The position numbers were made by a program, and so were the translations under genes. A model generated the notes under the pieces. The model was not told where the DNA came from. It did no database searches and saw nothing but the letters and a program-made list of their open reading frames with translations. This document shows, piece by piece, positions 1-64,000 of a stretch of DNA of 64,000 nucleotides. Within the stretch, counting starts at the first letter, position 1. Every line of letters begins with the position of its first letter. Origin of the DNA: Leptospirillum ferrooxidans C2-3 (lineage in GTDB: Bacteria; Nitrospirota; Leptospirillia; Leptospirillales; Leptospirillaceae); the NCBI RefSeq assembly GCF_000284315.1, contig NC_017094.1, positions 310,001 to 374,000 of the forward strand, in the 5' to 3' direction.

Positions 1-436
1 AAAGATTCTGGGCCTGATCGACCTCTTCTCTCGAGATCAGGTCGGGAGATTCCTTGAGGGTTTGCCTGAAGCGGTTCAAAAGGGTCAGTCGGTACTGATA
101 ATTGGCCAGTGCTCGCATGAAGTGTGTTCTCAGTTCGGGAATGTCGATCTGGGCAAGAATGTCATTTTTCCGGACACTTGACCCGATGTCGACCGAGACG
201 GTTTTCAGGTATCCCAGAACCTGCGGATGGATTTCGGTCGACTGGTAGGATGTGACCGTTCCCGGGAGCCTGATGGAAACGGGAAGATCCGTGATGGTGG
301 GATGAGTCACAAGGACTGTTGCCCTTGATCCCTCTATCGTGACCAGCTTGTCCTTTCGGGGAGTCTGGTGGCAGGAAACCAGAAATGGCATGAGAAAAAG
401 CACAAGAAGGATCGATCGTAACGGAGTGTTGATCAT
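1..436 (-). CDS. RND efflux membrane-fusion (adaptor) lipoprotein, partial
   Basis: This is the N-terminal part (about 145 residues) of a periplasmic adaptor of the HlyD/AcrA type; the rest lies left of the window. The ATG at 436 is followed by a lipoprotein signal ending in LVSC, so the mature protein would be anchored through Cys21. A barrel-sandwich segment (GTVTSYQSTEIHPQVLGYL ... VDIGSSVRKNDILAQID) and the beginning of an alpha-hairpin follow. The reading frame is the same as that of the upstream RND permease and no stop codon separates them, so the start at 436 is either internal or the two proteins are fused. The upstream sequence has only a weak ribosome site (aagg, 9 bases away). Family assignment is firm; the start is not. 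Confidence 0.8.
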   Translation of the reverse strand, partial: MINTPLRSILLVLFLMPFLVSCHQTPRKDKLVTIEGSRATVLVTHPTITDLPVSIRLPGTVTSYQSTEIHPQVLGYLKTVSVDIGSSVRKNDILAQIDIPELRTHFMRALANYQYRLTLLNRFRQTLKESPDLISREEVDQAQNL

Positions 437-3400
437 GTTTTGGCCTTTATGGGTGGTGATGAATTGTTCTGTTTTCTTTAAAAAGAGAAAAGAGAGGACA
501 GGAATCAAAAAGAGCGTCAGGGGAGTGGCGACAAGAAGTCCTCCGATAACGGACCTTGCCAGGGGAAGGGTGTTCTCGGATCCGACGCCAAAGCGGATGG
601 CGACGGGGATCATGGCTGTAATGGCCGACAGGCTTGTGATCAGGATCGGCCGGATCCTTTCCCTGGACCCCCTCAGGATGGACTCCCTGAGGGGGATTCC
701 CTCGTTGACGTACCGAAGGTAGCGGTTGACGAGAAGGATGCTGTTCGACGCGACAATACCGATCGTCATGAAGATCCCCATGATCGAAACAAGATTCAGG
801 GAGGAATGGAGGATGCCAAGAAGGGCCATGCTGCCAATGATACCGAGAGGGACAACGCCGAGAACAATCAGGGGAGCGATGAAAGAACGGTAAAAGACAA
901 GGAGAAGAAGGAAAAGGAAAAAGACTGCCAGCAGTATGCCTTTCGAAAGATTGGAAAAGGCATGCCTTATATGGGTCGTCATACCCACAAAACGGATGTG
1001 GATTCCGGGGGGTGTGGATGTGTTCTTTAACAGCTGGTTGATCCTGTCGGAAATCTGGATGGACTCTCCCGGGGAAGGCGCAACCAGAACATCTATGGCC
1101 CGGTCCAGACGATCGTGATCGATCTCTTCGGGGATATCCTGATGGGTAACCCGTGCGAGCTCTCCGAGATAGGTGATGCTTCCTTTCTGGGTGTGGGCTA
1201 CGGGAAGATTGGTCAGGTCTTCCATTCTCGTAAACTTTTCCGGCGGGTACATGACGGAAAGGTAGTAGAAGAATCCGGTTACGGGGTCGATCCAGGGAAT
1301 GGGCCGGATCGCGTTATTGGAGTTCAGGCTGACCTGAACATTCTTCGCAACCTCGTCTTCTTCTGTTCCGAGGATCTTTCCAAGCGTCCGGTCGACCTCG
1401 ATCTTCAGGGCCGGGTAATGGGGGCGTTGAAAGACATTGGAGGACAGGACTCCGGGAAGACCCCTTACTTTTTCCGCCAAACGTTTGGCATAAAGCATGC
1501 TGTTTTGGTAATGGTCTCCATGAATTTCGATGATCACAGGAGTGATTCTGCCCCGGGAAAGAAGATCCTGGACGATTCCGCTGGCCTTGAAGAGGAAAAT
1601 GGTGTTTTCAAAGTGCTTTCGCAGAATGGGCTCAAGATGTCTGATCGCCTGGGCAGTCGAATAGTGGCGATGATTTTTGGAGACCAGCGCGACATCGATA
1701 ATGGCCGTATCCGTTCCGGCATTGGGGTTGAAAATCGATGACCACCCTGCCTTGATGCCGATATTGGAGACGATCGCCGTGACGGTGTTCCCGGGAAGGG
1801 ATTTCCGTATCAGATGATCGATGGCGATCGATTCCTTCCGGGATACGGAAAGGCGTGACCCGCCCGGAAAATGGACAAAGATCCTGAACTGGCCGGCGTC
1901 GACCTCGGGATAAAGGCTCTGCGGAACCGAGCGCCCAAGAGGGAGGATCAGAAGAAGGATCATGGTAATGAAAAGAAGGGTTCTCGCCGGATGCAAGAGC
2001 AGGTGGTCAAGAAAGACCCTATAACGGTCAAAGACTTTTTCGAGGTAGAGTGGAAGAGGGGGGACGATCTTGTCTTTTTTGGGCTTCCCGTACCGGTGTG
2101 CCAGGATGACAAGCCAGGGAATCAGGAGCAGTGAGAGGATTACGCTGACGAGATTCGCGCCGATGACCGAGATTCCGAGTGGCCAGAACAGGAAATGGAC
2201 GAGTCCTCCCAGAAAAAGAAGCGGAAAGAACACAACGATCATGGCAAGTGTGGCCATCACTGTCGGTCGCAGAATGGGGACAAGTCCGGCCATGATGGCC
2301 GACGGTGCGGATCCTTCCTCGGGTTCGTGGGACTTGAGACTTTCGACGACCAGGACAAGATGGTCGATCATTGGTCCCACGGCAATGGCAAGTCCCCCCA
2401 ATGTCATGATGTTGAGCGTTTCTCCGGAGAAGTGGAGAAAGGTCAGGTCGGCCAGGTAGGCGATCGGGAGAGCGATGACCCCAAGAAGGGCCTGCCTGAA
2501 CTCTCCCAGAACCAGAAAAATCAGTATTCCCGATGTCAGTATTCCTAGGAACGCCTCTCTCATGAGGGAGGAAAGGGCCTCTTTGGTATAGATGGTCTGA
2601 TCGAACAAAATTCTGGTCTTGACCTCCGCCGGAACCTTGTCGAGATGTGGCAGCGCCTGTTTGATCCGGGAGATCACATCGAGGGCGCTGTATCCGCTTT
2701 CCCGATAGATCGGAAGGATGACTGACGGAACGCCGTCGACCAATACCATGTTTTCCTGGGGAGCGAAGGAGTCTTCGATTGATGAGACGTCCCTCACAAA
2801 AACGGGAACTCCATGAGAAAGCCTGATGGGAATTTCTCCCAGGGCAGAAAGATCAGGTGCCTGATTGTTGAACTGGGTCAGGTAGTTGAGCTCTCCTATG
2901 CGGATATTTCCGGTGGGGATAAGAAGATTCTGGCGATAGATCGCATTGACAACATCAAGGGGGGTCAGTTTTCGGTTGATGAGCCGTTCCGGATGAAGGT
3001 ACATATTGATCTGCCGGACCTTTCCTCCGAAAATGGGGGGAGATGATACCCCTTCTATACCGCCCAGCTGGGGACGGACGACATTGGTTGCCAGGTCATA
3101 CAGTCGCGCCTGGCTGATGGAGTCCGATGTCAGGAGAATATGGCAGAGAGGGACATTAGAATAGCTGTAGGATACGACCATGGGCGAAGCCGTTCCGGGG
3201 GGCAGAAACGGCAGTATGGAGAGGGAAAGTTCATTGATTTCGGAAACAGCCTGCCCGATGGGAACCTGGCTGTGAAAAATGATTTTGACGAGACTGATGC
3301 CGTTCAGGGAGCGGGAGTGGATGGACTCCACATCTCCCGCCATGGTGAACTGCCTCTCGAGGATAGACGTAATATTCCGTTCGATGAGGGAGGAGTTCAT

Positions 3401-3622
3401 CCCCGGGTAAAATGTCGCCACCATCACCACCGGGATGGGGATCGAGGGGAAGATATCCCGGGGAATCTGCCGGATGGACAGAAAGCCGAAGACGATCACT
3501 CCCATGAGCATGGCAATCAGGGGGTAGGGATTTTCAAGATTGCCCTGGGTCATGCGGTGGAGCAGACCTTGGGTATTCAATTGTCCTGACGGTCTGTTGT
3601 CCTGCGCCTTATGATCTGACAT
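437..3622 (-). CDS. RND-family efflux permease (AcrB/CzcA-like), open into the adaptor gene
   Basis: About 1,060 codons read in one frame from ATG 3622. The protein begins with a cytoplasmic stretch, then TM1 (YPLIAMLMGVIVFGFLSI) and the usual RND phrase RQIPRDIFPSIPIPVV. Two large periplasmic domains and a central TM bundle (LGGLAIAVGPMIDHLVLVVES) follow, then a second bundle ending in TPLTLFLIPVLSFLFLKK. The length matches the family (about 1,000-1,050). It would use the proton gradient to export a small substrate through the adaptor downstream and an outer-membrane channel not seen here. The frame contains no stop before the adaptor ATG at 436; a TAA lies in another frame 13 bases upstream of it. 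The substrate class (drug or metal) cannot be decided. Confidence 0.88.
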
Positions 3623-3881
3623 CTTTGCTCCGGGTGATCGGATTTCCATTAGTTGTTTGAGAACACGATCAGGCATCCAGAGGTTTTTCCGGGAAAGGCA
3701 CCGTGTCGGAGGGCATCTGGAGGGGCCGAAAAAGAGATCGATCAAATCCCTTTTCCGGCTCCTCCAGAGCGTGATGGGGGATGGTAGTGCATATTCTGAA
3801 TGGAAATCCTTTCCTGTGCAAGAGGATGTTCAGGAGAATCAGGATTGATGGACAGGCGAGGATCTTTTAGGAGGAGGAGTT

Positions 3882-4718
3882 GTGATACATGTCAGCAGTC
3901 TGGATGAACTGAAAGAAGCCCTGTCGTCCGAAAGTGACCACCCATTGGCGCTGGTGCCAACGATGGGAGCCCTTCATTCTGGACACGTAGAACTTGTACG
4001 GCATGCGAAATCAAGAGGTTTCCATGTGGCTCTTTCCATATTCGTCAATCCGATGCAATTTGGTCCTGGTGAAGATCTTGAGCGGTATCCCAGACCCCTT
4101 TCGGCCGATCTGGATTTATGCCAGAAAGAGGGTGTTTCGCTTGTTTTTACTCCCAATGTTTCGGAAATGGTTTCGGAGAACTCCTCGATCAGGGTGAGCC
4201 ATCCCGTCGGCAGCCTCTATTGCGGGGCCTATCGACCCGGCCATTTTGACGGGGTCCTGACCATTGTTGCAAAACTCTTCCACCTGTTTTCTCCCGATAT
4301 TGCAGTGTTTGGACAGAAAGACCGGCAACAGCTTTTTCTGATCGAACGGATGGTGGCAGAGCTTGATTTTCCCTTGAAAATTGAATCGGTGAAGACGGTC
4401 CGGGAATATGACGGACTCGCGAAAAGTTCCCGCAATCGATACCTTTCGGAGAGTGAACGCCTCATTGCTCCATTTCTGTATGGCCGTCTTCTGAAAGCCA
4501 AAGAAGAAGGCGTTCCCAAAAATCACTCGGATCAGCAGGCCTGGCTGCAGGAAATCTCGAAAAATTTGTCCACTCTTGGTTTTCGTCCGGACTATGTCTC
4601 ATTGGTCGACCGGGAAACCTTTCTTCCGCCAACCCGGGATTCGTCCGGCCTGATCCTTCTGGCGGCGGCCTGGCTTGGGAAAACCCGTTTGATCGACAAT
4701 CTGGAGATGGATGAATGA
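3882..4718 (+). CDS. panC: Pantothenate synthetase
   Basis: Condenses pantoate with beta-alanine using ATP, the last step of pantothenate synthesis on the way to coenzyme A; cytosolic. The 278-residue protein shows the adenylate-forming nucleotidyltransferase signatures: PTMGALHSGH near residue 26 (HIGH-type), FVNPMQFGPGEDLERYPR, VFGQKDRQQ and the KMSKS-like loop KSSRNRYLS. The length is typical. The start is a GTG at 3882 behind a strong aggaggagg site. Its stop overlaps the pabB start by 4 bases (ATGA), so the two genes are translationally coupled. This pairs two vitamin precursor pathways in one transcript. Confidence 0.97.
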   Translation: MIHVSSLDELKEALSSESDHPLALVPTMGALHSGHVELVRHAKSRGFHVALSIFVNPMQFGPGEDLERYPRPLSADLDLCQKEGVSLVFTPNVSEMVSENSSIRVSHPVGSLYCGAYRPGHFDGVLTIVAKLFHLFSPDIAVFGQKDRQQLFLIERMVAELDFPLKIESVKTVREYDGLAKSSRNRYLSESERLIAPFLYGRLLKAKEEGVPKNHSDQQAWLQEISKNLSTLGFRPDYVSLVDRETFLPPTRDSSGLILLAAAWLGKTRLIDNLEMDE

Positions 4719-6019
4719 CGGAATGGGGGGACACTTCTTACCATGTTCTGGAAGATGTTCCTTTTTTTCCGGAAAAATGGCTTTTTCATCTGAGAAGCCT
4801 TTTTCCATCCTCTCCAGTGGCTCATTTTCCCCGTGAGAAAAACTGGGGATGGAGCTTCATTCCATGGGGACTCTCACCTCTTGATCATCAGGAGATGCTG
4901 TCGGTTTTCCGGAAGCCTCTTGCGAGGGAAAAGAAAACCCCTGATCCGGAGAGGCCTTTATTTTCCGATGGCTATGTTTTTCTGATGCCATTCACGGGAA
5001 TCGATCCGGATGATCTTTCAAAGACTATTGTCTGCCATTACCGGTCATCGGTCTGTTATGAGCACCGTACACGACGTCTTTTTATCCCGCTCTCCCTTTA
5101 TGACCTGGCAAAACAGGCCGGATGCTGGGATGAGGGTGCTCTTCCCGGACATTCTCTTCCCCGGATTGTTCTGTCTCCCTCCATCTCTCGAGAGAGGTAT
5201 CGGGAAAATGTCCTGAAAGTTCTTTCCGGGATCCGGGAAGGGCGGTTTTATCAGGTCAATCTGGCAATCGATTTTTGCGGTGAGGATCTGGGCCTCGATC
5301 CGGTGGTTTTGAATGATCTTCTTTTGAAGGCTAACCCATCTCCGGGATCGGCCGTGTATATTGGACAGTCAAGATGGATAGTCTCAAATTCTCCTGAGCG
5401 ACTGTTTTGCTTGTCAGAAGGGACGATTACGACATCTCCCATTGCAGGGACCCTTCCACTTCGGGAAGAGAAGCCCCAAAACGAGAGTGCCCACGGGAAT
5501 CGCTCGGGCGAGGAGATCTTCAGGGGGGACCCCAAAGAGCATGCGGAGCATGTCATGACAGTTGATCTTCTGAGAAATGATCTGGGCCAAATCTGCCGCC
5601 CTTCGAGCATTCATCTGCCCCGTTTCCTGGGGGTCGAGCGCTACAGACATCTTTGGCATCTGGTCTCGGATGTGAAAGGTGACCTGATTCCTGGTCTTGG
5701 TCTGGGGGAGATTCTGGGCGCCATGATGCCCGGTGGGTCCGTCACAGGGGCTCCAAAGCGGGCAGTAACAAAGGAGATTATGGAGCTTGAGGGGAGCCCT
5801 CGCGAATATTATTGCGGAAGCCTCGGACTTTTTGATCCTGAAAGAGGTTTGGCGGATTTCAATTTACTGATTCGCACGGTTTTTCAGGAGAATGGTCGTA
5901 TCCGCATTCCGGTTGGATCAGGGTTGGTGGCAGATTCGGATCCTGAGAGGGAGTATGAAGAAATTCTTGCGAAACTTCGAGTGATTTCAGATGTTTTGGA
6001 GGGCGCGACGCCCCAATAA
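4715..6019 (+). CDS. pabB: Aminodeoxychorismate synthase component I
   Basis: Chorismate-utilising enzyme that makes 4-amino-4-deoxychorismate from chorismate and glutamine-derived ammonia, for p-aminobenzoate and folate. Of 434 residues the C-terminal 270 form the chorismate-binding domain: GRFYQVNLA, SNSPERLF, the SPIAGTLPL motif (residues 240-250), DLLRNDLGQIC, and PGGSVTGAPKRAVTKEIMELE. These fit PabB/TrpE, and the absence of trp genes together with a pabC-like gene 1.5 kb away favours PabB. The SPIAGT motif rather than a PIKGT motif is atypical: the Lys said to form an intermediate in E. coli PabB is not in that position here. No glutamine amidotransferase (pabA) is in the window. Confidence 0.9.
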   Translation: MTEWGDTSYHVLEDVPFFPEKWLFHLRSLFPSSPVAHFPREKNWGWSFIPWGLSPLDHQEMLSVFRKPLAREKKTPDPERPLFSDGYVFLMPFTGIDPDDLSKTIVCHYRSSVCYEHRTRRLFIPLSLYDLAKQAGCWDEGALPGHSLPRIVLSPSISRERYRENVLKVLSGIREGRFYQVNLAIDFCGEDLGLDPVVLNDLLLKANPSPGSAVYIGQSRWIVSNSPERLFCLSEGTITTSPIAGTLPLREEKPQNESAHGNRSGEEIFRGDPKEHAEHVMTVDLLRNDLGQICRPSSIHLPRFLGVERYRHLWHLVSDVKGDLIPGLGLGEILGAMMPGGSVTGAPKRAVTKEIMELEGSPREYYCGSLGLFDPERGLADFNLLIRTVFQENGRIRIPVGSGLVADSDPEREYEEILAKLRVISDVLEGATPQ

Positions 6020-6121
6020 GCCTTTCTGCTATTTTTCTATGACCCCTCCCTCTGACCATGGGGGTTCGAGGTGAGGAGATTGTGGCGGGAATAGGGGATT
6101 CCCATGATTCATTGGAGGTTG

Positions 6122-7270
6122 TCAGATGTTTCCAAACAGGTCTATGTACTCTCCATAACGAAACTGTCGATTGCGTACGTTTCCTGTGATTTCTCTAAGA
6201 AGATTATGTGTGACAAAACGTTTCATTAAATTGTTGGCTGCAGTGAAGCTTGCTCCTGTTACCGTTACGATATCCTGAACATCGATAATGGGATGCGAAT
6301 AGAGGTATTCCAGTACCTTATTTCCATTAGCGGTTGAGCCTCCAAAACACTCAATGATCATTTCTCGGTGTTTTTCCCGTAACGCGACAATTTGTCGGGC
6401 AGTCTCGGTGGCCTCATGGGAGACTTCTCCAACGGCGACAAGAAAAAACTTTAACCAGCTTTCCCAATCCCCTTCATCCCGAATTTTCTGAAGGAGATCG
6501 TAATATTGTTCCCGGTGTTTTTTAAAGTAATGAGAAAGGTAAAGGACTGGGCGTTGGAGAATGCCGCGTTCGCAAAAAAGAAGTGTGATCAGCAATCTTC
6601 CTATACGTCCATTGCCGTCAAGAAACGGGTGGATGGTTTCGAATTGGGCATGTGCCAATCCAATTTTTATCAGATCTGGAAGTTGCTCTTCACTATGAAG
6701 AAATTGCTCAAGATTCGAAAGCGCATCCGGTACGATTTCGGGAGGGGGAGGAACAAAGGTTGCTTCGTGGAGGGTGCAACCGCCAGGACCAATCCAGTTT
6801 TGACTACGCCGTAGCTCTCCTGGCTGACGATCTGCCCCTCGCACATTGACGAGCAATTTTTGATGGATCACTTTTATGAGCCGGACAGAAACGGGCAGTT
6901 CCTTTAAACGTGAAAGTCCAAGGTTCATGGCTCCGATATAATTGATGACTTCATCGACATCTTTCGGACGCCGGGAGCTGAACACCTGTGCTTCCGCTTC
7001 AAGAACATCATCAAGAGAGCTCTGAGTTCCTTCTATTTGACTTGATAAGACCGCTTCTTTGCGTATGTACATGAACACAAAAAGGTCTGGATCAGGGAGT
7101 GTCTGGATGGACCCATCAAGCCGTCCGATCGCACGGTCTGCGAAAGAACCAGCGGTCAGGATTTCATGATCCATCACAATACCTGGATCTGGCGGAAGAA
7201 ATTTTGGAATAAAGGCTTTATAGCCTTTTAGTTGATGGATATATTGGCCAGCACGACCTATTTTTTTCAT
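6122..7270 (-). CDS. Fic-family protein with C-terminal helix-turn-helix
   Basis: A 382-residue Fic-domain protein. Such enzymes usually transfer AMP from ATP to a hydroxyl on a target protein. An N-terminal Fic_N-type segment contains SSQIEG (about residues 96-101), matching the inhibitory (S/T)xxxE(G/N) motif of self-inhibited class II Fic proteins. The catalytic loop HPFLDGNGRIGR (about residues 217-228) has every key residue of HxFx(D/E)GNGRxxR, so the enzyme should be active. The C-terminal 70 residues look like a winged helix (VQDIVTVTGASFTAANNLMKRF). It interrupts an otherwise folate-related cluster on the opposite strand and faces pabB. Its upstream region carries palindromes that the helix-turn-helix could bind. 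The target protein is unknown. Confidence 0.93.
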   Translation of the reverse strand: MKKIGRAGQYIHQLKGYKAFIPKFLPPDPGIVMDHEILTAGSFADRAIGRLDGSIQTLPDPDLFVFMYIRKEAVLSSQIEGTQSSLDDVLEAEAQVFSSRRPKDVDEVINYIGAMNLGLSRLKELPVSVRLIKVIHQKLLVNVRGADRQPGELRRSQNWIGPGGCTLHEATFVPPPPEIVPDALSNLEQFLHSEEQLPDLIKIGLAHAQFETIHPFLDGNGRIGRLLITLLFCERGILQRPVLYLSHYFKKHREQYYDLLQKIRDEGDWESWLKFFLVAVGEVSHEATETARQIVALREKHREMIIECFGGSTANGNKVLEYLYSHPIIDVQDIVTVTGASFTAANNLMKRFVTHNLLREITGNVRNRQFRYGEYIDLFGNI

Positions 7271-7300
7271 CGGATACTCTTATTTGGAATGTCTGTACCT

Positions 7301-7384
7301 TGGAAGTCAATCGACTCCATATTAAAGGCATGGTGCAATATGGAAGTCAATCGACTCCATATTAAAGGATTCGTTTAATATGGA
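7301..7384. promoter_or_regulatory. Direct and inverted repeats upstream of fic (candidate operator)
   Basis: A 28-bp unit occurs twice, at 7301-7328 and 7341-7368, exactly 40 bp apart. Each copy contains TCCATATT. The second copy pairs with 7374-7384 as a perfect 11-bp inverted repeat (TCCATATTAAA / TTTAATATGGA, 7-base spacer). The first pairs over 8 bp with AATATGGA at 7337-7344. It lies 31 bases upstream of the fic start and about 100 upstream of pabC, so it probably controls fic, and possibly both. Confidence 0.6.
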
Positions 7385-7512
7385 ACGGACTCTGGCCTGT
7401 ATCTTTCCTGAAAGACACGGCCCTGTTCTGGAATTCTCCTGGTGTCCGGTCGGATCTGGCCATTTGGGGGGAAGGGGTGAGATATTCTGGAGAAAGGGAA
7501 AAAGAATTGCTG

Positions 7513-8382
7513 ATGCTTAAAAACAATAAACTGCTGGACTCTTCCCAAGTGCATGTTTCAGCAATGGATCCGGCTTTTTTATATGGGGAGTCCCTTGTCA
7601 CGACCGTTGGCGTGACAAGAGGGCATCCGGAGTTTCTAGACCGTCATCTCGACAGAATCCTGCAAATGGCCAACTCGCTTGACTGGAGCTTTATCCCCTC
7701 CCGGGGAGATCTTCTTCATGGAGTCTCGCTGCTGCTTGAAAATCTGGAGTCTCCTCCCAAACTATTGAGAATCACCATGACCCCGGGCGCGCTTCGGGAA
7801 GTTTCTCTGACCGGAAAGCCGTCTGTTCAGGGTGACTGGTTTATTTTTCCTGTTTTTCGGAACGATCCTCCAAAATCGGATTGGGAACAGGGAGTTGATG
7901 TCGCTCTGGCACCCGATCCGCTTCTCCTGTCTGGAGACCCCCGTGGAAGGTTGAAAACAGGCAATCTTCTCCTGTCTGCCCATCTCGCGCGGAGAAAGTC
8001 GAAGGGAGTTTATGAGTGGATCCTGAAGGGGAGGACTGGAAGGCTTCTCGAGGGGGCTGTCTCGAATGTGTTCTTTATCCGTGATGACGGAACGGTTTTC
8101 ACCGCTCCTGAGCGATGGGGAATCCTTCCCGGGGTGATCCGTTGTGTTGTTCTGGAAGAATGGAAAAAGGAAGGGCGCATTCTCAGGTGGTCCGCCCCGA
8201 AATCATCAGAGCTCGGTCAGGTGAAGGGAATCTTTCTGACGAATTCCTACCTGAAGGTGATGCCGGTTGCCAGGCTTCTTGATGAAAAGGGAGGCGTTCT
8301 CTGGGAGGGTTCTCCTTCATGGCTGAAAGAGGAAATCCTCCCATTGAGGGAGCGGATCGAGATCCGTTCTGCTCGGGAATAA
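7513..8382 (+). CDS. pabC: Aminotransferase class IV, probable 4-amino-4-deoxychorismate lyase
   Basis: A fold-type IV PLP enzyme of 289 residues from ATG 7513; an in-frame GTG at 7477 behind a G-rich site would add 12 residues. Seen: FLYGESLVTT near the N terminus, the probable PLP lysine in RLKTGNLL (about residue 149), EGAVSNVFF and PGVIRCVVLEE, all class IV landmarks. The family includes branched-chain and D-amino acid aminotransferases. The ADC lyase role (pyruvate release to give p-aminobenzoate) is inferred from pabB upstream on the same strand. The two are separated only by the opposite-strand fic gene, which looks inserted into a pan-pab cluster. Confidence 0.75.
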   Translation: MLKNNKLLDSSQVHVSAMDPAFLYGESLVTTVGVTRGHPEFLDRHLDRILQMANSLDWSFIPSRGDLLHGVSLLLENLESPPKLLRITMTPGALREVSLTGKPSVQGDWFIFPVFRNDPPKSDWEQGVDVALAPDPLLLSGDPRGRLKTGNLLLSAHLARRKSKGVYEWILKGRTGRLLEGAVSNVFFIRDDGTVFTAPERWGILPGVIRCVVLEEWKKEGRILRWSAPKSSELGQVKGIFLTNSYLKVMPVARLLDEKGGVLWEGSPSWLKEEILPLRERIEIRSARE

Positions 8383-8399
8383 GCGGGATTCTATCAGGA

Positions 8400-9446
8400 T
8401 CACTGGATTTTCATGATCCGCAGAACAGGCTTTCCCGATATTTCCTGAAGGGGAAGATAGACCAGGCCAGTTTGAGGATCAATCGCCACAGTATGGGCGC
8501 GATAGGCAACATACTGCTCGCCCGATTTTTTCCAACCGAAAGTCCCCCGAGAAAAGACACTGACGGTTCCCGATTCTGAGGCGACAACCAGATGACCCCT
8601 TTTGGAGTCGAGACTCAGGACGTCAGGATCAGTTCCCACCGAAAATCGGTTTTGAAGCTTCCCGCTCGGAAGGCTCATGATCAGAAGAGTGGCATTTTCC
8701 TGGCAGAGAATGAAGAGCTGTTTCCCGTCCGGGCTGATCCGTTCTCCATGAGGTTTGCAGCCTTTCTCAACAGGGATCTTCCTGATGAGCTTCATGGTAT
8801 GAGGGTCGATGACCGCGACCAGATCCTCTTTTTCTCCTGAAACGGTTGAGTAAATCCGGTGATCCTTTGGATTGTAGCGGGTGTTGCCCACCTCTCCCGG
8901 CAAAGAAAGTGTCAAGACCGATGGGTGGGATCCGACTCCGACTGAGGTCACGGCATGGCCGGTTTCATCCGAGATGAAGACCCGGTTGTCCTGAGGGTCA
9001 AAGGCGAGACCATCCGGGTGGTGCCCTGACGGGAACCTTCTGGTGATGGTCAGATTTTGGGAACGAATTTCAAAAAGTTGGTCAACTCCGGTTGCCGTCG
9101 CATAAATGGCGCCTTTCTCAGGAATGGCGATGACGCCATGGATATTGGGGATCTTGTGTATTTCCCTGATGACTTTTCGGTGGATAAGGTCGATGACCAG
9201 AAGAGAGTTGTCTCCCAGATGGGCGATGAGAAGACGATGCTTTTTTTGATCGATGGAGGTGTAGTCGAGCCGCGTGGCTTTTCCGGGAAGGGGGATATCC
9301 TGAATTTCTAAAAGAGGATTTCGGGACGTGGAAGTACTGTCCCCGCTGGCCGATATGGGTGGTGAGAGGATGATCGCAAAAAAAAGAATCAATAGGGTAT
9401 GGGCAAGAGGAAAAGATTTGAGGATTGGTCGTTTTTTCGTCGCCAT
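8400..9446 (-). CDS. Secreted YVTN/NHL-type beta-propeller protein
   Basis: 348 residues with a signal peptide (basic start, then LAHTLLILFFAIILSPPISASG). Six or seven repeated blades follow with the pattern of YVTN propellers: LLIAHLGDNSLLVIDL, AIYATATGVDQLFEI, RVFISDETGHAVTSV, RIYSTVSGEKEDLVAVIDP and HLVVASESGTVSVF. It is probably periplasmic and binds a ligand or protein partner; no catalytic residue is evident. It is the last gene of the exbB-exbD-tonB operon, so a link to TonB-dependent uptake is likely but unproven. It converges on pabC with a 17-base gap. Confidence 0.75.
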   Translation of the reverse strand: MATKKRPILKSFPLAHTLLILFFAIILSPPISASGDSTSTSRNPLLEIQDIPLPGKATRLDYTSIDQKKHRLLIAHLGDNSLLVIDLIHRKVIREIHKIPNIHGVIAIPEKGAIYATATGVDQLFEIRSQNLTITRRFPSGHHPDGLAFDPQDNRVFISDETGHAVTSVGVGSHPSVLTLSLPGEVGNTRYNPKDHRIYSTVSGEKEDLVAVIDPHTMKLIRKIPVEKGCKPHGERISPDGKQLFILCQENATLLIMSLPSGKLQNRFSVGTDPDVLSLDSKRGHLVVASESGTVSVFSRGTFGWKKSGEQYVAYRAHTVAIDPQTGLVYLPLQEISGKPVLRIMKIQ

Positions 9447-9506
9447 TGAACCCTTTCTGAAAAATTCAGGAAAAAGGAAGAGGTCCGGAACCGGAATTGA
9501 GATTTC

Positions 9507-9968
9507 TCAAGAGGGGCAGTCTTCTGGAAGGAAGAGCTCCCGATGGCCGCGGGAAAGCCCCCTCGCCCATGTATTCATCGGTAAGAACACCCCGTTATGG
9601 TCCGTTTGCCAAACGGCGCTTCTGGTGAGGAAAGTCGCAAGCTCTGATATGGGAGCATCGCATTTTTTCACCAGGGGAAGGTCAAAACGGATCTTGACGG
9701 TTATCGGATCCTGGGGATCGGGATGATCGATCTCGATTGCGGTAATGGAAAGACCGTAATGTTTGAAGACTTTTTTCAGTCCCATGCTGTCATTTGGTCC
9801 CGGCAACATGCTCAGAATAACCGAATTGTCCTCTTTTTTCTTTTTAGGCTCCGAACCATCAGCTGTTTGGCCTGTATCCGTCCCCGGAGGGGGGTTGTCC
9901 TGAGCATGGGCAACCGTCGTGAGAAGCAATGCAAAAAAAAGGAGAAAAAAAATGGCTGATCGTTTCAT
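9507..9968 (-). CDS. Hypothetical exported protein in the tonB operon
   Basis: 153 residues, family not recognised. A clear signal peptide (MKRSAIFFLLFFALLLTTVAHAQ) is followed by a short Pro/Asp/Gly/Lys-rich linker and a domain of about 100 residues with predicted beta strands (ITAIEIDHPDPQDPITVKIRF). Two cysteines, one at about 106 and one near the C terminus, could form a disulfide. It starts 7 bases after the tonB stop and precedes the propeller gene, so it is probably a periplasmic accessory of this TonB system. Confidence 0.6.
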   Translation of the reverse strand: MKRSAIFFLLFFALLLTTVAHAQDNPPPGTDTGQTADGSEPKKKKEDNSVILSMLPGPNDSMGLKKVFKHYGLSITAIEIDHPDPQDPITVKIRFDLPLVKKCDAPISELATFLTRSAVWQTDHNGVFLPMNTWARGLSRGHRELFLPEDCPS

Positions 9969-9975
9969 CGGCGAC

Positions 9976-10668
9976 CTAGCTGTTCTGGATCCGGAACCGG
10001 AAGTTTAGCTGGAACTGCCCTTCGACAGGGTTCCCCTTGTATGTGGCAGGGGCAAACTTCAAGGTTTTCAGGATCCCCAGGGAGACGTGGTTGATGTCGT
10101 CATAGACGGACGGTATGAGCAGCTTGTAATGGGAGATGGCTCCTTTGGGATCGACCCAGACTTCGATGACGACATCGCCTTCTTCATCGGAATCTTTCAT
10201 CTTCTGGGTGTAGAAATTGGAGGTGTCGACCTTCGTCAAAAGCTGAGGAGAAATAAAGTCCGAAGGTGTGCCCTTCGCCGGCGCCGCGGATCCCCATCCC
10301 AAAGAGACCTCGTTTCCGACAGAGGCCACCAGCTGATTTTCCGATGTGGCATTTGCGGCTGGAAGAACGGGAGGTGTGGCCTTCGGTTGGGGGTGGACCC
10401 TCCGGACCACTTTTTTGATCTGGTGGGGAACCGGTTTCGGGGGAGTCGGTTTGGCGATCGGTTTTGGTGGAGCGGGAGGATGGGTCAGTGTGATCCGGAT
10501 TGGTTCCGTCTTTTTATCGGGGATCTCGACGGAAGGAGTCACATGGATGGCGAGCAAAAGCCCTCCTTCCATCAGGATGACAAGAAAGAGGAGTCCATAG
10601 AGTCTGAGTGTCGGATTTTCAAGATAGTCTGAAAAAGCGGACTGTTTCGTTCCGGAAAGGGTACTCAT
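9976..10668 (-). CDS. tonB: TonB energy transducer
   Basis: 230 residues. One N-terminal TM helix (LYGLLFLVILMEGGLLLAIHV) anchors it in the inner membrane. A Pro/Lys-rich spacer (residues 65-95, PPAPPKPIAKPTPPKPVP) spans the periplasm, and a C-terminal TonB domain (EEGDVVIEVWVDPKGAISHYKLL ... VSLGILKTLKFAPATYKGNPVEGQFQLNFRF) engages receptor TonB boxes. It passes energy from ExbB-ExbD to outer-membrane receptors, and two such receptors lie just upstream. Its start overlaps the exbD stop by 4 bases. Confidence 0.93.
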   Translation of the reverse strand: MSTLSGTKQSAFSDYLENPTLRLYGLLFLVILMEGGLLLAIHVTPSVEIPDKKTEPIRITLTHPPAPPKPIAKPTPPKPVPHQIKKVVRRVHPQPKATPPVLPAANATSENQLVASVGNEVSLGWGSAAPAKGTPSDFISPQLLTKVDTSNFYTQKMKDSDEEGDVVIEVWVDPKGAISHYKLLIPSVYDDINHVSLGILKTLKFAPATYKGNPVEGQFQLNFRFRIQNS

Positions 10669-11078
10669 TGTTCTTGTGTCCTGATGGAGAGATTGTCAAA
10701 ACCCAATGTGTTGCAGAGATTCATGACACTGACCAGGGCCTGGAGATGGGAGTCCTTGTCTCCGCTGATAATGATCTGCTCCTTGACCGATGGATCTTTG
10801 GCGATGGCTGCGAGATCGCTTTTCAGCTGGTCTTTTGTCACAGGTGTCTTGTCGAGATAAAGCGCGCCGTTCTCCGTGATGGAAATATTCAGCGTCTTGA
10901 TCTCTTTTTTGATGGGCTGGGTTGCCGCCTTGGGGAGATTGAGCGTAACTCCATTCAGTTTGATCAAAGAGATGGAGATGAAGATGAATACGACGAGCAG
11001 AAAGAACATGATATCAATCATCGGTATCAGTTCGATCCTGGCGCGTTCTTCTTCGGGATGGTCCGAAAAGAGTCTCAT
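10665..11078 (-). CDS. exbD: ExbD/TolR-type proton channel subunit
   Basis: 137 residues with one TM helix near the N terminus (IELIPMIDIMFFLLVVFIFISISL). That helix includes the conserved Asp of ExbD (PMIDIMF) that carries protons. A periplasmic ExbD domain follows, ending in QIIISGDKDSHLQALVSVMNLCNTLGF. It works with ExbB to energise TonB. The 93-base gap to exbB holds a perfect 13-bp hairpin, while the junction with tonB overlaps. The family call is firm. Confidence 0.93.
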   Translation of the reverse strand: MRLFSDHPEEERARIELIPMIDIMFFLLVVFIFISISLIKLNGVTLNLPKAATQPIKKEIKTLNISITENGALYLDKTPVTKDQLKSDLAAIAKDPSVKEQIIISGDKDSHLQALVSVMNLCNTLGFDNLSIRTQEQ

Positions 11079-11128
11079 GAGGTGCTCCTGGTGAAAAAGT
11101 GAATGTTCCCGGAACGGTTGATTGTTAC

Positions 11129-11158
11129 ATCCCGATGAAAAACGATTTTCATCGGGAT
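11129..11158. promoter_or_regulatory. Perfect 13-bp hairpin between exbB and exbD
   Basis: ATCCCGATGAAAA (11129-11141) and TTTTCATCGGGAT (11146-11158) pair fully around a 4-base loop. It sits in the exbB-exbD gap of an operon read on the minus strand, with no T-run after it. It may therefore set mRNA stability or partial termination and so the ExbB:ExbD ratio. Confidence 0.55.
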
Positions 11159-11171
11159 CAGGTGTCTGCGT

Positions 11172-11876
11172 TTATTTGGCAACGGTGGCCGCTCTCGAGA
11201 TGGTTGAGGGACTTCTCTCTGCGGATAATGTCTGCATGCGTTCTCCGGAAGGAACCAGCCTCAGCCTGTCCTGAAGAAGAAACAGGAGTCGGGCAGACGA
11301 TTCGATGGAATTCCGGATTTCCCGGATCATGGTGTTCAACAGGTTGTAGAACCCCAGAGAAACGATTGCGATGACCAGTCCGGTGGCGGTTGCGATCAAG
11401 GCTTCTGCAACTCCGCCGGTGATCTGGGCAGGTTTTCCGAGGCCGGAGACAGACATCACGTGAAAAGAGCCGATGATGCCCATGATGGTTCCCAAAAGAC
11501 CGAGAAGGGGCGCCATGGTAATGGTGGTGTCCAGAAGCCACATTCTCTGCTTGAGTCCTTTTTCTTCGATCAGGGCTTCGGCTTCGACCAGGTGCTCGAG
11601 GTCGCCTGAGGCTGTTTTGTGATCGAGGAAAAGTGCCAGGATCTTGCCGAGGATGAGGTGTGCTCTCTGCGCTTCTTCCAGAAGTCTTCTGATCTCGACG
11701 ATTTCTGATTCTCCCTTGCTGCCTTTTCTGAGAACCGAAAGGATCCTCTCTGTTCCAGTTTTTTCCCGGTTGAGATAAAAGAAACGTTCGATGATGACGG
11801 CAATGGCGATGGCGGACATGGGGATCAAGAGGTACATGATGGGTCCGCCCCTTAAGAGGTAATTGAGTGCATCCAT
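11172..11876 (-). CDS. exbB: ExbB/TolQ/MotA-type proton channel subunit
   Basis: 234 residues with three TM helices: MYLLIPMSAIAIAVIIERFFYL near the N terminus, then TITMAPLLGLLGTIMGIIGSF and ALIATATGLVIAIVSLGFYNLL in the C-terminal half. The second and third are the MotA/TolQ/ExbB signature. It forms the inner-membrane proton channel with ExbD and drives TonB. It is first in the minus-strand operon exbB-exbD-tonB-hypothetical-propeller. The start is ATG 11876 behind aaaggag. A TolQ role is less likely because tonB is adjacent. Confidence 0.93.
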   Translation of the reverse strand: MDALNYLLRGGPIMYLLIPMSAIAIAVIIERFFYLNREKTGTERILSVLRKGSKGESEIVEIRRLLEEAQRAHLILGKILALFLDHKTASGDLEHLVEAEALIEEKGLKQRMWLLDTTITMAPLLGLLGTIMGIIGSFHVMSVSGLGKPAQITGGVAEALIATATGLVIAIVSLGFYNLLNTMIREIRNSIESSARLLFLLQDRLRLVPSGERMQTLSAERSPSTISRAATVAK

Positions 11877-12054
11877 GGTCTGGCTCCTTTTGAGATGTGT
11901 GTTTGTTCTTTCGAAGTAGTCTTAATCATTCCCACTTGGATTGTTTCATGCCAATGTGACCCCAAGGTAAAAATTTGATGAACGGCCTGTCACAGAGAAT
12001 TGGGAGGGGGGAAATTTGGTTTAAGAAATCCAGGAAAGTGAATGAAGATGAAGA

Positions 12055-12092
12055 GATAAAAAAGGAGGTGGCTTTTGATGGGCCACCTCCTT
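12055..12092 (-). terminator. Rho-independent terminator of the first TonB-dependent receptor gene
   Basis: Perfect 11-bp stem (12062-12072 with 12082-12092, AAGGAGGTGGC / GCCACCTCCTT), followed on the minus strand by a run of Ts (A-run at 12058-12063 on the plus strand). It lies 24 bases after the receptor stop. Confidence 0.85.
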
Positions 12093-12115
12093 GAAATTAC
12101 AGGTGCTGTAGGGTC

Positions 12116-15019
12116 CTAGAAGGTAACGGTGACACCTCCGAAAACGTTGATCGGTTCACCCGGGTAGACAAACAGTGTATCGACATTGTTATTGCCTGTC
12201 AGAAATGCCGGGTTATAGTAATTTGTGTTCAAGAGATTGAATGCGTTGAAAAACAACTGGGCGCTCTTGTACCAGCTTGTTGTGGGAAGATCGTAGGCCA
12301 GAATAAGGTTGGTCACGAAATATCCCGGAGAATTGGCTTGGCAATTACAGTTGCCACTAACGCCGCCACCGGTATCGATGACATTCATGTTACCGGTATA
12401 GCGTTCATTGATCGTGGCATGCCATGGTCCTGCTGCATAGTTCAGATCAAGATTGGCCAATTGATTGGGGACAAAGGGAAGTCTGTCTCCGGTATTGCTG
12501 TAAGATCCGAATGACGCACTTAAAAATGTTGCGTTTGTAACGGTGTAGTTTCCGTCGACAGAAAATCCGTCTCCGATGACATATTTGAATTCTGCTTCAA
12601 TTCCTTCCATCTGGGCGGTATTGGCCTGAACGGGAACAACATTCGGAACATTGTTGACGGTGACCAGGGATGTCAGAAGCATGTTCGAGATATAGTCAGA
12701 GTATCCGTCGATGGCGATGAAACCCTTTGTTCCTGTATAACGGGCACCCATCTGGTAATCATTGATAATTTCCGGTTGCACATTCAATTGCTGCTGTCCC
12801 GGTGCGAGTCCCGACCAGAACTGAATGGCTGGGGTGGAATAGGACTGTCCCGCACTTGCATAAAGTTTCAATTCTTTAATGGGGTAGTAGTCAATTCCCA
12901 CATGCGGAAGAAAAACGTCGAAGTTTTGACCAGCGGTGATTCCTCCTTCTCCGTGTCCCTGGCTTGTGATGTAGGCCAGATTGGCTCCAGTCAAGTGTTC
13001 GGAATACTGCTCTCCGACCTCCATGGCCCGGAAACCTGCACTCACCAGCACCTGATGGGTCGGTCGCCAGTGGTCCTCAAGATAACCTCCGATGGTCAAG
13101 AGCTCATTGGAAGCATCCTGGGCATTTCCGGTGATATTGGGCGAAAGCAACGGATTGTTTGCATAGAGATAATTGGAATCAGAAAGCCTGAACCCGACAT
13201 GAAGGGTATTTTGCCCAATAATGGGGGTCAGACTGTTCCAGAGCTTGATGGTGCTTTCGACGATGTCTCCGACTTTGAACCCCTGACCCTCGATATAGCT
13301 GAAGTTGAAGGGGTTCTGTGAGGTCGATCCACCGCTTGACTGCTGCCCTCCATAAGTAGGCGTCAGATTCTGGAAGCTCCCTCCTCCGGGAATCTGGTTT
13401 GTTCCGGTGGAAGTGACCGGAACGTTGATGACTCCGTAAGGAGTGATCAAGGCGAAGGCATTATTTTTGATTGTGACAGAATCATTGATCTTGTTTTCTG
13501 ACTGCAGGGTGAACATGTAGCGTTCTGAAATCCAGTCCTTGTAGTAAGGTGAATTGGGTGTGTTGACCCCATTGGCATATCCGGTGTTCTCCCCATTGGG
13601 CAGCCCGTTGTAGGTGGCGCCGAATGAATTGAAATCCTGGACGGTCATGGAGGAGCCACGATCATAGTTTTTGTAGGCTCCGGTAAACATGAGCTTGACG
13701 TATCCATTCGAGAGATACTTGCTGATGTTTCCGTAATCCTGGATTTCCTGATAGTTCGTATATTCCTGAAAGCCGTTCATGTTCAGAAAGGAGAGGTCAT
13801 TATATCCCGCAGCATTGACTTTTGTGTTTAAACCGGTATTTGTGATCAGGGAGGTATAATAGAGTCCGTAATTTCCCATTCCGGAAGTGATCTGGGTATA
13901 GGCATCCTTGGTGGGCTGTACCAGATGAATATTGATGGCGCAACCGGAGGCATAGTTCCCAAGCTGTTGCGATGTGGTGACACCCCTCTGGATGTCGACA
14001 GAGGAAATGTCATTGTTCATGAGGTTCAGGTCATAGACCATACCGCCGTCCTGGTTCACATTCTGGGGAACTCCCTCGACGGAAAACTCGATATTGGAAC
14101 CACCGGAAGGAGCAGAGTTGGAACCACCCGTAGTATAGCCCCGGCACATGAAGTAGTTCATTCCGCCAGTGATACCGTTGGCGCCTGAACGCGAATAGTA
14201 ATTGACTGAAGGCGTCTGCATCAGGACATACCCGATACCGGTTGTCTGGTTTTCTGCAAATTTCTTTCTGCCGACAATGGTCATTGCGCCGGTATTATCC
14301 TGAATTTTCTTGTTTGCCTCTGCGTTGATGTCAGCTTCTGCCAGACGATTCAGACGAAGCGGAAAATTATGAGATGTGTTTCCATTGATCGCTATTTTTT
14401 CCGAGAGGGGAAAATAGCCTTTTTTGGTGATCTGTACAAGGTAGTCTCCAGACGGGATATTGTTCAGTGAGAAATGTCCTGAGTTGTCGGATCCCACCGT
14501 GTAAATTTCATTGGTGCGGGTGTTTTTGACAGCCATTTGGGCAGAAAGGGGAATCTTGTTGTCCCCATGGCCCTCATAGATATTTCCGGATAAAAGAGAG
14601 TTTCCTGTCGAGAGGGGCAAGACCTGAAAGTTCATTTCTCCGACTGTATTCCCTTTCAGGATTCCTTCTTTTTTCTGAAGCGAAAAGCTTCCTCCACCGG
14701 CAATGATCTGATAGTTGCCAGGTGCCAGATGAGAGAAAATGAAAGCTCCCTGAGCATCGGTTTTTTTGGTGACGACTTCTCCTGTGCCGTTGTTTTTTAA
14801 GGCAACGGGAACACTTGAAAGCGGTTTCTTGTCTTTACTGGAAAAGATCGTTCCATAAATCACAGAGGAAGCTGCTACCGACGGGGCAGAGGCTTCCTTT
14901 CCCGATGCGGATGCATCAGGAGCCGACTGACCGTACGATAAAGGTCCGTTCCATTGACTGACAAGAAAAATCCCGGCCAAAGCCGCGATATTCTTGAGGG
15001 TCTTTTCTTTTCTGATCAC
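12116..15019 (-). CDS. TonB-dependent outer-membrane receptor with two N-terminal carboxypeptidase-like domains
   Basis: 967 residues. A signal peptide is followed by two CarboxypepD_reg-like beta-sandwich repeats (about residues 50-125 and 145-215; for example QGAFIFSHLAPGNYQI and SGHFSLNNIPSGDYLVQI). A plug (about 230-380, with YYSRSGANGITGGMNYFMCRGY and VDIQRGVTTSQQLGN) and a 22-strand-type barrel follow, ending in the outer-membrane signature VTVTF. It should import a bound substrate with energy from the adjacent TonB system; iron or another metal chelate is plausible but not shown. Start: GTG 15019 after aaaggggg. It is paralogous over its full length to the split receptor at 16389-21688. 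Confidence 0.92.
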   Translation of the reverse strand: MIRKEKTLKNIAALAGIFLVSQWNGPLSYGQSAPDASASGKEASAPSVAASSVIYGTIFSSKDKKPLSSVPVALKNNGTGEVVTKKTDAQGAFIFSHLAPGNYQIIAGGGSFSLQKKEGILKGNTVGEMNFQVLPLSTGNSLLSGNIYEGHGDNKIPLSAQMAVKNTRTNEIYTVGSDNSGHFSLNNIPSGDYLVQITKKGYFPLSEKIAINGNTSHNFPLRLNRLAEADINAEANKKIQDNTGAMTIVGRKKFAENQTTGIGYVLMQTPSVNYYSRSGANGITGGMNYFMCRGYTTGGSNSAPSGGSNIEFSVEGVPQNVNQDGGMVYDLNLMNNDISSVDIQRGVTTSQQLGNYASGCAINIHLVQPTKDAYTQITSGMGNYGLYYTSLITNTGLNTKVNAAGYNDLSFLNMNGFQEYTNYQEIQDYGNISKYLSNGYVKLMFTGAYKNYDRGSSMTVQDFNSFGATYNGLPNGENTGYANGVNTPNSPYYKDWISERYMFTLQSENKINDSVTIKNNAFALITPYGVINVPVTSTGTNQIPGGGSFQNLTPTYGGQQSSGGSTSQNPFNFSYIEGQGFKVGDIVESTIKLWNSLTPIIGQNTLHVGFRLSDSNYLYANNPLLSPNITGNAQDASNELLTIGGYLEDHWRPTHQVLVSAGFRAMEVGEQYSEHLTGANLAYITSQGHGEGGITAGQNFDVFLPHVGIDYYPIKELKLYASAGQSYSTPAIQFWSGLAPGQQQLNVQPEIINDYQMGARYTGTKGFIAIDGYSDYISNMLLTSLVTVNNVPNVVPVQANTAQMEGIEAEFKYVIGDGFSVDGNYTVTNATFLSASFGSYSNTGDRLPFVPNQLANLDLNYAAGPWHATINERYTGNMNVIDTGGGVSGNCNCQANSPGYFVTNLILAYDLPTTSWYKSAQLFFNAFNLLNTNYYNPAFLTGNNNVDTLFVYPGEPINVFGGVTVTF

Positions 15020-15281
15020 CTATTCCCCCTTTGTAAAATGTCCAAAATGAGACTTTTTGAGTTTGTCCAAAAATGTTTGCGCAGCTCTTTCTGTCCCGAA
15101 CGGCACATAGGCCAGTTTGGTTGTGGGGATAATAAGGGAAGAGGAATAAATGGCGGTTAGGGTCTGGTGAACGGGGTGTCATTCAATCTTGATGGGATCT
15201 TGATGTTTTTGGGAAGGTCTTGCTTCCAAGATGGATGAATGGGAGATGGTTCTCTCAAGATCGGGGCAGGGGAGGGTTTTC

Positions 15282-16037
15282 TTAATCTTCCCATCGATCC
15301 TTGAATCGGTATCCGATTCCCCGAAGCGTTTCGATGAATCGGGGGCGATCTGAAGGGTCCTTCAGTTTTTTTCTCAGGGAATAGACATGGACTTTCAGGT
15401 TATCATCGCCGACAGGGTTGTCATCGCTCCAGAGCTCAGAGAGCAACTCTTCTTTTGATATGGCGTGTCCCTGATGCTCGATCAGATACTGGAGAATGAT
15501 GAACTCCATTCTTGTCAGGGAGATTTTCTTGCCGTCCACAAAAAGCTCTCTCCGGACACTGTCAAAGGAGAGCGGACCAAAGGACAGGGAGATTTTTTTG
15601 GTGGCCAGCTTTTCTTTTTTGATTTGACATCTGCGAATGAGTGACTTGATCCGGGTCAACATTTCCCGGGCCGAAAATGGCTTGACCATAAAATCGTCAG
15701 CCCCTTCGAGAAGGGCATGTGTCCCGACATCGGGATTGTGGTTTGCGGATATCCCCATTATGGGGGAGTTTTTCAATTCCGGATGGGAGCGGATGAATCG
15801 ACAAACCTCAACCCCTGAGACCTCCGGAAGCATCCAGTCGATGATACAGAAGATCTTGACTTTTTTGCTCGCCATTTTGCGGAGTGCCCATATGGCCTCG
15901 TCGCCTCCCTGGGCGACTGCGACCTGATAACGCTCTCTTAGGAGGAAGTGTTTCAAGAAAGCAATCTGCTCTGCTTCATCCTCGATCAAGAGTATGGTCG
16001 GTCTCGGGTCTTCCATCATATCGGTTTCATGAATCAT
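15282..16037 (-). CDS. Orphan OmpR/PhoB-family response regulator
   Basis: 251 residues. The receiver domain (about 13-130) has the acidic pocket EDE, the phospho-acceptor Asp in IIDWMLPE and the conserved Lys in MVKPF. The C-terminal winged helix (about 155-248) has the usual RRELFVDGKKISLTRMEF and LKVHVYSLRKKL segments and ends in the GIGYRF element. It should bind DNA when phosphorylated. No histidine kinase is nearby. Sitting between two TonB-dependent receptor genes on the same strand, it may control one or both; that is inference from position. The start ATG 16037 has ggag 9 bases upstream. Confidence 0.93.
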   Translation of the reverse strand: MIHETDMMEDPRPTILLIEDEAEQIAFLKHFLLRERYQVAVAQGGDEAIWALRKMASKKVKIFCIIDWMLPEVSGVEVCRFIRSHPELKNSPIMGISANHNPDVGTHALLEGADDFMVKPFSAREMLTRIKSLIRRCQIKKEKLATKKISLSFGPLSFDSVRRELFVDGKKISLTRMEFIILQYLIEHQGHAISKEELLSELWSDDNPVGDDNLKVHVYSLRKKLKDPSDRPRFIETLRGIGYRFKDRWED

Positions 16038-16388
16038 CTATTGCTCCGGGAGAATCGACCCGACCCGATTTGGCATCAGGATCGATTGTTTGTTGAAAGA
16101 CTTTCAATTCAGAGTTTTTATGCTGAAACTCAAAAACAGGATAAAAAACAGAAACTTTATTGAGATATTGATTTTTTCAGCAACCCATAGAGAGGATAAA
16201 AAAGGCAGATCAACTTTGGGTCAATTTTTGGTTAATATTTGGGGTCAAAAATGATTTCAGGAAGAGAAAGAAAAAAGTTGCGGATGAGATGGAGTTTTTT
16301 AAAGCTTGATAGGGAGCCGATTGGGGAAACTGCCGTTAGGCAGCTTCCCGTCGGTTGTTATTGTCGAGCTCAAAAAATGAATCAAAAT
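16038..16388. other. Intergenic region with a hairpin after the second receptor gene
   Basis: 351 bases without a convincing gene. At 16318-16355 an imperfect hairpin (CCGAttGGGGAAaCTGCC pairing with GGCAGcTTCCCgTCGG) lies 34 bases after the receptor stop on the minus strand. It may be a terminator, though no T-run follows directly. The rest is AT-rich upstream sequence of the response regulator with no clear sites. Confidence 0.4.
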
Positions 16389-18657
16389 TTAAAAGGTGAC
16401 TTTGACTCCGGCAAAAAGATTGACCGGTTCTCCAGGGTAGACGAAGAGCGTTGCCAGGTTGTTGGCGGTAGCGGCATTTCCTGAGCCGTAATAGCCGGCC
16501 GGGTTGTAGTAGTTGGTATTAAGAAGATTGTATGCCGACAAATAGAGGTTCGCGGCCTTGTACCATCCGTCGACCTTCGGCAGGTCATAGGAAGCATAGA
16601 GATCGGTCACGAAATACCCAGGAACATTGTCCTGAGGATTCCCGGGCGTTCCCGACATGTCGACGACATTCATCATCCCGGTGTACCGCTCGTCAACTGT
16701 GATGTGGTACGGACCATGGTCGTAGGAAAGTGCGAGATTTCCCATGTCCAGAGGAATGAACGGAATCATGTCCCCGGCGAAGTTCTGGCCGCTGGCGGGA
16801 GTATTTCCCAGAACATTATTCATGTAGGTGAAGTTTGCGGAACCTGTAAAACCCAAACCCAGATCGATTTTGCCTTCTGCCTCGATTCCCTGCTGACGGG
16901 CTTGGGCGATATTTTCAAACTGGGTGAAGGTCGTTGTCCCGGAAGTGAAGGGTACTGCGACCGGCATATTGGTCAGATAATCGCTGTAAACATCCAGAGC
17001 GACGAATCCTTTTTGAGTCGAATACCGTGTTCCAACACTCAGATCCCAAACATTTTCGGGTTGAACTCCCCCCACCAATGAACCGGAGGAGAATCCCTTG
17101 TAGTCGAACATCGCGGGAGGCGCGAAGGACTCACCACCCGTGACATAAAGCTTCCAATGCTCGTTGGGGTAGTAGTTCAGTCCGACATGGGGCATGGGGA
17201 TCAACATCGATCCTCCGTTGCTGACACCCTGGCCTGCTGCCGAAAAGTCTGAGCTGGGGACCTGGTCATTATAGTACTGGGCGATACTCGCAACCCGGAA
17301 TCCGACATTGATCAGGACCTGATCCACTGGTCGGTAATGGTCCTCGAGGTATCCCACAATACTTGTCTGGGAGTAGATCGCATCGTTTGTTCCACCAACA
17401 ATATTGCCACCCAACAAAGGATCGATGTAGTAATGGTAGGTTGCGTACTGACCTTTCATTCCCAGATAGAGATTGTCGTCTTTCCAGAGCCGGTACTTGA
17501 CCTCGGCAATATCTCCCGCCTTGTATCCCTCTGCCTGATAATAGTTCTGGAGGAACTGGTACCCAAGCTGGCCGCTCATGTTTGGAGCGATGGAACCTGA
17601 GGTAGACGAAGTACAGGAGGTCCCGTTGCAGCTCCCGAATCCCGCCGGCATGCTTGTACTTCCGTAAGGCTCCACATTTGCATATAGAGAGTTTTTCACC
17701 CGGATCGACGGGGTGATCTGGTCCTTGACGCCCAGATCCAGCATGAACCGCCCGTATTCCCAATTTTTGAAAAACGGCGAATTGGGCGTATCTCCCGGGT
17801 TGGTCGGGTTACTATAGCTCGGACCGCCATTGTTGGTCGGGCCGTAGGTATTGTAATTCGCGAGACTCATCGATGCGCCGCGGTCATAGGATTTGTAATT
17901 CGCTGTGGTGATGAAGTAAAGCTTCCCTCCCGTCAGATACTTTGTAAGATTCCCGTAATACTGGTATTCGGTAAGAGGAGTGAACTGCTGGAAGCCATCC
18001 TGGTGAATGATGGTGAAGTCGTTGTAGCCACCGATGTTTGTGATCGAATTGATCCCTGAGTTGTTGATGTAGCTTGTGTAATAGAGCCCGTAGGAACCGC
18101 CTCCGGCGTTGACAGTCTGAAAGGCATCCTGCATGGGATCAACCAGATGGAAGTTCACGGAACATCCCGCCGCGTAGTTTCCGGTTTCCCGGGATGTTGT
18201 CACACCCCTGTTGACGGTTGCGGACTTGATGTCGGTGTTCATGATCCCGAGATCATAGACTTCCCCGCCATCGGCTTCAATGTTCATCGGAACGCCTTCA
18301 ACCGACATTTCAATTCCGGCATTTCCGTTCGGATTGGTGTTGGCGCCGCCCACTGTATAGCCACGGCAGGACATGTAGTTCATTCCCCCTGAGATACCCT
18401 GAGCTCCGGAACGGGAATAGTACTCGATACCCGGCGTGTTCTGCATGAGGGTATAGCCCGCACCGGTTGTCAGATTCTGCTGAAATTTCTTCTGGTCAAC
18501 AATGGAAATGGCACCGGTATTGTCCTGGATTCTCTTGTTTCCCTCCGCACGGATTTCGGCTCGCGCCATGCGATTGAATTGAAGTGAGATATTTTCTCTT
18601 GTCTTCCCGCTGACATCGACCGTTTCGGAGACTGGAACTGTAGATTGCAACTACTTT
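16389..18657 (-). pseudogene. TonB-dependent receptor, C-terminal part (split by IS21-family element)
   Basis: About 750 residues with no start of its own. It contains the end of the second N-terminal domain, a complete plug (MNYMSCRGYTVGG, VNRGVTTSRETGNYAAG) and the barrel up to the terminal VKVTF. It aligns with the intact receptor at 12116-15019 from about residue 206 onward (for example NKRIQDNTGAISIVDQKKF against NKKIQDNTGAMTIVGRKKF). Without a signal peptide it cannot reach the outer membrane. The matching N-terminal part is on the far side of the insertion element, but the junction does not rejoin cleanly: VPVS here repeats VPVN there. The two parts may come from different receptors. 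Confidence 0.85.
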
Positions 18658-18700
18658 TGACCCCTTTTTGAAAAATAAAATTGACCCCCCTTCCTCCCGG

Positions 18701-19513
18701 TTAAAGTGAGGCTTTGATTTCTCCTTCCCCTTGCGAGATAAGCGAAGATGGGGATGGTTTTGCGCTCTTTCGCCGATGGATTTTGTCCCGGACACGATAG
18801 CTCGATCCCTGGATAGGGAAAATCCGGGCATGATGAACCAGCCGGTCAATAATGGCCGCCGCCACGACAGAGTCGGGAAAGATCTTTCCCCAGTCTTCGA
18901 ACCCGTAGTTGCTGGTCAGAAGGATCGATCCTTTCTCGTAACGGATGGAGACCAGCTGAAAGAGCAGGTTGGCCTCTTCCCGGGTAATCGGGGTGTATCC
19001 GACCTCGTCGATGATCAGGACATGGTACCGGGAATATGCCAGGAGGCTCGCCGGCAGGGTGCCGTTCCGGACCGACAGAGACAGATCCCGCAAGAGAGCG
19101 GGGAGGGTGAGGAACAGAACGCGCTTTTTGGCTTGGCAGGCCTTGATGCCGATCGCCACGGCCAGATGTGTTTTCCCGACGCCAGGCGGTCCAAGGAAAA
19201 CAAGATTCTCGGCCTTCTCCAGAAAGTCGAGCGTTCCCAAGCGGACCAAGGTTTTTTCCTCCAGGGAGGGCTGGAAAGAAAAGTCGAACTCCTCCAGGGT
19301 GCGGAGGAAAGGGAACCGGGCCAGAGTTATTTTGGTGCGGACCGACCGGTCGGTCTTTCCCCGGGTTTCTTCATCCAGAAGAAGAGCCAGGTATTCCTCG
19401 TACTGGAGCTGGTTCTTGGCCGCTTCTTCGGCCAGAGGGCGGTAAAGGTCGATCAGTCCCTTTAAACTCAGGGTCCGGAGTTGCTGAGTGATCCGCTGGT
19501 GGAGGTCAGTCAT
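18701..19513 (-). CDS. istB: IS21 IstB-like ATP-binding transposition helper
   Basis: 270 residues from ATG 19513, the usual IstB length; it overlaps the istA end by 8 bases. An AAA+ ATPase with Walker A (LGPPGVGKTHLAVAIG, about residue 110) and Walker B (VLIIDEVGY). Sensor and arginine-finger regions follow (ILLTSNYGFEDWGKIFPD, AIIDRLVHHARIF). IstB works with IstA in target selection and strand transfer. The frame stays open upstream of 19513, but similarity to the family starts at MTDLHQRITQQL. Confidence 0.95.
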   Translation of the reverse strand: MTDLHQRITQQLRTLSLKGLIDLYRPLAEEAAKNQLQYEEYLALLLDEETRGKTDRSVRTKITLARFPFLRTLEEFDFSFQPSLEEKTLVRLGTLDFLEKAENLVFLGPPGVGKTHLAVAIGIKACQAKKRVLFLTLPALLRDLSLSVRNGTLPASLLAYSRYHVLIIDEVGYTPITREEANLLFQLVSIRYEKGSILLTSNYGFEDWGKIFPDSVVAAAIIDRLVHHARIFPIQGSSYRVRDKIHRRKSAKPSPSSLISQGEGEIKASL

Positions 19514-20978
19514 GGCACACCTCCTCTCCGAGTCCCCCATAGCAGTCGAGAGAACGCGTAAGAGAGGCTCCCATCGGCAGAGCCATGCCTTCCGGCACCG
19601 GAAGAAGACACTCCGGCCGGAGGAGCGGACGGAGAAAGTTTTTATGGAACCCCTGACATGCCTGGGCCTCCCGAAGGACCCGCCGTCCCTCTTCGGGGTC
19701 GTACCGCTCCAGAAGTTCCACGATCTCGGAGACATGCCACGTGAAGTTCGGTCCGGTCGCTTCCTGAAGCCCCTCCAGAAAGGGCTCGACCTCTTCCCCG
19801 AACCGTTCCCGGAACCGGCCCACCCATCGGGCCCGGAGCCCTTCCCGGCGCTTCTTCCGTCGGGGTTCGGCCTCCTGATGCTCCGGGTGCGGTGGAAGGG
19901 GGTCCGGGGAACCGGTTCGAAGAGGATGGGTGAGGAGCGGGGTCTCCCCCTCTCCCCATACCGTCAGCCGGATTCCTGACTCCACGGTCACCCAGACACT
20001 CCGTCCACAGAAACGCATGGGAACGGGATAGGCGTGTCCATCCCACCGAATATATCCGTCGGAACTGACTTTCCGGATTTCGCCTTCGTAGAGGCGCCGG
20101 GGATCGACCGGGACCAAGGGCCGAAGAAGGGACTTCTCATGTTCAAAGCGGTCCACCGGCTTTTCGTGAAGGGTCTGGTGACGGCGCTGGTTGAAGGTCC
20201 GGGTGAAGGTCTGGAGCAGATTCTCCAGGCTGCCCCAGTCCGACACCTTCTTGCCCCGGAGCCCCCGTTCCTTGAGCGAGAAGAAGGTCCGCTCGACTTT
20301 TCCCTTCGTACGGGCGCGATAGGGCTGGCAGGCTTCCGGATCGATCCCGTACAGGCCGCAAAACATCAGGAAGGACTCGTTGAAGCGGACGCCTTTCTCC
20401 TTCCGGTTCTCCACCACCATCTGGCTCCCGTTGTCCATCAGAAGCGTTCGGCAGGTTCCTCCGAAAAAGGCAAAGGCCCGTTCCAGCGCTTTCATCACAT
20501 CCTCCTGGCGGATCGTGGCGGAACAGGAAAAATGGGTCAGCCGGCTGTAGCCCAGAACCACGGCATGGATATAAACCGTCTGGACTGTTCCCCCCCAATC
20601 AATCTCCCACTCGGTCCAGTCGTACTGCATCTGCTCTCCCGGCCCCGTTTCCATCCGAACGGTGCTTCGGGCTTTCTCCCGCTCTTCAGATCGAATCCGG
20701 GACAAATGGTTGTACAAGGTCTTCAGGGATCCCCGATATCCTTCCGCCACCAGCTCCTCATAGATCCGGGTCCCGATGTACCGCTTCCGAACCATCTCGA
20801 CGATCCGACCTTCATACGGCGCAATCTTCCGGGCGTACTCTCGTTTGTGAAAAACCGGAGGCTCCGCAGATCGGAGATACTTTTTCACGGTATTCCTTGA
20901 AAGCTTCAATGTCCGGGCAATCGCTTTAATCCCTTGCTTGTTTTCCCGCATCATCCGAATCTTCTGCCACAGATACAT
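19506..20978 (-). CDS. istA: IS21 IstA-like DDE transposase
   Basis: 490 residues from ATG 20978, with ggaggg upstream; a TTG at 21065 inside the terminal repeat would give 519. An N-terminal helix-turn-helix (KQGIKAIARTLKLSRNTVKKYL) binds the ends. The integrase core shows DWTEWEID, LLMDNGSQMVV and the region before KGKVERTFFSLKERG with the last acidic residue. The C-terminal part holds an SH3-like DNA-binding segment (GYIRWDGHAYPVP). It cuts and joins the element with IstB. Confidence 0.95.
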   Translation of the reverse strand: MYLWQKIRMMRENKQGIKAIARTLKLSRNTVKKYLRSAEPPVFHKREYARKIAPYEGRIVEMVRKRYIGTRIYEELVAEGYRGSLKTLYNHLSRIRSEEREKARSTVRMETGPGEQMQYDWTEWEIDWGGTVQTVYIHAVVLGYSRLTHFSCSATIRQEDVMKALERAFAFFGGTCRTLLMDNGSQMVVENRKEKGVRFNESFLMFCGLYGIDPEACQPYRARTKGKVERTFFSLKERGLRGKKVSDWGSLENLLQTFTRTFNQRRHQTLHEKPVDRFEHEKSLLRPLVPVDPRRLYEGEIRKVSSDGYIRWDGHAYPVPMRFCGRSVWVTVESGIRLTVWGEGETPLLTHPLRTGSPDPLPPHPEHQEAEPRRKKRREGLRARWVGRFRERFGEEVEPFLEGLQEATGPNFTWHVSEIVELLERYDPEEGRRVLREAQACQGFHKNFLRPLLRPECLLPVPEGMALPMGASLTRSLDCYGGLGEEVCHD

Positions 20979-21075
20979 GCTGACCACCCCTTCCCTCCTC
21001 TCAAGATATTCCTGAGAGGACTTTAACAATTTTCTTTTCGAAGGGGGGTCAGTTTTATCTTTCAATAAAGGGTCA

Positions 21076-21688
21076 AATCTATTTTACGATTTACAGGAAC
21101 AAAGCCGTTTTTTGTGACTTGTACAAGATAGGTTCCTCCGGGAATCTGGGCGAGCGCATAATTTCCATTTTCATCGGAGCTTAGGGTATAGATCTCATGG
21201 GTGGAGAGGTTTTTGGCCTTGATCGTTGCAGAGACCGGTGTTTCGGAGTCACCCTTCTTCTGGGTGATCGTTCCCAGAAGGGTGGATGAACCTCGAGAAA
21301 GCATCTGGATTGCAAAATCGATCTCTCCGGTCATTCCCGCTTTCAAGAATCCTTCTTTTCTCGATTGGGAAAAGTTTCCTCCTCCGACCAGGATTTCATA
21401 ATCTCCGGGTGGAAGATCCGTGAAAAGGTATCCACCCTGGCTGTTTGTCTTTTCCAAAATGGAAGTGTCATTTTTCTTGTTGTGCAGGATGATGGAAACT
21501 CCTCCCAATAGCTTCTGGTCTTTTTGAGAGCGGACGATCCCGTATAGGGTGGATGACTTTGATAGAGCAGGTGTGTTCTGGGCTTTGGGGGAAGCAGGAT
21601 TGTCGGCTGCATTGGCCGTTCCGGATGCCCCAAGCGCAAACAAGGCCAAGGAAACGGAGGCACATTTCCTTGTAAAGGTTCGTTTCAT
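21076..21688 (-). pseudogene. TonB-dependent receptor, N-terminal part (split by IS21-family element)
   Basis: About 204 residues from ATG 21688, with ggag 8 bases upstream. A signal peptide (MKRTFTRKCASVSLALFALG) is followed by two CarboxypepD_reg-like repeats matching those of the intact receptor (GGYLFTDLPPGDYEI and NGNYALAQIPGGTYLVQ). The sequence runs into the insertion element after VPVNRKID. If translated it would give a short secreted fragment without plug or barrel. It is the missing front of the C-terminal part at 16389-18657, or of a closely related receptor. Confidence 0.85.
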
Positions 21689-22046
21689 GATGGACTCCAA
21701 TGGTTTTTGACATCAAGTTGTTTTTAGAAAGATAGATAGGTGTTCTGGAATGAAAGCGGATGCATGGTAGGAAAAGTCTGTTACGGGAAGATTTGAAATG
21801 CATCAAGATGGGAATATGTTCAGATTGTTTTTGAGCTTTGATTTCCGCTATGGAAGGGATGTTTTGAAAGTCAAAGAGATATTGGCTTGCCAAGGAAGAC
21901 CAGATGGGGCCCATTTTTAGAATGGATCTGAAATCAAAAGGAACTTCTGTTCCATTGAGATATGTTCCCTCATGCAGCAGGAAGAAGGCCCATGCGGAAG
22001 GTCATGATGTCTTGACAGCCTATCGATGCACAGATAGACTTCCTTC
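21689..22046. promoter_or_regulatory. Intergenic region with TetR-type half-site and operator
   Basis: 358 bases without a gene between the split receptor and a divergent TetR gene. At 22020-22037 an interrupted palindrome CTATC-n8-GATAG lies just before the TetR start. At 21732-21739 ATAGATAG matches one arm of the perfect palindrome found downstream of tetR at 22680. The regulator may therefore control itself and perhaps the receptor promoter. Confidence 0.45.
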
Positions 22047-22625
22047 ATGGTCCCGAATGAGATGAAAGAGCGGATTATTGATGTTGCCCAAGAGCTTGTT
22101 CAATCCCGTGGGTTCAATGCGTTCAGTTACCGGGATCTGGCGGAACAAATCCTGATCAGGACGGCCAGCATCCATTATTATTTTCCCAAAAAAGATGATT
22201 TGGGTCGTGCCCTCATTCAGAGGTACCGCTCCGATTTCGAGGGGGCCATCCGGAACATCGACGATACGGAGCGATCACCAAAAGATCGCTTGTCGGCCTA
22301 TCTGAAGATGTTTCTGGATCTTTCAAAAGGGGGCGCGCGTCTTTGTCTTTTTGCCGTTTTCTCTGCGGAGCTTCCGACCCTGTCGGAGACGGTTCAGGAA
22401 GAGATCAAGATTTTTTACGAGAAGAATGTCGGCTGGATCAATGAAGTGATTGATGAGGGACGATTAAGTGGTTCTTTCTCTTTTCCAGGAGAGAGCCGGG
22501 ATGTCGCCTCTGCAATCTTTTCTTTTCTTGAAGGGGAAATGCTCGTTCGAAGGGTTTTCCAGGCGAAAGAGCCCTTTCCGGAAATTCCATCCGCAATCCG
22601 TATCCTGTTGTCCTGGAAGGACTGA
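22047..22625 (+). CDS. TetR/AcrR-family transcriptional repressor
   Basis: 192 residues. The N-terminal DNA-binding domain (about 8-55) has the family helix-turn-helix pattern, SYRDLAEQILIRTASIHYYFPKKDDLGRAL. A C-terminal ligand domain of about 130 residues contains a QAKEPFPEIP segment typical of TetR_C. ATG 22047 or ATG 22062 could start it; no strong ribosome site is present. The palindrome downstream at 22680-22697 lies ahead of the DsrE-like and YeiH genes on the same strand, so these are its likely targets. The ligand is unknown. Confidence 0.92.
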   Translation: MVPNEMKERIIDVAQELVQSRGFNAFSYRDLAEQILIRTASIHYYFPKKDDLGRALIQRYRSDFEGAIRNIDDTERSPKDRLSAYLKMFLDLSKGGARLCLFAVFSAELPTLSETVQEEIKIFYEKNVGWINEVIDEGRLSGSFSFPGESRDVASAIFSFLEGEMLVRRVFQAKEPFPEIPSAIRILLSWKD

Positions 22626-22679
22626 GAAAAATCTTCAGGAATGTTGATTTCGATAGAGCCTGTTTCCGAATGAATGAGC

Positions 22680-22697
22680 CTATCTATCAATAGATAG
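22680..22697. promoter_or_regulatory. Perfect 8-bp-arm palindrome, candidate TetR operator
   Basis: CTATCTAT-CA-ATAGATAG, 84 bases before the DsrE-like gene and 55 after tetR. Shared CTATC/GATAG half-sites occur at 22020-22037 ahead of tetR. An 8-bp-arm palindrome is a normal TetR-family operator form. Confidence 0.65.
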
Positions 22698-22780
22698 TTT
22701 TATGCGGCAGACAGGCTCATCAAGGCTGTCCCGATGGTCGGGCAGTCCTAATCACCCCACTCTGAAAAGGAGGAATAATC

Positions 22781-23143
22781 ATGTCCCAGAAACATGTTTT
22801 TGTGGTTTACTCAGGAGAGTCCGAAGCAAGTCGTGTCTATCATGCCCTGGTCTATGCCCGGCAGGCGCATCGCCGAGGAGATGAGTCCAGGCTGTTTTTT
22901 GCCGGAGCGGGATCCTATTGGCCTGAAGTTCTTGATGGGGACCATCCTGTTATGGGGGATCTTTTTAAAGAACTCAAGGACTCGGGAGTCATTGAAGGGG
23001 TGACAAAAAACTGTGCTGTGGCTTATGGACGGGATGCGGCTACAGAAAAGATCCTTCCACTGGTGTCCGGTCCGGAAGAAAGCAAAGGTCAGATCGATCT
23101 CCTTGATTATGCCGATCGTTCCTATAAAATCTGGATCTATTGA
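22781..23143 (+). CDS. DsrE/DsrF-like small protein
   Basis: 120 residues with the DsrE-fold pattern: VFVVYSGESEASRVYHALVYARQAH, then RLFFAGAGSYWPEVL and KNCAVAYGRDAATEKILPL. The cysteine in KNCAVAYG is at the position where related proteins carry a sulfur-relay or structural Cys. ATG 22781 has aaaggagg upstream. It precedes a YeiH-like transporter and lies behind a TetR operator, suggesting a sulfur-compound response. The function is not established for this subgroup. Confidence 0.7.
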   Translation: MSQKHVFVVYSGESEASRVYHALVYARQAHRRGDESRLFFAGAGSYWPEVLDGDHPVMGDLFKELKDSGVIEGVTKNCAVAYGRDAATEKILPLVSGPEESKGQIDLLDYADRSYKIWIY

Positions 23144-23358
23144 GCGTCATCGAATTGGCCAAGTCTCCCCCAGAGCTTCAAGACACTGAATGGGAAGCCT
23201 TGGCGTCTGTTCAGCGGGGACCACTCTTTTTTCTTGAGGAGAGGTCCCTGTCATTGGGAGATGAGAAAATGGGATTCTCTTGCGGCTTTCTGAAAAGCAG
23301 CATCATTCGGGGGGGATCCAAAAAAAGGAGATTGTTATCGTGAAGGGAAATATTCTCA

Positions 23359-24375
23359 ATGATTGAAAAGGCCAGACATATATTGCCGGGACTTTTATTG
23401 ACAGCTTCCATTGCCCTTGTGGCCAAGCTGATTTCTTCGCTGGATTTTTTAAAAGCCCACCTTCCCCTGGGTCCGGTTATGGTGGCTATCATTCTGGGAA
23501 TTGCGGTCCGGAACCTTGTGCCTGTTCACGGAATTTTTGAAGGAGGGATCCGTTTCTCTTTCAGGCAGGTTCTTCGTCTGGGTGTCGCAGGTCTTGGTTT
23601 TTCCCTCACTTTTGGGGAGATTGCCTCTGTTGGGGTAAAGGGATTTTTACTCGATACACTGGTTATCCTGGGGACCTACCTGTTTGCACGTCTTCTAGTT
23701 CGTCCGCTTGGTCTCAGTCAGGAGATTTCATGGCTTTTGGCAACCGGCACGGCGATCTGCGGTGCTTCGGCGGTCGCCGCGGCGAACTCCGTGGTCAAGG
23801 CCAAAGATGAGGAAGTGGCTTTTGCCGTGACGACTGTGACGTTTTTTGGAACCTTGTCGATGTTCCTGTTCCCGGCCATCGAGCACTGGATGGGGTTTCC
23901 TCTGGATGTCTATGGAGCATGGGCTGGTTCATCCATTCATGAAGTGGCCCAGGTCATCGGTGCAACCGTCAATGTGTCTCCCTCTTCACTGGCCCTTGGG
24001 ACCATTCTCAAGCTGACCCGGGTTGTCTTCCTCTTGCCGGTGATCATTCTTCTCGAATTCTGGATCCTGAAAGGAAGACGGGAGAAAGGGGGCTCGAGCA
24101 GGAGGGAACATTTCCCCTGGTTTGTGGTTGCGTTTGCCGTGGTTGTCGGGATCAATTCCCTGCACATTCTCAAGCCTTCCCTGACCGATGCATTCAATAA
24201 CCTTGACAGCATCCTTCTGGCAATCGCAATGGCGGGTCTTGGTCTTGAAACGAGGCTCTCAAAGGTTTTTCATGTTGGCGTCGCTCCGGTCAAGGCGGGA
24301 GTGGCATTATGGATCTTTGTCAGTGTTCTGGGATTCGTCCTGTCCTGGGCCTTTTATGGTCCACATGCGATCTGA
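23359..24375 (+). CDS. YeiH-family putative sulfate/anion exporter
   Basis: 338 residues and about ten hydrophobic TM helices. Hallmarks of the UPF0324/YeiH family are present: LGPVMVAIILGIAVRN, GTAICGASAVAAANSVVKAK and GAWAGSSIHEVAQVIGAT, with NLDSILLAIAMAGLGLETR near the C terminus. It is an inner-membrane protein; family members are linked to sulfite or sulfate stress, but transport is mostly inferred. It is preceded by the DsrE-like gene with a 215-base gap that has only a weak 67-codon frame. It converges on the adaptor gene at 24403. Confidence 0.85.
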   Translation: MIEKARHILPGLLLTASIALVAKLISSLDFLKAHLPLGPVMVAIILGIAVRNLVPVHGIFEGGIRFSFRQVLRLGVAGLGFSLTFGEIASVGVKGFLLDTLVILGTYLFARLLVRPLGLSQEISWLLATGTAICGASAVAAANSVVKAKDEEVAFAVTTVTFFGTLSMFLFPAIEHWMGFPLDVYGAWAGSSIHEVAQVIGATVNVSPSSLALGTILKLTRVVFLLPVIILLEFWILKGRREKGGSSRREHFPWFVVAFAVVVGINSLHILKPSLTDAFNNLDSILLAIAMAGLGLETRLSKVFHVGVAPVKAGVALWIFVSVLGFVLSWAFYGPHAI

Positions 24376-24402
24376 CGGGCCGGAAACATGTTCTGCTCCA
24401 TT

Positions 24403-25491
24403 TTACCGTTTAGTCCCAATCATGGCCCTGAGTCTCAACAGTCCTGCTGTCACAATCTGATCGTTCGGGAGGAAAGGGCCTTCCAGTAGGATCTCTTTCC
24501 CGTTCTGCGCCATTTTGGAAACATTCAGACGAAGAAAGCCTGTTCCCCTTTTGACAAGGACCTGAAGTCCTCCCGCCTGATTCTGAAAGAGGGCCTCCTT
24601 GGGAACGATATATCCCTCCTGTGGCAGGTCGGGGACGATCTGCACAGAGACCCATAGGTCCGGACGGAAGCGGTGCTTTGGATTGGAAAGAGAGATTCTG
24701 ATGGGAATGGTCCGCGTTTGAGGATCAGCCATGGGGAAAACTCTCGTGATCACCGCAGGAATTGTTTCAAATGGAGGGTGCAGTGTCCGGATGGATACCG
24801 GAAGACCAACCCTTATTCCTCTTTCCTGTCCCGGGTAAAGGTAGGCATCGACCCACAGGTGTGACAGGTCCGATATTTCGAAAAGCCAATCTCCCTGATG
24901 AACCTGATTCCCTTCAATCTCTCCGGTCTTGATGATGGTTCCGGCAATGCTTGACCGCACTTCATAGCGATCAGACGGCTTGTGTGTCTTGATCAGACGA
25001 TCAATTTCCTTTTGTGAGGCTCCAAGAGTCTTGAGTTTTGAAAGCGCCAGGGAGAGAAGGTCCCGACTGCCCGAAGCATTGATCCTGTGACTTTCCAGGA
25101 CGCTGACCGCTTCCGCTTCGGCGGTCTGGAACTGGCGGCTCCGAAGGACAGCCAAAAGTTCTCCCCTTGAAACGGTATCTCCGGGAAAGGCCTTGATGGA
25201 GATGGTTGAAAGGGCACTGACTCTCGACATGACCCTGCGGTAATGAACGGGATCAAATGTAATCCTTCCCGGGATAATGACTTCCTGGGAGAGGCGTCCC
25301 TTTTGGATCGGAATGGTTTTGACAAAATCCATCGTGTTCAGCTGTTGCTCCTGAGAACCGGCGTCCTTAGGGTGCTCTTTGGGATGTTTGGTACAGCCGG
25401 GAAGAACGAACAGGATTGTGGCACACAAAAGGAGCCCGGAAAACAATCCTGACGGGTTTCGAGGTGTTTTGTGCGTCTCAGATCTGGACAT
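24403..25491 (-). CDS. RND efflux adaptor lipoprotein (HlyD/CusB-like)
   Basis: 362 residues from ATG 25491; an upstream start would hide the lipoprotein signal LFVLPGC. After Cys come a barrel-sandwich half (SIKAFPGDTVSRGELLAVLRS), a short alpha hairpin, the matching lipoyl half (YEVRSSIAGTIIKTGEIEGNQVHQGDWLFEIS), a beta barrel and a membrane-proximal domain (YIVPKEALFQNQAGGLQVLVKRG). It joins the RND permease to an outer-membrane channel. The start overlaps the permease stop by 14 bases. No outer-membrane factor is near, so it presumably uses one encoded elsewhere. Confidence 0.92.
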   Translation of the reverse strand: MSRSETHKTPRNPSGLFSGLLLCATILFVLPGCTKHPKEHPKDAGSQEQQLNTMDFVKTIPIQKGRLSQEVIIPGRITFDPVHYRRVMSRVSALSTISIKAFPGDTVSRGELLAVLRSRQFQTAEAEAVSVLESHRINASGSRDLLSLALSKLKTLGASQKEIDRLIKTHKPSDRYEVRSSIAGTIIKTGEIEGNQVHQGDWLFEISDLSHLWVDAYLYPGQERGIRVGLPVSIRTLHPPFETIPAVITRVFPMADPQTRTIPIRISLSNPKHRFRPDLWVSVQIVPDLPQEGYIVPKEALFQNQAGGLQVLVKRGTGFLRLNVSKMAQNGKEILLEGPFLPNDQIVTAGLLRLRAMIGTKR

Positions 25492-28447
25492 CAGGCAATC
25501 CTTCTTGGGGAGATACGGTTCTGGTAAAAAGGGAAAGAGCCGAAGGGATGAGGAAAACGGAAGAAAAAAAGGAGCCGACAAGTCCGCCAAGGACTGCCAC
25601 AGCCAGGGGCCGCTCCATATCGAGACCTGCGCCTCCGCCGAGAGCCAGTGGCAGAAGAGCCGCTGCGTTGGCGAGATGCGTCATGACGATGGGAAGAAAA
25701 CGGTCAGAAAGCGCTTCCTTCAGCTTTTCTGAGGCGTTGCCTTCTGCAGATTCAAAGCGATTCGCCACCAAAAATCCGTTTTCTGCGGACAATCCCACCA
25801 CGAGAATCAATCCGACAAAAGAAGAAATGTTGAGGGTCCTGCCGGAGAAGGTCAGGGCGGCGATCCCAGAGAGGACCGAAAAGGCCATTCCCGCGGTCAA
25901 GACAAGCGGTGGCGTCCATTTTCTGAATGTCCCGTAAAGAATGGTCACGATCAGAAGAACCGAGCCCAGAAGGGCTTCTCCCAAAGTCCGGAAGCTTTTC
26001 TGTTCCTGCTTGTATGCCCCGGAATAGGTGACCCAAGAGGATTTTGGCAGGGTGAGGGAAGAGACTTTTGCCTTGATCTCCTTGATCACACCTCCGAGAT
26101 TTCCATGATCCAGACGACCTTCGATCCGGAGGATGGGGGAGAGATTTTTATCCTCTTCCTCGGTGGCAGGGGGTGTATTGGTGAAGGTCACCACCTGAGA
26201 GAGAGGAATCAGGGAACCATCAGACTCCGAAATCGGAAGATGGGAGAGGGGGATCAAGCCATTTCTGTATTCGGAAGGGTAGAGGACCCTGACCGGCAGG
26301 GGGCCTCCGGGAGAAAGGACCGTTGTTGCGGTGATTCCCATAAGGTCTTCCCTGGTTTGTGCGATGATCGCCTCCGGCGTGAGTCCCGCCAGGGAGGCGA
26401 GGGGAGCGATCACGTGGCCATCGAGTGTATCCCCCATGGGTCGAACCGACAGATGGAGATCAACAAGCCCGGGGATTCCGGAGAGTCTGTCCCGGATCAT
26501 TCTGGCCGTCCCCAGAAGATCTTTCCGGTTTTGACCATGAACCTCAACCACAACAGGCGCCGAAACACCGATCAGATCTCCCAGACTGTCTTCCATGACC
26601 TGAGAATAGTCCGTATCGAGTTCCGGCTCATTTTTTTGGACCCATGGCCTGAGTTCCCGGATTAACTCAAAAGTGGATTTGGGGTGGTTTTCCGAAAGCC
26701 TGATGACAAAATCTCCCTTGTTGGGTTCGGTAATGTAAAATCCCATTTCCGTTCCAAGCCTTCTTGTCGTATCGATAACGCCGGGAAGTGCCCGTATGTG
26801 ATCTTCCACCCTGAGGACAGCCCTGTCCATGTCGTTGATGGAACTTCCCACCGGGGCATGGAAATCCAGGGTAAAGGATCCTTCGTCCATTCTGGCCATG
26901 AAATTGGTTTTAAGATGGGTCAGTGGCAGCAGAAGAAGAGCGAAAGCAAGAGTTCCGGCTCCAAGGATAACCGCCGGAGAGAGTCCTGTCAGAATCCCTG
27001 TCGATATGGGCACTGGCGTTTCCTTCTCCTGATGAATGAATGCGGGCGTGACAAAGGTGTTGACCAGGAGTGAGACACCCAAAAGTGTCACGAAGGAAAT
27101 TGCCAGGGGGGCGAAAAAAGCACCCACAAGGCCATTCATTCCAAAAAGGGGAACGAGTGCGAGAATTGTGATCAGACCGGAAAGTACGAAGGGGACAAGA
27201 AGTCCGCTCATTCTGTGTGCGTGTCTTCCTCCTTCAATGATGACAATAAAGTCGTCGATCACAAGTCCAACTCCGGCAGCGATGCCTCCCAGAACCATGA
27301 GATTCAAGGTTTCCCCGAGAAGTCCCAGAATGCCTGCAGAGATAAACAGGATTGCAGGGAGAAGTGATCCCATCAAAAGAATGGGATAGCCTCTCCGGAG
27401 GATCAGTATGACAAGGGCCATCGCTCCGGAAAGTCCAATGGCGAGAGCCCAGATGACATGCCGGATCGCATCGGAAACGAGAGCCCCCTGGTCATAGACG
27501 ATGGCTGGCGTGCATCCCTTCGGAAGAAGCCGCCTGAACTCGTTCATATGATCGAGAAGGGCTCTCTGAATGGTCAGCGCATTGCCTCCATGAGCGCGAT
27601 AGACGAGAAGAAGAACGGCCGGAGAACCATTGGCACTGATCCTGATGGTTTCATCCGAGGGCCTTACTCCCCGCCGGACGGTTGCCAGAAGGTCGATGGG
27701 AAGGGGAACGCCTGATGGAGAGGGTAAAAAAATCTTGTTGATCTCGGCTGTTCGGGTCATTGTGTTATCGATCTGAACGGTTTTCAGCCGGTGTTCCTCA
27801 GTTCTCGGTCCGATGACGCCAATCCTGTTTTGTGTGGAAAGGGCACTGATAACATCGGAGAAAGTCCGGTGTGCTCCTGACAGTTTGTAGGGGTCGACCT
27901 CAACATGGATCTCCGGATTCTTTCCTCCGGCAATTTCCGTCTTCCAGACTCCCGGGAGGTTCGAGATGTAGGGAATCAGCCGGGTTTTGGCAATTCTTGT
28001 GATCTGGGGCAAGTTGTCGGACGTGGATGAAAGCGCCACGGTGAGAACAGGGGTATCGGACGGATACATTCGAATGGCCTGGATGCTGGTTCCGGCAGGG
28101 AGATCCCCCCGGATCCGATCAATCGCCTGGGCGACCCTTGGTAACGCCAGTGACATTTGTTCATGCCAGGAAAAACGGAGGAAAAACTCGGCCGATCCCT
28201 GCATCGTCCGGGAGTTGAGCTCCCGAACCCCCTGAACACCCCTGAGGGTAATTCCCACGGGTCTTGTGATGCGGCTTTCCATTTCGGCAAATGGAATGTC
28301 GGGTGATCTCACGATCACGGAGACTCTGGGAAAATCAATGGAAGGGTACAGGGTCATGGGGAGATTCCATGCCTTGACGATCCCCAGAATGGAGAGCACG
28401 ACCGTCAGCAGGAGAGAGAATCCCCTGTATTTTTTGATGAGTGTCAT
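25478..28447 (-). CDS. RND-family efflux permease
   Basis: 989 residues from ATG 28447 (MTLIKKYRG...); the frame is open 28 codons further, without a better ribosome site. TM1 (FSLLLTVVLSILGIVKAW) is followed by the porter domain, a first TM bundle with GGIAAGVGLVIDDFIVIIEG (paired Asp typical of proton relays), a second porter domain and a second bundle (LILVVGLSAENGFLVANRFE). Length and layout fit a complete RND pump. It exports a substrate with the adaptor encoded directly downstream. Substrate specificity is not evident. Confidence 0.93.
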   Translation of the reverse strand: MTLIKKYRGFSLLLTVVLSILGIVKAWNLPMTLYPSIDFPRVSVIVRSPDIPFAEMESRITRPVGITLRGVQGVRELNSRTMQGSAEFFLRFSWHEQMSLALPRVAQAIDRIRGDLPAGTSIQAIRMYPSDTPVLTVALSSTSDNLPQITRIAKTRLIPYISNLPGVWKTEIAGGKNPEIHVEVDPYKLSGAHRTFSDVISALSTQNRIGVIGPRTEEHRLKTVQIDNTMTRTAEINKIFLPSPSGVPLPIDLLATVRRGVRPSDETIRISANGSPAVLLLVYRAHGGNALTIQRALLDHMNEFRRLLPKGCTPAIVYDQGALVSDAIRHVIWALAIGLSGAMALVILILRRGYPILLMGSLLPAILFISAGILGLLGETLNLMVLGGIAAGVGLVIDDFIVIIEGGRHAHRMSGLLVPFVLSGLITILALVPLFGMNGLVGAFFAPLAISFVTLLGVSLLVNTFVTPAFIHQEKETPVPISTGILTGLSPAVILGAGTLAFALLLLPLTHLKTNFMARMDEGSFTLDFHAPVGSSINDMDRAVLRVEDHIRALPGVIDTTRRLGTEMGFYITEPNKGDFVIRLSENHPKSTFELIRELRPWVQKNEPELDTDYSQVMEDSLGDLIGVSAPVVVEVHGQNRKDLLGTARMIRDRLSGIPGLVDLHLSVRPMGDTLDGHVIAPLASLAGLTPEAIIAQTREDLMGITATTVLSPGGPLPVRVLYPSEYRNGLIPLSHLPISESDGSLIPLSQVVTFTNTPPATEEEDKNLSPILRIEGRLDHGNLGGVIKEIKAKVSSLTLPKSSWVTYSGAYKQEQKSFRTLGEALLGSVLLIVTILYGTFRKWTPPLVLTAGMAFSVLSGIAALTFSGRTLNISSFVGLILVVGLSAENGFLVANRFESAEGNASEKLKEALSDRFLPIVMTHLANAAALLPLALGGGAGLDMERPLAVAVLGGLVGSFFSSVFLIPSALSLFTRTVSPQEGLPDVQI

Positions 28448-28657
28448 GGCAGGTTTTTGGTTGGAAGATTGGGACAATGGTACTCCTGGACAAGATTGAT
28501 CTGGGAAAATTCCCTGTTTTCCATTGGCCACTCATCTTGATGGGTGGCTTTTCTGAGACTATCAGATTCTTTCAGTCAATACCTCCCCTCGCAGCCAGAC
28601 CGGACAATTCTTGCCAAGCCAACAAGGTGATATTTTGCATCGCTTGGGAGAGATTGA

Positions 28658-29542
28658 TCATTCGAGCAAAAAACGGAAATCCAGTCGGTCACCTGTCAGG
28701 GGAGGACACCAGTAGTATCCTCCCCTGACAGGTCTTGAGAAAGTCAAAAGTGCATCGGTAATTCCGTCATCGAGTCCCATCATTCGCCGAAGGACATTTT
28801 CAAAAGGGTCAAGAGTTTTTCCAAAGGCGATGAACTCAAGCCCCTGCTGAAGGTTCAATGCCCAGGGCATGGATCTTCTGAGCATATAGGCAAAAGGAGT
28901 ATAGGATTCCTGTGCGCTTCTCTTGACGTGGGCTGTTTGCGGGGCTTCGGCCAGTTCTTCGTTGGTGTCCTGCCTTCTCCCGATGATGTTGTCCCGTTCT
29001 CTTTGGGAATGTGTCCGGAAATGTCCGAGATCATGAACCCATCTCTGGACTGCGACAAGGCTTGAACCGGAAATTCCGATTCCTCCTTCGATGATGGCAA
29101 CTTCAGCCGCTTTCTCGCCACCGGGATTTTCTGTTCCGTCCTCGTATCCTGTGAGGTCTTTGCCGCCGGCATATAAAAAAGTGTCGATCTGGTCGTCAGG
29201 AGTGAATGCGTCTCCCAGAATGTTGGAAAGGTTTTCTGTTTGGTCAAAAATATCGCTGCGGTTCTCCCCCTGGAGCAAGAACCAAAGGCTTCCCTGTGTT
29301 GAGGGAGAAGAACAATTGATGCCAGAGAGTCCCGGAAAGGTCCGGAGTCCGGGGACTTTTTTGGAAAAAGAGGATACAAGGGGTTCTCCAAAACCAAGGA
29401 TCCCTTGTTGAGGATCAAAAAGTTTACTCAGGTTCTGGATGGCTTTCACCGGGTCCTTTTCCGGGAGATGGCGGTAAGTCAGGGAAAGTCCCAGCGGTTT
29501 ATTTCCGGAGAGAATGAGCGGCTGTGACAGGCGGGGATTCAT
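28658..29542 (-). CDS. Dyp-type haem peroxidase
   Basis: 294 residues. The family motif GxxDG is seen as GYEDGTENPGG (about 151-161), and the proximal haem His in TAHVKRSAQE (about 205). The conserved Arg follows in the ML-RRSM region. Such enzymes use hydrogen peroxide to oxidise dyes, haem or other substrates. No signal peptide is visible, so it is probably cytoplasmic or encapsulin-loaded, but no encapsulin gene is nearby. The last part of the gene contains a perfect 16-bp inverted repeat. ATG 29542 has aaggaga upstream. Confidence 0.93.
   Translation of the reverse strand: MNPRLSQPLILSGNKPLGLSLTYRHLPEKDPVKAIQNLSKLFDPQQGILGFGEPLVSSFSKKVPGLRTFPGLSGINCSSPSTQGSLWFLLQGENRSDIFDQTENLSNILGDAFTPDDQIDTFLYAGGKDLTGYEDGTENPGGEKAAEVAIIEGGIGISGSSLVAVQRWVHDLGHFRTHSQRERDNIIGRRQDTNEELAEAPQTAHVKRSAQESYTPFAYMLRRSMPWALNLQQGLEFIAFGKTLDPFENVLRRMMGLDDGITDALLTFSRPVRGGYYWCPPLTGDRLDFRFLLE
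28691..28733. repeat. Perfect 16-bp inverted repeat inside the Dyp peroxidase gene
   Basis: 28691-28706 and 28718-28733 are exact reverse complements (arms ACCTGTCAGGGGAGGA / TCCTCCCCTGACAGGT) separated by 11 bases. They encode the Arg-Pro-Val-Arg to Leu-Thr-Gly-Asp end of the enzyme. It may be a 3' stability hairpin. Confidence 0.7.
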
Positions 29543-29649
29543 GTGATTCTCCTTTCTGACTTAAGTTCCTCAGAACTTCAAGGATCGTTTATTTTTCCTG
29601 GAAAAACCATCAAGAGCTTTATGAGGCTGATGATGGAGCGGGTTGCCTG

Positions 29650-30858
29650 TTACGAAGCATCGGCTCTGATGGCAACCTGATAATCATTTTTTCCACTTTT
29701 CTTGACCTGATACATGGCTTGATCGGCTGCATGGATAATGGTTTTTGTGGAACACTCATGAAAAGGGAAGAGGCAGATTCCAATACTGGCGCTGATGGAA
29801 AGAGTTTCCGGAATTTCCGGGTGTGAAAATGGTGCCTCCAGCACCCGCAGGAGTTTTTTTGCCAGCAATATGGGTTCCTCCTCCGAGGAGACCTTTTGAA
29901 GCAAAATGAAAAACTCATCTCCTCCAAGCCTTGAAAGCGTATCCTCGACCTGGAGGATGGCGTGAATCCGTTCGGATGTCCTGAGGAGAATCCAGTCTCC
30001 CACTTCATGGCCCCATGTATCATTGATCATCTTGAAGCCGTCAATATCGATATAGAGTCCGGCAGCATCGAAGCCGCTTTGTCTGGAATGGATGATCGCC
30101 TGTTCGATGCGGTCATCGAGAAGTTCACGGTTGGGAAGGCCTGTGAGCCGATCATGCAGAGATCGAAGAAGCTGGTGGTTGCGCTCTTCATCGAGTTCAT
30201 ATTCCCGGATGAAGAGCTTTCTGCGCTGCCTTTCCATGATGTATCCGGTAATGCCGCCAATGATGTTTGCCGCCAAAATGAAAAACAGATGGTAAAAGAT
30301 GATATGTGGCGGGTATCGGAAATGGACCGTTAAAAGTAAAAAATAGGACAGGATAAAGAAGATATTGAGTCTGACCGCATGGTAGAACCTGAGTCCGATG
30401 GAGTTGTACGTCCAGAAGGTAATGAGGATGATCCCGACATAATAGATCTGCTCTGATGAGGAGGGGACGTGGTTCATCGCGAGCAGGAAAAAAGCTCCTG
30501 CCGCAAAAGCGGTCAGTGACAGTATCGGTGCATGGGATTTTTGAAAAGTGGGTCGGTAGGTCAGAAAGATGGCCCATGCGCCTACCAGGATCACCATTCC
30601 CCTAACGAGCCAAAGAAAGTAACGGTCATCCGGAGGGATAACCCAGGGATCGATTCCTCCGGAAACGACATATATGAAAACGCCGATGAGGATGGCCCAA
30701 CGGCTTTGAATCTTCAATCTTGGAACAATGGCGTCCTGGTAGGATCTTTCAAGGAGAGGATTGAAAAAGGACAGCGTCAATGGGTGCAATTCACCACGCT
30801 GTATCTGTTGTCGGCTTTTTTCTTCTATTTTGGGATTGAGGTCGTCATTATCCTGCAT
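29650..30858 (-). CDS. Membrane-bound diguanylate cyclase (GGDEF)
   Basis: 402 residues. About six hydrophobic helices (residues 45-205, for example WAILIGVFIYVVSGGI and NIFFILSYFLLLTVHF) form an integral membrane sensor. A GGDEF domain (about 235-395) has the intact active-site loop LSRLGGDEFFIL, so it should make cyclic di-GMP from two GTP. The product-inhibition RxxD site five residues upstream is replaced by QVED, so feedback inhibition through that site is probably absent. ATG 30858 start. Across the inserted element lies an HD-GYP phosphodiesterase gene, its neighbour before integration. Confidence 0.93.
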   Translation of the reverse strand: MQDNDDLNPKIEEKSRQQIQRGELHPLTLSFFNPLLERSYQDAIVPRLKIQSRWAILIGVFIYVVSGGIDPWVIPPDDRYFLWLVRGMVILVGAWAIFLTYRPTFQKSHAPILSLTAFAAGAFFLLAMNHVPSSSEQIYYVGIILITFWTYNSIGLRFYHAVRLNIFFILSYFLLLTVHFRYPPHIIFYHLFFILAANIIGGITGYIMERQRRKLFIREYELDEERNHQLLRSLHDRLTGLPNRELLDDRIEQAIIHSRQSGFDAAGLYIDIDGFKMINDTWGHEVGDWILLRTSERIHAILQVEDTLSRLGGDEFFILLQKVSSEEEPILLAKKLLRVLEAPFSHPEIPETLSISASIGICLFPFHECSTKTIIHAADQAMYQVKKSGKNDYQVAIRADAS

Positions 30859-31096
30859 CAGCCTGATCTTTATAAGAAAAAACGATTCTTCCCGTCACTC
30901 GGTTAGACCGGTAATGCAAGTCTCATGCGGATCAGTGTAGTTTTTTTTGATGGGCGGATGTCAAGCTTTTCTGGATTCATGAACGGGAAAGCAGCCTTCG
31001 GTTTGCTTTGAGAGGCCTTTGACCTGAAAACTGTAAAAAACAGACGTTCGTCTTTTTTTGGTCCATATATTCCACTTTGATATTTGGTAATGGCAT
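30859..31096. other. Intergenic region with probable terminator of the original tRNA-Leu
   Basis: No gene seen. At 31035-31059 an A-run, a short stem (AGAC/GTCT around GAAC on the minus strand) and a minus-strand T-run look like a small intrinsic terminator. It is placed to end the tRNA-Leu transcript as it was before the element integrated. Confidence 0.35.
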
Positions 31097-31155
31097 TGGT
31101 ACTCGGGAGGGGAATCGAACCCCTATGACCGTAAGGTCGGCGGATTTTGAGTCCG
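31097..31155 (-). repeat. Displaced 3' part of tRNA-Leu (left attachment site)
   Basis: 59 bases match the 3' two thirds of the intact tRNA-Leu gene at 56835-56921, from the CCA (TGG on the plus strand) to the anticodon stem-loop, with 4 substitutions. The last 22 bases (31134-31155) are identical to 56872-56893, and similarity ends abruptly there. It is the chromosomal tRNA end left behind when the element integrated. Confidence 0.92.
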
Positions 31156-31252
31156 AAAATTTGCCTTTCCCCTCATAAAGATTTTTGAAAATCTCAATAC
31201 AGTTCTTGATTTTGTCTCATTCCCTTTAATCTGGTTTTAATCAATTTTAGTA

Positions 31253-31276
31253 TCTGAGTGTCGGAGAAGTGTCGGA
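31253..31276 (+). repeat. Left copy of 24-bp repeat, candidate integrase arm site
   Basis: Identical and in the same orientation to 56751-56774. It contains two tandem GTGTCGGA units 11 bases apart, with a third GTCGGA just after. It lies 97 bases inside the left core; the right copy lies 97 bases inside the right core. This symmetry fits arm-type binding sites of a tyrosine integrase. Confidence 0.8.
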
Positions 31277-31411
31277 GATTGTCGGAAGCCGAACGTGGCT
31301 TGTGTGCTCGATTTCCTGTTTCCGTTTTCCTTCCTTTTTTAATCCGGTTTAACCAGTTTCGATCTTTTTCATTTTTTACGACCCTTCTTAAAATGCCAAA
31401 GCGTATGCGGG

Positions 31412-32167
31412 TCAGATCTCCACACTCAAGGGCCTGAATCCTTTATGTGCCTCTTCCCAGCCGTATCCTGACTGATTGGAAAGGACCCGCGTTCTCCCGA
31501 CAGTGTAATCGCAGTTGTCATGGGTGTGGCCATGGATCCAGAGGTTCGGCTGGTGTTTTAAAATCATGTCCTCAAGATCCGTCACGAAGCCTCCTCCCAA
31601 CAGCGACCCGTGAAACACGGACGGACTTTGCGGGGACGGGGCATAATGGGTCACGACAACGGTCGGTCCGGCAAACGCAACCGAAAGCTCCGAGTCGATC
31701 CAGTTCCGTTCTTTGGTGAACAGATCCAGGACTTTTGCCGTCGTGATCCCCTCGATCTGACGAAAATCCTTGATTTTGTCCTGGCATTCTTCCATGACGA
31801 GCGGATTTTCCCCGTCGAAGTCCGACCACAAGGTCGCCCCGACGAAACGGACCCCCTTTAAGACGACGCTTTCCCCATTCAGAAAATGGACGTGAGTCAA
31901 GTCGTCCAACATATGTCTGAATGCGCTCCCCGTCCGTTCAAGGCTCTTTCCGTAGTATTCGTGATTACCCAAGATATAAACGACGGGGACGGGGCATAGG
32001 GAGAGCCATTCGGAAAGCCACCGGGGGGAGCCCACGATATCCCCTGCCAACACAAGGAGGTCGCAGGAGAAGAGACCAGAAAACATGTGAGAGGCTTTCC
32101 GGGGAGAAAATTTTGGAATCCAGTCGTATGTTTCCAGGTGAAGATCCGAAGCAATGTTGATTTTCAT
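31412..32167 (-). CDS. Calcineurin-like metallophosphoesterase
   Basis: 251 residues from ATG 32167, behind ggaggaaaag; the longer frame upstream lacks similarity. All metal-binding motifs of the family appear in order: SDLHLE, AGDIVG, LGNHEYYG, VVTHYAPSP and HGHTHDN. It hydrolyses a phosphoester, possibly nucleic acid, a nucleotide or a phosphoprotein. It is first at the left end of the element and divergent from the Mrr-like nuclease gene. A defence link is only inferred from neighbours. Confidence 0.9.
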   Translation of the reverse strand: MKINIASDLHLETYDWIPKFSPRKASHMFSGLFSCDLLVLAGDIVGSPRWLSEWLSLCPVPVVYILGNHEYYGKSLERTGSAFRHMLDDLTHVHFLNGESVVLKGVRFVGATLWSDFDGENPLVMEECQDKIKDFRQIEGITTAKVLDLFTKERNWIDSELSVAFAGPTVVVTHYAPSPQSPSVFHGSLLGGGFVTDLEDMILKHQPNLWIHGHTHDNCDYTVGRTRVLSNQSGYGWEEAHKGFRPLSVEI

Positions 32168-32276
32168 GGGTCTTTTCCTCCCTTCCCAAACTCCTTCCTC
32201 AATATGCCATAATTGTTGCGAATATCCGAGCCATTTTGGAATCCGACCACCCATGATTTTATTCAAAGAGGCTGAT

Positions 32277-32849
32277 ATGACAGGCTCTTTCGCCGAGATT
32301 GTTTTATTGTTATCCGAGAAGATTGAAAATTTCACAAAAGATCTGCCAGCTGAAGAACGTCGACTCATATCTTTGGAAGAATTTCGAAATGGGGGCATAC
32401 AATTTCAGGATACGCTGGAGCTTGTTCGATATTTTGATTCCAACCCAGACGAGATATTTTCCCTAATGCCCAGAGAATTCGAAATTTTTGTTTCGAAACT
32501 TTTAGAAAAGCATGGCTACCAAGTAACTCTTGGTAAAGGAAGCCGGGACGGTGGTGTGGACATTTTTGCCGAGAGGCGTTGTATGTTCGGAACAGAGCTG
32601 ACCCTAGTCCAGTGCAAACGCAATCGAAAAGACCGAAAGGTTGGCGAACCCGTTGTAAAACAGCTTTTCGGAGATATTGAATCCCGGAATGCAACCAAAG
32701 GACTATTGGTAACGACTTCGACTTTTACAGGGCCAGCTCTTGTTTATATTGAAAGTGTAAAATATCGTATGTCCCTCATTGATTTCGGCAAACTCCAAAA
32801 TATTATTTCGGCTCTCAAAAAAGATCCTTCATGCCCCGTTATTCAGTGA
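32277..32849 (+). CDS. Mrr-like restriction endonuclease
   Basis: 190 residues from ATG 32277, with agagg 6 bases upstream. After an N-terminal helical part of about 75 residues comes an Mrr_cat-type PD-(D/E)xK nuclease domain: FEIFVSKLLEKHGYQVTLG, then GSRDGGVDIFAE (catalytic Asp) and LVQCKRNRK (QxK). GLLVTTSTFTGPA near the end is also typical. Mrr-type enzymes cut modified or foreign DNA. No cognate methylase is required, so it may be a stand-alone type IV system upstream of the type I operon. Confidence 0.85.
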   Translation: MTGSFAEIVLLLSEKIENFTKDLPAEERRLISLEEFRNGGIQFQDTLELVRYFDSNPDEIFSLMPREFEIFVSKLLEKHGYQVTLGKGSRDGGVDIFAERRCMFGTELTLVQCKRNRKDRKVGEPVVKQLFGDIESRNATKGLLVTTSTFTGPALVYIESVKYRMSLIDFGKLQNIISALKKDPSCPVIQ

Positions 32850-32943
32850 ACACGCATAAACGAGTAACGAGAGGTTCAGTCGAATCAGAAAACTTGTGTG
32901 AAGGAAGGAAATCTTCTGGCACTTTCAATGAGGACAAAGCCTA

Positions 32944-34515
32944 ATGGCAAGAAAAGGCAATCAAAAACTTGACAGTTCCCCCCTCGGTCTCGAAACCAAG
33001 CTTTGGCAAGCCGCCGACAAGCTCCGGAACAACATGGACGCCGCCGAATACAAGCATGTCGTCCTGGGGCTCCTCTTCCTGAAATACGTCTCCGACTCCT
33101 TCGAGGAACACCACGCCAAGCTGACGAGTGAAATCTCCCAGGGAGCCAACCCCGAAGATCCGGACGAGTACCGGGCGGACAATGTGTTCTGGGTTCCCAA
33201 AGAGGCCCGCTGGTCGGTTCTCCAGTCCAACGCCAAGCGTCCCGAGATCGGCAAGGTGATCGACGACGCCATGGTGGCAATCGAACGGGACAACAAGTCG
33301 TTGAAAGCCGTTCTTCCCAAAGACTTTGCCCGTCCGGGTCTCGACAAGCAACGTCTGGGAGAACTGATTGACCTGGTGGGAACGATCGGCCTGGGAGACA
33401 AGGAACACCGTTCCCGGGACATGCTGGGACGGGTCTATGAATATTTCCTCTCCCGGTTTGCCAGTGCCGAAGGAAAGAAGGGGGGACAGTTCTACACTCC
33501 CCGCTCCGTGGTCCGGGTTCTGGTGGAAATGCTGGCCCCCTACAAGGGGCGGGTCTACGATCCCTGCTGTGGATCCGGCGGCATGTTCGTTCAATCCGAG
33601 AAATTCATTGAGGTCCATGGAGGCCGGATCGGGGATATCAGTATCTACGGTCAGGAATCGAACCACACGACCTGGAAACTGGCCGCCATGAATCTGGCTA
33701 TTCGGGGCATTGCCGCCAATCTTGGAAAAGAGAACGCCGACAGTTTCCACCGGGATCTCCACCCCGACCTGAAGGCCGACTATATTCTGGCCAATCCTCC
33801 GTTCAATTCGAGCGACTGGGGAGGCGACCGGCTCCGGGAAGACAAACGCTGGGTTTATGGAGTTCCTCCCGGGGGAAACGCTAACTTCGGCTGGGTCCAG
33901 CACTTCATATCCCACCTGGCCCCCAATGGGGTGGCGGGGTTCGTTCTGGCGAATGGCTCCCTGTCTTCGAATCAGAGCGGGGAAGGAGAAATCCGCAAAA
34001 ATATCGTCGAGGCCGACGTGGTGGATTGCATTGTCGCCATGCCGGGACAGCTCTTCTATTCGACTCAAATTCCGGTCTCCCTCTGGTTTGTTTCAAGAAA
34101 CAAGAAAAACGGCAAAGGCCAGGAAGGAAAACCCCTGCGGGACCGGAGCGGAGAAATTCTCTTCATTGACGCGAGAAAGCTCGGATTCATGGCCGACCGG
34201 ACCCACCGGGACCTCTCCGACGAGGATATCGCGAAGATCGCCGGAACCTACCACCACTGGCGGGGTGACGGGGCCGGACAGTACGAGAACATTCCCGGGT
34301 TTTGCAAGAAAGCAACGTTGGAAGAGGTTCGGACCCACGGGCATGTCTTGACCCCAGGAAGGTATGTCGGGGCGGAAGAGGTCGAGGGCGACGGGGAACC
34401 CTTCGAGGAGAAAATGAAGCGGCTCACGGCCCAACTGGACGAACAGTTCAAGGAGAGTGCTCGCCTGGAAGCGGAAATCAGAAGTAATCTGTCGAAGCTG
34501 GGCTATGGACTGTAA
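32944..34515 (+). CDS. hsdM: Type I restriction-modification methyltransferase subunit
   Basis: 523 residues. An N-terminal HsdM helical bundle ([35 protein letters not shown]) precedes the N6-adenine methylase domain. AdoMet motif I is seen as [11 protein letters not shown] (about 214-224) and catalytic motif IV as NPPF in [14 protein letters not shown] (about 284). It methylates adenine with the HsdS specificity subunit and supports HsdR cleavage. The usual order hsdM-hsdS-hsdR is kept, but eight to nine other genes or remnants are interspersed. The last codons overlap the next gene. Confidence 0.96.
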
Positions 34516-35005
34516 GAATCTTCATTTCAGCCAGCAGGCCATTCGAGGCATGTTCGAGAAGGGTATATCTGAGGAAGAAGTCAGGACTGCAATTGCTTCA
34601 GGAATGACGGCTGCCGAGTACCCTGACGACCACCTCTATCCCAGCCGTCTTGTATTGGCTACCGGGAGCCGATCGTTCCTTGTCGTTATTGCCGAAGACA
34701 CGACCACTGAAACGTGCCTTATCGTTACGGTCTATACTCTTGATCTTGACCTTGAGAACAAGGAGACAATAATGAACTGCGTGATCTGCAAAACAGGAGA
34801 AATGGCTCCCGGGTATGTTACCGTAACGCTTGCACGCAGCGGGACCGTCGTCATTGTCAAGGAGGTTCCAGGGGACGTCTGTCAGGATTGTGGAGAGTAC
34901 TATCTTGACGAACCCGTGGCTGAAAAGATTTACGCACAGGCGGAAGAGGCTGTGAAACGGAATGCCGAGGTGGAGATTCTCAGATATGTGGCTTATCAAT
35001 CATGA
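34505..35005 (+). CDS. DUF4258 toxin-like domain fused to a YgiT-type zinc-finger antitoxin domain
   Basis: 166 residues. The first 85 or so resemble DUF4258 ([24 protein letters not shown] ... [31 protein letters not shown]), a family near RelE-like toxins. The remainder is a YgiT-type zinc finger with CVIC and CQDC pairs ([14 protein letters not shown] ... [14 protein letters not shown]). Normally these are two adjacent genes. Here there is no stop between them, but ATG 34772 has AAGGAG 6 bases upstream and can start the antitoxin part alone. The gene overlaps the hsdM end by 11 bases. Confidence 0.75.
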
Positions 35006-35255
35006 AGTGCCGGGTCTGTGGTGAAACACTGGAGCCCCAGATCACCGAACTGCCCTTCAATCTTTCGGCCAAAACAATTGTCCTTTTGAAGGATCTTCCT
35101 GTGCTCCGGTGCGAGAAATGCGGAGAGTACGCGACCCTGGATCCGGTCATGGAAAAATCGATTCCTTGTTGGCAAATAGAGTTCAGGCGATTCCGTTGGA
35201 AATCGTCCAATTTGAGGCAAGAATGTTATTGAAGTATTATCAACTGGTGATATAG
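35002..35255 (+). pseudogene. YgiT-type zinc-finger protein, frameshifted
   Basis: Starts at ATG 35002, overlapping the previous stop. It has CRVCGETLEP and CEKCGEYATLDPVMEK, the two CxxC pairs of the YgiT-type finger. After the A-run at 35153-35157 the frame gives unrelated residues. Shifting by one restores IDSLLANRVQAIPLEIVQFE up to a TAG at 35253, matching the normal C terminus of such proteins. One base appears to be missing from the A-run (or it is a sequencing error). Confidence 0.7.
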
Positions 35256-35619
35256 TTGTTGCCGAGAGAGCACGGGGTCGACACTCTTCTTGATCTGCAC
35301 GGCCAAATCATAGTTCAAAACAATGGGTACTGGATCAAGATTGAGGCATGGCAGGTCACTCCGACTTCCGCGATTCCTCATGGGATTCGTTATTCTTTGA
35401 CACTGCATGACTTCTTATGGAAAGCGGATCATGGGGTACGACAATGCCCATGCTATCAAGTTACCGAAGAAGTTCAAATATGCGGGACGGATTGTGACCT
35501 ATGATCATACGCACCGTCACAGGTCTGACAAGGGTGTTCCCTATGAGTTTCAGAATGCCCACCAATTGTTGACGGATTTTTTTGAAAGTGTTGATCGGAT
35601 CTTGCAGGAGGTTCAATAG
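35256..35619 (+). pseudogene. TumE-like (DUF6516) toxin gene, frameshifted
   Basis: The first frame (TTG 35256) encodes VDTLLDLHGQIIVQNNGYWI and HGIRYSLTLHD. After about 35,410 the continuation is in another frame: YGKRIMGYDNAHAIKL, YDHTHRHRSDKG and YEFQNAHQLLTDFFESVDRIL. Together these form a DUF6516/TumE-type protein of about 120 residues, with the GYDNAH and DHTHR landmarks. One extra base between codons Asp and Tyr (gacttcttatgg) breaks it. The helix-turn-helix partner gene follows after 2 bases. Confidence 0.65.
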
Positions 35620-35621
35620 AC

Positions 35622-35972
35622 ATGAAGGTTCTTCGGATCGGAATCATGCCTCAGGAGAAGATTCGGGAAAGAATGCTGTCAATCGCCAAGGGAGAGTATC
35701 GACCAGGTCCTGGAGAGCCGAAAATATGGTTTTCCTCAATCAAGTCTCTTGCCGAAGTGCTGAGCGACGAGAATCGGGCTCTTCTCAAGGTTATTGCCGA
35801 GGTCAAGCCACAATCGATCTCCGATCTGGCCGTGGTCACGGGACGCAAGCCAAGCAATCTCTCTCGCACCCTCAAAACCATGTCGAATTATGGCCTTGTC
35901 GAGTTGCGACGCGAGAACCGGCATGTAAGACCGATTGTCCAGACAACCAGGTTCCAAATCCTGACGGCATAA
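35622..35972 (+). CDS. Winged-helix antitoxin-like regulator (partner of the TumE-like gene)
   Basis: 116 residues. The central region SISDLAVVTGRKPSNLSRTLKTMSNYGLVEL is a MarR-like winged helix, followed by an Arg-rich wing (RRENRHVRPI). The 2-base gap after the TumE-like toxin gene and the domain type match the TumE/TumA-style pairing, where this protein neutralises the toxin and represses the operon. ATG 35622 has caggagg upstream. The protein looks intact although the toxin frame is broken. Confidence 0.7.
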   Translation: MKVLRIGIMPQEKIRERMLSIAKGEYRPGPGEPKIWFSSIKSLAEVLSDENRALLKVIAEVKPQSISDLAVVTGRKPSNLSRTLKTMSNYGLVELRRENRHVRPIVQTTRFQILTA

Positions 35973-36045
35973 TGTCAAGTGGCTTTCTCTTTCCTGAGTA
36001 GCGCTAGTCAGGGTCTCTTTTAAGCTTCTTCAGGGGAGGTGAATC

Positions 36046-36996
36046 GTGGACCCGAATATGAAAGAGTGTGCTTCCCAAGGAAACATTTATCGTTATTTTT
36101 CCTTTAATGAACAAGATCGGTGCGATTTGGAGAAGTTTGCGACATGGGCGGCGGCGGATCCACCCCAAAAAGAGACTCTCCTAAACTATCTGAATCTGAT
36201 CGGCCATAAGAAAAATCATAGGCTGGTCTATCTTTTGACAAATAAAAAGCTTTATCGCACGACTCCTTCTGGCTTTAACGATCCCTACGATTGTCTCGTC
36301 GAATTTGACCCAAAAGTTAAAGATACCGATCTATTAAAATGGTTTCGCTTGTACCATGGGAATCAAGCATTCGATTCAGAGGAGTGGCAGAACTGTAGGG
36401 GAAAACTCGGGGGCCGGGCAGAGGAATACCTCACAAACAATAATTCTATTGATCCTGAACATAGGCAACCGATCATTGATCTCCTCAAGTTCACCCTCCA
36501 AAAACTTGTGAATCGTTCTCGTGTTGTCTGTTTTTCAGAGAAAGGGAACAATCTTCTCATGTGGGCTCATTACGCTGGTAAACATGAAGGATATTGCCTT
36601 AAGTTTTGTTCTGAAATCTTGAAAAGCAAGAACAAATTGATCGGCTTCTACCCTATAGAATATTCAGATTCGCGCCCGTTAATCAACCTAAGCGGAAATG
36701 AAATTAATAACATGAAATTGGCACAAAAGATTCTTCTTTCCAAAAGTAACCATTGGAAATATGAAGAAGAAGTTCGCCTTATTTGGAACAATCGAGAAGA
36801 ATATTTTGATTTCCAGGTGGAATCCCTTACAGGAATTGTTTTTGGTGCAAAAATGCCGCTAGAGTGTCAAAAAGGGTTTCAATTCTTGGTTGAAACTTTG
36901 AATGAATCAGACACCGGTATAAAGATTGAATGTGCCGAGCTTGACCCTAGAAAATATGAAGTGAACTTACGAGCTTTCAACAAGGAATCGTCATGA
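36046..36996 (+). CDS. DUF2971 family protein
   Basis: 316 residues from GTG 36046 (ggggagg upstream) or ATG 36058. The DUF2971 pattern is clear: LYRTTPSGFNDPYDCLVEFD, VVCFSEKGNNLLMWAHYAGKHEGYCLKF, then the HWKYEEEVRLIW segment and GIVFGAKMP. The biochemical role of this family is not known to me; it is frequent in defence islands. It overlaps the next gene by 4 bases, placing it in the restriction operon. Its AT content is higher than that of hsdM and hsdR, suggesting separate origin. Confidence 0.8.
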   Translation: MDPNMKECASQGNIYRYFSFNEQDRCDLEKFATWAAADPPQKETLLNYLNLIGHKKNHRLVYLLTNKKLYRTTPSGFNDPYDCLVEFDPKVKDTDLLKWFRLYHGNQAFDSEEWQNCRGKLGGRAEEYLTNNNSIDPEHRQPIIDLLKFTLQKLVNRSRVVCFSEKGNNLLMWAHYAGKHEGYCLKFCSEILKSKNKLIGFYPIEYSDSRPLINLSGNEINNMKLAQKILLSKSNHWKYEEEVRLIWNNREEYFDFQVESLTGIVFGAKMPLECQKGFQFLVETLNESDTGIKIECAELDPRKYEVNLRAFNKESS

Positions 36997-37391
36997 ACTC
37001 CCTAAATCTTGAGCCTTTGGAAAAAGCTATTGAACAATTGAGATCGGGGATAAAGCAGAGCCTTGCCGATCCAGACAACGAGCTTCTCCGGGACGGTGTA
37101 ATCCAGCGGTTTGAATACACCATGGATCTCTCCTGGAAAATGATCCAGCGTTATCTCAAGCATATCGCCCAAGTGGAGGAAAGCGCGATTCGGACCAAAA
37201 AGGATCTGTTCCGGGAAGCTGGTCGGCTTCAAATCATAATGGACCCCGAAGCATGGCTCGAACACTATGAGGCCCGCAATGAAACCTCGCACACATACGA
37301 TTCCCAAACGGCAGAAGCGGTGTTTGTCCGAGCCGAATTATTCCTTCCCGACGCAATCAGCCTACTGGAAACCTTAAGACATGCCACTTGA
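36993..37391 (+). CDS. HI0074-like nucleotidyltransferase substrate-binding protein
   Basis: 132 residues, helical, matching the NTase_sub_bind family (LEKAIEQLRSGIKQSL ... GVIQRFEYTMDLSWKMIQRYLK ... NETSHTYDSQTAEAVF). It pairs with the MNT nucleotidyltransferase encoded next, which its end overlaps by 11 bases. HI0074/HI0073 pairs are counted among HepT/MNT-like toxin-antitoxin modules, where MNT modifies its partner with AMP. The RNxxxH-type HEPN RNase motif is represented by RNETSH (about 101-106). Confidence 0.85.
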   Translation: MNSLNLEPLEKAIEQLRSGIKQSLADPDNELLRDGVIQRFEYTMDLSWKMIQRYLKHIAQVEESAIRTKKDLFREAGRLQIIMDPEAWLEHYEARNETSHTYDSQTAEAVFVRAELFLPDAISLLETLRHAT

Positions 37392-38994
37392 CATACGTCC
37401 AGACCACCTGGAGATTGTCCTGGAAATCCTGAACCGGGTGATTCCTGGCCGGGAAGTATGGGCATTTGGGTCTCGTGCAACATGGACCGCTCGGGATACC
37501 TCGGACCTCGATCTGGCCGTGATTGGAGAGACCTCCCTGGATTTCAAAACGTTAGCCGCCTTGAGGGACGCTTTCAGCGAATCCAATATCCCTTACAAAG
37601 TGGACGTGGTGGATTGGGCAAACATTAGTGAAACGTTCAGGGAGATTATCCGTAAAGATAAGGTCGTGATCCAAAAAAGGATTGTCAATGGGGCTGGTTA
37701 CAAAAATCGATATGAGGGGCTTCAAGGCAGCAACCCTTTAGAGGAATGGATCTCTTGTAAACTCTGTGAGGCTTGCCGTTCAATTGATTACGGACTCACT
37801 GCTTCTGCGGTCGACACCCCTGTTGGCCCTCGATTCTTACGGATTACAGATATCGTGAGTGGGGAGGTTAACTGGAAATCTGTTCCCTATGTTTCGGTCA
37901 ATGAATGCTCGGCGCATAAATATCGGCTCGATAGTGGCGATATTGTGATTGCTCGAACGGGGGCCTCAACAGGTGCAAGTGCGTACATTAATAATCCGCC
38001 GCCTGCGGTATTTGCTTCTTATCTTGTACGTCTTAAGGCCAAGCCTGAGTTTGATAGCCGGTTTCTTGCATACTATCTCAGGAGTAATGACTTTTGGTCA
38101 TTTATTCGTGGCGTTCTTGGTGATAAATCGGCCCAACCAAATGCAAGTGCATGGACCATGACGCAAGCACCGCTCAAAGCACCAAGAGACAAAAATATTC
38201 AACGCGCCATAGCCCACATTCTCGGCACCCTCGACGACAAGATCGAACTCAACCGTCGCATGAACGAAACTCTGGAAGCAATGGCCCAAGCGCTCTTCAA
38301 GTCCTGGTTCGTGGACTTCGATCCTGTCAGAGCCAAGGTGGAAGGAAGACCCACGGGACTGCCCAAGGAGATCGAAGACTTGTTCCCGGATAGTTTTGAG
38401 GATTCGGAACTGGGGGAGATTCCAAGGGGGTGGAAATTAACTACTCTGAGTTCTGTGATAAATATTTTTGATTCAAAACGTGTTCCATTATCAAGTAATG
38501 AGCGAGCCAAACATAAAGGTAAATACCCTTATTATGGTGCAACTGGAATTCTTGATTACGTTGACCACTATCTGTTTGAGGGGGTCCATATTTTGGTTGG
38601 AGAAGACGGCTCAGTGATCAACAATAAGGATCAGACTCCAGTAACCCAATATGTGTGGGGAAAGTTTTGGGTAAGCAATCATGCTCATGTATTGACTGGT
38701 AAACAAGGTGTTTCAAGCGAACACCTTCTGTTGTTTTTGCAACAAGCAGACATTGGTTCTTTCGTGACTGGGGCAGTTCAGCCAAAACTCAATCAATCCA
38801 ACCTTTGCCAGATTCCATTCGTAATGTCACCTATGTTGCTTGCTGAGGCTTTTGGGAAGATAGTTTCACGATTTTATTCATTTGTTCGAAGAAATTCAGA
38901 AGAGGTACTTTCTTTAACACAACTGCGCGATACGCTTCTCCCCAAACTCCTCTCTGGAGAAATTCGAGTTTCAAACGCCGGAAGATTTTTTTGA
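37381..38994 (+). CDS. hsdS: MNT nucleotidyltransferase fused to type I specificity subunit HsdS
   Basis: 537 residues. Residues 1-97 form a minimal nucleotidyltransferase with GSRATWTARDTSDLDLAV and DVVDW. From about residue 110 it is HsdS: first target-recognition domain (YGLTASAV ... GPRFLRITDI), the central conserved region (AHILGTLDDKIELNRRMNETLEAMAQALFKSWFVDFDPV) and a second recognition domain, closing with LRDTLLPKLLSGEI. It should select the DNA site for HsdM/HsdR. Normally these are two genes. No ATG, GTG or TTG occurs in frame between the two domains up to about residue 157, so HsdS can only be made as a fusion unless a start such as ATT is used. Confidence 0.85.
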   Translation: MPLDIRPDHLEIVLEILNRVIPGREVWAFGSRATWTARDTSDLDLAVIGETSLDFKTLAALRDAFSESNIPYKVDVVDWANISETFREIIRKDKVVIQKRIVNGAGYKNRYEGLQGSNPLEEWISCKLCEACRSIDYGLTASAVDTPVGPRFLRITDIVSGEVNWKSVPYVSVNECSAHKYRLDSGDIVIARTGASTGASAYINNPPPAVFASYLVRLKAKPEFDSRFLAYYLRSNDFWSFIRGVLGDKSAQPNASAWTMTQAPLKAPRDKNIQRAIAHILGTLDDKIELNRRMNETLEAMAQALFKSWFVDFDPVRAKVEGRPTGLPKEIEDLFPDSFEDSELGEIPRGWKLTTLSSVINIFDSKRVPLSSNERAKHKGKYPYYGATGILDYVDHYLFEGVHILVGEDGSVINNKDQTPVTQYVWGKFWVSNHAHVLTGKQGVSSEHLLLFLQQADIGSFVTGAVQPKLNQSNLCQIPFVMSPMLLAEAFGKIVSRFYSFVRRNSEEVLSLTQLRDTLLPKLLSGEIRVSNAGRFF

Positions 38995-39056
38995 GTAGGT
39001 TCTTTGACAAATTTACTTTGATTTGAGGTTTTAGGAATTGTTTCAAGGAGGGTCCA

Positions 39057-39707
39057 TTGGAAACACCATACAAAGAACCTGAATTCAATAAGAGTGCGTT
39101 TAATTGCCCATTTTGTGGTGCTTATGCCCAATTTAAGTGGGTGCAGTTAGCGATTGGGTACCAAGGGGGGTACCGAGAAGAAATTGGTGGTCATGCTGCT
39201 GCCAAATGTTCTCATTGTGATAAATGGACTCTTTGGGCAAGTGGAGAAGGATATGAAGTCACTCTTGTATTTCCAAAAAAACTCATTAGTCCGCTTCCTT
39301 CGCCAGATATGCCAGCAGAATGTCTTGAAGATTTTGGAGAGGCCAGAAGGGTCTGTCCGGACTCTCCGAGGTCAGCGGCAGCATTATTACGTCTTATAGT
39401 TGGAAAACTATGTAAGTCCTTTGGGGAATCCGGCGAAAATATCAATGAAGACATTAAAAGGCTGGTGAAAAATGGATTAGACCCTGGAATACAAAAAGCT
39501 CTTGATATCGTTCGAGTGACTGGGAATCATGCAATTCACCCAGGAGAAATGAATGTTGAGGATAATCCTGAGGTAGCCACCAAATTATTTCACTTGGTCA
39601 ATATGATTGTGCAAGAAATGATTACTAAACCGAATGAATTGAAAGAATTGTATGAGAAACTCCCCGAAAGAGACCGTAATAACATACAAAAAAGGGATAA
39701 TAAGTAG
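39057..39707 (+). CDS. DUF4145 domain protein
   Basis: 216 residues from TTG 39057 (aaggaggg upstream). An N-terminal zinc-ribbon-like region has CPFCG and CSHCDKW pairs. A DUF4145 helical domain follows: SPRSAAALLRLIVGKLCKSFG, INEDIKRLVKNGLDPGIQKALDIVRVTGNHAIHPGEM. DUF4145 often accompanies or fuses to restriction enzymes, with unclear role; the RVTGNHAIHP part resembles HEPN-like folds. It lies between hsdS and hsdR. Confidence 0.8.
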   Translation: METPYKEPEFNKSAFNCPFCGAYAQFKWVQLAIGYQGGYREEIGGHAAAKCSHCDKWTLWASGEGYEVTLVFPKKLISPLPSPDMPAECLEDFGEARRVCPDSPRSAAALLRLIVGKLCKSFGESGENINEDIKRLVKNGLDPGIQKALDIVRVTGNHAIHPGEMNVEDNPEVATKLFHLVNMIVQEMITKPNELKELYEKLPERDRNNIQKRDNK

Positions 39708-39844
39708 CCTTCTCGAAGAAGAAGCTGACCTCTACCATATCGTCTTTGGCTTCTTTGATAATGTTAAATTTCCCAAATCCACTTGTCGCCCTTCTTATTT
39801 TGCTCGTATTCCTCTCATTGAGATACAAAGTGTCTCATAAATGA

Positions 39845-40000
39845 ACCTAATTAGCACGATCCTTCAGCTAGACGGAGTCAATTTCCAAGAGGGGCCGAGT
39901 TTCAAGGCGGCCGTAAGTAGACGCATGAGCAAGGCCATGAGCCGAAAGCCCCGCCTGGAGCTATCCGCAGGGTCTGGCTGAAGGATAGTGCTAATCAGGT
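39845..40000. mobile_element. MITE-like element with 29-bp inverted repeats
   Basis: 156 bp bounded by 39845-39873 and 39972-40000, which are inverted repeats with 3 mismatches (outer part ACCTrATTAGCAC). The flanks carry AAATGA on both sides (39839-39844 and 40001-40006), a 6-bp target duplication. No gene inside. It sits immediately before the relB-like antitoxin gene. Whole-length pairing would make one large hairpin. Confidence 0.75.
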
Positions 40001-40018
40001 AAATGAATGGAGACCGAT

Positions 40019-40243
40019 ATGGCGAATAGTACCATGATCCATGTTCGCATTGACGAACGAATCAAGACGGAAGCCACGGAAACGCTGTCGGCCATGGGAT
40101 TGTCTGAATCCGACGCGGTGCGCGTGTTCCTGTTGCGTATCATTGCCGAAAGGCAACTAGCGTTCGAGCTAAAGGTGCCCAACGCCACCACCCGTCGAGC
40201 CACGCAAGAAGCAGACGAGATTGTTCGGACAAAAGGTGCCTGA
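40019..40243 (+). CDS. RelB/DinJ-family antitoxin (solitary)
   Basis: 74 residues from ATG 40019. A ribbon-helix-helix start (IHVRIDERIKTEATETLSAMGLSESDAVRVFLLRII) is typical of RelB/DinJ, followed by a toxin-binding tail (LKVPNATTRRATQEADEIV). It should repress its own promoter and neutralise a RelE/YafQ-type toxin. No such toxin follows: only 55 bases separate it from the remains of an unrelated toxin gene. The insertion of the 156-bp MITE just upstream may have changed its promoter. Confidence 0.8.
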   Translation: MANSTMIHVRIDERIKTEATETLSAMGLSESDAVRVFLLRIIAERQLAFELKVPNATTRRATQEADEIVRTKGA

Positions 40244-40298
40244 AGGGAGCCATGACCAAGTTCTTTCAACCCATAGCACTTAGTGATACAATCTTTAT

Positions 40299-40687
40299 GT
40301 GAAACGCATACTCCTGCTTCGGACGTTCGCGCGCTGGAAAAAAACGGGTTGTCGGACGGGGCTCTCGCTAAGGCTGTAGCCGAAATGGAGCAGGGGTTGA
40401 TCGACGCGGATCTTGGCGGATACGTTTTCAAAAAGCGGGTGGCTTTTCCGGGACTGTGAAAACGCAGTGGCGTCCGGGTGATTGTGGCGACCAAAAAAGT
40501 TGACCGCTGGTTCTTCCTGTACGGATTTGGAAAAAACGAGCGAAACAATATCAGCGACAAGGAACTGGAAATCTTTCAGGAAATGGCCGTGGATCTTCTC
40601 AAGCTTAATGACCGGCAAGTGGACTTGGCCCTTTCCTCGGGAGAATTTGTGGAGGTGATTAATGAGACCAAAGAAAATCACCAATAG
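40299..40687 (+). pseudogene. HigB/RelE-type toxin gene, broken twice
   Basis: GTG 40299 begins KRILLLRTFARW. After the A7 run at 40338-40344 the family sequence continues in another frame: NGLSDGALAKAVAEMEQGLIDADLGG, then KKRVAFPG. It meets an in-frame TGA at 40457-40459, then resumes with KRSGVRVIVATKKVDRWFFLYGFGKNERNNISDKELE. The pieces form a RelE-like toxin of about 125 residues. Two lesions mean no toxin is made. Its XRE antitoxin downstream is intact. Confidence 0.8.
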
Positions 40688-40982
40688 AATCGCAAGCGAA
40701 ATGAAGGATACGGCGTCGGGATTGCACAGGATCGGGCTGATCGACAAGCGGCGAATGAACGAGTTGGAGGCGTTGACAACCCCCAGTATTTCCGAAATGA
40801 CTCCCGAAAAGATCAAATCGTTGCGGGAAAAGGAACATGTCAGCCAAGCCGTGTTTGCGTCAGTGCTGAACACCAGTCTTTCGACCGTGCAGAAATGGGA
40901 GATCGGAGAAAAACGCCCAAGCGGTCCCTCCCTGAAGCTGTTGAGTCTTGTCGAGAGAAAGGGGCTTGCGGCAGTCTTATGA
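40662..40982 (+). CDS. HigA-like XRE-family antitoxin
   Basis: 106 residues starting inside the toxin remnant's 3' end, a normal overlap for this module type. The C-terminal half is a helix-turn-helix of the XRE class (EKIKSLREKEHVSQAVFASVLNTSLSTVQKWEIGEKRPSG). It would bind the toxin and the operon promoter. With the toxin gene broken it is a free antitoxin and could neutralise related toxins from other elements. That last point is inference. Confidence 0.85.
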   Translation: MRPKKITNRIASEMKDTASGLHRIGLIDKRRMNELEALTTPSISEMTPEKIKSLREKEHVSQAVFASVLNTSLSTVQKWEIGEKRPSGPSLKLLSLVERKGLAAVL

Positions 40983-41037
40983 TTGCTCAAGACAGAGACA
41001 ATGGAAAGAACCGGAGTCCGTCCAAGGGGGGTGACCC

Positions 41038-44000
41038 ATGACCGCCCTCACCGAATCCGACCTGGAACAGATCGTCCTCGGCTGGTTCGGCGAGCTGGGA
41101 TACACGATCCTCCATGGCCCGGAGATCGCACCCGAAGCCAGCCTCTCCGAGCGTTCCTCGTACTCCGACCCGCTCCTCCCCGCCCACGTTCAAATTGCTC
41201 TTTCCCGTCTCAATCCCTCCCTTCCTCCCGAAGCTCTCGACGACGCCTTTCGAAAGCTCACCCGGATTGATTCTCCCACCCTGATCCAGCGCAATCATGC
41301 CTTCCACCGCTTTCTTGTGGAGGGGATCCCTGTCGAATACCGTACCCAGGACCGGATCGTCTCCGATTCTGCCCGGCTTTTTGACCTTGCCGATCTTGAA
41401 AACAACGACTGGCTGGTGGTCAACCAGTTCACCGTTGTGGAAGGACACCACAATCGGCGTCCCGATATCGTTGTCTTCGTGAACGGGATCCCTCTGGGGG
41501 TAATCGAGCTCAAGAATCCCGGAGACGAAAAGGCCACGATCTGGTCGGCCTTCAACCAGATCCAGACCTACAAGGAAGAGATCCCGTCCCTCTTTGCCTT
41601 CAATGAACTTCTCGTAATCTCGGACGGCTACGAGGCCCGGATCGGCTCTCTCTCCTCAAATAAGGAGCGCTTTGCTCCCTGGCGAACGATCGAGGGCGAG
41701 GAAGAAGCCCGAATGCGTCCCCCCATAGAGGTTCTGACAAAAGGCGTCTTCCGAAAAGAGCACCTCCTGGATCTTGTCTCCCACTTTGTTGTTTTCGAGG
41801 CGGAAACCGACGGGAGTCTGATCAAGAAACTGGCCGGATACCACCAGTTCCATGCCGTGAACAAGGCGGTTGAGACGACCTTGACGGCTTCCCGGCCAAA
41901 GGGAGACCGGAGGATCGGGGTGATCTGGCATACCCAGGGCTCCGGGAAGAGCCTCACCATGGTCTTCTATGCCGGGAAGGTCGTCCTTCACCCGGCCATG
42001 GAAAACCCCACTCTGTTAGTTCTCACCGACCGGAACGATCTCGACGGCCAACTGTTCGGGACCTTCTCCCGGTGCCAGGAGATTCTCCGCCAGACTCCCG
42101 TCCAGGCCGACGCACGGCAAAGACTCCGGGAGCTATTGCGGGTGGCCTCCGGTGGTGTGGTCTTTACGACGATCCAGAAGTTTTTCCCGGATCCGGAGAG
42201 GGACGGGGACACCTTCCCCAGGCTCTCGGACCGCCGGAATATTGTGGTGATCGCCGACGAAGCCCACCGAAGCCAGTACGACTTCATGGACGGCTTTGCC
42301 CGGCACATGCGGGACGCTCTTCCCAACGCTTCTTTTATCGGGTTCACGGGAACGCCGGTGGAGCTTTCTGACCGGAACACCAAGGCGATCTTCGGAGACT
42401 ATATCAGCGTCTACGATATCCAGCGGGCCGTGGACGACGGAGCCACCGTCCCGATTTACTACGAATCCCGCCTGGCCAGGCTCGACCTTCCGGAGGCCGA
42501 GAAGCCCCATATCGACCAGGAATTCGAGGAGGTGACCGAGACCGAGGAGGAGGAGCGCAAGGAGAAGCTGAAATCCAAATGGGCGGCTCTTGAAGCGGTG
42601 GTCGGAACAGAAAAACGGATCGGGCTCATTGCCAAGGATATTGTCGACCATTTTGAAAAACGCCTGGAAGCCCTTGACGGCAAGGCCATGATCGTGGGCA
42701 TGAGCCGCCGGATCTGTCTCGACCTCCACAAAGCCCTGATCACACTCCGTCCCGAGTGGTATGACAAGGACGACACAAAGGGAATTTTAAAGGTCGTCAT
42801 GACGGGAAGCGCCACCGATCCGGTCGAATGGCAGGAGCATATCCGGAACAAGCCCCGGCGGGAAAAATTGGCCAACCGCTTCCGGAACCCCAACGATCCC
42901 TTCCGGATCGTGATCGTCCGGGACATGTGGCTCACGGGGTTTGACGCGCCGTCCCTTCACACCATGTACCTCGACAAGCCTATGCGGGGCCATGGTCTCA
43001 TGCAGACGATCGCCCGGGTCAACCGGGTCTTCAAGGACAAGCCGGGCGGCCTGATCGTCGATTATCTGGGGATTGCCCATGAACTGAAGACCGCCATGGC
43101 GACCTACACCCAAAGCGGGGGAAGCGGAAAGCCCACCTTGGACCAGGACGACGCCGTGGCCGCTCTCTTGAAGCACTACGAGATCTGTTGCGGACTCTTC
43201 CATGGGTTCGACTGGAGTTCTGGAAAACAATCGCCCGAAAAACGCCTGTCCCTTCTGCCCTTTGCCCAGGACCATATTCTGTCCCAGGAGAACGGTCAGA
43301 AGAGACTGGCCAAGGCGGTCTCCGACCTGTCCAAAGCGTTTGCCCTGGCGGTTCCGCACCCCAGGGGCATTGAAATCCGGGACGACGTGCGGTTCTTCCA
43401 GGAGGTCAACGCCGTTTTAACGAAGAGCGGTCCGTCCTCGGGGAGAGATCCGGGAGACATGGACCATGCGATCCGGCAGATCGTCTCGGGAGCAATCGTC
43501 TCGGAGGGGGTGATCGATATCTTCGAGGCGGCGGGACTCATGCGTCCCGACCTGTCGATCCTCTCCGAAGAATTTCTGGCCGACGTCCGGAATATGCCGC
43601 AGAAGAACCTGGCCGTGGAACTTCTGCGAAAGCTTCTCGACAACGAGATCAAAACCCGGTCACGGAAAAATGTCGTCCTGTCCCGGTCGTTTTCCGAAAT
43701 GCTGGAAAAGACTTTGCGGGCCTATCACAACCGGGCGATCGAGACGGTCCAGGTCATTGAAGAGCTGATCACGCTGGCCGGAGAGATCCGGAAAGCCGAA
43801 AAACGGGGAGAGGACCTGGGGCTTTCGGAAGACGAAGTGGCCTTCTACGACGCCCTGGAGACGAACGACAGCGCGGTGAAGATCCTGGGGGACAAGGTTC
43901 TATGCGAGATCGCCCGGGAGCTGGTCCAGACGATCCGGAACAACGTGACGGTGGACTGGTCGATCCGGGAGGACAGACGGGCGCATATTAAGCGCCTGGT

Positions 44001-44106
44001 GAAGAGGATTCTCAAGAAGAACGGCTACCCTCCGGACAAGCAGGAGAAGGCGACGGAGACGGTATTGGAGCAGGCGGAGACATTGTGTCAGGATTGGGTG
44101 GCATGA
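41038..44106 (+). CDS. hsdR: Type I restriction enzyme R subunit
   Basis: 1,022 residues. The N-terminal nuclease domain has [21 protein letters not shown] (Asp ... ExK). The helicase motor follows: [19 protein letters not shown] (Walker A, about 297), [12 protein letters not shown] (DEAH-type box II), IGFTGTPVE (motif III) and [17 protein letters not shown] (motif VI). The C-terminal helical part assembles with HsdM/HsdS. ATP-driven translocation and cleavage of unmodified DNA are expected. All motifs are intact. GC-rich codon use matches hsdM but not the intervening DUF genes. The stop overlaps the next start (ATGA). Confidence 0.96.
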
Positions 44107-44828
44107 GCTCAAATTCCCCTTCTCCTACAGACTGGACAAGCATACTGGCAAGCACATTGGGCGGAGGGATAGTCGGATTCTTGTCCTCCTTTCTGCTGGA
44201 ACCAGCAAAAAGGAGATTTCTCAGACCCCAAATTCGAATCAACTTTCCTATAGAAGAAAAAACCAACCTGGAAGATCCGAGAACAACTCCTTTCCTGGTT
44301 TTTGTAGGTTCTCCCAACATTGGTGGGCATAAGATCGTAGTCCGCGCCAAAGTAGAAAATCTTTCGAAGTCCTTTTCAGCCGAAAGGTGTCGTGTCTACC
44401 TGACAAGAATCGAACAAAGAGCAAATAGAGAAGAAAGTTGGAGACAAACGGATTATAACGAAATTAATCAGGTCGCATGGTCGGAAAATTCTTTTGGGTT
44501 CGAAGAAGTCGACCTTTACCCTGAAACCGAAAGATCTTTTGATTTTCTTGAGATAGTGGCTTCACACCAGATCAATATTCGGACCAAACAACCTCACCCG
44601 AGTTTTTCGTATCTATTTCCATTCCCAATTCCGCAGTACCGGGAGTGGAGGCTTCATTTTCAGATCGCAGGAGAAAACTTCACACCGAAGCCGTTTCACG
44701 TAACGATCATTGGTCTTTGGGAAGAGAAAATCAAAGGCAATCCTGCCTGGAAAGTACTTGTCAACGGCTGCAATATTGATTTCAATGCGATTTTTAGGCG
44801 AAACCCCATAGAAGGAGTTTTTACCTAA
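44103..44828 (+). CDS. Hypothetical membrane-anchored protein coupled to hsdR and the SIR2-like gene
   Basis: 241 residues from ATG 44103, overlapping the hsdR stop. Family not recognised. One N-terminal hydrophobic segment ([22 protein letters not shown]) probably anchors it in the membrane. A soluble domain with many predicted beta strands follows ([18 protein letters not shown] ... [16 protein letters not shown] ... [13 protein letters not shown]). The next gene starts 2 bases after its stop, so the two are almost certainly made together. It may be a sensor or anchor for the SIR2-like protein. AT-rich relative to hsdR. Confidence 0.6.
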
Positions 44829-44829
44829 C

Positions 44830-46056
44830 ATGGACATTGAATTCCACAACGACCACAACGTTTATATCCTTGGAGCTGGCTTCTCCTATGAGGCGGGATA
44901 CCCTCTTGTCCGGAACTTCATGGACAAAATGAAAGAGGCCGCAAGTTGGCAAAAAGATCACTCCCAAGAAACGAAAGAAATAGAAGCCGTTCTGAAGTTT
45001 CGACTCGAAGCTGCTGCCGCGGCATATCGTATACAGTTTGACCCAGAAAACATAGAAGATCTGTTCAGCTTGAGTGCTGCCAAAGGAGGTTCCGACGAGA
45101 CGACAAACCGCAATGTGATCATTGCAATTGCTGAAACACTGGAGTATTGCCGAAACAAAAAAGTTGATAGAGAAGTGATTTTTTTTGGTGCTCCTAACCC
45201 TCTACCAAAGGGATTTTCCCTGGACAATCTAGAAAATCCAGCAAATCTCACAATAGATAAGTTCAAATTCTATGTGGGACTTATGTCCGGTGTATGGGGA
45301 GAGACCCCTTATAAGGACAATACGTTCATAACATTCAACTATGATCTTTTGCTGGAAGAAGCGCTTCAAGAATGGGCAATACCGTTCCGGTATGACGGAT
45401 TGCATGGATATGAGATTCCAGAGCTGCCAAACTTTGACGACTCTGCGAGGAGCATTCAAGAAAATGAAGAGGAAGAGAATGTTGTATCTATCCTCAAACT
45501 TCATGGGTCCGTGAATTGGGCATTGACAGGATTATCGCCAAACAGCCCTATCAAGAAATACATAGGGATCAAGGGTGTGGTTAAGGTCTATGGAGATTTT
45601 ATAAAAAAAGAAATGCTAGGTTCTCAAGCCCTTCTGCTGGCGCCCCCAGTCTGGGACAAGGGAACCGCCAAGGTAGGACACCCTTTGGTGGGTGTCTGGT
45701 CGAATGCGATCAAAAAGCTTCAAACGGCGACACGGATAATCGTCATAGGGTATTCACTGCCCTTGGCAGACGCACATTTCAGATATCTCATGGCGGCTGG
45801 ATTGCAAAACAATATTTCCTTAAGAGAAATTGTTTTCGTCAATCCTGCATTAAAAGAAGGCGATTCAGATAAAGAGGCTTTAGAATCAAGGATATTTAGC
45901 GTTTTCCGTAAAGATCTCAAAGAAAAAGGAATCTTAAAACTTCTCCCCTACACTATAGAGCAGTTTCTACTTTCTTTCGAAGACGCCAGGGCAGTATTGG
46001 GTAGGGAGGTGGGAGTTAGACGTGGAATCAGAGTCCTCTCAAAACCAGGATTTTGA
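44830..46056 (+). CDS. SIR2-like domain protein, probable NAD-dependent defence effector
   Basis: 408 residues. SIR2_2-type motifs in order: YILGAGFSYEAGYP (nucleotide-binding GAGxS, residues 12-25), FITFNYDLLLEEAL (FNYD), SILKLHGSVNW (catalytic-type His in KLHGS) and RIIVIGYSLPLADAHF. The family includes antiviral NADases that deplete NAD on infection. The C-terminal 60 residues have no clear similarity. It is last in the chain hsdR - membrane protein - SIR2, with no partner such as argonaute or HerA nearby. Whether it acts alone, with its membrane neighbour, or as a guard of the restriction system is unknown. Confidence 0.8.
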   Translation: MDIEFHNDHNVYILGAGFSYEAGYPLVRNFMDKMKEAASWQKDHSQETKEIEAVLKFRLEAAAAAYRIQFDPENIEDLFSLSAAKGGSDETTNRNVIIAIAETLEYCRNKKVDREVIFFGAPNPLPKGFSLDNLENPANLTIDKFKFYVGLMSGVWGETPYKDNTFITFNYDLLLEEALQEWAIPFRYDGLHGYEIPELPNFDDSARSIQENEEEENVVSILKLHGSVNWALTGLSPNSPIKKYIGIKGVVKVYGDFIKKEMLGSQALLLAPPVWDKGTAKVGHPLVGVWSNAIKKLQTATRIIVIGYSLPLADAHFRYLMAAGLQNNISLREIVFVNPALKEGDSDKEALESRIFSVFRKDLKEKGILKLLPYTIEQFLLSFEDARAVLGREVGVRRGIRVLSKPGF

Positions 46057-46097
46057 CATGAAATCTTTGAAAAGGGGATTCATTGATTAGATTTCTC

Positions 46098-46285
46098 GTA
46101 ACTACTCAGGTGGGTGTTAATCTCTGCCAATCACGCAACCACAGATATTTATAAATAGATCGGCGGCGATTGAGGTGTGGAATTATTTGAATGCAACGCA
46201 TTTCCGAGCGCTTTTCTCCATGGAATCCACTAAATGTAGTGAGTATTCGGGGCATTGTCCCTAAATGTTGTACCTGAGTAGTTAC
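46098..46285. mobile_element. IS66-type MITE with 8-bp target duplication
   Basis: 188 bp with perfect 14-bp terminal repeats GTAACTACTCAGGT (46098-46111) and ACCTGAGTAGTTAC (46272-46285). Both flanks carry GATTTCTC (46090-46097 and 46286-46293), an 8-bp target duplication. GTAA ends and an 8-bp duplication are IS66-family features. No gene inside, so it depends on a transposase elsewhere. Confidence 0.85.
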
Positions 46286-46300
46286 GATTTCTCATACATG

Positions 46301-46329
46301 TGAACTCAACCCAAAAAATCTGCTATACT
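46301..46329 (+). promoter_or_regulatory. Candidate promoter of the helicase operon
   Basis: TGAACT (46301-46306), a 17-base spacer and TATACT (46324-46329). It lies just after the IS66-type MITE in an otherwise gene-free 555-base stretch. A 16-bp A-rich unit repeated twice (46344-46375) follows directly, perhaps an operator. Confidence 0.4.
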
Positions 46330-46612
46330 GATTTCAGTAACATAAAGTTAAAAATAAAAAGTCAAAAATAAAATCAAAGTCTCCTTCCGAGACCTCCAAA
46401 AGTTGTCAACGTGGCGCACTTCCCTTTCACGAAGAGGGGTGTGTGCTAGGTTGTACAACATTCTAAAAATAAATCACAAAACCCAAATAAGACAGAACCC
46501 GCTCAGCCCATGTAAACAGGCACGTGGATCCCTGTGTGCTTTTTCTGTCCCAAAAATAAAACCAAAAAAGGAGGTGATATGCCTGGAATCTGATATTTGT
46601 AGGAGTTTCCCA

Positions 46613-46906
46613 ATGGAAGCACTGTTGACCGCTAAAGACCTTGCGAAAATTTTACGTTACACCGAATTGTCGATTTATAACCTCGCTTCAACCCGCCCGC
46701 ACTCTTTGCCACCTGCGGTCCGACTGGGCCGAAGTTTGCGCTGGCACCCGAAAGTCGTGGAATCCTGGATCGACCGGAAAGCCGGATTGCCGACGTCTTC
46801 CGACACCACGCCAGAACCTGGACCTACCCCGAAAAAACGAGGGCGTCCCACCAAAGGGGAAGCCGCGGCAAAAGCGGCCCTAAAAGCGGCGGGAGGTGCG
46901 AAATGA
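46613..46906 (+). CDS. AlpA/excisionase-like helix-turn-helix protein
   Basis: 97 residues from ATG 46613, with aggag 7 bases upstream. The first 60 residues form a MerR/AlpA-like winged DNA-binding domain (LLTAKDLAKILRYTELSIYNLAS ... LGRSLRWHPKVVESWID). A Lys/Ala-rich tail (KKRGRPTKGEAAAKAALKAA) contains an AT-hook-like GRP core. It may regulate the downstream replication genes or assist excision by the integrase. It overlaps the next gene by 4 bases. Confidence 0.75.
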   Translation: MEALLTAKDLAKILRYTELSIYNLASTRPHSLPPAVRLGRSLRWHPKVVESWIDRKAGLPTSSDTTPEPGPTPKKRGRPTKGEAAAKAALKAAGGAK

Positions 46907-48438
46907 ACCTCCTGAATAATACGCGCGCGCGAGAAGAGGCCACCGAGGAGGTAGAGAAATCTTGGGAATCGTTCGGGTTTATCCCACTTGGTGTATCCGC
47001 AGGGAATCCCATAGTTTTTGATACCACAAGCCAGGCGATCCTTGATATATCGAAAACACCCGCTTCGACAGGGAAGCTCGGAGAAGCTGCTCTGATAGCG
47101 TTTGGAGGCATGCGAACCAGCGAGAAGGGAAAGGCTTTAGGACCAGATTGGGAAAAAGCCTTTTTCTACTTGCAGGAAGTTTGCCGTGCTAAAGGGGCTT
47201 TTTATCAGGAACATACCCGGGGTCCAGGTCTCTGGCTTGAAGGCGATTGTCCAAAGTACCACGACGGAAAAAAATTCGAGAAAACGGATCATTGCTATAT
47301 CGGGGACCCGAAGGGGTTTGTCGCACCACAAGAAGGAAATCTTCTCGAATATGCCCAGGTCTTTTTTATCGAACTGTACCAGGCTTACGGAAAGGACACC
47401 GCCTTTGCACTTCTTGGTTTTGTCGTGTCTGCCCTGTCCGGAGGATCGATCGCGTGGCGCTCTCATATCTGGATCACCGGACAGAGAGGTGTCGGTAAAA
47501 CTACGGTGTGGAAAATCCTGAAGGAAATCTTTGACGGGCATGCTGTGGCCGTAGAAGGTCGGTCGTCTGCTGCAGGGATCCGTCAGCAGGTAAAAGCAAG
47601 TTCCCGACCGATTCTCATTGACGAAGCCGAACCCAAGTCCATGAGAGGGGAAGGGCAAGGTCTCCTCATGTTGGCCCGCTCCAGTTCCTCGGGCTCGGAA
47701 CAGGTGCTCGGTACACCTGACGGACGTGGGTTCTCTTTTCGGCTAACCTCTTCGTTTTGCTTCGGGTCGATCAACCCACCCGACCTGAATGCTGCCGACG
47801 CGAGCCGGTTCCATGTGATCAAGCTTTCCCGCAGACAGGGCGGACGTGAACCTAGGTTTCCGAAAAGCTTTCTTGCACGGTTTGGGAAGATCATTCTCCA
47901 TGAGCTGATCCATGATCACGCTCGTCTTTTAGTCGCAATCGAAAGTGCGAAGGGGCGTTTGGGGCAGGCTGAAGAGCGTCTGAAGGATACGGTCGGAACG
48001 CTTGTCGGGAGCGCCACCTTCGCTATGCCAACTTTGGCTGGCGTGGACTTTTGCTACGACGGGAGTGCATTTACCCAAGACGACGCGGAGGACATGCTCC
48101 ATAAGATCCTGTACGCACAAATTAAAGCAGGGCTATCCGTTTCCATGTCACTTACTGGTTCTGCGGAAAGGAAGGCAGCGGAAGCCTACGGAATAAAGAT
48201 CGTCGAAAGCGACAACAGCCGGTTCTTATTCATTGGGAGCACAAACGATTCACTTAAGAAGATCGCTGGCGTGGTTGGAAACTATGCCGAAGTGCTGGCC
48301 AGACTCCCCGGAGCAAAAAAAAGCCACAAAGCCAAGGTAGGGGGCACTTCAATTCGGGGTGTGGCGATTCCCTTAGAGTGTTGCGGGATTGACGAGAACG
48401 AGGCAATTCAGAAAACCATGGAGGAGGTGCCATTCTGA
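46903..48438 (+). CDS. P-loop ATPase, replication helicase-like (DUF927-type)
   Basis: 511 residues. An N-terminal DUF927-like region of about 150 residues is followed by a P-loop core: ITGQRGVGKTTVWKILKEIF (Walker A, about 198), then RPILIDEAEP (Walker B, about 244) and SFCFGSINPPDLNAADASRFHVIKL (sensor region). Such proteins sit with Toprim primases in integrated elements and plasmids and are thought to unwind the origin. Order AlpA - ATPase - iterons - primase supports a replication role. No zinc-binding or polymerase domain is seen in it. Confidence 0.75.
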   Translation: MNLLNNTRAREEATEEVEKSWESFGFIPLGVSAGNPIVFDTTSQAILDISKTPASTGKLGEAALIAFGGMRTSEKGKALGPDWEKAFFYLQEVCRAKGAFYQEHTRGPGLWLEGDCPKYHDGKKFEKTDHCYIGDPKGFVAPQEGNLLEYAQVFFIELYQAYGKDTAFALLGFVVSALSGGSIAWRSHIWITGQRGVGKTTVWKILKEIFDGHAVAVEGRSSAAGIRQQVKASSRPILIDEAEPKSMRGEGQGLLMLARSSSSGSEQVLGTPDGRGFSFRLTSSFCFGSINPPDLNAADASRFHVIKLSRRQGGREPRFPKSFLARFGKIILHELIHDHARLLVAIESAKGRLGQAEERLKDTVGTLVGSATFAMPTLAGVDFCYDGSAFTQDDAEDMLHKILYAQIKAGLSVSMSLTGSAERKAAEAYGIKIVESDNSRFLFIGSTNDSLKKIAGVVGNYAEVLARLPGAKKSHKAKVGGTSIRGVAIPLECCGIDENEAIQKTMEEVPF

Positions 48439-48450
48439 CAGGCTCCTCTT

Positions 48451-48690
48451 TCGGTTCCGGAGGTTCCGGTTGGTTCCACCGACTCTGGAACCATTTTTAT
48501 CCTGAATTGTAGCCATAATATCAATATGGTTCCACAGTTCCAGAGAAAGAGAGAGATACATAATGGGAAAAATCCCAATGCTCGTGTCTATCTTCGAAAA
48601 AAGTGGAACCACAGAAAGGAAGAAAAAAATCAGTATCGGTCCATTCTTTAAAAACAAAAAGCGGTTCCACCTGAAACTGGAACCAGAGGA
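48451..48690. repeat. GGTTCC/GGAACC iteron array, candidate replication origin
   Basis: GGTTCC at 48453, 48462, 48472, 48528 and 48663, and GGAACC at 48487, 48605 and 48679. The first three are direct repeats 9-10 bases apart. TGGTTCCA (48471-48478) and TGGAACCA (48486-48493) form a perfect 8-bp-arm palindrome, and 48663-48684 is another. The array fills the 382-base gene-free gap between the helicase-like ATPase and the primase. Confidence 0.65.
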
Positions 48691-48820
48691 AAACAAGCTG
48701 GAAGGAAGAAGCTTCTACTACAAAAATTGCTACTACGGAAAAGAAAATCACACAAAACCGACTGCGTGCGGCTCTGGCTTGGCCGATCGTATGTGGGTTG
48801 TCGCTATTCGGGGAGACAAC

Positions 48821-49651
48821 ATGGAGGAAGGCATGGGAGTTTTGGTAGATTCGGTCAGAAGTATTTCTCTTGAAATTGTTCTGGAGCGTTTGGGCGCCGA
48901 GCGGGATAAAAAGGACAAGCACAACTGGAGAACACCTGTGGGTCGCATGACGGTCACCGGGCCGAAGTTCTTCAACCACGACAAGAGTACCGGCGGGGGC
49001 GGGGCAATCGACCTGGTCATGCACATTCTCCGGGTCGATTTTCGGGAGGCGGTCCGGGTCCTGGGCGGTGTTCCGGAGATTCCAAGACAATTGCCGACCG
49101 TTCTTCCTTCCGGGACTCCGGGGTCCAGGAGTCTTGTCCCCTTTCCGGTTCAGGAAAACTGGATCCACGTCCGGAACTATCTGACCCGAGTCCGGAAGCT
49201 CTCCGGGCACTTGGTGGATTCCCTGCACCGGGAAGGGACGCTCTATGCCGATAAATACAGGAATGCCGTCTTCCTCTCCGAAACGGGGAAGGGGGCCGAG
49301 CTCAGGGGAACGGGACCCGTCAGCTTTCATGGCTATCGGGGCGAGAAAGCCCCTTTCCGGCTTTCCGGGGTGGGAACGGATCTCTTTTTTGTGGAGTCGG
49401 CGATCGACGCCATGAGCCTCCGGGATCTTGCATTTCCCGGGACCATTCTTTCCTTCGGAGGGTGTGCCAAGGGACTGATCCAGAACTACGGACGCGAAGC
49501 ACGGGAAAAAGGACTGAAGGTTTTGGCGGGCTTCGACAATGACCGGGCGGGGGAGTCGTTCTTCGAGGCCCTCAAGGAGTCCGTTCCCGAGGCAGGGAGA
49601 ATCCTTCCCCAAGGAAAGGACTGGAACGAGGAACTCCTGAAGATTGCCTGA
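48821..49651 (+). CDS. Toprim-domain primase-like protein (DUF3991 type)
   Basis: 276 residues from ATG 48821, with ggggag upstream; the frame is open to 48563, but that stretch holds the iterons. An N-terminal DUF3991-like region (RTPVGRMTVTGPKFFNHDKSTGGGGAIDLVMHI, resembling the CHC2 fold without cysteines) is followed by a Toprim_2 domain with the acidic residues in LFFVESAIDAMSL and VLAGFDNDRAGE. It ends in ILPQGKDWNEEL. It probably makes primers on single-stranded DNA after transfer or at the origin. Confidence 0.85.
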   Translation: MEEGMGVLVDSVRSISLEIVLERLGAERDKKDKHNWRTPVGRMTVTGPKFFNHDKSTGGGGAIDLVMHILRVDFREAVRVLGGVPEIPRQLPTVLPSGTPGSRSLVPFPVQENWIHVRNYLTRVRKLSGHLVDSLHREGTLYADKYRNAVFLSETGKGAELRGTGPVSFHGYRGEKAPFRLSGVGTDLFFVESAIDAMSLRDLAFPGTILSFGGCAKGLIQNYGREAREKGLKVLAGFDNDRAGESFFEALKESVPEAGRILPQGKDWNEELLKIA

Positions 49652-49783
49652 TCTTCTTTTCCGTAGGAGAAGCTTCTTCTCGTCGACGGTCTGGAGGTGA
49701 AAGGGCTTGGCAAGAAACCTTCCTGCACTGTCGTACCTTTTTTGTCGTACAATGAGAACTGTGAAAGAGAGGAGGTGATAGAC

Positions 49784-49984
49784 ATGAAGCCAGACAGACA
49801 ATCAATCCGGGAGATTCACGGGAATCTTCTTCTCAAGGTTTCCGGTGAGTATGCCCGACAACGGGCAGAAGCCGGCGTTCCTCTGGAGCAGTACCCGTTC
49901 TTCCTGGACGAAGAGGGAATGACTCGCCTGCCTGAGGACGTTAGAGAAAAAGCCCAAGCGTGGCTTTCGAAAAACAGAAGATAA
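49784..49984 (+). CDS. Small hypothetical protein
   Basis: 66 residues from ATG 49784, behind a very strong aggaggtga site. Family not recognised. The sequence is highly charged and helical (REIHGNLLLKVSGEYARQRAEAG) with a short PFFLDEEGMTRLP segment; no membrane segment or cysteine. It lies between the primase and the mobilisation region, with a possible -10 (TACAAT at 49749-49754) just upstream. Confidence 0.6.
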   Translation: MKPDRQSIREIHGNLLLKVSGEYARQRAEAGVPLEQYPFFLDEEGMTRLPEDVREKAQAWLSKNRR

Positions 49985-50375
49985 AATCCGCCCAAGAGCG
50001 TATCCGATAAAATCCAAGACAAATTTCCCAAGCACCTGAAAACCAATTCCGAACTGAAAATCCAAAGCAAAAACTGAGCTAAGCCAGCATACGCCCTGTC
50101 TAGCGACAGTTCGTACCGTCGGCAGCTTGCGCCACCGACTTGCTGGCCAGAGGGGGAGCCCCCTGGACCCCCAGAAGCAGAGTCGCTCCTTCTCCCGGGA
50201 TTCTTACCCGAGAGGTGGACGGCTCTGCCTTCCTTCGTCCTTTGTGCCTTTCGTCCGGGATTCGGAACCTTCGCGGGTTCCCAATCCCGGCACTGGCCTC
50301 TTGGCCCGGCACGTCAGTCCTCGAAGGCAATGAGCGTCCAGGGATTTGTTCAACCATTTTCTGATCGGAGGTTTT
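49985..50375. other. Candidate origin of transfer (oriT) region
   Basis: 391 gene-free bases directly before the RHH-relaxase pair. It holds short palindromes typical of oriT: CTGTC-tagc-GACAG (50096-50109), GTCGG-n12-CCGAC (about 50118-50139) and a GGGGG/CCCCC cluster (50152-50178). A segment resembling an IncQ nick region, catacgccctg, is at 50088-50098. A-rich repeats of the form aaaatccaa precede it (50009-50070). The nick site cannot be fixed from sequence alone. Confidence 0.45.
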
Positions 50376-50678
50376 ATGGATAGGAAGCGATTACTGACGG
50401 TGCGGTTTTCTGAAGAGGACTACGCCCGGATTGTCGAAAAGGCCCAACTTGCGGGCCGTCCTCTCTCCGTTCTGGTGCGGGACGCATTGGGACGAGTGAA
50501 GACTTGGACCGCCCAAGACCGGGCCGCCTTTCGGGAGAGAACTCTGGCCCACGCCCGGATTGGAGCCGCCTTGGGAGACATGGCCCGGTCGGTTCGGCAA
50601 AACCCGTCCGTTGCTCCTCGAATCATACCGGAGCTCCAGAAAATATACGACGTTCTTTTCAGGGAGACGCACCCATGA
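50376..50678 (+). CDS. MobC-like ribbon-helix-helix accessory mobilisation protein
   Basis: 100 residues from ATG 50376 (cggagg upstream). The N-terminal RHH (LLTVRFSEEDYARIVEKAQLAGRPLSVLVRDAL) is that of MobC/NikA-type relaxosome proteins, which bind oriT and help the relaxase. A helical tail follows. It overlaps the relaxase start by 4 bases (ATGA), so the two are coupled. Probably autoregulatory. Confidence 0.82.
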   Translation: MDRKRLLTVRFSEEDYARIVEKAQLAGRPLSVLVRDALGRVKTWTAQDRAAFRERTLAHARIGAALGDMARSVRQNPSVAPRIIPELQKIYDVLFRETHP

Positions 50679-51556
50679 TTGTCAAGCTTTTCCGCCGGGG
50701 GACCGGAAGGGGATCTGGCCCCGTCGACTACCTTCTCGGGGAGACGGACTCGAACGGAGAGCCCCGTCCCCACACGCCCGAGATTCTGTTCGGCGATCCG
50801 GACACGATCCGGGACGTGATCGACAGCCTGGACTTCCGGCACAAGTACACCTCCGGGGTGCTGAGCTTTGCGACCGAAGAGCGACCGAGCCCGTCCCAGC
50901 AGGAGCAGGTGATACGCGAATTCGAAGATCTGGCCTTTGCCGGGCTCTCCCGGGATCGGGTTCTTGTCCTCTGGGTCCGGCACACCGGCAAGGACGGACG
51001 GGTGGAACTCCATTTTGTTATTCCCAAGGTGGACCTTGTCACCGGAAAACAGTTCAATGCCTTTCCACCGGGGTGGCGGAAAGACTTCAAGGACTGGAAA
51101 AACATGACGAACCTCAGGAACGGGTGGGCCGATCCGGAGGACCCCAATCGTGCCCGGGTTCGCTCCCCCGGCGAGAATGAGTCCCCGTCCCGGAGCCGGG
51201 AGAAAGAGCGGCTGACAGATCTTCTGATCGTCCGTATTAAAGAGGGAAGGATTCACGACCGGAAGGGGGTGGTCGACGCTTTGAAGGAGCAAGGTTATGA
51301 GGTAGGACGATTGTCGGCAGATTACCTGTCGGTCAAAAAGCCTGGAGAAAAGCCACTTCGCTTGAAGGGGGGAATTTTTGCCGAGTCTTTTTCCCTGGAA
51401 GAGTCGGAAAAGGTCCGGACCGCCGACCGGGCGGAACGGCTGGGGAAGGCCATTCGGGGATCGGCCCTGGCCCGGGGACGCCGGGAGCGGCAGACCCAGG
51501 CGCGATACGAGACGGTGAGGGGGACAGAAATTCGGGAGAAGGTCAACAATGGCTGA
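50675..51556 (+). CDS. Relaxase (ColE1 MbeA-like, MOBP HEN-type variant)
   Basis: 293 residues. The N-terminal catalytic part begins MIVKLFRRGTGRGSGPVDYLLG. The metal/active-site segment RHTGKDGRVELHFVIPKVDL (residues about 107-126) corresponds to the H...E.N motif of ColE1-type relaxases, but carries His where Asn is usual (HEH). The Tyr nucleophile is probably that in PVDYLLG. A C-terminal helical Arg-rich part binds DNA. It nicks oriT and leads the strand into the recipient. Overlaps at both ends place it in an RHH - relaxase - coupling protein operon. Confidence 0.85.
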   Translation: MIVKLFRRGTGRGSGPVDYLLGETDSNGEPRPHTPEILFGDPDTIRDVIDSLDFRHKYTSGVLSFATEERPSPSQQEQVIREFEDLAFAGLSRDRVLVLWVRHTGKDGRVELHFVIPKVDLVTGKQFNAFPPGWRKDFKDWKNMTNLRNGWADPEDPNRARVRSPGENESPSRSREKERLTDLLIVRIKEGRIHDRKGVVDALKEQGYEVGRLSADYLSVKKPGEKPLRLKGGIFAESFSLEESEKVRTADRAERLGKAIRGSALARGRRERQTQARYETVRGTEIREKVNNG

Positions 51557-53615
51557 ATACATGGTCGATCTGAATTCCGGGTCTTCTGAAACCTCGACGG
51601 AAGGGAATTCCGGACCCAATCCGGAAGTCCAATCCCAGGCATTTCTTCCCCTCCCCGCGAAACGACCCAAGCGACTGAAATATAGACCTTCCGTAAAAGT
51701 TCCGGAAGAACGGGAAGGTCGGGACTGGAGCAGTGGGCTCTTGTTTTTCGTCGTGGTTTCGGCGGTCGTTTCCGGCGCATTGTGGTTTGGACTCTGGCAC
51801 ATTCCCGGACTGGCCCCTTGGCCCTTTCCTGCCACGGACGCCAAAGGGAACAATGTGTCTTTGGATCTATCCCTTCTTTGGATCCTCCATTTTTTTCACC
51901 TTGCTCCTTTCAACGGGTATGACTGGGACAGCGTGCGGCTCTGGCTCAGCAACCAAGGCTTCCTTTGGTCATTCGAAGGAATTCTGGCCCTGTCTCTGGG
52001 GAGCGGCCTTGTTGTGGGCACTTTCGCCTTTTTGGGAGTCTCCCGGGGGCGGCTGAAAAAAGTCCATGTTGTCGGAAAGCGGATATTCAACAGTGCCGCC
52101 GACGCAACCCGGGAACTACGGGGAGAGGTCGCCAAGTCGGGCCAGGGAATATCGATTCACCCTGACGTTCCGATCTCCCGGGATCGGGAAACCCGTCATT
52201 TCTTCGTTCTCGGGGCGATCGGATCCGGCAAGACCCAGGTCATATTTAACATATTGCAGTCGATCCTTCACCGAATGCGTTCCGGTCCGGAAGACCGTCT
52301 GATTCTCTACGACAACAAAAGTGACATTACCGCAGGACTTCCCGTTGCCGATTCGGAAATGATTCTCCTTGCGCCCTGGGACGCGCGGACCTGGGCGTGG
52401 GACGTGGGCAAGGATATCGAGAACGCCACCGACGCGGCGACCTTTGCCGAGAGGCTGATCCCGGAAAGCAAGGACAAATTCTGGTCGGAGGCTCCCCGTC
52501 AGATCGTCAAAGCCTGCATTCAACACCTTCAGACGACCCGTGGGACCGAATGGTCGTGGAAAGAATTGTCAAAAGCCCTGAACTCGCCGGAGACGATTCT
52601 GGGGGCGGTCATGCTGTATGCTCCGAATCTGGCCCCGGTCTTCGTCGGGGCGGGAGGGGGGCCGACCAGCACGGGAGCCAGTCTGCTGTCTTCAATGAAT
52701 GCCTTTACAGGATCGATCGACGATCTGTGCCGGGCGTGGGACAATACCGATCCGTTCACCGGGCAGGAAATCGAACCGGGCCGGATCGTTCCCCGGATTT
52801 CTCTCCGAGAGTGGGCCCTGACCCCGGTCGTTTCCCGCCGGACGATCATTCTCCAGGGGAACAAGCGCTACCTGACCCTGGAACGGGCATATATTCAGGC
52901 CATTGTCAGCGCCTTTGGGGGGATCATGAATTCCCCCGAAATGCCGGATTCGAAGAGCCGCCGGATCTGGTTTCTCCTAGACGAATTTCCTCAACTCGGC
53001 AAGCTCGAACACTTCGCGCAATACTTGGAGGTGGGCCGTTCCAAGGGCTTGTGCGTTCTCCTCGGACTCCAGGATCTCTCCCAGCTCCGGGAGATTTATG
53101 GCCGGGAAACGGCGGACGTCTGGGCCGCAATTTGCGGGACGTATATCGTGTGCCGGAGCCAGGGCGTGGAAACGGTCCGGTGGCTGACCCAGTTTTTCGG
53201 AGAGAGGACCATAAGAACCCGACGGGTCTCTCTTTCGAACTCCGAGAAAGGTTTGAGAAAAACAATCACCGAGGTTGTCGAATCCGAACCTGTGGTGACG
53301 GGTCACGATCTCAATGGTCTGGGGGATAACAAGGGCACCAGTCCCGGGATCCTGGCCCTTCTGTCTCTCAATACCGGCCATGGGGTCTATCGCCTCGTGT
53401 GGCCGTATGTCACCCTTCCCAGGGTCCGGGAAAACCAGATCCCGGCGGGGTGGACGACCGCTTCGCCAAAAACGGCGCCGATTCCTCCCGAAATACGGAG
53501 AGAGTCCGGAAGGACCAAACGGAGAGGAAAAGGCGGAGAAAAAAAGAGCGAAGAGGAACCCTCGACCGGTCCCAATGACCAGGAATCCATTGATCCATTT
53601 TATGACGTCAGGTAA
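51549..53615 (+). CDS. Type IV coupling protein (VirD4/TraD-like)
   Basis: 688 residues. Two N-terminal TM helices (LLFFVVVSAVVSGALWFGLW and GILALSLGSGLVVGTFAFLGV) anchor it in the inner membrane. The motor domain has Walker A VLGAIGSGKTQVIF (about 222) and Walker B WFLLDEFPQLGKLEHF (about 478), followed by LGLQDLSQLREIYG. It would deliver the relaxase-DNA complex to a mating channel. The C-terminal 60 residues are charged and disordered. No channel genes are in the window, so it must use one from another element. Confidence 0.93.
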   Translation: MAEYMVDLNSGSSETSTEGNSGPNPEVQSQAFLPLPAKRPKRLKYRPSVKVPEEREGRDWSSGLLFFVVVSAVVSGALWFGLWHIPGLAPWPFPATDAKGNNVSLDLSLLWILHFFHLAPFNGYDWDSVRLWLSNQGFLWSFEGILALSLGSGLVVGTFAFLGVSRGRLKKVHVVGKRIFNSAADATRELRGEVAKSGQGISIHPDVPISRDRETRHFFVLGAIGSGKTQVIFNILQSILHRMRSGPEDRLILYDNKSDITAGLPVADSEMILLAPWDARTWAWDVGKDIENATDAATFAERLIPESKDKFWSEAPRQIVKACIQHLQTTRGTEWSWKELSKALNSPETILGAVMLYAPNLAPVFVGAGGGPTSTGASLLSSMNAFTGSIDDLCRAWDNTDPFTGQEIEPGRIVPRISLREWALTPVVSRRTIILQGNKRYLTLERAYIQAIVSAFGGIMNSPEMPDSKSRRIWFLLDEFPQLGKLEHFAQYLEVGRSKGLCVLLGLQDLSQLREIYGRETADVWAAICGTYIVCRSQGVETVRWLTQFFGERTIRTRRVSLSNSEKGLRKTITEVVESEPVVTGHDLNGLGDNKGTSPGILALLSLNTGHGVYRLVWPYVTLPRVRENQIPAGWTTASPKTAPIPPEIRRESGRTKRRGKGGEKKSEEEPSTGPNDQESIDPFYDVR

Positions 53616-53619
53616 GAGC

Positions 53620-53647
53620 TTGACGCATGATCGATCCATGCTAGAAT
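53620..53647 (+). promoter_or_regulatory. Sigma70-type promoter ahead of the small-gene cluster
   Basis: TTGACG (53620-53625), 16-base spacer, TAGAAT (53642-53647), starting 5 bases after the coupling-protein stop. It is well placed to transcribe the three small genes and ardC. About 140 bases of A-rich untranslated leader precede the first RNA hairpin. Confidence 0.6.
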
Positions 53648-53790
53648 GAAAGCATTCCAGACGTTGTTGCCTCACGTCGTCTCGCCCTTTTCGGTCGCCG
53701 GGACAAAGCAGGCAAATTAACGCAAGTCAAAAAGCCAATCCAAAGAAAAAATCCCAAAGCAATCAAAAAAACACTGAAAGCCACGTGTAG

Positions 53791-53858
53791 GCGGGTTCTC
53801 GTCAGTCGACCCCCGCTTTCTCCTCTTGGGATCCCCGGTCCCGACCAAGAGAGAACAC
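53791..53858 (+). promoter_or_regulatory. Leader element A (divergent copy) before a 49-codon gene
   Basis: GCGGG (53791-53795) can pair with CCCGC (53812-53816). The following CTCTTGG (about 53822-53828) can pair with CCAAGAG (about 53845-53851), which overlaps the ribosome site. It ends at ATG 53859. Similar in layout to leaders B, C and D but less conserved. Confidence 0.45.
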
Positions 53859-54008
53859 ATGATCATGAAAATCATTATCGGCGTCTTGGGCGCTCTTTCG
53901 TGGTTCTTGGCTCTGGGAGTGGTTTTTTCCTGTTTTCGGCTTCATGGGGAGTGCGGGGAAAAAATGGACGGTATCGGGGGAATTTTCCGTTCGGTGCTCG
54001 GACAATAA
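53859..54008 (+). CDS. Small single-pass membrane protein
   Basis: 49 residues from ATG 53859 (ATG 53865 is also possible), with aagagag upstream. A single hydrophobic helix (IIIGVLGALSWFLALGVVF) spans residues 4-22. A Cys-containing segment follows (SCFRLHGECGEKM), whose two cysteines could form a disulfide. Family not recognised. It lies between two leader elements; leader B directly after its stop works as a terminator. Confidence 0.55.
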   Translation: MIMKIIIGVLGALSWFLALGVVFSCFRLHGECGEKMDGIGGIFRSVLGQ

Positions 54009-54019
54009 TCAAGACCCAC

Positions 54020-54073
54020 AGCGGGTAAACGCGGCCCGCTCCTTCCGGAACGGGCTTTTTTCGGGAGGGCGGC
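54020..54073 (+). promoter_or_regulatory. Leader element B: alternative hairpins with terminator
   Basis: AGCGGG (54020-54025) pairs with CCCGCT (54035-54040). Alternatively GCCCG (54034-54038) pairs with CGGGC (54051-54055), with TCC/GGA inside, followed by six Ts (54056-54061): an intrinsic terminator. The two structures share the CCCGC strand, so they exclude each other. A gggagg ribosome site and ATG 54074 follow. Confidence 0.7.
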
Positions 54074-54196
54074 ATGGAGATTGCTCAAGAGTGTGAAAAT
54101 CGGGAGGACTGGATCGACTGGCTCTCCGAGGAAGAACTGGAACGTGAGCTGGACAAAATGGAGTCGTATTACCGAAACCTCGGGGTAATCGACTAA
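54074..54196 (+). CDS. Very small acidic protein
   Basis: 40 residues from ATG 54074, behind gggaggg. Sequence is strongly acidic and helical (ENREDWIDWLSEEELERELDKM). No hydrophobic segment, no cysteine beyond Cys7. The family is not recognised. Acidic small proteins in transfer regions can act as DNA mimics, but nothing here proves that. It is framed by leaders B and C. Confidence 0.5.
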   Translation: MEIAQECENREDWIDWLSEEELERELDKMESYYRNLGVID

Positions 54197-54208
54197 GTCA
54201 AGCCCAAT

Positions 54209-54269
54209 GCGGGCATGTGTCTTGTGCCCGCTTCCTTCTGGGAGGGGCACGCAACCAGGAGGAAAGAAA
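54209..54269 (+). promoter_or_regulatory. Leader element C: alternative hairpins before ardC
   Basis: GCGGGCA (54209-54215) pairs with TGCCCGC (54225-54231). Alternatively GTGCCC (54224-54229) pairs with GGGCAC (54245-54250). Both stems differ in sequence from those of leader D yet stay paired, so the changes are compensatory. No T-run follows. An aggagg site and ATG 54270 come next. Confidence 0.7.
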
Positions 54270-55142
54270 ATGAACACGCAAGAATTCTACGCGCAGATTA
54301 CGGAGAAAATGATCCACGCCCTGGAATCCGGGACCGCGCCTTGGACCCGGCCCTGGAAAGTGACCGGGGACGGTGTGCCTGTAAATGCTTTGACCGGGAA
54401 GCCCTACCGGGGCGTGAATGCGCTGAACTTGTCCTGGCATGCCCTGTCAATGGGTGTACCGGACATGCGGTATGCCACCTTCAAACAAGCCGTCGAGGCG
54501 GGCTGGAAAATTCGGGGAGGATCCAAAGGGATCCCGATCCTGAAGCTCGTTCCGGTGGAGAAAAAAGAGAAAGAAGGGCGGGAAGAGGAGCCTCCCGGCA
54601 ATTCCGGAGACCTTCTGATTCCTAAAGTCTATTTTGTCTTTGGGGCTCCGGACCTGGAAGGGATTCCCGCACTGGAAGAAAAACCGAAACCGGCAGACTG
54701 GAGTGGCAAGGCGGAAGAGATCAGGTCAAGGCTTTCGACGGCTCTCAATGTCCCGGTGAATCACGGAGGCGGACGGGCGTTCTACTCGCGCACCGACGAC
54801 CGGATCCAAATGCCGGGGGAAGGAAATTTCGAAGGTGAAAAGGCGTATCTCGGGACTCTTCTTCATGAGTTCGCTCATGCAACGGGCCATGAAAAAAGGC
54901 TAAACAGGTCCTTTGGGGTCTACGGGGATCCGGATTACGCCTTTGAGGAGCTGGTCGCAGAAATGACGAGCCTCTTTGTGGCCATGTCGACGGGGATTAG
55001 TCCGGCGGAGGCCCATTTCAAAAACCATGCGGCCTATGTCCGTTCCTGGATCGAGGCGCTGGAGAAAGACAAGAAGGCATTGGTCCGGGCGTCGAAACTC
55101 GCTCAGACTGCTTGTGATCTTCTGGTAAACACCATGCAATAA
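54270..55142 (+). CDS. ArdC-like antirestriction protein with zinc metallopeptidase domain
   Basis: 290 residues. The N-terminal ArdC domain (EFYAQITEKMIHALESGTAPWTRPW ... GKPYRGVNALNLSW) binds single-stranded DNA in known members. The C-terminal part is a metallopeptidase-like domain with HEFAHATGH (HExxH, about 218-226) and EELVAEMTSLF supplying the third ligand. ArdC-type proteins protect incoming DNA from restriction. It is notable in an element that itself carries a type I restriction system. A structured leader precedes it and another follows its stop. Confidence 0.9.
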   Translation: MNTQEFYAQITEKMIHALESGTAPWTRPWKVTGDGVPVNALTGKPYRGVNALNLSWHALSMGVPDMRYATFKQAVEAGWKIRGGSKGIPILKLVPVEKKEKEGREEEPPGNSGDLLIPKVYFVFGAPDLEGIPALEEKPKPADWSGKAEEIRSRLSTALNVPVNHGGGRAFYSRTDDRIQMPGEGNFEGEKAYLGTLLHEFAHATGHEKRLNRSFGVYGDPDYAFEELVAEMTSLFVAMSTGISPAEAHFKNHAAYVRSWIEALEKDKKALVRASKLAQTACDLLVNTMQ

Positions 55143-55151
55143 AGGACCATT

Positions 55152-55210
55152 GGCGGGCGTAAACTTCGGCCCGCCTCCTTCTGGAGCGGGCTCTTTTCCG
55201 GGAGGACAAA
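55152..55210 (+). promoter_or_regulatory. Leader element D: alternative hairpins with terminator-like tail
   Basis: GGCGGGC (55152-55158) pairs with GCCCGCC (55169-55175) around a 10-base loop. Alternatively GCCCGC (55169-55174) pairs with GCGGGC (55186-55191), then tcttttcc. A gggagg site and ATG 55211 follow. Same plan as leaders B and C. Confidence 0.7.
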
Positions 55211-55426
55211 ATGGATATTCGAGACAAGGTCATTGTGGTGAAGGTGCCGGAAGGTCAGGCTTCAGAACTAAAAAACGGCACTCTGACGAAAAAGGCCGTA
55301 CTGGAAAAGCTTGAGGCGGAATTTGTTCGGGTGAGCGCTCACTATTACAAGGAAAAGTCGGAGTACTATGAGGGATACCGCGAAGGGTTGTCCCAGGCAC
55401 TCTGGTTCTTGAAAAAAATGGAATAG
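55211..55426 (+). CDS. Small hypothetical protein
   Basis: 71 residues from ATG 55211, behind gggagg. A short beta start (DKVIVVKVPEGQ) is followed by a helical, aromatic-rich part (VRVSAHYYKEKSEYYEGYREGLSQALWFLKKM). No recognised family. Last gene of the small cluster and followed by a strong terminator. Expression probably depends on leader D. Confidence 0.6.
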   Translation: MDIRDKVIVVKVPEGQASELKNGTLTKKAVLEKLEAEFVRVSAHYYKEKSEYYEGYREGLSQALWFLKKME

Positions 55427-55477
55427 TCGGGAAGGATCGTCCGCTGACGGGGCGATCCTTACACGTATTGAAAAATT

Positions 55478-55511
55478 AAAATGGGAACGGAGCCCGTCTG
55501 TTCCCATTTTT
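55478..55511. terminator. Bidirectional terminator between the small cluster and the integrase
   Basis: AAAATGGGAAC (55478-55488) pairs with GTTCCCATTTT (55500-55510) around an 11-base loop, with Ts after it on the plus strand and an A-run before it serving the minus strand. A second stem, aGGATCG ... CGATCCt (about 55435-55459), lies just upstream. Confidence 0.8.
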
Positions 55512-55678
55512 GTGAGAATATTGTCAAACACTTCATAGAATAAGTCCTTGCAATCCTCAATCTGACCATATAGCGTTATTGATTTTCTGATCAGTCGTGT
55601 ATTGGCTCAGGGCGTATACTGCCAAATTGTTGCGGGAATCCAACCAATTACAGCCCAAAATCCCCAAGAAGTTCCAGT

Positions 55679-56731
55679 CTATTTTTCCGGAGCGGAAGCC
55701 TTGTGATTCGTGGAAGACTCCCACATTTTCTTCCCGAGTTCCTCGCCTGTCGGATTGTAATATCGCATGACCATGTTCAAGACTTTGTGCCCAAGGATTT
55801 TTGCCAATTCGTGGGCTTGATAGATCCCGGCAAGTCTTGTGGCCGCCGTATGACGGAGATCGTGAAAACGAATATCTTTTAGCCCTGTAGACTTGGCCGC
55901 CGCAGCGAAAACCTGTGAAACCCGGTCGGGGCCTATTCCCCATAGGTTGCCCTTAATACCGATCACTTGGCTATTGAGCACTTCCTTTAATGTTTCCAAA
56001 GCTACAGTGGAGAGAGGAACTTCACGAGAGGACCCATTTTTCGTTTCTTCAAGCTTGACGATCTTCCTGTTAATATCGATATTGGTTCTTGTCAAAGACA
56101 TGATTTCTCCCCGTCTCATGCCTGTCTCCACTGCCAACAAGACAATATGTTGCATTTCTTTCGACAAGTGTTTGAGTAGTTCGTTCTGTTCTTCAAAAGA
56201 AAGGGTCCGCTCCCTGCTTTTAAACAGGTTATTTGCTTTCTTCCCCGGATTTGTCCCTTTGGTTCTTCTGATCGGATTGACTAAACCGGGCATGTCCCAG
56301 TGCTCCCGTGCCACGTTAAAAAGGTGGCTCACGATTGCAAGGTCAAGCCGGATTGTTCGCTCAGAAATACCTGCACCACGGCGAGCTTGCTCGTATTCAA
56401 AAATATCTTGCGGTCGAATGGTTGCCAGATATCGTTGTGCGAGCGCATTTACTTTCCAGGACCGGATTCGTTTTTTCTCCTGGGAGTATCCTTTTTTGTA
56501 TTTTGAAACTTCTTCTTCATACCGGCTCAAAGCCTCGGACAATGTCGTGTTCTCAGCTTCTTTCCGTGAAACGAAAATGCCCCGATCTATTTCCGACTCG
56601 ATCTCCCTCGCCCATTTTTCAGCGTCCTCGCGCTTGTCAAACGAATGCATTTGGGCAGGGTAGCCTTTTCGCCGGATTTTTGCTTCCCATACCGTAGAAT
56701 CTGCCAGTTTGCGTTTATAGAAACTCGCCAT
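55679..56731 (-). CDS. int: Tyrosine-type site-specific integrase
   Basis: 350 residues. An N-terminal arm-binding segment (YKRKLADSTVWEAKIRRKGYPAQMHSF) is followed by a SAM-like core-binding domain. The catalytic domain has Arg in TGMRRGEIMSL, the HxLRH box in FHDLRHTAATRLAG, His/Gly in LGHKVLN and the nucleophile Tyr in MRYYNPTGE. It integrates and excises the element at the tRNA-Leu core. It lies 100 bases from the tRNA 3' end and points into the element, with the right arm repeat just upstream of its start. Confidence 0.95.
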   Translation of the reverse strand: MASFYKRKLADSTVWEAKIRRKGYPAQMHSFDKREDAEKWAREIESEIDRGIFVSRKEAENTTLSEALSRYEEEVSKYKKGYSQEKKRIRSWKVNALAQRYLATIRPQDIFEYEQARRGAGISERTIRLDLAIVSHLFNVAREHWDMPGLVNPIRRTKGTNPGKKANNLFKSRERTLSFEEQNELLKHLSKEMQHIVLLAVETGMRRGEIMSLTRTNIDINRKIVKLEETKNGSSREVPLSTVALETLKEVLNSQVIGIKGNLWGIGPDRVSQVFAAAAKSTGLKDIRFHDLRHTAATRLAGIYQAHELAKILGHKVLNMVMRYYNPTGEELGKKMWESSTNHKASAPEK

Positions 56732-56750
56732 TCTTCCTCCTCGTATTTTT

Positions 56751-56774
56751 TCTGAGTGTCGGAGAAGTGTCGGA
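56751..56774 (+). repeat. Right copy of 24-bp repeat, candidate integrase arm site
   Basis: Identical and same orientation as 31253-31276, 97 bases from the right core. It also lies directly upstream of the integrase start, so integrase binding there may repress its own gene. Confidence 0.8.
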
Positions 56775-56834
56775 AATATTCCTGGGAATTATTTTAGCAT
56801 AGAAGAAGGAGAAGTATATAATGGCTATATTACT

Positions 56835-56921
56835 TGGTGCTCGGGAGGAGAATCGAACTCCTATGACCGTGAGGTCGGCGGATTTTGAGTCCGCTGCGTC
56901 TGCCTGTTCCGCCACCCGAGC
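56835..56921 (-). tRNA. tRNA-Leu (anticodon CAA)
   Basis: 87 bases including the encoded CCA. Acceptor arms GCTCGGG and CCCGAGC pair fully. The anticodon stem-loop is GCGGA-CTCAAAA-TCCGC. A long variable arm (ACCTCACGGT) is typical of tRNA-Leu, and the T arm is GGAGTTCGATTCTCC. The 5' part is chromosomal and the 3' part was supplied by the element, which restores a complete gene on integration. Confidence 0.95.
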
Positions 56922-57002
56922 ATTGATGATGAAACGTTGTGGAAGGAGAATCTCAGGGAGAGATTGTATCGGTGGGCGCAGGTGTTTGCAAGCTGAAGCT
57001 GC

Positions 57003-58295
57003 TTATCCAGGTAATGCCTGATCTCGGACCTTTTCTTCTGCCTGTGGTTCTTCCGGAAATTCCGGGCCGGGAGTCTCTATGTAACGGAAGACTTCCGAAG
57101 GGGAAATTCCAAGCTCTCTCGGGTGAAATGTTTGGGTGACGGTATTTCGGTCGATCAACGGAAGGGTGATGTGGAAAGGTTCGTCAACAGGCTTTGAGCG
57201 GCTGGAAAAAAGAACAAGCAAATTCACCTGCCCTGCATGTGTGTCGGGATTTTTATACTCGGAAACCATAGCAATCCTGCCGTCTGCAAGCTCCACAAGT
57301 GATCCGACCGGGTAGACGCCAATCATCCGGACGAGCTCGGCGATCGCTTTAGGATCAAGTCGATGAATTTCAGTCTCCAGAATGTAGGCCAGAGTTTTGG
57401 CTGGTGAAAGAGGGCTTGCGTATATGCGTCCGGCGGTGAGCGCTTCGTAAATGTCGAGAACCATCAGGGAGCGGGAGACGGGGTTTAACTCCTTGATGTC
57501 GATTCCGTAAGGGTAGCCCGCTCCATTTTTTCGTTCGTGATGCTCGATGCAGACTGTCGCGCACAAACCACTGATCACTTCATCTTTGCTTTTTGAAAGA
57601 ATGGAATGTCCCAGCTGGGGATGTTTTTTCATGATATCCCACTCTGACGGGGTGAGTTTTCCGGGTTTTTTGAGAACATCCAGAGGAATAAGGCTCTTTC
57701 CGATATCGTGCAGAAGAGCGGCAAGACCCCATTTTGCCAGCTCTTCTCTCGGCACCCCCGACCGGGCAGCGAGGCTTATTGTCAGAACCATCGTATTGGC
57801 CGAATGAACATAAGATTCATCATCAACCTCCGAGAGGGTCAGAAGAAATGAATTGTTGCTGGGATTTTTAAGGGTCATTTCCAGAGTTTGGGCAACCTGC
57901 TCCTTGAGAGGAAGAACATCAAATGAGAGTTTTTTCCGAATGTTGTCAAAACTTTTGGCGACGACTGCAACGGTTTTTTCCTGAAGGGCATTCCATTCCC
58001 TGATGGCATGGGGTGTTTTTATCTCAAGGGTCTGAAACTCCGGAGCGATGTCATTTTCCTCCTGGAGAGGAGGATCAGAGTGTTTGCCAGTTCCTTTTTG
58101 TTGGGAGATCTGGTCCCGCTCATCCTCGATATTGACGGTGACCATCCTGATCCCGTTTTCCTTCAGCTTGCGGATCTCATCCCCAGACCGGATTTTGAAG
58201 CGATGGAAGAGGATATTTGTCTCGAGCCAGCTTTTATCCAGTGAGATCACTTCCATGCCCACTGTCAGTTTGTCGACAGGAATTGTTTTATGCAT
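57003..58295 (-). CDS. HD-GYP cyclic di-GMP phosphodiesterase with DUF3391 domain
   Basis: 430 residues from ATG 58295, with aaggggcc upstream; the frame extends to 58436 but the conserved N terminus starts at KTIPVDKLTVGMEVISLDKSW, the DUF3391 domain. The catalytic domain has HDIGKSLIP, KKHPQLGHSIL, EHHERKNGAGYPYGI (the HD-GYP signature) and ARSLMVLDIYEALTAGR-type helices. It should degrade cyclic di-GMP and balance the GGDEF cyclase that was its neighbour before the element inserted. Confidence 0.93.
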   Translation of the reverse strand: MHKTIPVDKLTVGMEVISLDKSWLETNILFHRFKIRSGDEIRKLKENGIRMVTVNIEDERDQISQQKGTGKHSDPPLQEENDIAPEFQTLEIKTPHAIREWNALQEKTVAVVAKSFDNIRKKLSFDVLPLKEQVAQTLEMTLKNPSNNSFLLTLSEVDDESYVHSANTMVLTISLAARSGVPREELAKWGLAALLHDIGKSLIPLDVLKKPGKLTPSEWDIMKKHPQLGHSILSKSKDEVISGLCATVCIEHHERKNGAGYPYGIDIKELNPVSRSLMVLDIYEALTAGRIYASPLSPAKTLAYILETEIHRLDPKAIAELVRMIGVYPVGSLVELADGRIAMVSEYKNPDTHAGQVNLLVLFSSRSKPVDEPFHITLPLIDRNTVTQTFHPRELGISPSEVFRYIETPGPEFPEEPQAEEKVRDQALPG

Positions 58296-58629
58296 CGAAA
58301 GGCCCCTTTTGAAAGCCTGAAGCGTATTCTGACTGCAGGAAACTCTTTGATAAGCGATCGAGTTCTTTTTTCGGGAATGAGGGATTTGGGAATGCTTTAC
58401 AATGCTATCATTTTCTTTTTCCATTTTCCTCCTCAATCACTTTTCCCTTAGGGAGCACATAATCTGTCCGGTTTTGTAGCGCAAGACTTGTCCGGTTGCC
58501 AAGGAAGACTCCATGGTTTGAGCGAACAGAAGCGATCAAGGGATTTGATTTTTTGTCTTAAGCCGTTAATCTCTTTTGAGAGATTTGATCAACCCGCGTT
58601 TTTTCAGGATCTTTTCCAAGGGAATCCCA

Positions 58630-60258
58630 ATGAAATGTTTTTTGATCCGTTCGATCCATTTATTTCTGCTGTCGATCTTCGTCATTTGCACCTTGCCTGA
58701 AAAAGGCTTTGCCTACCCCGGATTTTCCAGAAGCTATGATTTTCCCTGCGCTTTTTGTCACATCCAATGGCCCAAGCTGAATGACAATGGAAACATATTC
58801 AAGGATCGCGGTTTCATGCTCTCCACAACAGGTCGAGGGAATGGTTTGGACATGGGGTTTTCTGATCCGGCAAACCAGAATTATTTTCCTGTCGGTTTCC
58901 GCATGAGCGAGTCTTACGACATGAGTTCGGTCAACGGGGTATTGTCTGGAAAAAACACTAATGGTGGGTGGTCCAACGGTGCTAACTCACAGAACCCGTG
59001 GAGCCTTGAGTCCGGTGGCCTTTTAAACCCCTGGATCTCTTATTGGGTCGAACCGGGGTATCTCGTTGGCGGGAACTTCGGGATCACAAAACTCTGGGTC
59101 CGATTGGATGATCTTCTCCATTCGACCTGGTTCAATGTTTATGCGGGTCAATCCAGTGTAGACTCCCCATTTTCATCGCACAGGTCGGTTTCGATCGGTA
59201 CGGCTTCCCCCTACACGATGTATGACTATCAGCCGGGAACGGCGGAGGTTGTTACGAACTCCGGTGCACAAAATGCCGGATTTTCTTTTGCCAACCCTAT
59301 CGGGGCCTATTTTGACGGAGACCGATTTCAGATGGGGCAATCGGTCACTTCCATTCGCTACTTCGGGTATCAGTTTGAAAATGGATGCGGGACAAGACGA
59401 TCCTTCTCCTTAAACCCCTGCGAAACACGACTCGATGTGAGCTTTATGCCCAACTCCTCCTTATATTCCTCATCGAACTCCCCGGGAGTCTCGGGAAGCA
59501 GCGCTTCCCAGGATCCTTTGTCTCCCTCAACCTATTCATTGAATATTGCCGAAAACAACGGGTTTTCTTATTTTGTTCACCTGACGCAGTCCTTTGGGGG
59601 TTGGGGTGCGACATCAGGGGAGAGAATCGGTCTTTTCTCCTATGTAGGGGAGGGGAGCTCCATGGGCAGTGTCGGCGGGAATGCTCCTTCAACGATTTTT
59701 AACCGGGAGGGCGTTGACATCTCCTTGAACCCGATACCCAGAGGTGGCCTCAATCTATTCGGCGCATGGGAAATTGTCCGGGATCCGGCAGGAATGATTC
59801 AATCCAACCCGGATTTCATGGGAAGTTCCATTCCTGCCTCAGGGCTATCGTACATGACCTGGTTTGTCGAGGCGGACTGGCAACCCAATTTCGGGGGAAT
59901 GTTCTCTTCTGACGGGACCGGATCCAATATGATTTCTGTTATCTATAATCAGCTGGACATGATCGAACAGCCAGTTTTTTCCGGCGGAAATCAGATAGCC
60001 CTTCCGGGAAATTTTAATGATGTTCTTTCTTTTACGATTCTGGACAGATATGGTTTATGGCAAAGTGAACGGACTGCCGTTTCCCTTTATGCCCAGTACC
60101 AGTGGTTATTCGACGCGGGTGTGTCAGGGCTGTTGAGTGGATTTGCGTCCAATGGAGCTCAGATGTCCGGTAATCGCCAGGTTTCATCTTACCCCGGCGC
60201 ACTTTTCGGAAATGTGACCGCCAGCAATTTCTCCATAGGTGTGGACTTTGCCTACTGA
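58630..60258 (+). CDS. Cyt572-like outer-membrane monohaem cytochrome / beta-barrel protein
   Basis: 542 residues from ATG 58630 (aaggg upstream). A signal peptide (FLIRSIHLFLLSIFVICTLPEKGFA) is followed at once by a single c-type haem site, CAFCH, in DFPCAFCHIQWPKLNDNG. The remaining 480 residues are rich in Ser/Gly/aromatics, lack other cysteine pairs except CGTRRSFSLNPC, and end in the outer-membrane type terminus SIGVDFAY. This N-terminal haem plus barrel layout is that of Cyt572, the iron-oxidising outer-membrane cytochrome of Leptospirillum group II. Electron uptake from Fe(II) is therefore plausible; identity must be checked by alignment. Confidence 0.7.
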   Translation: MKCFLIRSIHLFLLSIFVICTLPEKGFAYPGFSRSYDFPCAFCHIQWPKLNDNGNIFKDRGFMLSTTGRGNGLDMGFSDPANQNYFPVGFRMSESYDMSSVNGVLSGKNTNGGWSNGANSQNPWSLESGGLLNPWISYWVEPGYLVGGNFGITKLWVRLDDLLHSTWFNVYAGQSSVDSPFSSHRSVSIGTASPYTMYDYQPGTAEVVTNSGAQNAGFSFANPIGAYFDGDRFQMGQSVTSIRYFGYQFENGCGTRRSFSLNPCETRLDVSFMPNSSLYSSSNSPGVSGSSASQDPLSPSTYSLNIAENNGFSYFVHLTQSFGGWGATSGERIGLFSYVGEGSSMGSVGGNAPSTIFNREGVDISLNPIPRGGLNLFGAWEIVRDPAGMIQSNPDFMGSSIPASGLSYMTWFVEADWQPNFGGMFSSDGTGSNMISVIYNQLDMIEQPVFSGGNQIALPGNFNDVLSFTILDRYGLWQSERTAVSLYAQYQWLFDAGVSGLLSGFASNGAQMSGNRQVSSYPGALFGNVTASNFSIGVDFAY

Positions 60259-60452
60259 ACAGAAAAGATGGGTGAAATGGTCTCCATGCTTGTGGCATAA
60301 TTTTCGGGGAATCCCGTAAACAACCATATGTCTAACCGATTCTTGTCTGCTCGAGATGGCACGAAGATGCAAACCATCGATTCATGTGTGGCTTCTTCGC
60401 GCCCTTTTAAGCCAATCTCCGTTTCAAAATGCGATTCTCGGAGATCAACCCA

Positions 60453-60827
60453 ATGGAGGATACGTTGATTCGTCGAGCTATTTTGTTGTTAGGAATGTTT
60501 CTGGCTCTTGAAGCGATTGGTCATGGAAAAGAGGCATTTGCTCTCGCTCCGGCTGATCCTGTGGATGGCAAGGTCGTCTACAATCATTATTGTGTGGCTT
60601 GTCATGGTCCCCAGGGAAACGGCCAGGGGCTTGCCGCTCCGGCGATGTTCCCCCATCCCGCCAATTTTACGGATCCCAATCTCTGGAAGGGGCGGTCTGA
60701 TGCTTTTTTTATCAATGTGATCACCAACGGCAGAAAACGGGTCATGCCACCATGGTGGGATGTGATTACCGCTCAGGAAATCCAGGATGTTTATGCTTAT
60801 GTGAAAACGACATTTAAACCAAAGTGA
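60453..60827 (+). CDS. Small exported c-type cytochrome
   Basis: 124 residues from ATG 60453 (ggag upstream). A signal peptide (AILLLGMFLALEAIGHGKEAFA) leads to a class I cytochrome c domain with CVACHG (about residue 47), the Met ligand probably in RVMPPWW, and a C-terminal helix EIQDVYAYVKTTF. It is probably a periplasmic electron carrier. Placed directly after the Cyt572-like gene, it could take electrons from it towards the respiratory chain. Confidence 0.88.
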   Translation: MEDTLIRRAILLLGMFLALEAIGHGKEAFALAPADPVDGKVVYNHYCVACHGPQGNGQGLAAPAMFPHPANFTDPNLWKGRSDAFFINVITNGRKRVMPPWWDVITAQEIQDVYAYVKTTFKPK

Positions 60828-60869
60828 TATTGCATCCCCCAAGGGAGATGCTTCATCGGTTCAAGTGAG

Positions 60870-61565
60870 GTGTTTGTGAGTTCTGTCGGGAGTATCGTTT
60901 GTAAATTGTCCGAAATTATTCCTTTCGAGGAAAATGTCCGTTTGTTCAAATTTGATACGGGTGGGGTGGACTTTCCCTTTCACCAGGGACAATTCATCTC
61001 ACTAGCCGGATCCGATGGCAAGTCCTCCTATTTTGCGATAGCCTCCCCACCATCACTGAAGGGGAGTTTCGAAATTCTGGTCAAACGAGGAAACTCCACA
61101 ACGGACTATCTCTTTTCCCGTTCTGTCGGGGATAGGATTTCCATTTCCGGCCCTCAGGGTAAAGGTTTTGCTCTGGATCCATATGTTGGAAAGAATTTGC
61201 TGTTTGTGGGTGTCGGAACGGCGATTGCCCCTCTTCGCTCAACATTATTGACGGCCCTTGAGCGAAGAAACGATTTCAACAGGATCTCTTTTCTGTTTGG
61301 AACGCTTACACCAAACCATATCTGGTTTGGTGATGAGATGGATGAATGGCACCAGAAAGGGGCAGAGGTCCATATTACGGTCACTTATCCTGACGAGACA
61401 TGGGACAGGCACTCGGGGTTTGTCCAGGACATCCTGCGTCAGTCCAAGGATCCTCTCCACGAGACAGTTGTTTATCTGTGCGGAATGAAGGAAATGGTTG
61501 AGGAAACGACGAAGGTGCTGAAGGAGAGGTCCATCCCGGAGGAGATGATCCTCCTGAATTTCTGA
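60870..61565 (+). CDS. FNR-like FAD/NAD(P) oxidoreductase
   Basis: 231 residues from GTG 60870 or GTG 60876. The FAD domain has FHQGQFISLAG and YFAIASPPSLKGSFEILVKRG (flavin-binding region); the nucleotide domain has LLFVGVGTAIAPLRS (GxGxAxAP) and VYLCGMKEMVEET near the end. It moves electrons between NAD(P)H and a partner protein. Position after two cytochrome genes suggests a role in the same chain, perhaps reverse electron flow, but this is inference. No iron-sulfur domain. Confidence 0.85.
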   Translation: MFVSSVGSIVCKLSEIIPFEENVRLFKFDTGGVDFPFHQGQFISLAGSDGKSSYFAIASPPSLKGSFEILVKRGNSTTDYLFSRSVGDRISISGPQGKGFALDPYVGKNLLFVGVGTAIAPLRSTLLTALERRNDFNRISFLFGTLTPNHIWFGDEMDEWHQKGAEVHITVTYPDETWDRHSGFVQDILRQSKDPLHETVVYLCGMKEMVEETTKVLKERSIPEEMILLNF

Positions 61566-61619
61566 TGGCTGATCCGACCGGATCTCTGATCGAACCATTT
61601 ATAGGAAGATGGTTGTGGC

Positions 61620-62471
61620 ATGGATAGCATTCTGACCGAAAAAGGGATCATGTATGACCATCCAGGGCAGGGGGCGCTGTACATTGTCAGTACTCCCATC
61701 GGGAATCTCTCGGATATTACCGTTCGTGCCCTGAAGGTTCTTCAATCCGTCGGGCTTGTCGCATCCGAAGACACGCGGGTGACCCGTTCCCTGATGACTC
61801 ACCATCAGATCCCGACCCCGCTTGTTTCTTATCATGCCCACAATCAGGAAGAAAAAATTCCCCTGTTCCTCGACCGCTTGAAAAATGGAATCAGCATCGC
61901 CCTTGTGAGCGATGCCGGAACTCCACTCATATCCGATCCGGGAAGCGAACTGGTTCGAAGAACAATTGAGGCCGGTTTTTGTGTCCATCCGGTTCCGGGA
62001 CCATCTTCGGTCCTGTCTGCGCTTGTATCATCGGGTATAGAGCCAGGCCGATTCCTGTTTGACGGGTTCTTGCCCAGAACGCCAGGCGAGATCAGGAAGA
62101 GGCTTGAACGGGTGAAGGAATATGACGGAGCGCTTGTCTTTCTGGAGTCGCCCCATCGGGTTCTCAAGACGCTTTTATTGATGCAGGAGGTCTTGGGCGA
62201 CAGGGGAGCATCGGTTCATCGGGAAATGACCAAGGCCTTTGAATCGGTGACAAGGGGGGTGCTGTCGGAGGTTTCCGCAATCCTTTCCAGAAAACCCCTG
62301 AAAGGGGAGTTCACGATTGTTGTGGCAGGAAAAGAGCGGGAAAAGGGCCGGAAACGGGTGAATCGCTATCCAAGGGAATCTGATTCTCATGAAGGAGTCG
62401 ATCCTGTGGAAGAGGCTGGCGCGTCCGGAGAAGATGATGGGTTGTTTGATTTTGAACTTGAGGGGGTCTGA
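61620..62471 (+). CDS. rsmI: 16S rRNA (cytidine1402-2'-O)-methyltransferase
   Basis: 283 residues. The SAM-dependent tetrapyrrole-methylase-fold signatures of RsmI are evident: GALYIVSTPIGNLSDITVRAL, VASEDTRVTR, SYHAHNQEEKIP, ALVSDAGTPLISDPG and PVPGPSSVLSALVSSG, with FLESPHRV further on. It methylates C1402 in the ribosomal P site together with RsmH. A charged, low-complexity tail of about 40 residues is longer than usual. Start ATG 61620; the next gene follows after 6 bases. Confidence 0.95.
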   Translation: MDSILTEKGIMYDHPGQGALYIVSTPIGNLSDITVRALKVLQSVGLVASEDTRVTRSLMTHHQIPTPLVSYHAHNQEEKIPLFLDRLKNGISIALVSDAGTPLISDPGSELVRRTIEAGFCVHPVPGPSSVLSALVSSGIEPGRFLFDGFLPRTPGEIRKRLERVKEYDGALVFLESPHRVLKTLLLMQEVLGDRGASVHREMTKAFESVTRGVLSEVSAILSRKPLKGEFTIVVAGKEREKGRKRVNRYPRESDSHEGVDPVEEAGASGEDDGLFDFELEGV

Positions 62472-62477
62472 GCCCAG

Positions 62478-63287
62478 ATGAAGGTTGTTGTTGTTCAGAA
62501 CGACCCGGTGTTTGGAGAAGTGTCCAGAAATATCGAGGATGTTTCCCTGATTTTATCGAAAAGAAAGGAACCAAAGCCCGATCTGGTCGTTCTTTCGGAG
62601 CTTTTTGCCTCGGGATATCAGTTCACATCTGTCTCTGAAGCTCGATCCCTCTCCGAGAAAGCCGTTGGGCCTGATGCTGGTCCAACGGTGACTTTCATGA
62701 AGTCTCTCTCACGGGAGACCGGTGGACTGGTCGTCGGGGGATTCCCCTGTCTGACCGATGGCCGGGTGACAAACTCTGCGGCTGTTTTCAGGAATGGGGA
62801 ACTTGTAACGGTTTATGACAAGGTCCACCTGTTTGATGCGGAAAATCGTTGGTTTTCTCCGGGAGCTGGGCCATTGTGCCTTGTCGATACAGACTTTGGG
62901 CCAATGGGGGTCATGATCTGTTTTGACTGGCTGTTTCCGGAAGTTGCCCGCAGTCTGGCCCTTGCAGGAGCCATGTTGATCGCTCATCCGGCAAACTGGG
63001 TTCTCCCTTTTGGTCCTTCCGGAATGATTCTCCGGTCAGTGGAAAACAGGATCTATACTCTTACGGCAAACAGGGTCGGAACAGAGGCAAGAGGAGGTCT
63101 TCCTCCCTTGACCTATATCGGTCAGAGTCAGGTGCTGTCTCCGTCCGGAGAGATTCTTGCAAGGGCTCCAAGAGAAACGGCAGCCATTCTGGAAGTTGCC
63201 TTTGACCCGTCTTTGGCAAAGAGAAAGACCGTTGCGGCGGAAAGTGACGCCTTCAGACAAAGGAGGCCGGATCTTTACCAATTGTGA
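62478..63287 (+). CDS. Nitrilase-superfamily carbon-nitrogen hydrolase
   Basis: 269 residues with the full catalytic triad: Glu in LSELFASGYQF (about 41), Lys in VYDKVHLFDAENRWFSPG (about 114) and Cys in MICFDWLFPEVARSLAL (about 148). It hydrolyses an amide or nitrile; the exact substrate (for example an omega-amide such as alpha-ketoglutaramate) cannot be told. It follows rsmI closely, so it is probably in the same operon. Confidence 0.9.
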   Translation: MKVVVVQNDPVFGEVSRNIEDVSLILSKRKEPKPDLVVLSELFASGYQFTSVSEARSLSEKAVGPDAGPTVTFMKSLSRETGGLVVGGFPCLTDGRVTNSAAVFRNGELVTVYDKVHLFDAENRWFSPGAGPLCLVDTDFGPMGVMICFDWLFPEVARSLALAGAMLIAHPANWVLPFGPSGMILRSVENRIYTLTANRVGTEARGGLPPLTYIGQSQVLSPSGEILARAPRETAAILEVAFDPSLAKRKTVAAESDAFRQRRPDLYQL

Positions 63288-63308
63288 AAAAGATTTTTCC
63301 ACCCCCCA

Positions 63309-63337
63309 TTGTGTCCGGGAGGAAACCTGCCTATAAT
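63309..63337 (+). promoter_or_regulatory. Promoter placed for a leaderless trmI transcript
   Basis: TTGTGT (63309-63314), 17-base spacer and a consensus TATAAT (63332-63337), only 6 bases before ATG 63344. Transcription would start at or next to the start codon. The gggagg at 63317-63322 is too far away (21 bases) to serve the ATG. Confidence 0.55.
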
Positions 63338-63343
63338 CCCCCC

Positions 63344-64000
63344 ATGCCATTTCTTGCGGGTGAGTCCCTAATCCTCTACGACAACCGTGGTCGAGCCTAC
63401 GTCATTCCGGAGTTGATTCCCGGAAAGGTCTTCAATCTTGATGGCCACCTTTTCCCGCATGCCGAGCTGATGGAAAAAGCTTCCGAGGGGGAAAGCTATG
63501 TTGGCCCTAGAGGTCTGACGCTTACTCCATTTCGCCCCACTCTCAGGGAAACCCTTTCCCACATGAAAAGACGGACCCAGGTCATCTATCCAAAGGATCA
63601 GGGTTTGATCCTGATGTGGGGAGAGATCCGTCCCGGGCTCAGGATCCTTGAGTCAGGAATTGGTGCCGGAGCCCTGACACTAAGCCTTCTTCGCATGTCT
63701 GCGCCGGGTGGGGAGGTCGTATCCCTCGAGAAGCGCGAAGAACACGCATCGGAGGCGATGAGTAATTTGCGCAGAATGGTTCCGGAACTGATGGGGAACC
63801 ACAAACTCCTGATCGGCTCATATGGTGATCCCGGATGGGAAGAGTCTGTTCCCGGTGTTTTTGATCGTGTCGTTCTCGATTTGCCCGAGCCATGGGAAGG
63901 CCTTTCCGGTCTTGCCAAAAAGCTTCGCCCGGGTGGCATTCTGGTTTCCTGGATGCCGACTCCGCTTCAGGTCCATACCCTTTCCAACCGATTGAAGGAT
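63344..64000 (+). CDS. trmI: tRNA (adenine58-N1)-methyltransferase, partial
   Basis: The first 219 residues are in the window; the gene runs off the right edge. An N-terminal beta domain precedes RRTQVIYPKDQGLILMWGEIRPG, then the AdoMet loop ILESGIGAGALTLSLLR and VFDRVVLDLPEPWEGL, the TrmI motif around the catalytic Asp. It makes m1A58 in the T loop of tRNAs. ATG 63344 is the start; no ribosome site is at the normal distance, consistent with a leaderless message. Confidence 0.92.
   Translation, partial: MPFLAGESLILYDNRGRAYVIPELIPGKVFNLDGHLFPHAELMEKASEGESYVGPRGLTLTPFRPTLRETLSHMKRRTQVIYPKDQGLILMWGEIRPGLRILESGIGAGALTLSLLRMSAPGGEVVSLEKREEHASEAMSNLRRMVPELMGNHKLLIGSYGDPGWEESVPGVFDRVVLDLPEPWEGLSGLAKKLRPGGILVSWMPTPLQVHTLSNRLKD

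Follow-up and report, generated by a model that had tools for sequence, protein, structure and literature searches.

The integrated mobile element examined here, from an iron-oxidizing bacterium, carries four small genes, including the anti-restriction gene ardC, whose three intercistronic gaps each hold a GC-rich inverted-repeat leader. The question raised by this locus is whether these leaders are RNA switches and, if so, which step of gene expression they control. Their sequences show that the three leaders (B, C, and D) are genuine and related to each other, forming a set of paralogous intercistronic RNA elements of ~55 to 60 nt. We propose that they are intercistronic switches, each of which would control whether the next gene (gene 2, ardC, or gene 4, respectively) is translated, a model to which we give about an even chance of being correct. 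Within that model, a good case can be made from the computed folds for closing of the Shine–Dalgarno (SD) sequence and a fair one for switching among three helices (P1, P2, and P3).

Genomic setting of the leaders

The window, by which we mean the entire 64,000-nucleotide stretch that was analyzed, corresponds to bases 310001 to 374000 of a single 2,559,538-bp contig. The leaders reside in an integrated mobile element that adjoins a tRNA-Leu gene (56835–56921). A degenerate copy of the end of this tRNA-Leu(CAA) gene is present at ~31100 to 31155 and has an exact 22-nt stretch in common with 56872 to 56893, which suggests an element of ~25.7 kb. The two copies of the tRNA end are probable att sites of a mobilizable element. 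A 24-nt direct repeat (TCTGAGTGTCGGAGAAGTGTCGGA), which itself contains a GTGTCGGA/GTGTCGGA repeat, is found just inside both ends (31253–31276 and 56751–56774), and its copies are perhaps integrase arm-type sites. The element carries type I restriction-like genes and primase-like genes as well as genes for a relaxase, a coupling protein, and an integrase, with the relaxase and coupling-protein genes followed by the four small genes and the integrase gene placed last (Table 1). Note that the open frame of the relaxase gene reaches back to a TTG codon at 50504, overlapping a NikA-like gene (50346–50678), and that the likely start is ATG 50675.

Gene 1, gene 2, ardC, and gene 4 look like one operon. 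It could start at a promoter-like site that follows the coupling-protein gene, a weak signal because a consensus scan returned two such sites in 2.2 kb versus 0.8 expected, and its probable end is an inverted repeat with a TTTTTGTG tail. The ArdC assignment is based on two Pfam domains (E values of 3e-27 and 1e-37) and on a match to the PHROG family ‘anti-restriction protein’ (E value of 4e-71). The open frame of ardC extends back across leader C as far as ATG 54207, where there is no ribosome site, and automatic annotation may therefore start this gene 21 codons too early. Gene 4 exhibits a weak match (E value of 0.016) to a phage ‘transcriptional regulator’ family, phrog_17403, and could encode a regulator of its own operon. 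Within the element, the operon is situated past the relaxase and coupling-protein genes and would not clearly belong to a leading region, and the initial annotation's view that its genes help soon after transfer is guesswork based on ardC only.

Table 1. Positions in the window of the genes, leaders, helices, and candidate signals discussed in the text.
Feature	Position	Strand	Remarks
Relaxase	50675–51556		
Coupling protein	51549–53615		
Promoter-like site	53620–53647	+	TTGACG-16-TAGAAT, TG-extended; 10/12 matches in consensus scan
Leader A	53790–53862	+	GC hairpin and SD-pairing hairpin, no P2; weakly similar to B–D
Gene 1	53859–54008	+	49 aa, small hydrophobic protein, no family
Leader B	54020–54073	+	Gap between gene 1 and gene 2
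B P1	54020–54026/54034–54040		
B P2	54034–54055		Followed by TTTTTT (54056–54061)
B P3	54041–54050/54059–54068		Closes SD 54063–54068
Gene 2	54074–54196	+	40 aa, acidic, no family
Leader C	54208–54269	+	Gap between gene 2 and ardC
C P1	54209–54217/54223–54231		
C P2	54224–54250		No T run; GCAACC next
C P3	54232–54241/54255–54264		Closes SD 54257–54262
ardC	54270–55142	+	Anti-restriction protein, ArdcN and MPTase-PolyVal domains
Leader D	55152–55210	+	Gap between ardC and gene 4
D P1	55152–55158/55169–55175		
D P2	55169–55191		Followed by TCTTTT (55192–55197)
D P3	55176–55186/55196–55206		Closes SD 55200–55205
Gene 4	55211–55426	+	71 aa, no family
Inverted repeat with TTTTTGTG tail	55478–55510	+	14-nt arms, 93% complementary; also in terminator scan
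Tyrosine integrase	55679–56731	−	End of element

Leaders B, C, and D share one plan

The initial annotation described B, C, and D as built on one plan, and our searches bear this out. Each leader presents GCGGG, CCCGC, YTCCTTCYGG, GGGC, and the SD sequence in this order, and pairwise identities among the three are 62 to 79%. When a covariance model was trained on nothing but C and D, its third match was B, with 29.8 bits (E value of 2e-6 in the window and 8e-5 over the 2.56-Mb genome). Because the next-best match in the genome (22.7 bits) falls inside coding DNA, B stands above background. Furthermore, the motif TCCTTCYGGN{2,4}GGGCN{4,9}CRGGAGG, which was derived from all three leaders, occurs exactly three times in the genome, at B, C, and D, and its reversed control is found nowhere. 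For B and D, the similarity begins directly after the stop codons and continues through ATGGA.ATT.

Three helices compete within each leader

P1 is formed by GCGGG and CCCGC, and P2 by the CCCGC strand of P1 and the later GGGC, which close around a small CTCC-TTCT-GGAG hairpin. A third helix, P3, was missing from the two-helix description in the initial annotation and joins YTCCTTCYGG (CUCCUUCUGG) over 8 to 11 bp to CRGGAGG, the SD sequence itself. The exclusive folds noted earlier were recovered in that the CCCGC strand pairs with either its P1 or its P2 partner in B, C, and D, and P2 excludes both P1 and P3. Likewise, the terminator-like fold attributed to B and D is present, with P2 followed by a T run in the former and by TCTTTT in the latter.

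All folding was thermodynamic, at 37 °C, and represents RNA without proteins or kinetics. From the upstream stop codon to the start codon, the minimum-energy fold of all three leaders is P1 plus P3 with the SD sequence paired, and the constrained energies of P1 plus P3 versus P2 are −28.1 versus −24.4 kcal/mol for B, −32.1 versus −29.7 kcal/mol for C, and −34.1 versus −23.6 kcal/mol for D. When growing prefixes of B and C were folded to equilibrium, P1 gave way to P2 and then to P1 plus P3, and with D, P1 and P2 were nearly balanced at intermediate length. Slightly past the SD sequence of B, an extended P3 partly displaces P1, with the SD sequence still closed. The idea that the terminator is the ground state was dropped because P1 plus P3 wins at full length in every leader.

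Transcription attenuation would use the same helices in another way, with P2 serving as the intrinsic terminator that precedes each gene and P1 as an antiterminator set by some signal. Indeed, P1 excludes P2 in all three leaders, the T6 and TCTTTT stretches follow P2 in B and D, and at the prefix length that places polymerase on the T run, P2 is formed in 99% of B and about a third of D. However, leader C precedes the main gene ardC and has an equally strong P2 that runs into GCAACC, the T runs of B and D are at the same time strands of P3, and there is no conserved loop for ligand binding. Because C has no T run after its GC hairpin, termination cannot be the function that the three leaders have in common; what they do have in common is closing of the ribosome site. 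On this ground, we rejected a purely transcriptional attenuator, consider attenuation improbable as the role of the set, and regard termination as at most an added feature of B and D. The attenuator or antitermination family suggested by the initial annotation is weak for the same reason. A riboswitch was set aside separately, since there is no conserved aptamer loop or core, the P1 loops differ between C and B/D, and few unpaired columns are invariant.

Predicted closure of the Shine–Dalgarno sequence and conservation of helix strands

The computed probability that the SD sequence is unpaired is 0.002 for B, 0.024 for C, and 0.001 for D, which ranks these leaders in the lowest 2%, 7%, and 1%, respectively, among 207 gene leaders of the same genome, taken from the window and a further 400 kb (20 stretches of 20 kb). 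Dinucleotide shuffles of the region before the SD sequence were as closed in 4.2% (B), 2.3% (C), and 0.8% (D) of cases. Thus, the SD sequence is predicted to be paired in the most stable fold of each leader, and more so than by chance, in a GC-rich genome where closed sites are not rare (unpaired probability below 0.1 in 16% of leaders). Pairs that return during chain growth were discarded as a measure of rarity because at least four are seen in 19% of leaders, which is too common.

Leader A is not distinguishable from chance, and we no longer count it as the less clear fourth member that the initial annotation had made of it. It has no P2 and scores 11 bits with the C and D model (E value of 0.34), inside the noise. 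Its fold is not unusual (z of −1.4), and its SD sequence is unpaired with a probability of 0.11 (17th percentile).

Conservation among B, C, and D is confined to the helix strands, of which 29 of 35 columns are invariant versus 4 of 31 elsewhere (p = 7e-9), and substitutions within P1 and P3 all keep pairing (chance 0.002–0.03); because the leaders are paralogous copies, neither their agreement nor these statistics are independent. Drift is seen instead in the loops, spacers, and flanks. The strongest individual sign of a role for P2 is GGGC (columns 38–41), because it is invariant even though it is located in the P3 loop, where it is useless to the P1 plus P3 fold, and only P2 explains it. 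The compensatory change previously claimed for P1 and P2 proved largely wrong. Their cores hardly vary (five of six pairs in the P1 core and six of seven in P2 never do), the examples cited were copy-specific stem extensions, and the only two-sided change is in a P3 pair (columns 32–50; UA, UG, and CG) among three paralogues.

Conserved pairing with the SD sequence matters only in RNA, and this bears on a role in DNA as a single-stranded promoter, a recombination site, or operator palindromes. Inverted repeats would fold as single-stranded DNA too, and some plasmid anti-restriction genes are driven by single-stranded promoters (cited in PMC8708921). Nevertheless, the units are inside an operon and none of the three leaders gave a promoter-like site in the consensus scan, and we consider a role in DNA highly improbable.

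A possible link to translation of the preceding gene

We infer that these folds form in the cell and would control expression as follows. In the resting fold, P1 would stand beside P3, with CUCCUUCUGG covering the SD sequence and the gene off. P1 would hold the CCCGC strand away from GGGC and so keep P3 in place. If P1 were prevented or displaced, P2 would form and P3 would be broken. For leader C, formation of P2 would expose the ardC ribosome site. With B and D, where P2 precedes T runs, a fraction of the transcripts would stop at this point, and the ribosome site would be open on readthrough transcripts, at least for D. P2 may also terminate in these two leaders, so that opening and shutting would be mixed, which speaks against the model.

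As a plausible trigger, we infer a ribosome at the stop codon of the preceding gene. When the first 16 to 26 nt after the stop codon of C or D are held single-stranded, the computed probability of P2 is 0.9 to 1.0, and the SD sequence opens from ~0 to 0.64 to 0.78; with a block of 28 nt, both leaders close again. Such a flip is exhibited by 2% of shuffles for C and 7% for D. Leader B gave no flip in this folding test, its P3 being closed whatever is blocked. The 5′ arm of P1 starts 13, 13, and 10 nt after the upstream stop codon in B, C, and D, respectively, and P2 starts after 26, 28, and 27 nt. A ribosome positioned on a stop codon is known from Escherichia coli to repress hairpins less than ~27 to 30 nt downstream (PMC4824070), and therefore the geometry fits coupling to translation of the preceding gene, although copying of the whole stop-to-start unit would also give constant spacing.

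Copying by itself might account for the leaders. They could be passive duplicates of an intergenic unit (stop spacer, hairpin, and ribosome site), multiplied for example as small genes were added, that do not switch and whose hairpins only fix a low translation rate or protect mRNA ends. The resemblance that starts right after the stop codons and reaches ATGGA.ATT in B and D, the lack of a flip in B, and the fact that no trigger, regulator, or distant copy was found are all as expected of such duplicates, but at 62 to 79% identity only the helix strands are conserved, including the GGGC that serves P2 only. We regard passive copying as possible yet unlikely.

For gating of translation, a stronger version can be formulated as a ratchet, in which P1 is prevented by a ribosome that completes one gene and P2 then opens the next ribosome site, with partial termination at two junctions. 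This version we consider decidedly unlikely. If true, the ratchet would provide gene-by-gene expression along the anti-restriction operon of a mobile element.

A trans-acting factor, either a protein encoded by the element or an antisense RNA, might instead set all leaders together as an establishment regulon. Repeated leaders are thought to coordinate the establishment genes of pLS20-type plasmids (PMC8708921), and the weak regulator match of gene 4 (E value of 0.016) would supply a candidate. However, C and B/D lack a conserved P1 loop, the rest of the window contains no near-complementary sequence, and the motif has no further copy in the genome, which together make such a factor very unlikely.

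Searches for the leaders beyond this operon

The proposal that the leaders are undescribed among known RNA families is upheld by a search of Rfam 15, in which no family reached its curated score, the window gave only a tRNA, and nothing appeared in 53600 to 55600 with E values up to 5. The three-leader covariance model and the motif pattern identified no copy in 394 further genomes of the phylum, none was kept from IMG/VR with the motif pattern, and blastn with the leader DNA gave no copy in plasmids and phages. The pattern matches obtained in IMG/VR and the phylum were rejected as coding DNA or chance, and two of them are hicA/hicB junctions with a similar-looking hairpin. These hicA/hicB-like phage junctions (IMG/VR L079, 436–515, and L089, 6221–6277) have a GCGGGGC..GCCCCGC hairpin at the end of hicA, followed in L089 by ACCTCC that pairs with the hicB ribosome site GGGAGGT, and they are apparently the same design reached by convergence.

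Five ArdC homologues from the same bacterial family (50–58% identity) have unrelated leaders and other neighbors. No match was obtained for ArdC or the coupling protein in the genome contigs searched or for the coupling protein in the viral contigs searched, and gene 4 likewise gave none in relatives, plasmids, or IMG/VR. The family of mobile-element leaders that had been envisaged thus finds no support, with no copy outside one operon and family ardC homologues that are without the leader, and nothing so far argues for a family that extends past this operon.

Comparison with known systems

In ribosome-mediated attenuators such as those of trp and pyrBI, the position of the ribosome relative to a stop codon selects between competing helices. 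At B, C, and D, a ribosome near the stop codon could similarly select helices at 10 to 28 nt. Unlike trp and pyrBI, there is no leader peptide with regulatory codons, the preceding gene being in that role, and the output would be mainly the ribosome site. To our knowledge, the leaders that block translation in phage T4 are without a P1/P2 switch. They are comparable in that upstream RNA closes the SD sequence of e, soc, 49, and I-TevI in longer transcripts (PMC3014915). In T4, open transcripts arise from a late promoter located close to or within the hairpin (PMC3014915), whereas no promoter of this kind is seen at B, C, or D. The repC attenuator of pT181 is likewise a plasmid leader with exclusive folds and a hairpin that affects termination and the ribosome site (PMC5435934). 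In pT181, it is the terminator that covers the ribosome site, under the control of an antisense RNA (PMC5435934); at B, C, and D, the terminator-like helix P2 excludes the SD-closing helix P3, and no antisense RNA is known. Thus, leader hairpins that control ribosome sites, with or without termination, have precedents in pT181 (PMC5435934) and T4 e and soc (PMC3014915), and on/off control of B, C, and D by competing folds is plausible from their computed structures, although not found elsewhere in the data searched.

The closest published concept is that of EGeRS1 in pLS20-type plasmids, in which repeated structured leaders precede ardC and other establishment genes and act by an unknown mechanism, with EGeRS1-B stopping readthrough expression of the following gene (PMC8708921). 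Both sets comprise several related GC-rich inverted-repeat leaders directly upstream of ribosome sites, here in three copies, one of which precedes ardC and the others putative establishment genes. EGeRS1 units are 420 to 750 bp with many inverted repeats, versus ~60 bp for B, C, and D, about a tenth of that length. Each EGeRS1 heads its own operon, whereas B, C, and D are intercistronic in one operon. EGeRS1 is from Bacillus plasmids, and the pLS20 starts that were inspected exhibit no P1/P3 plan. Anti-restriction genes carried by mobile elements are believed to require brief and tight control of their expression, and the EGeRS1 leaders of pLS20 are the only comparable repeated leaders. Although private to one operon in the data searched, a 60-nt version with readable helices would offer an easy model for tests.
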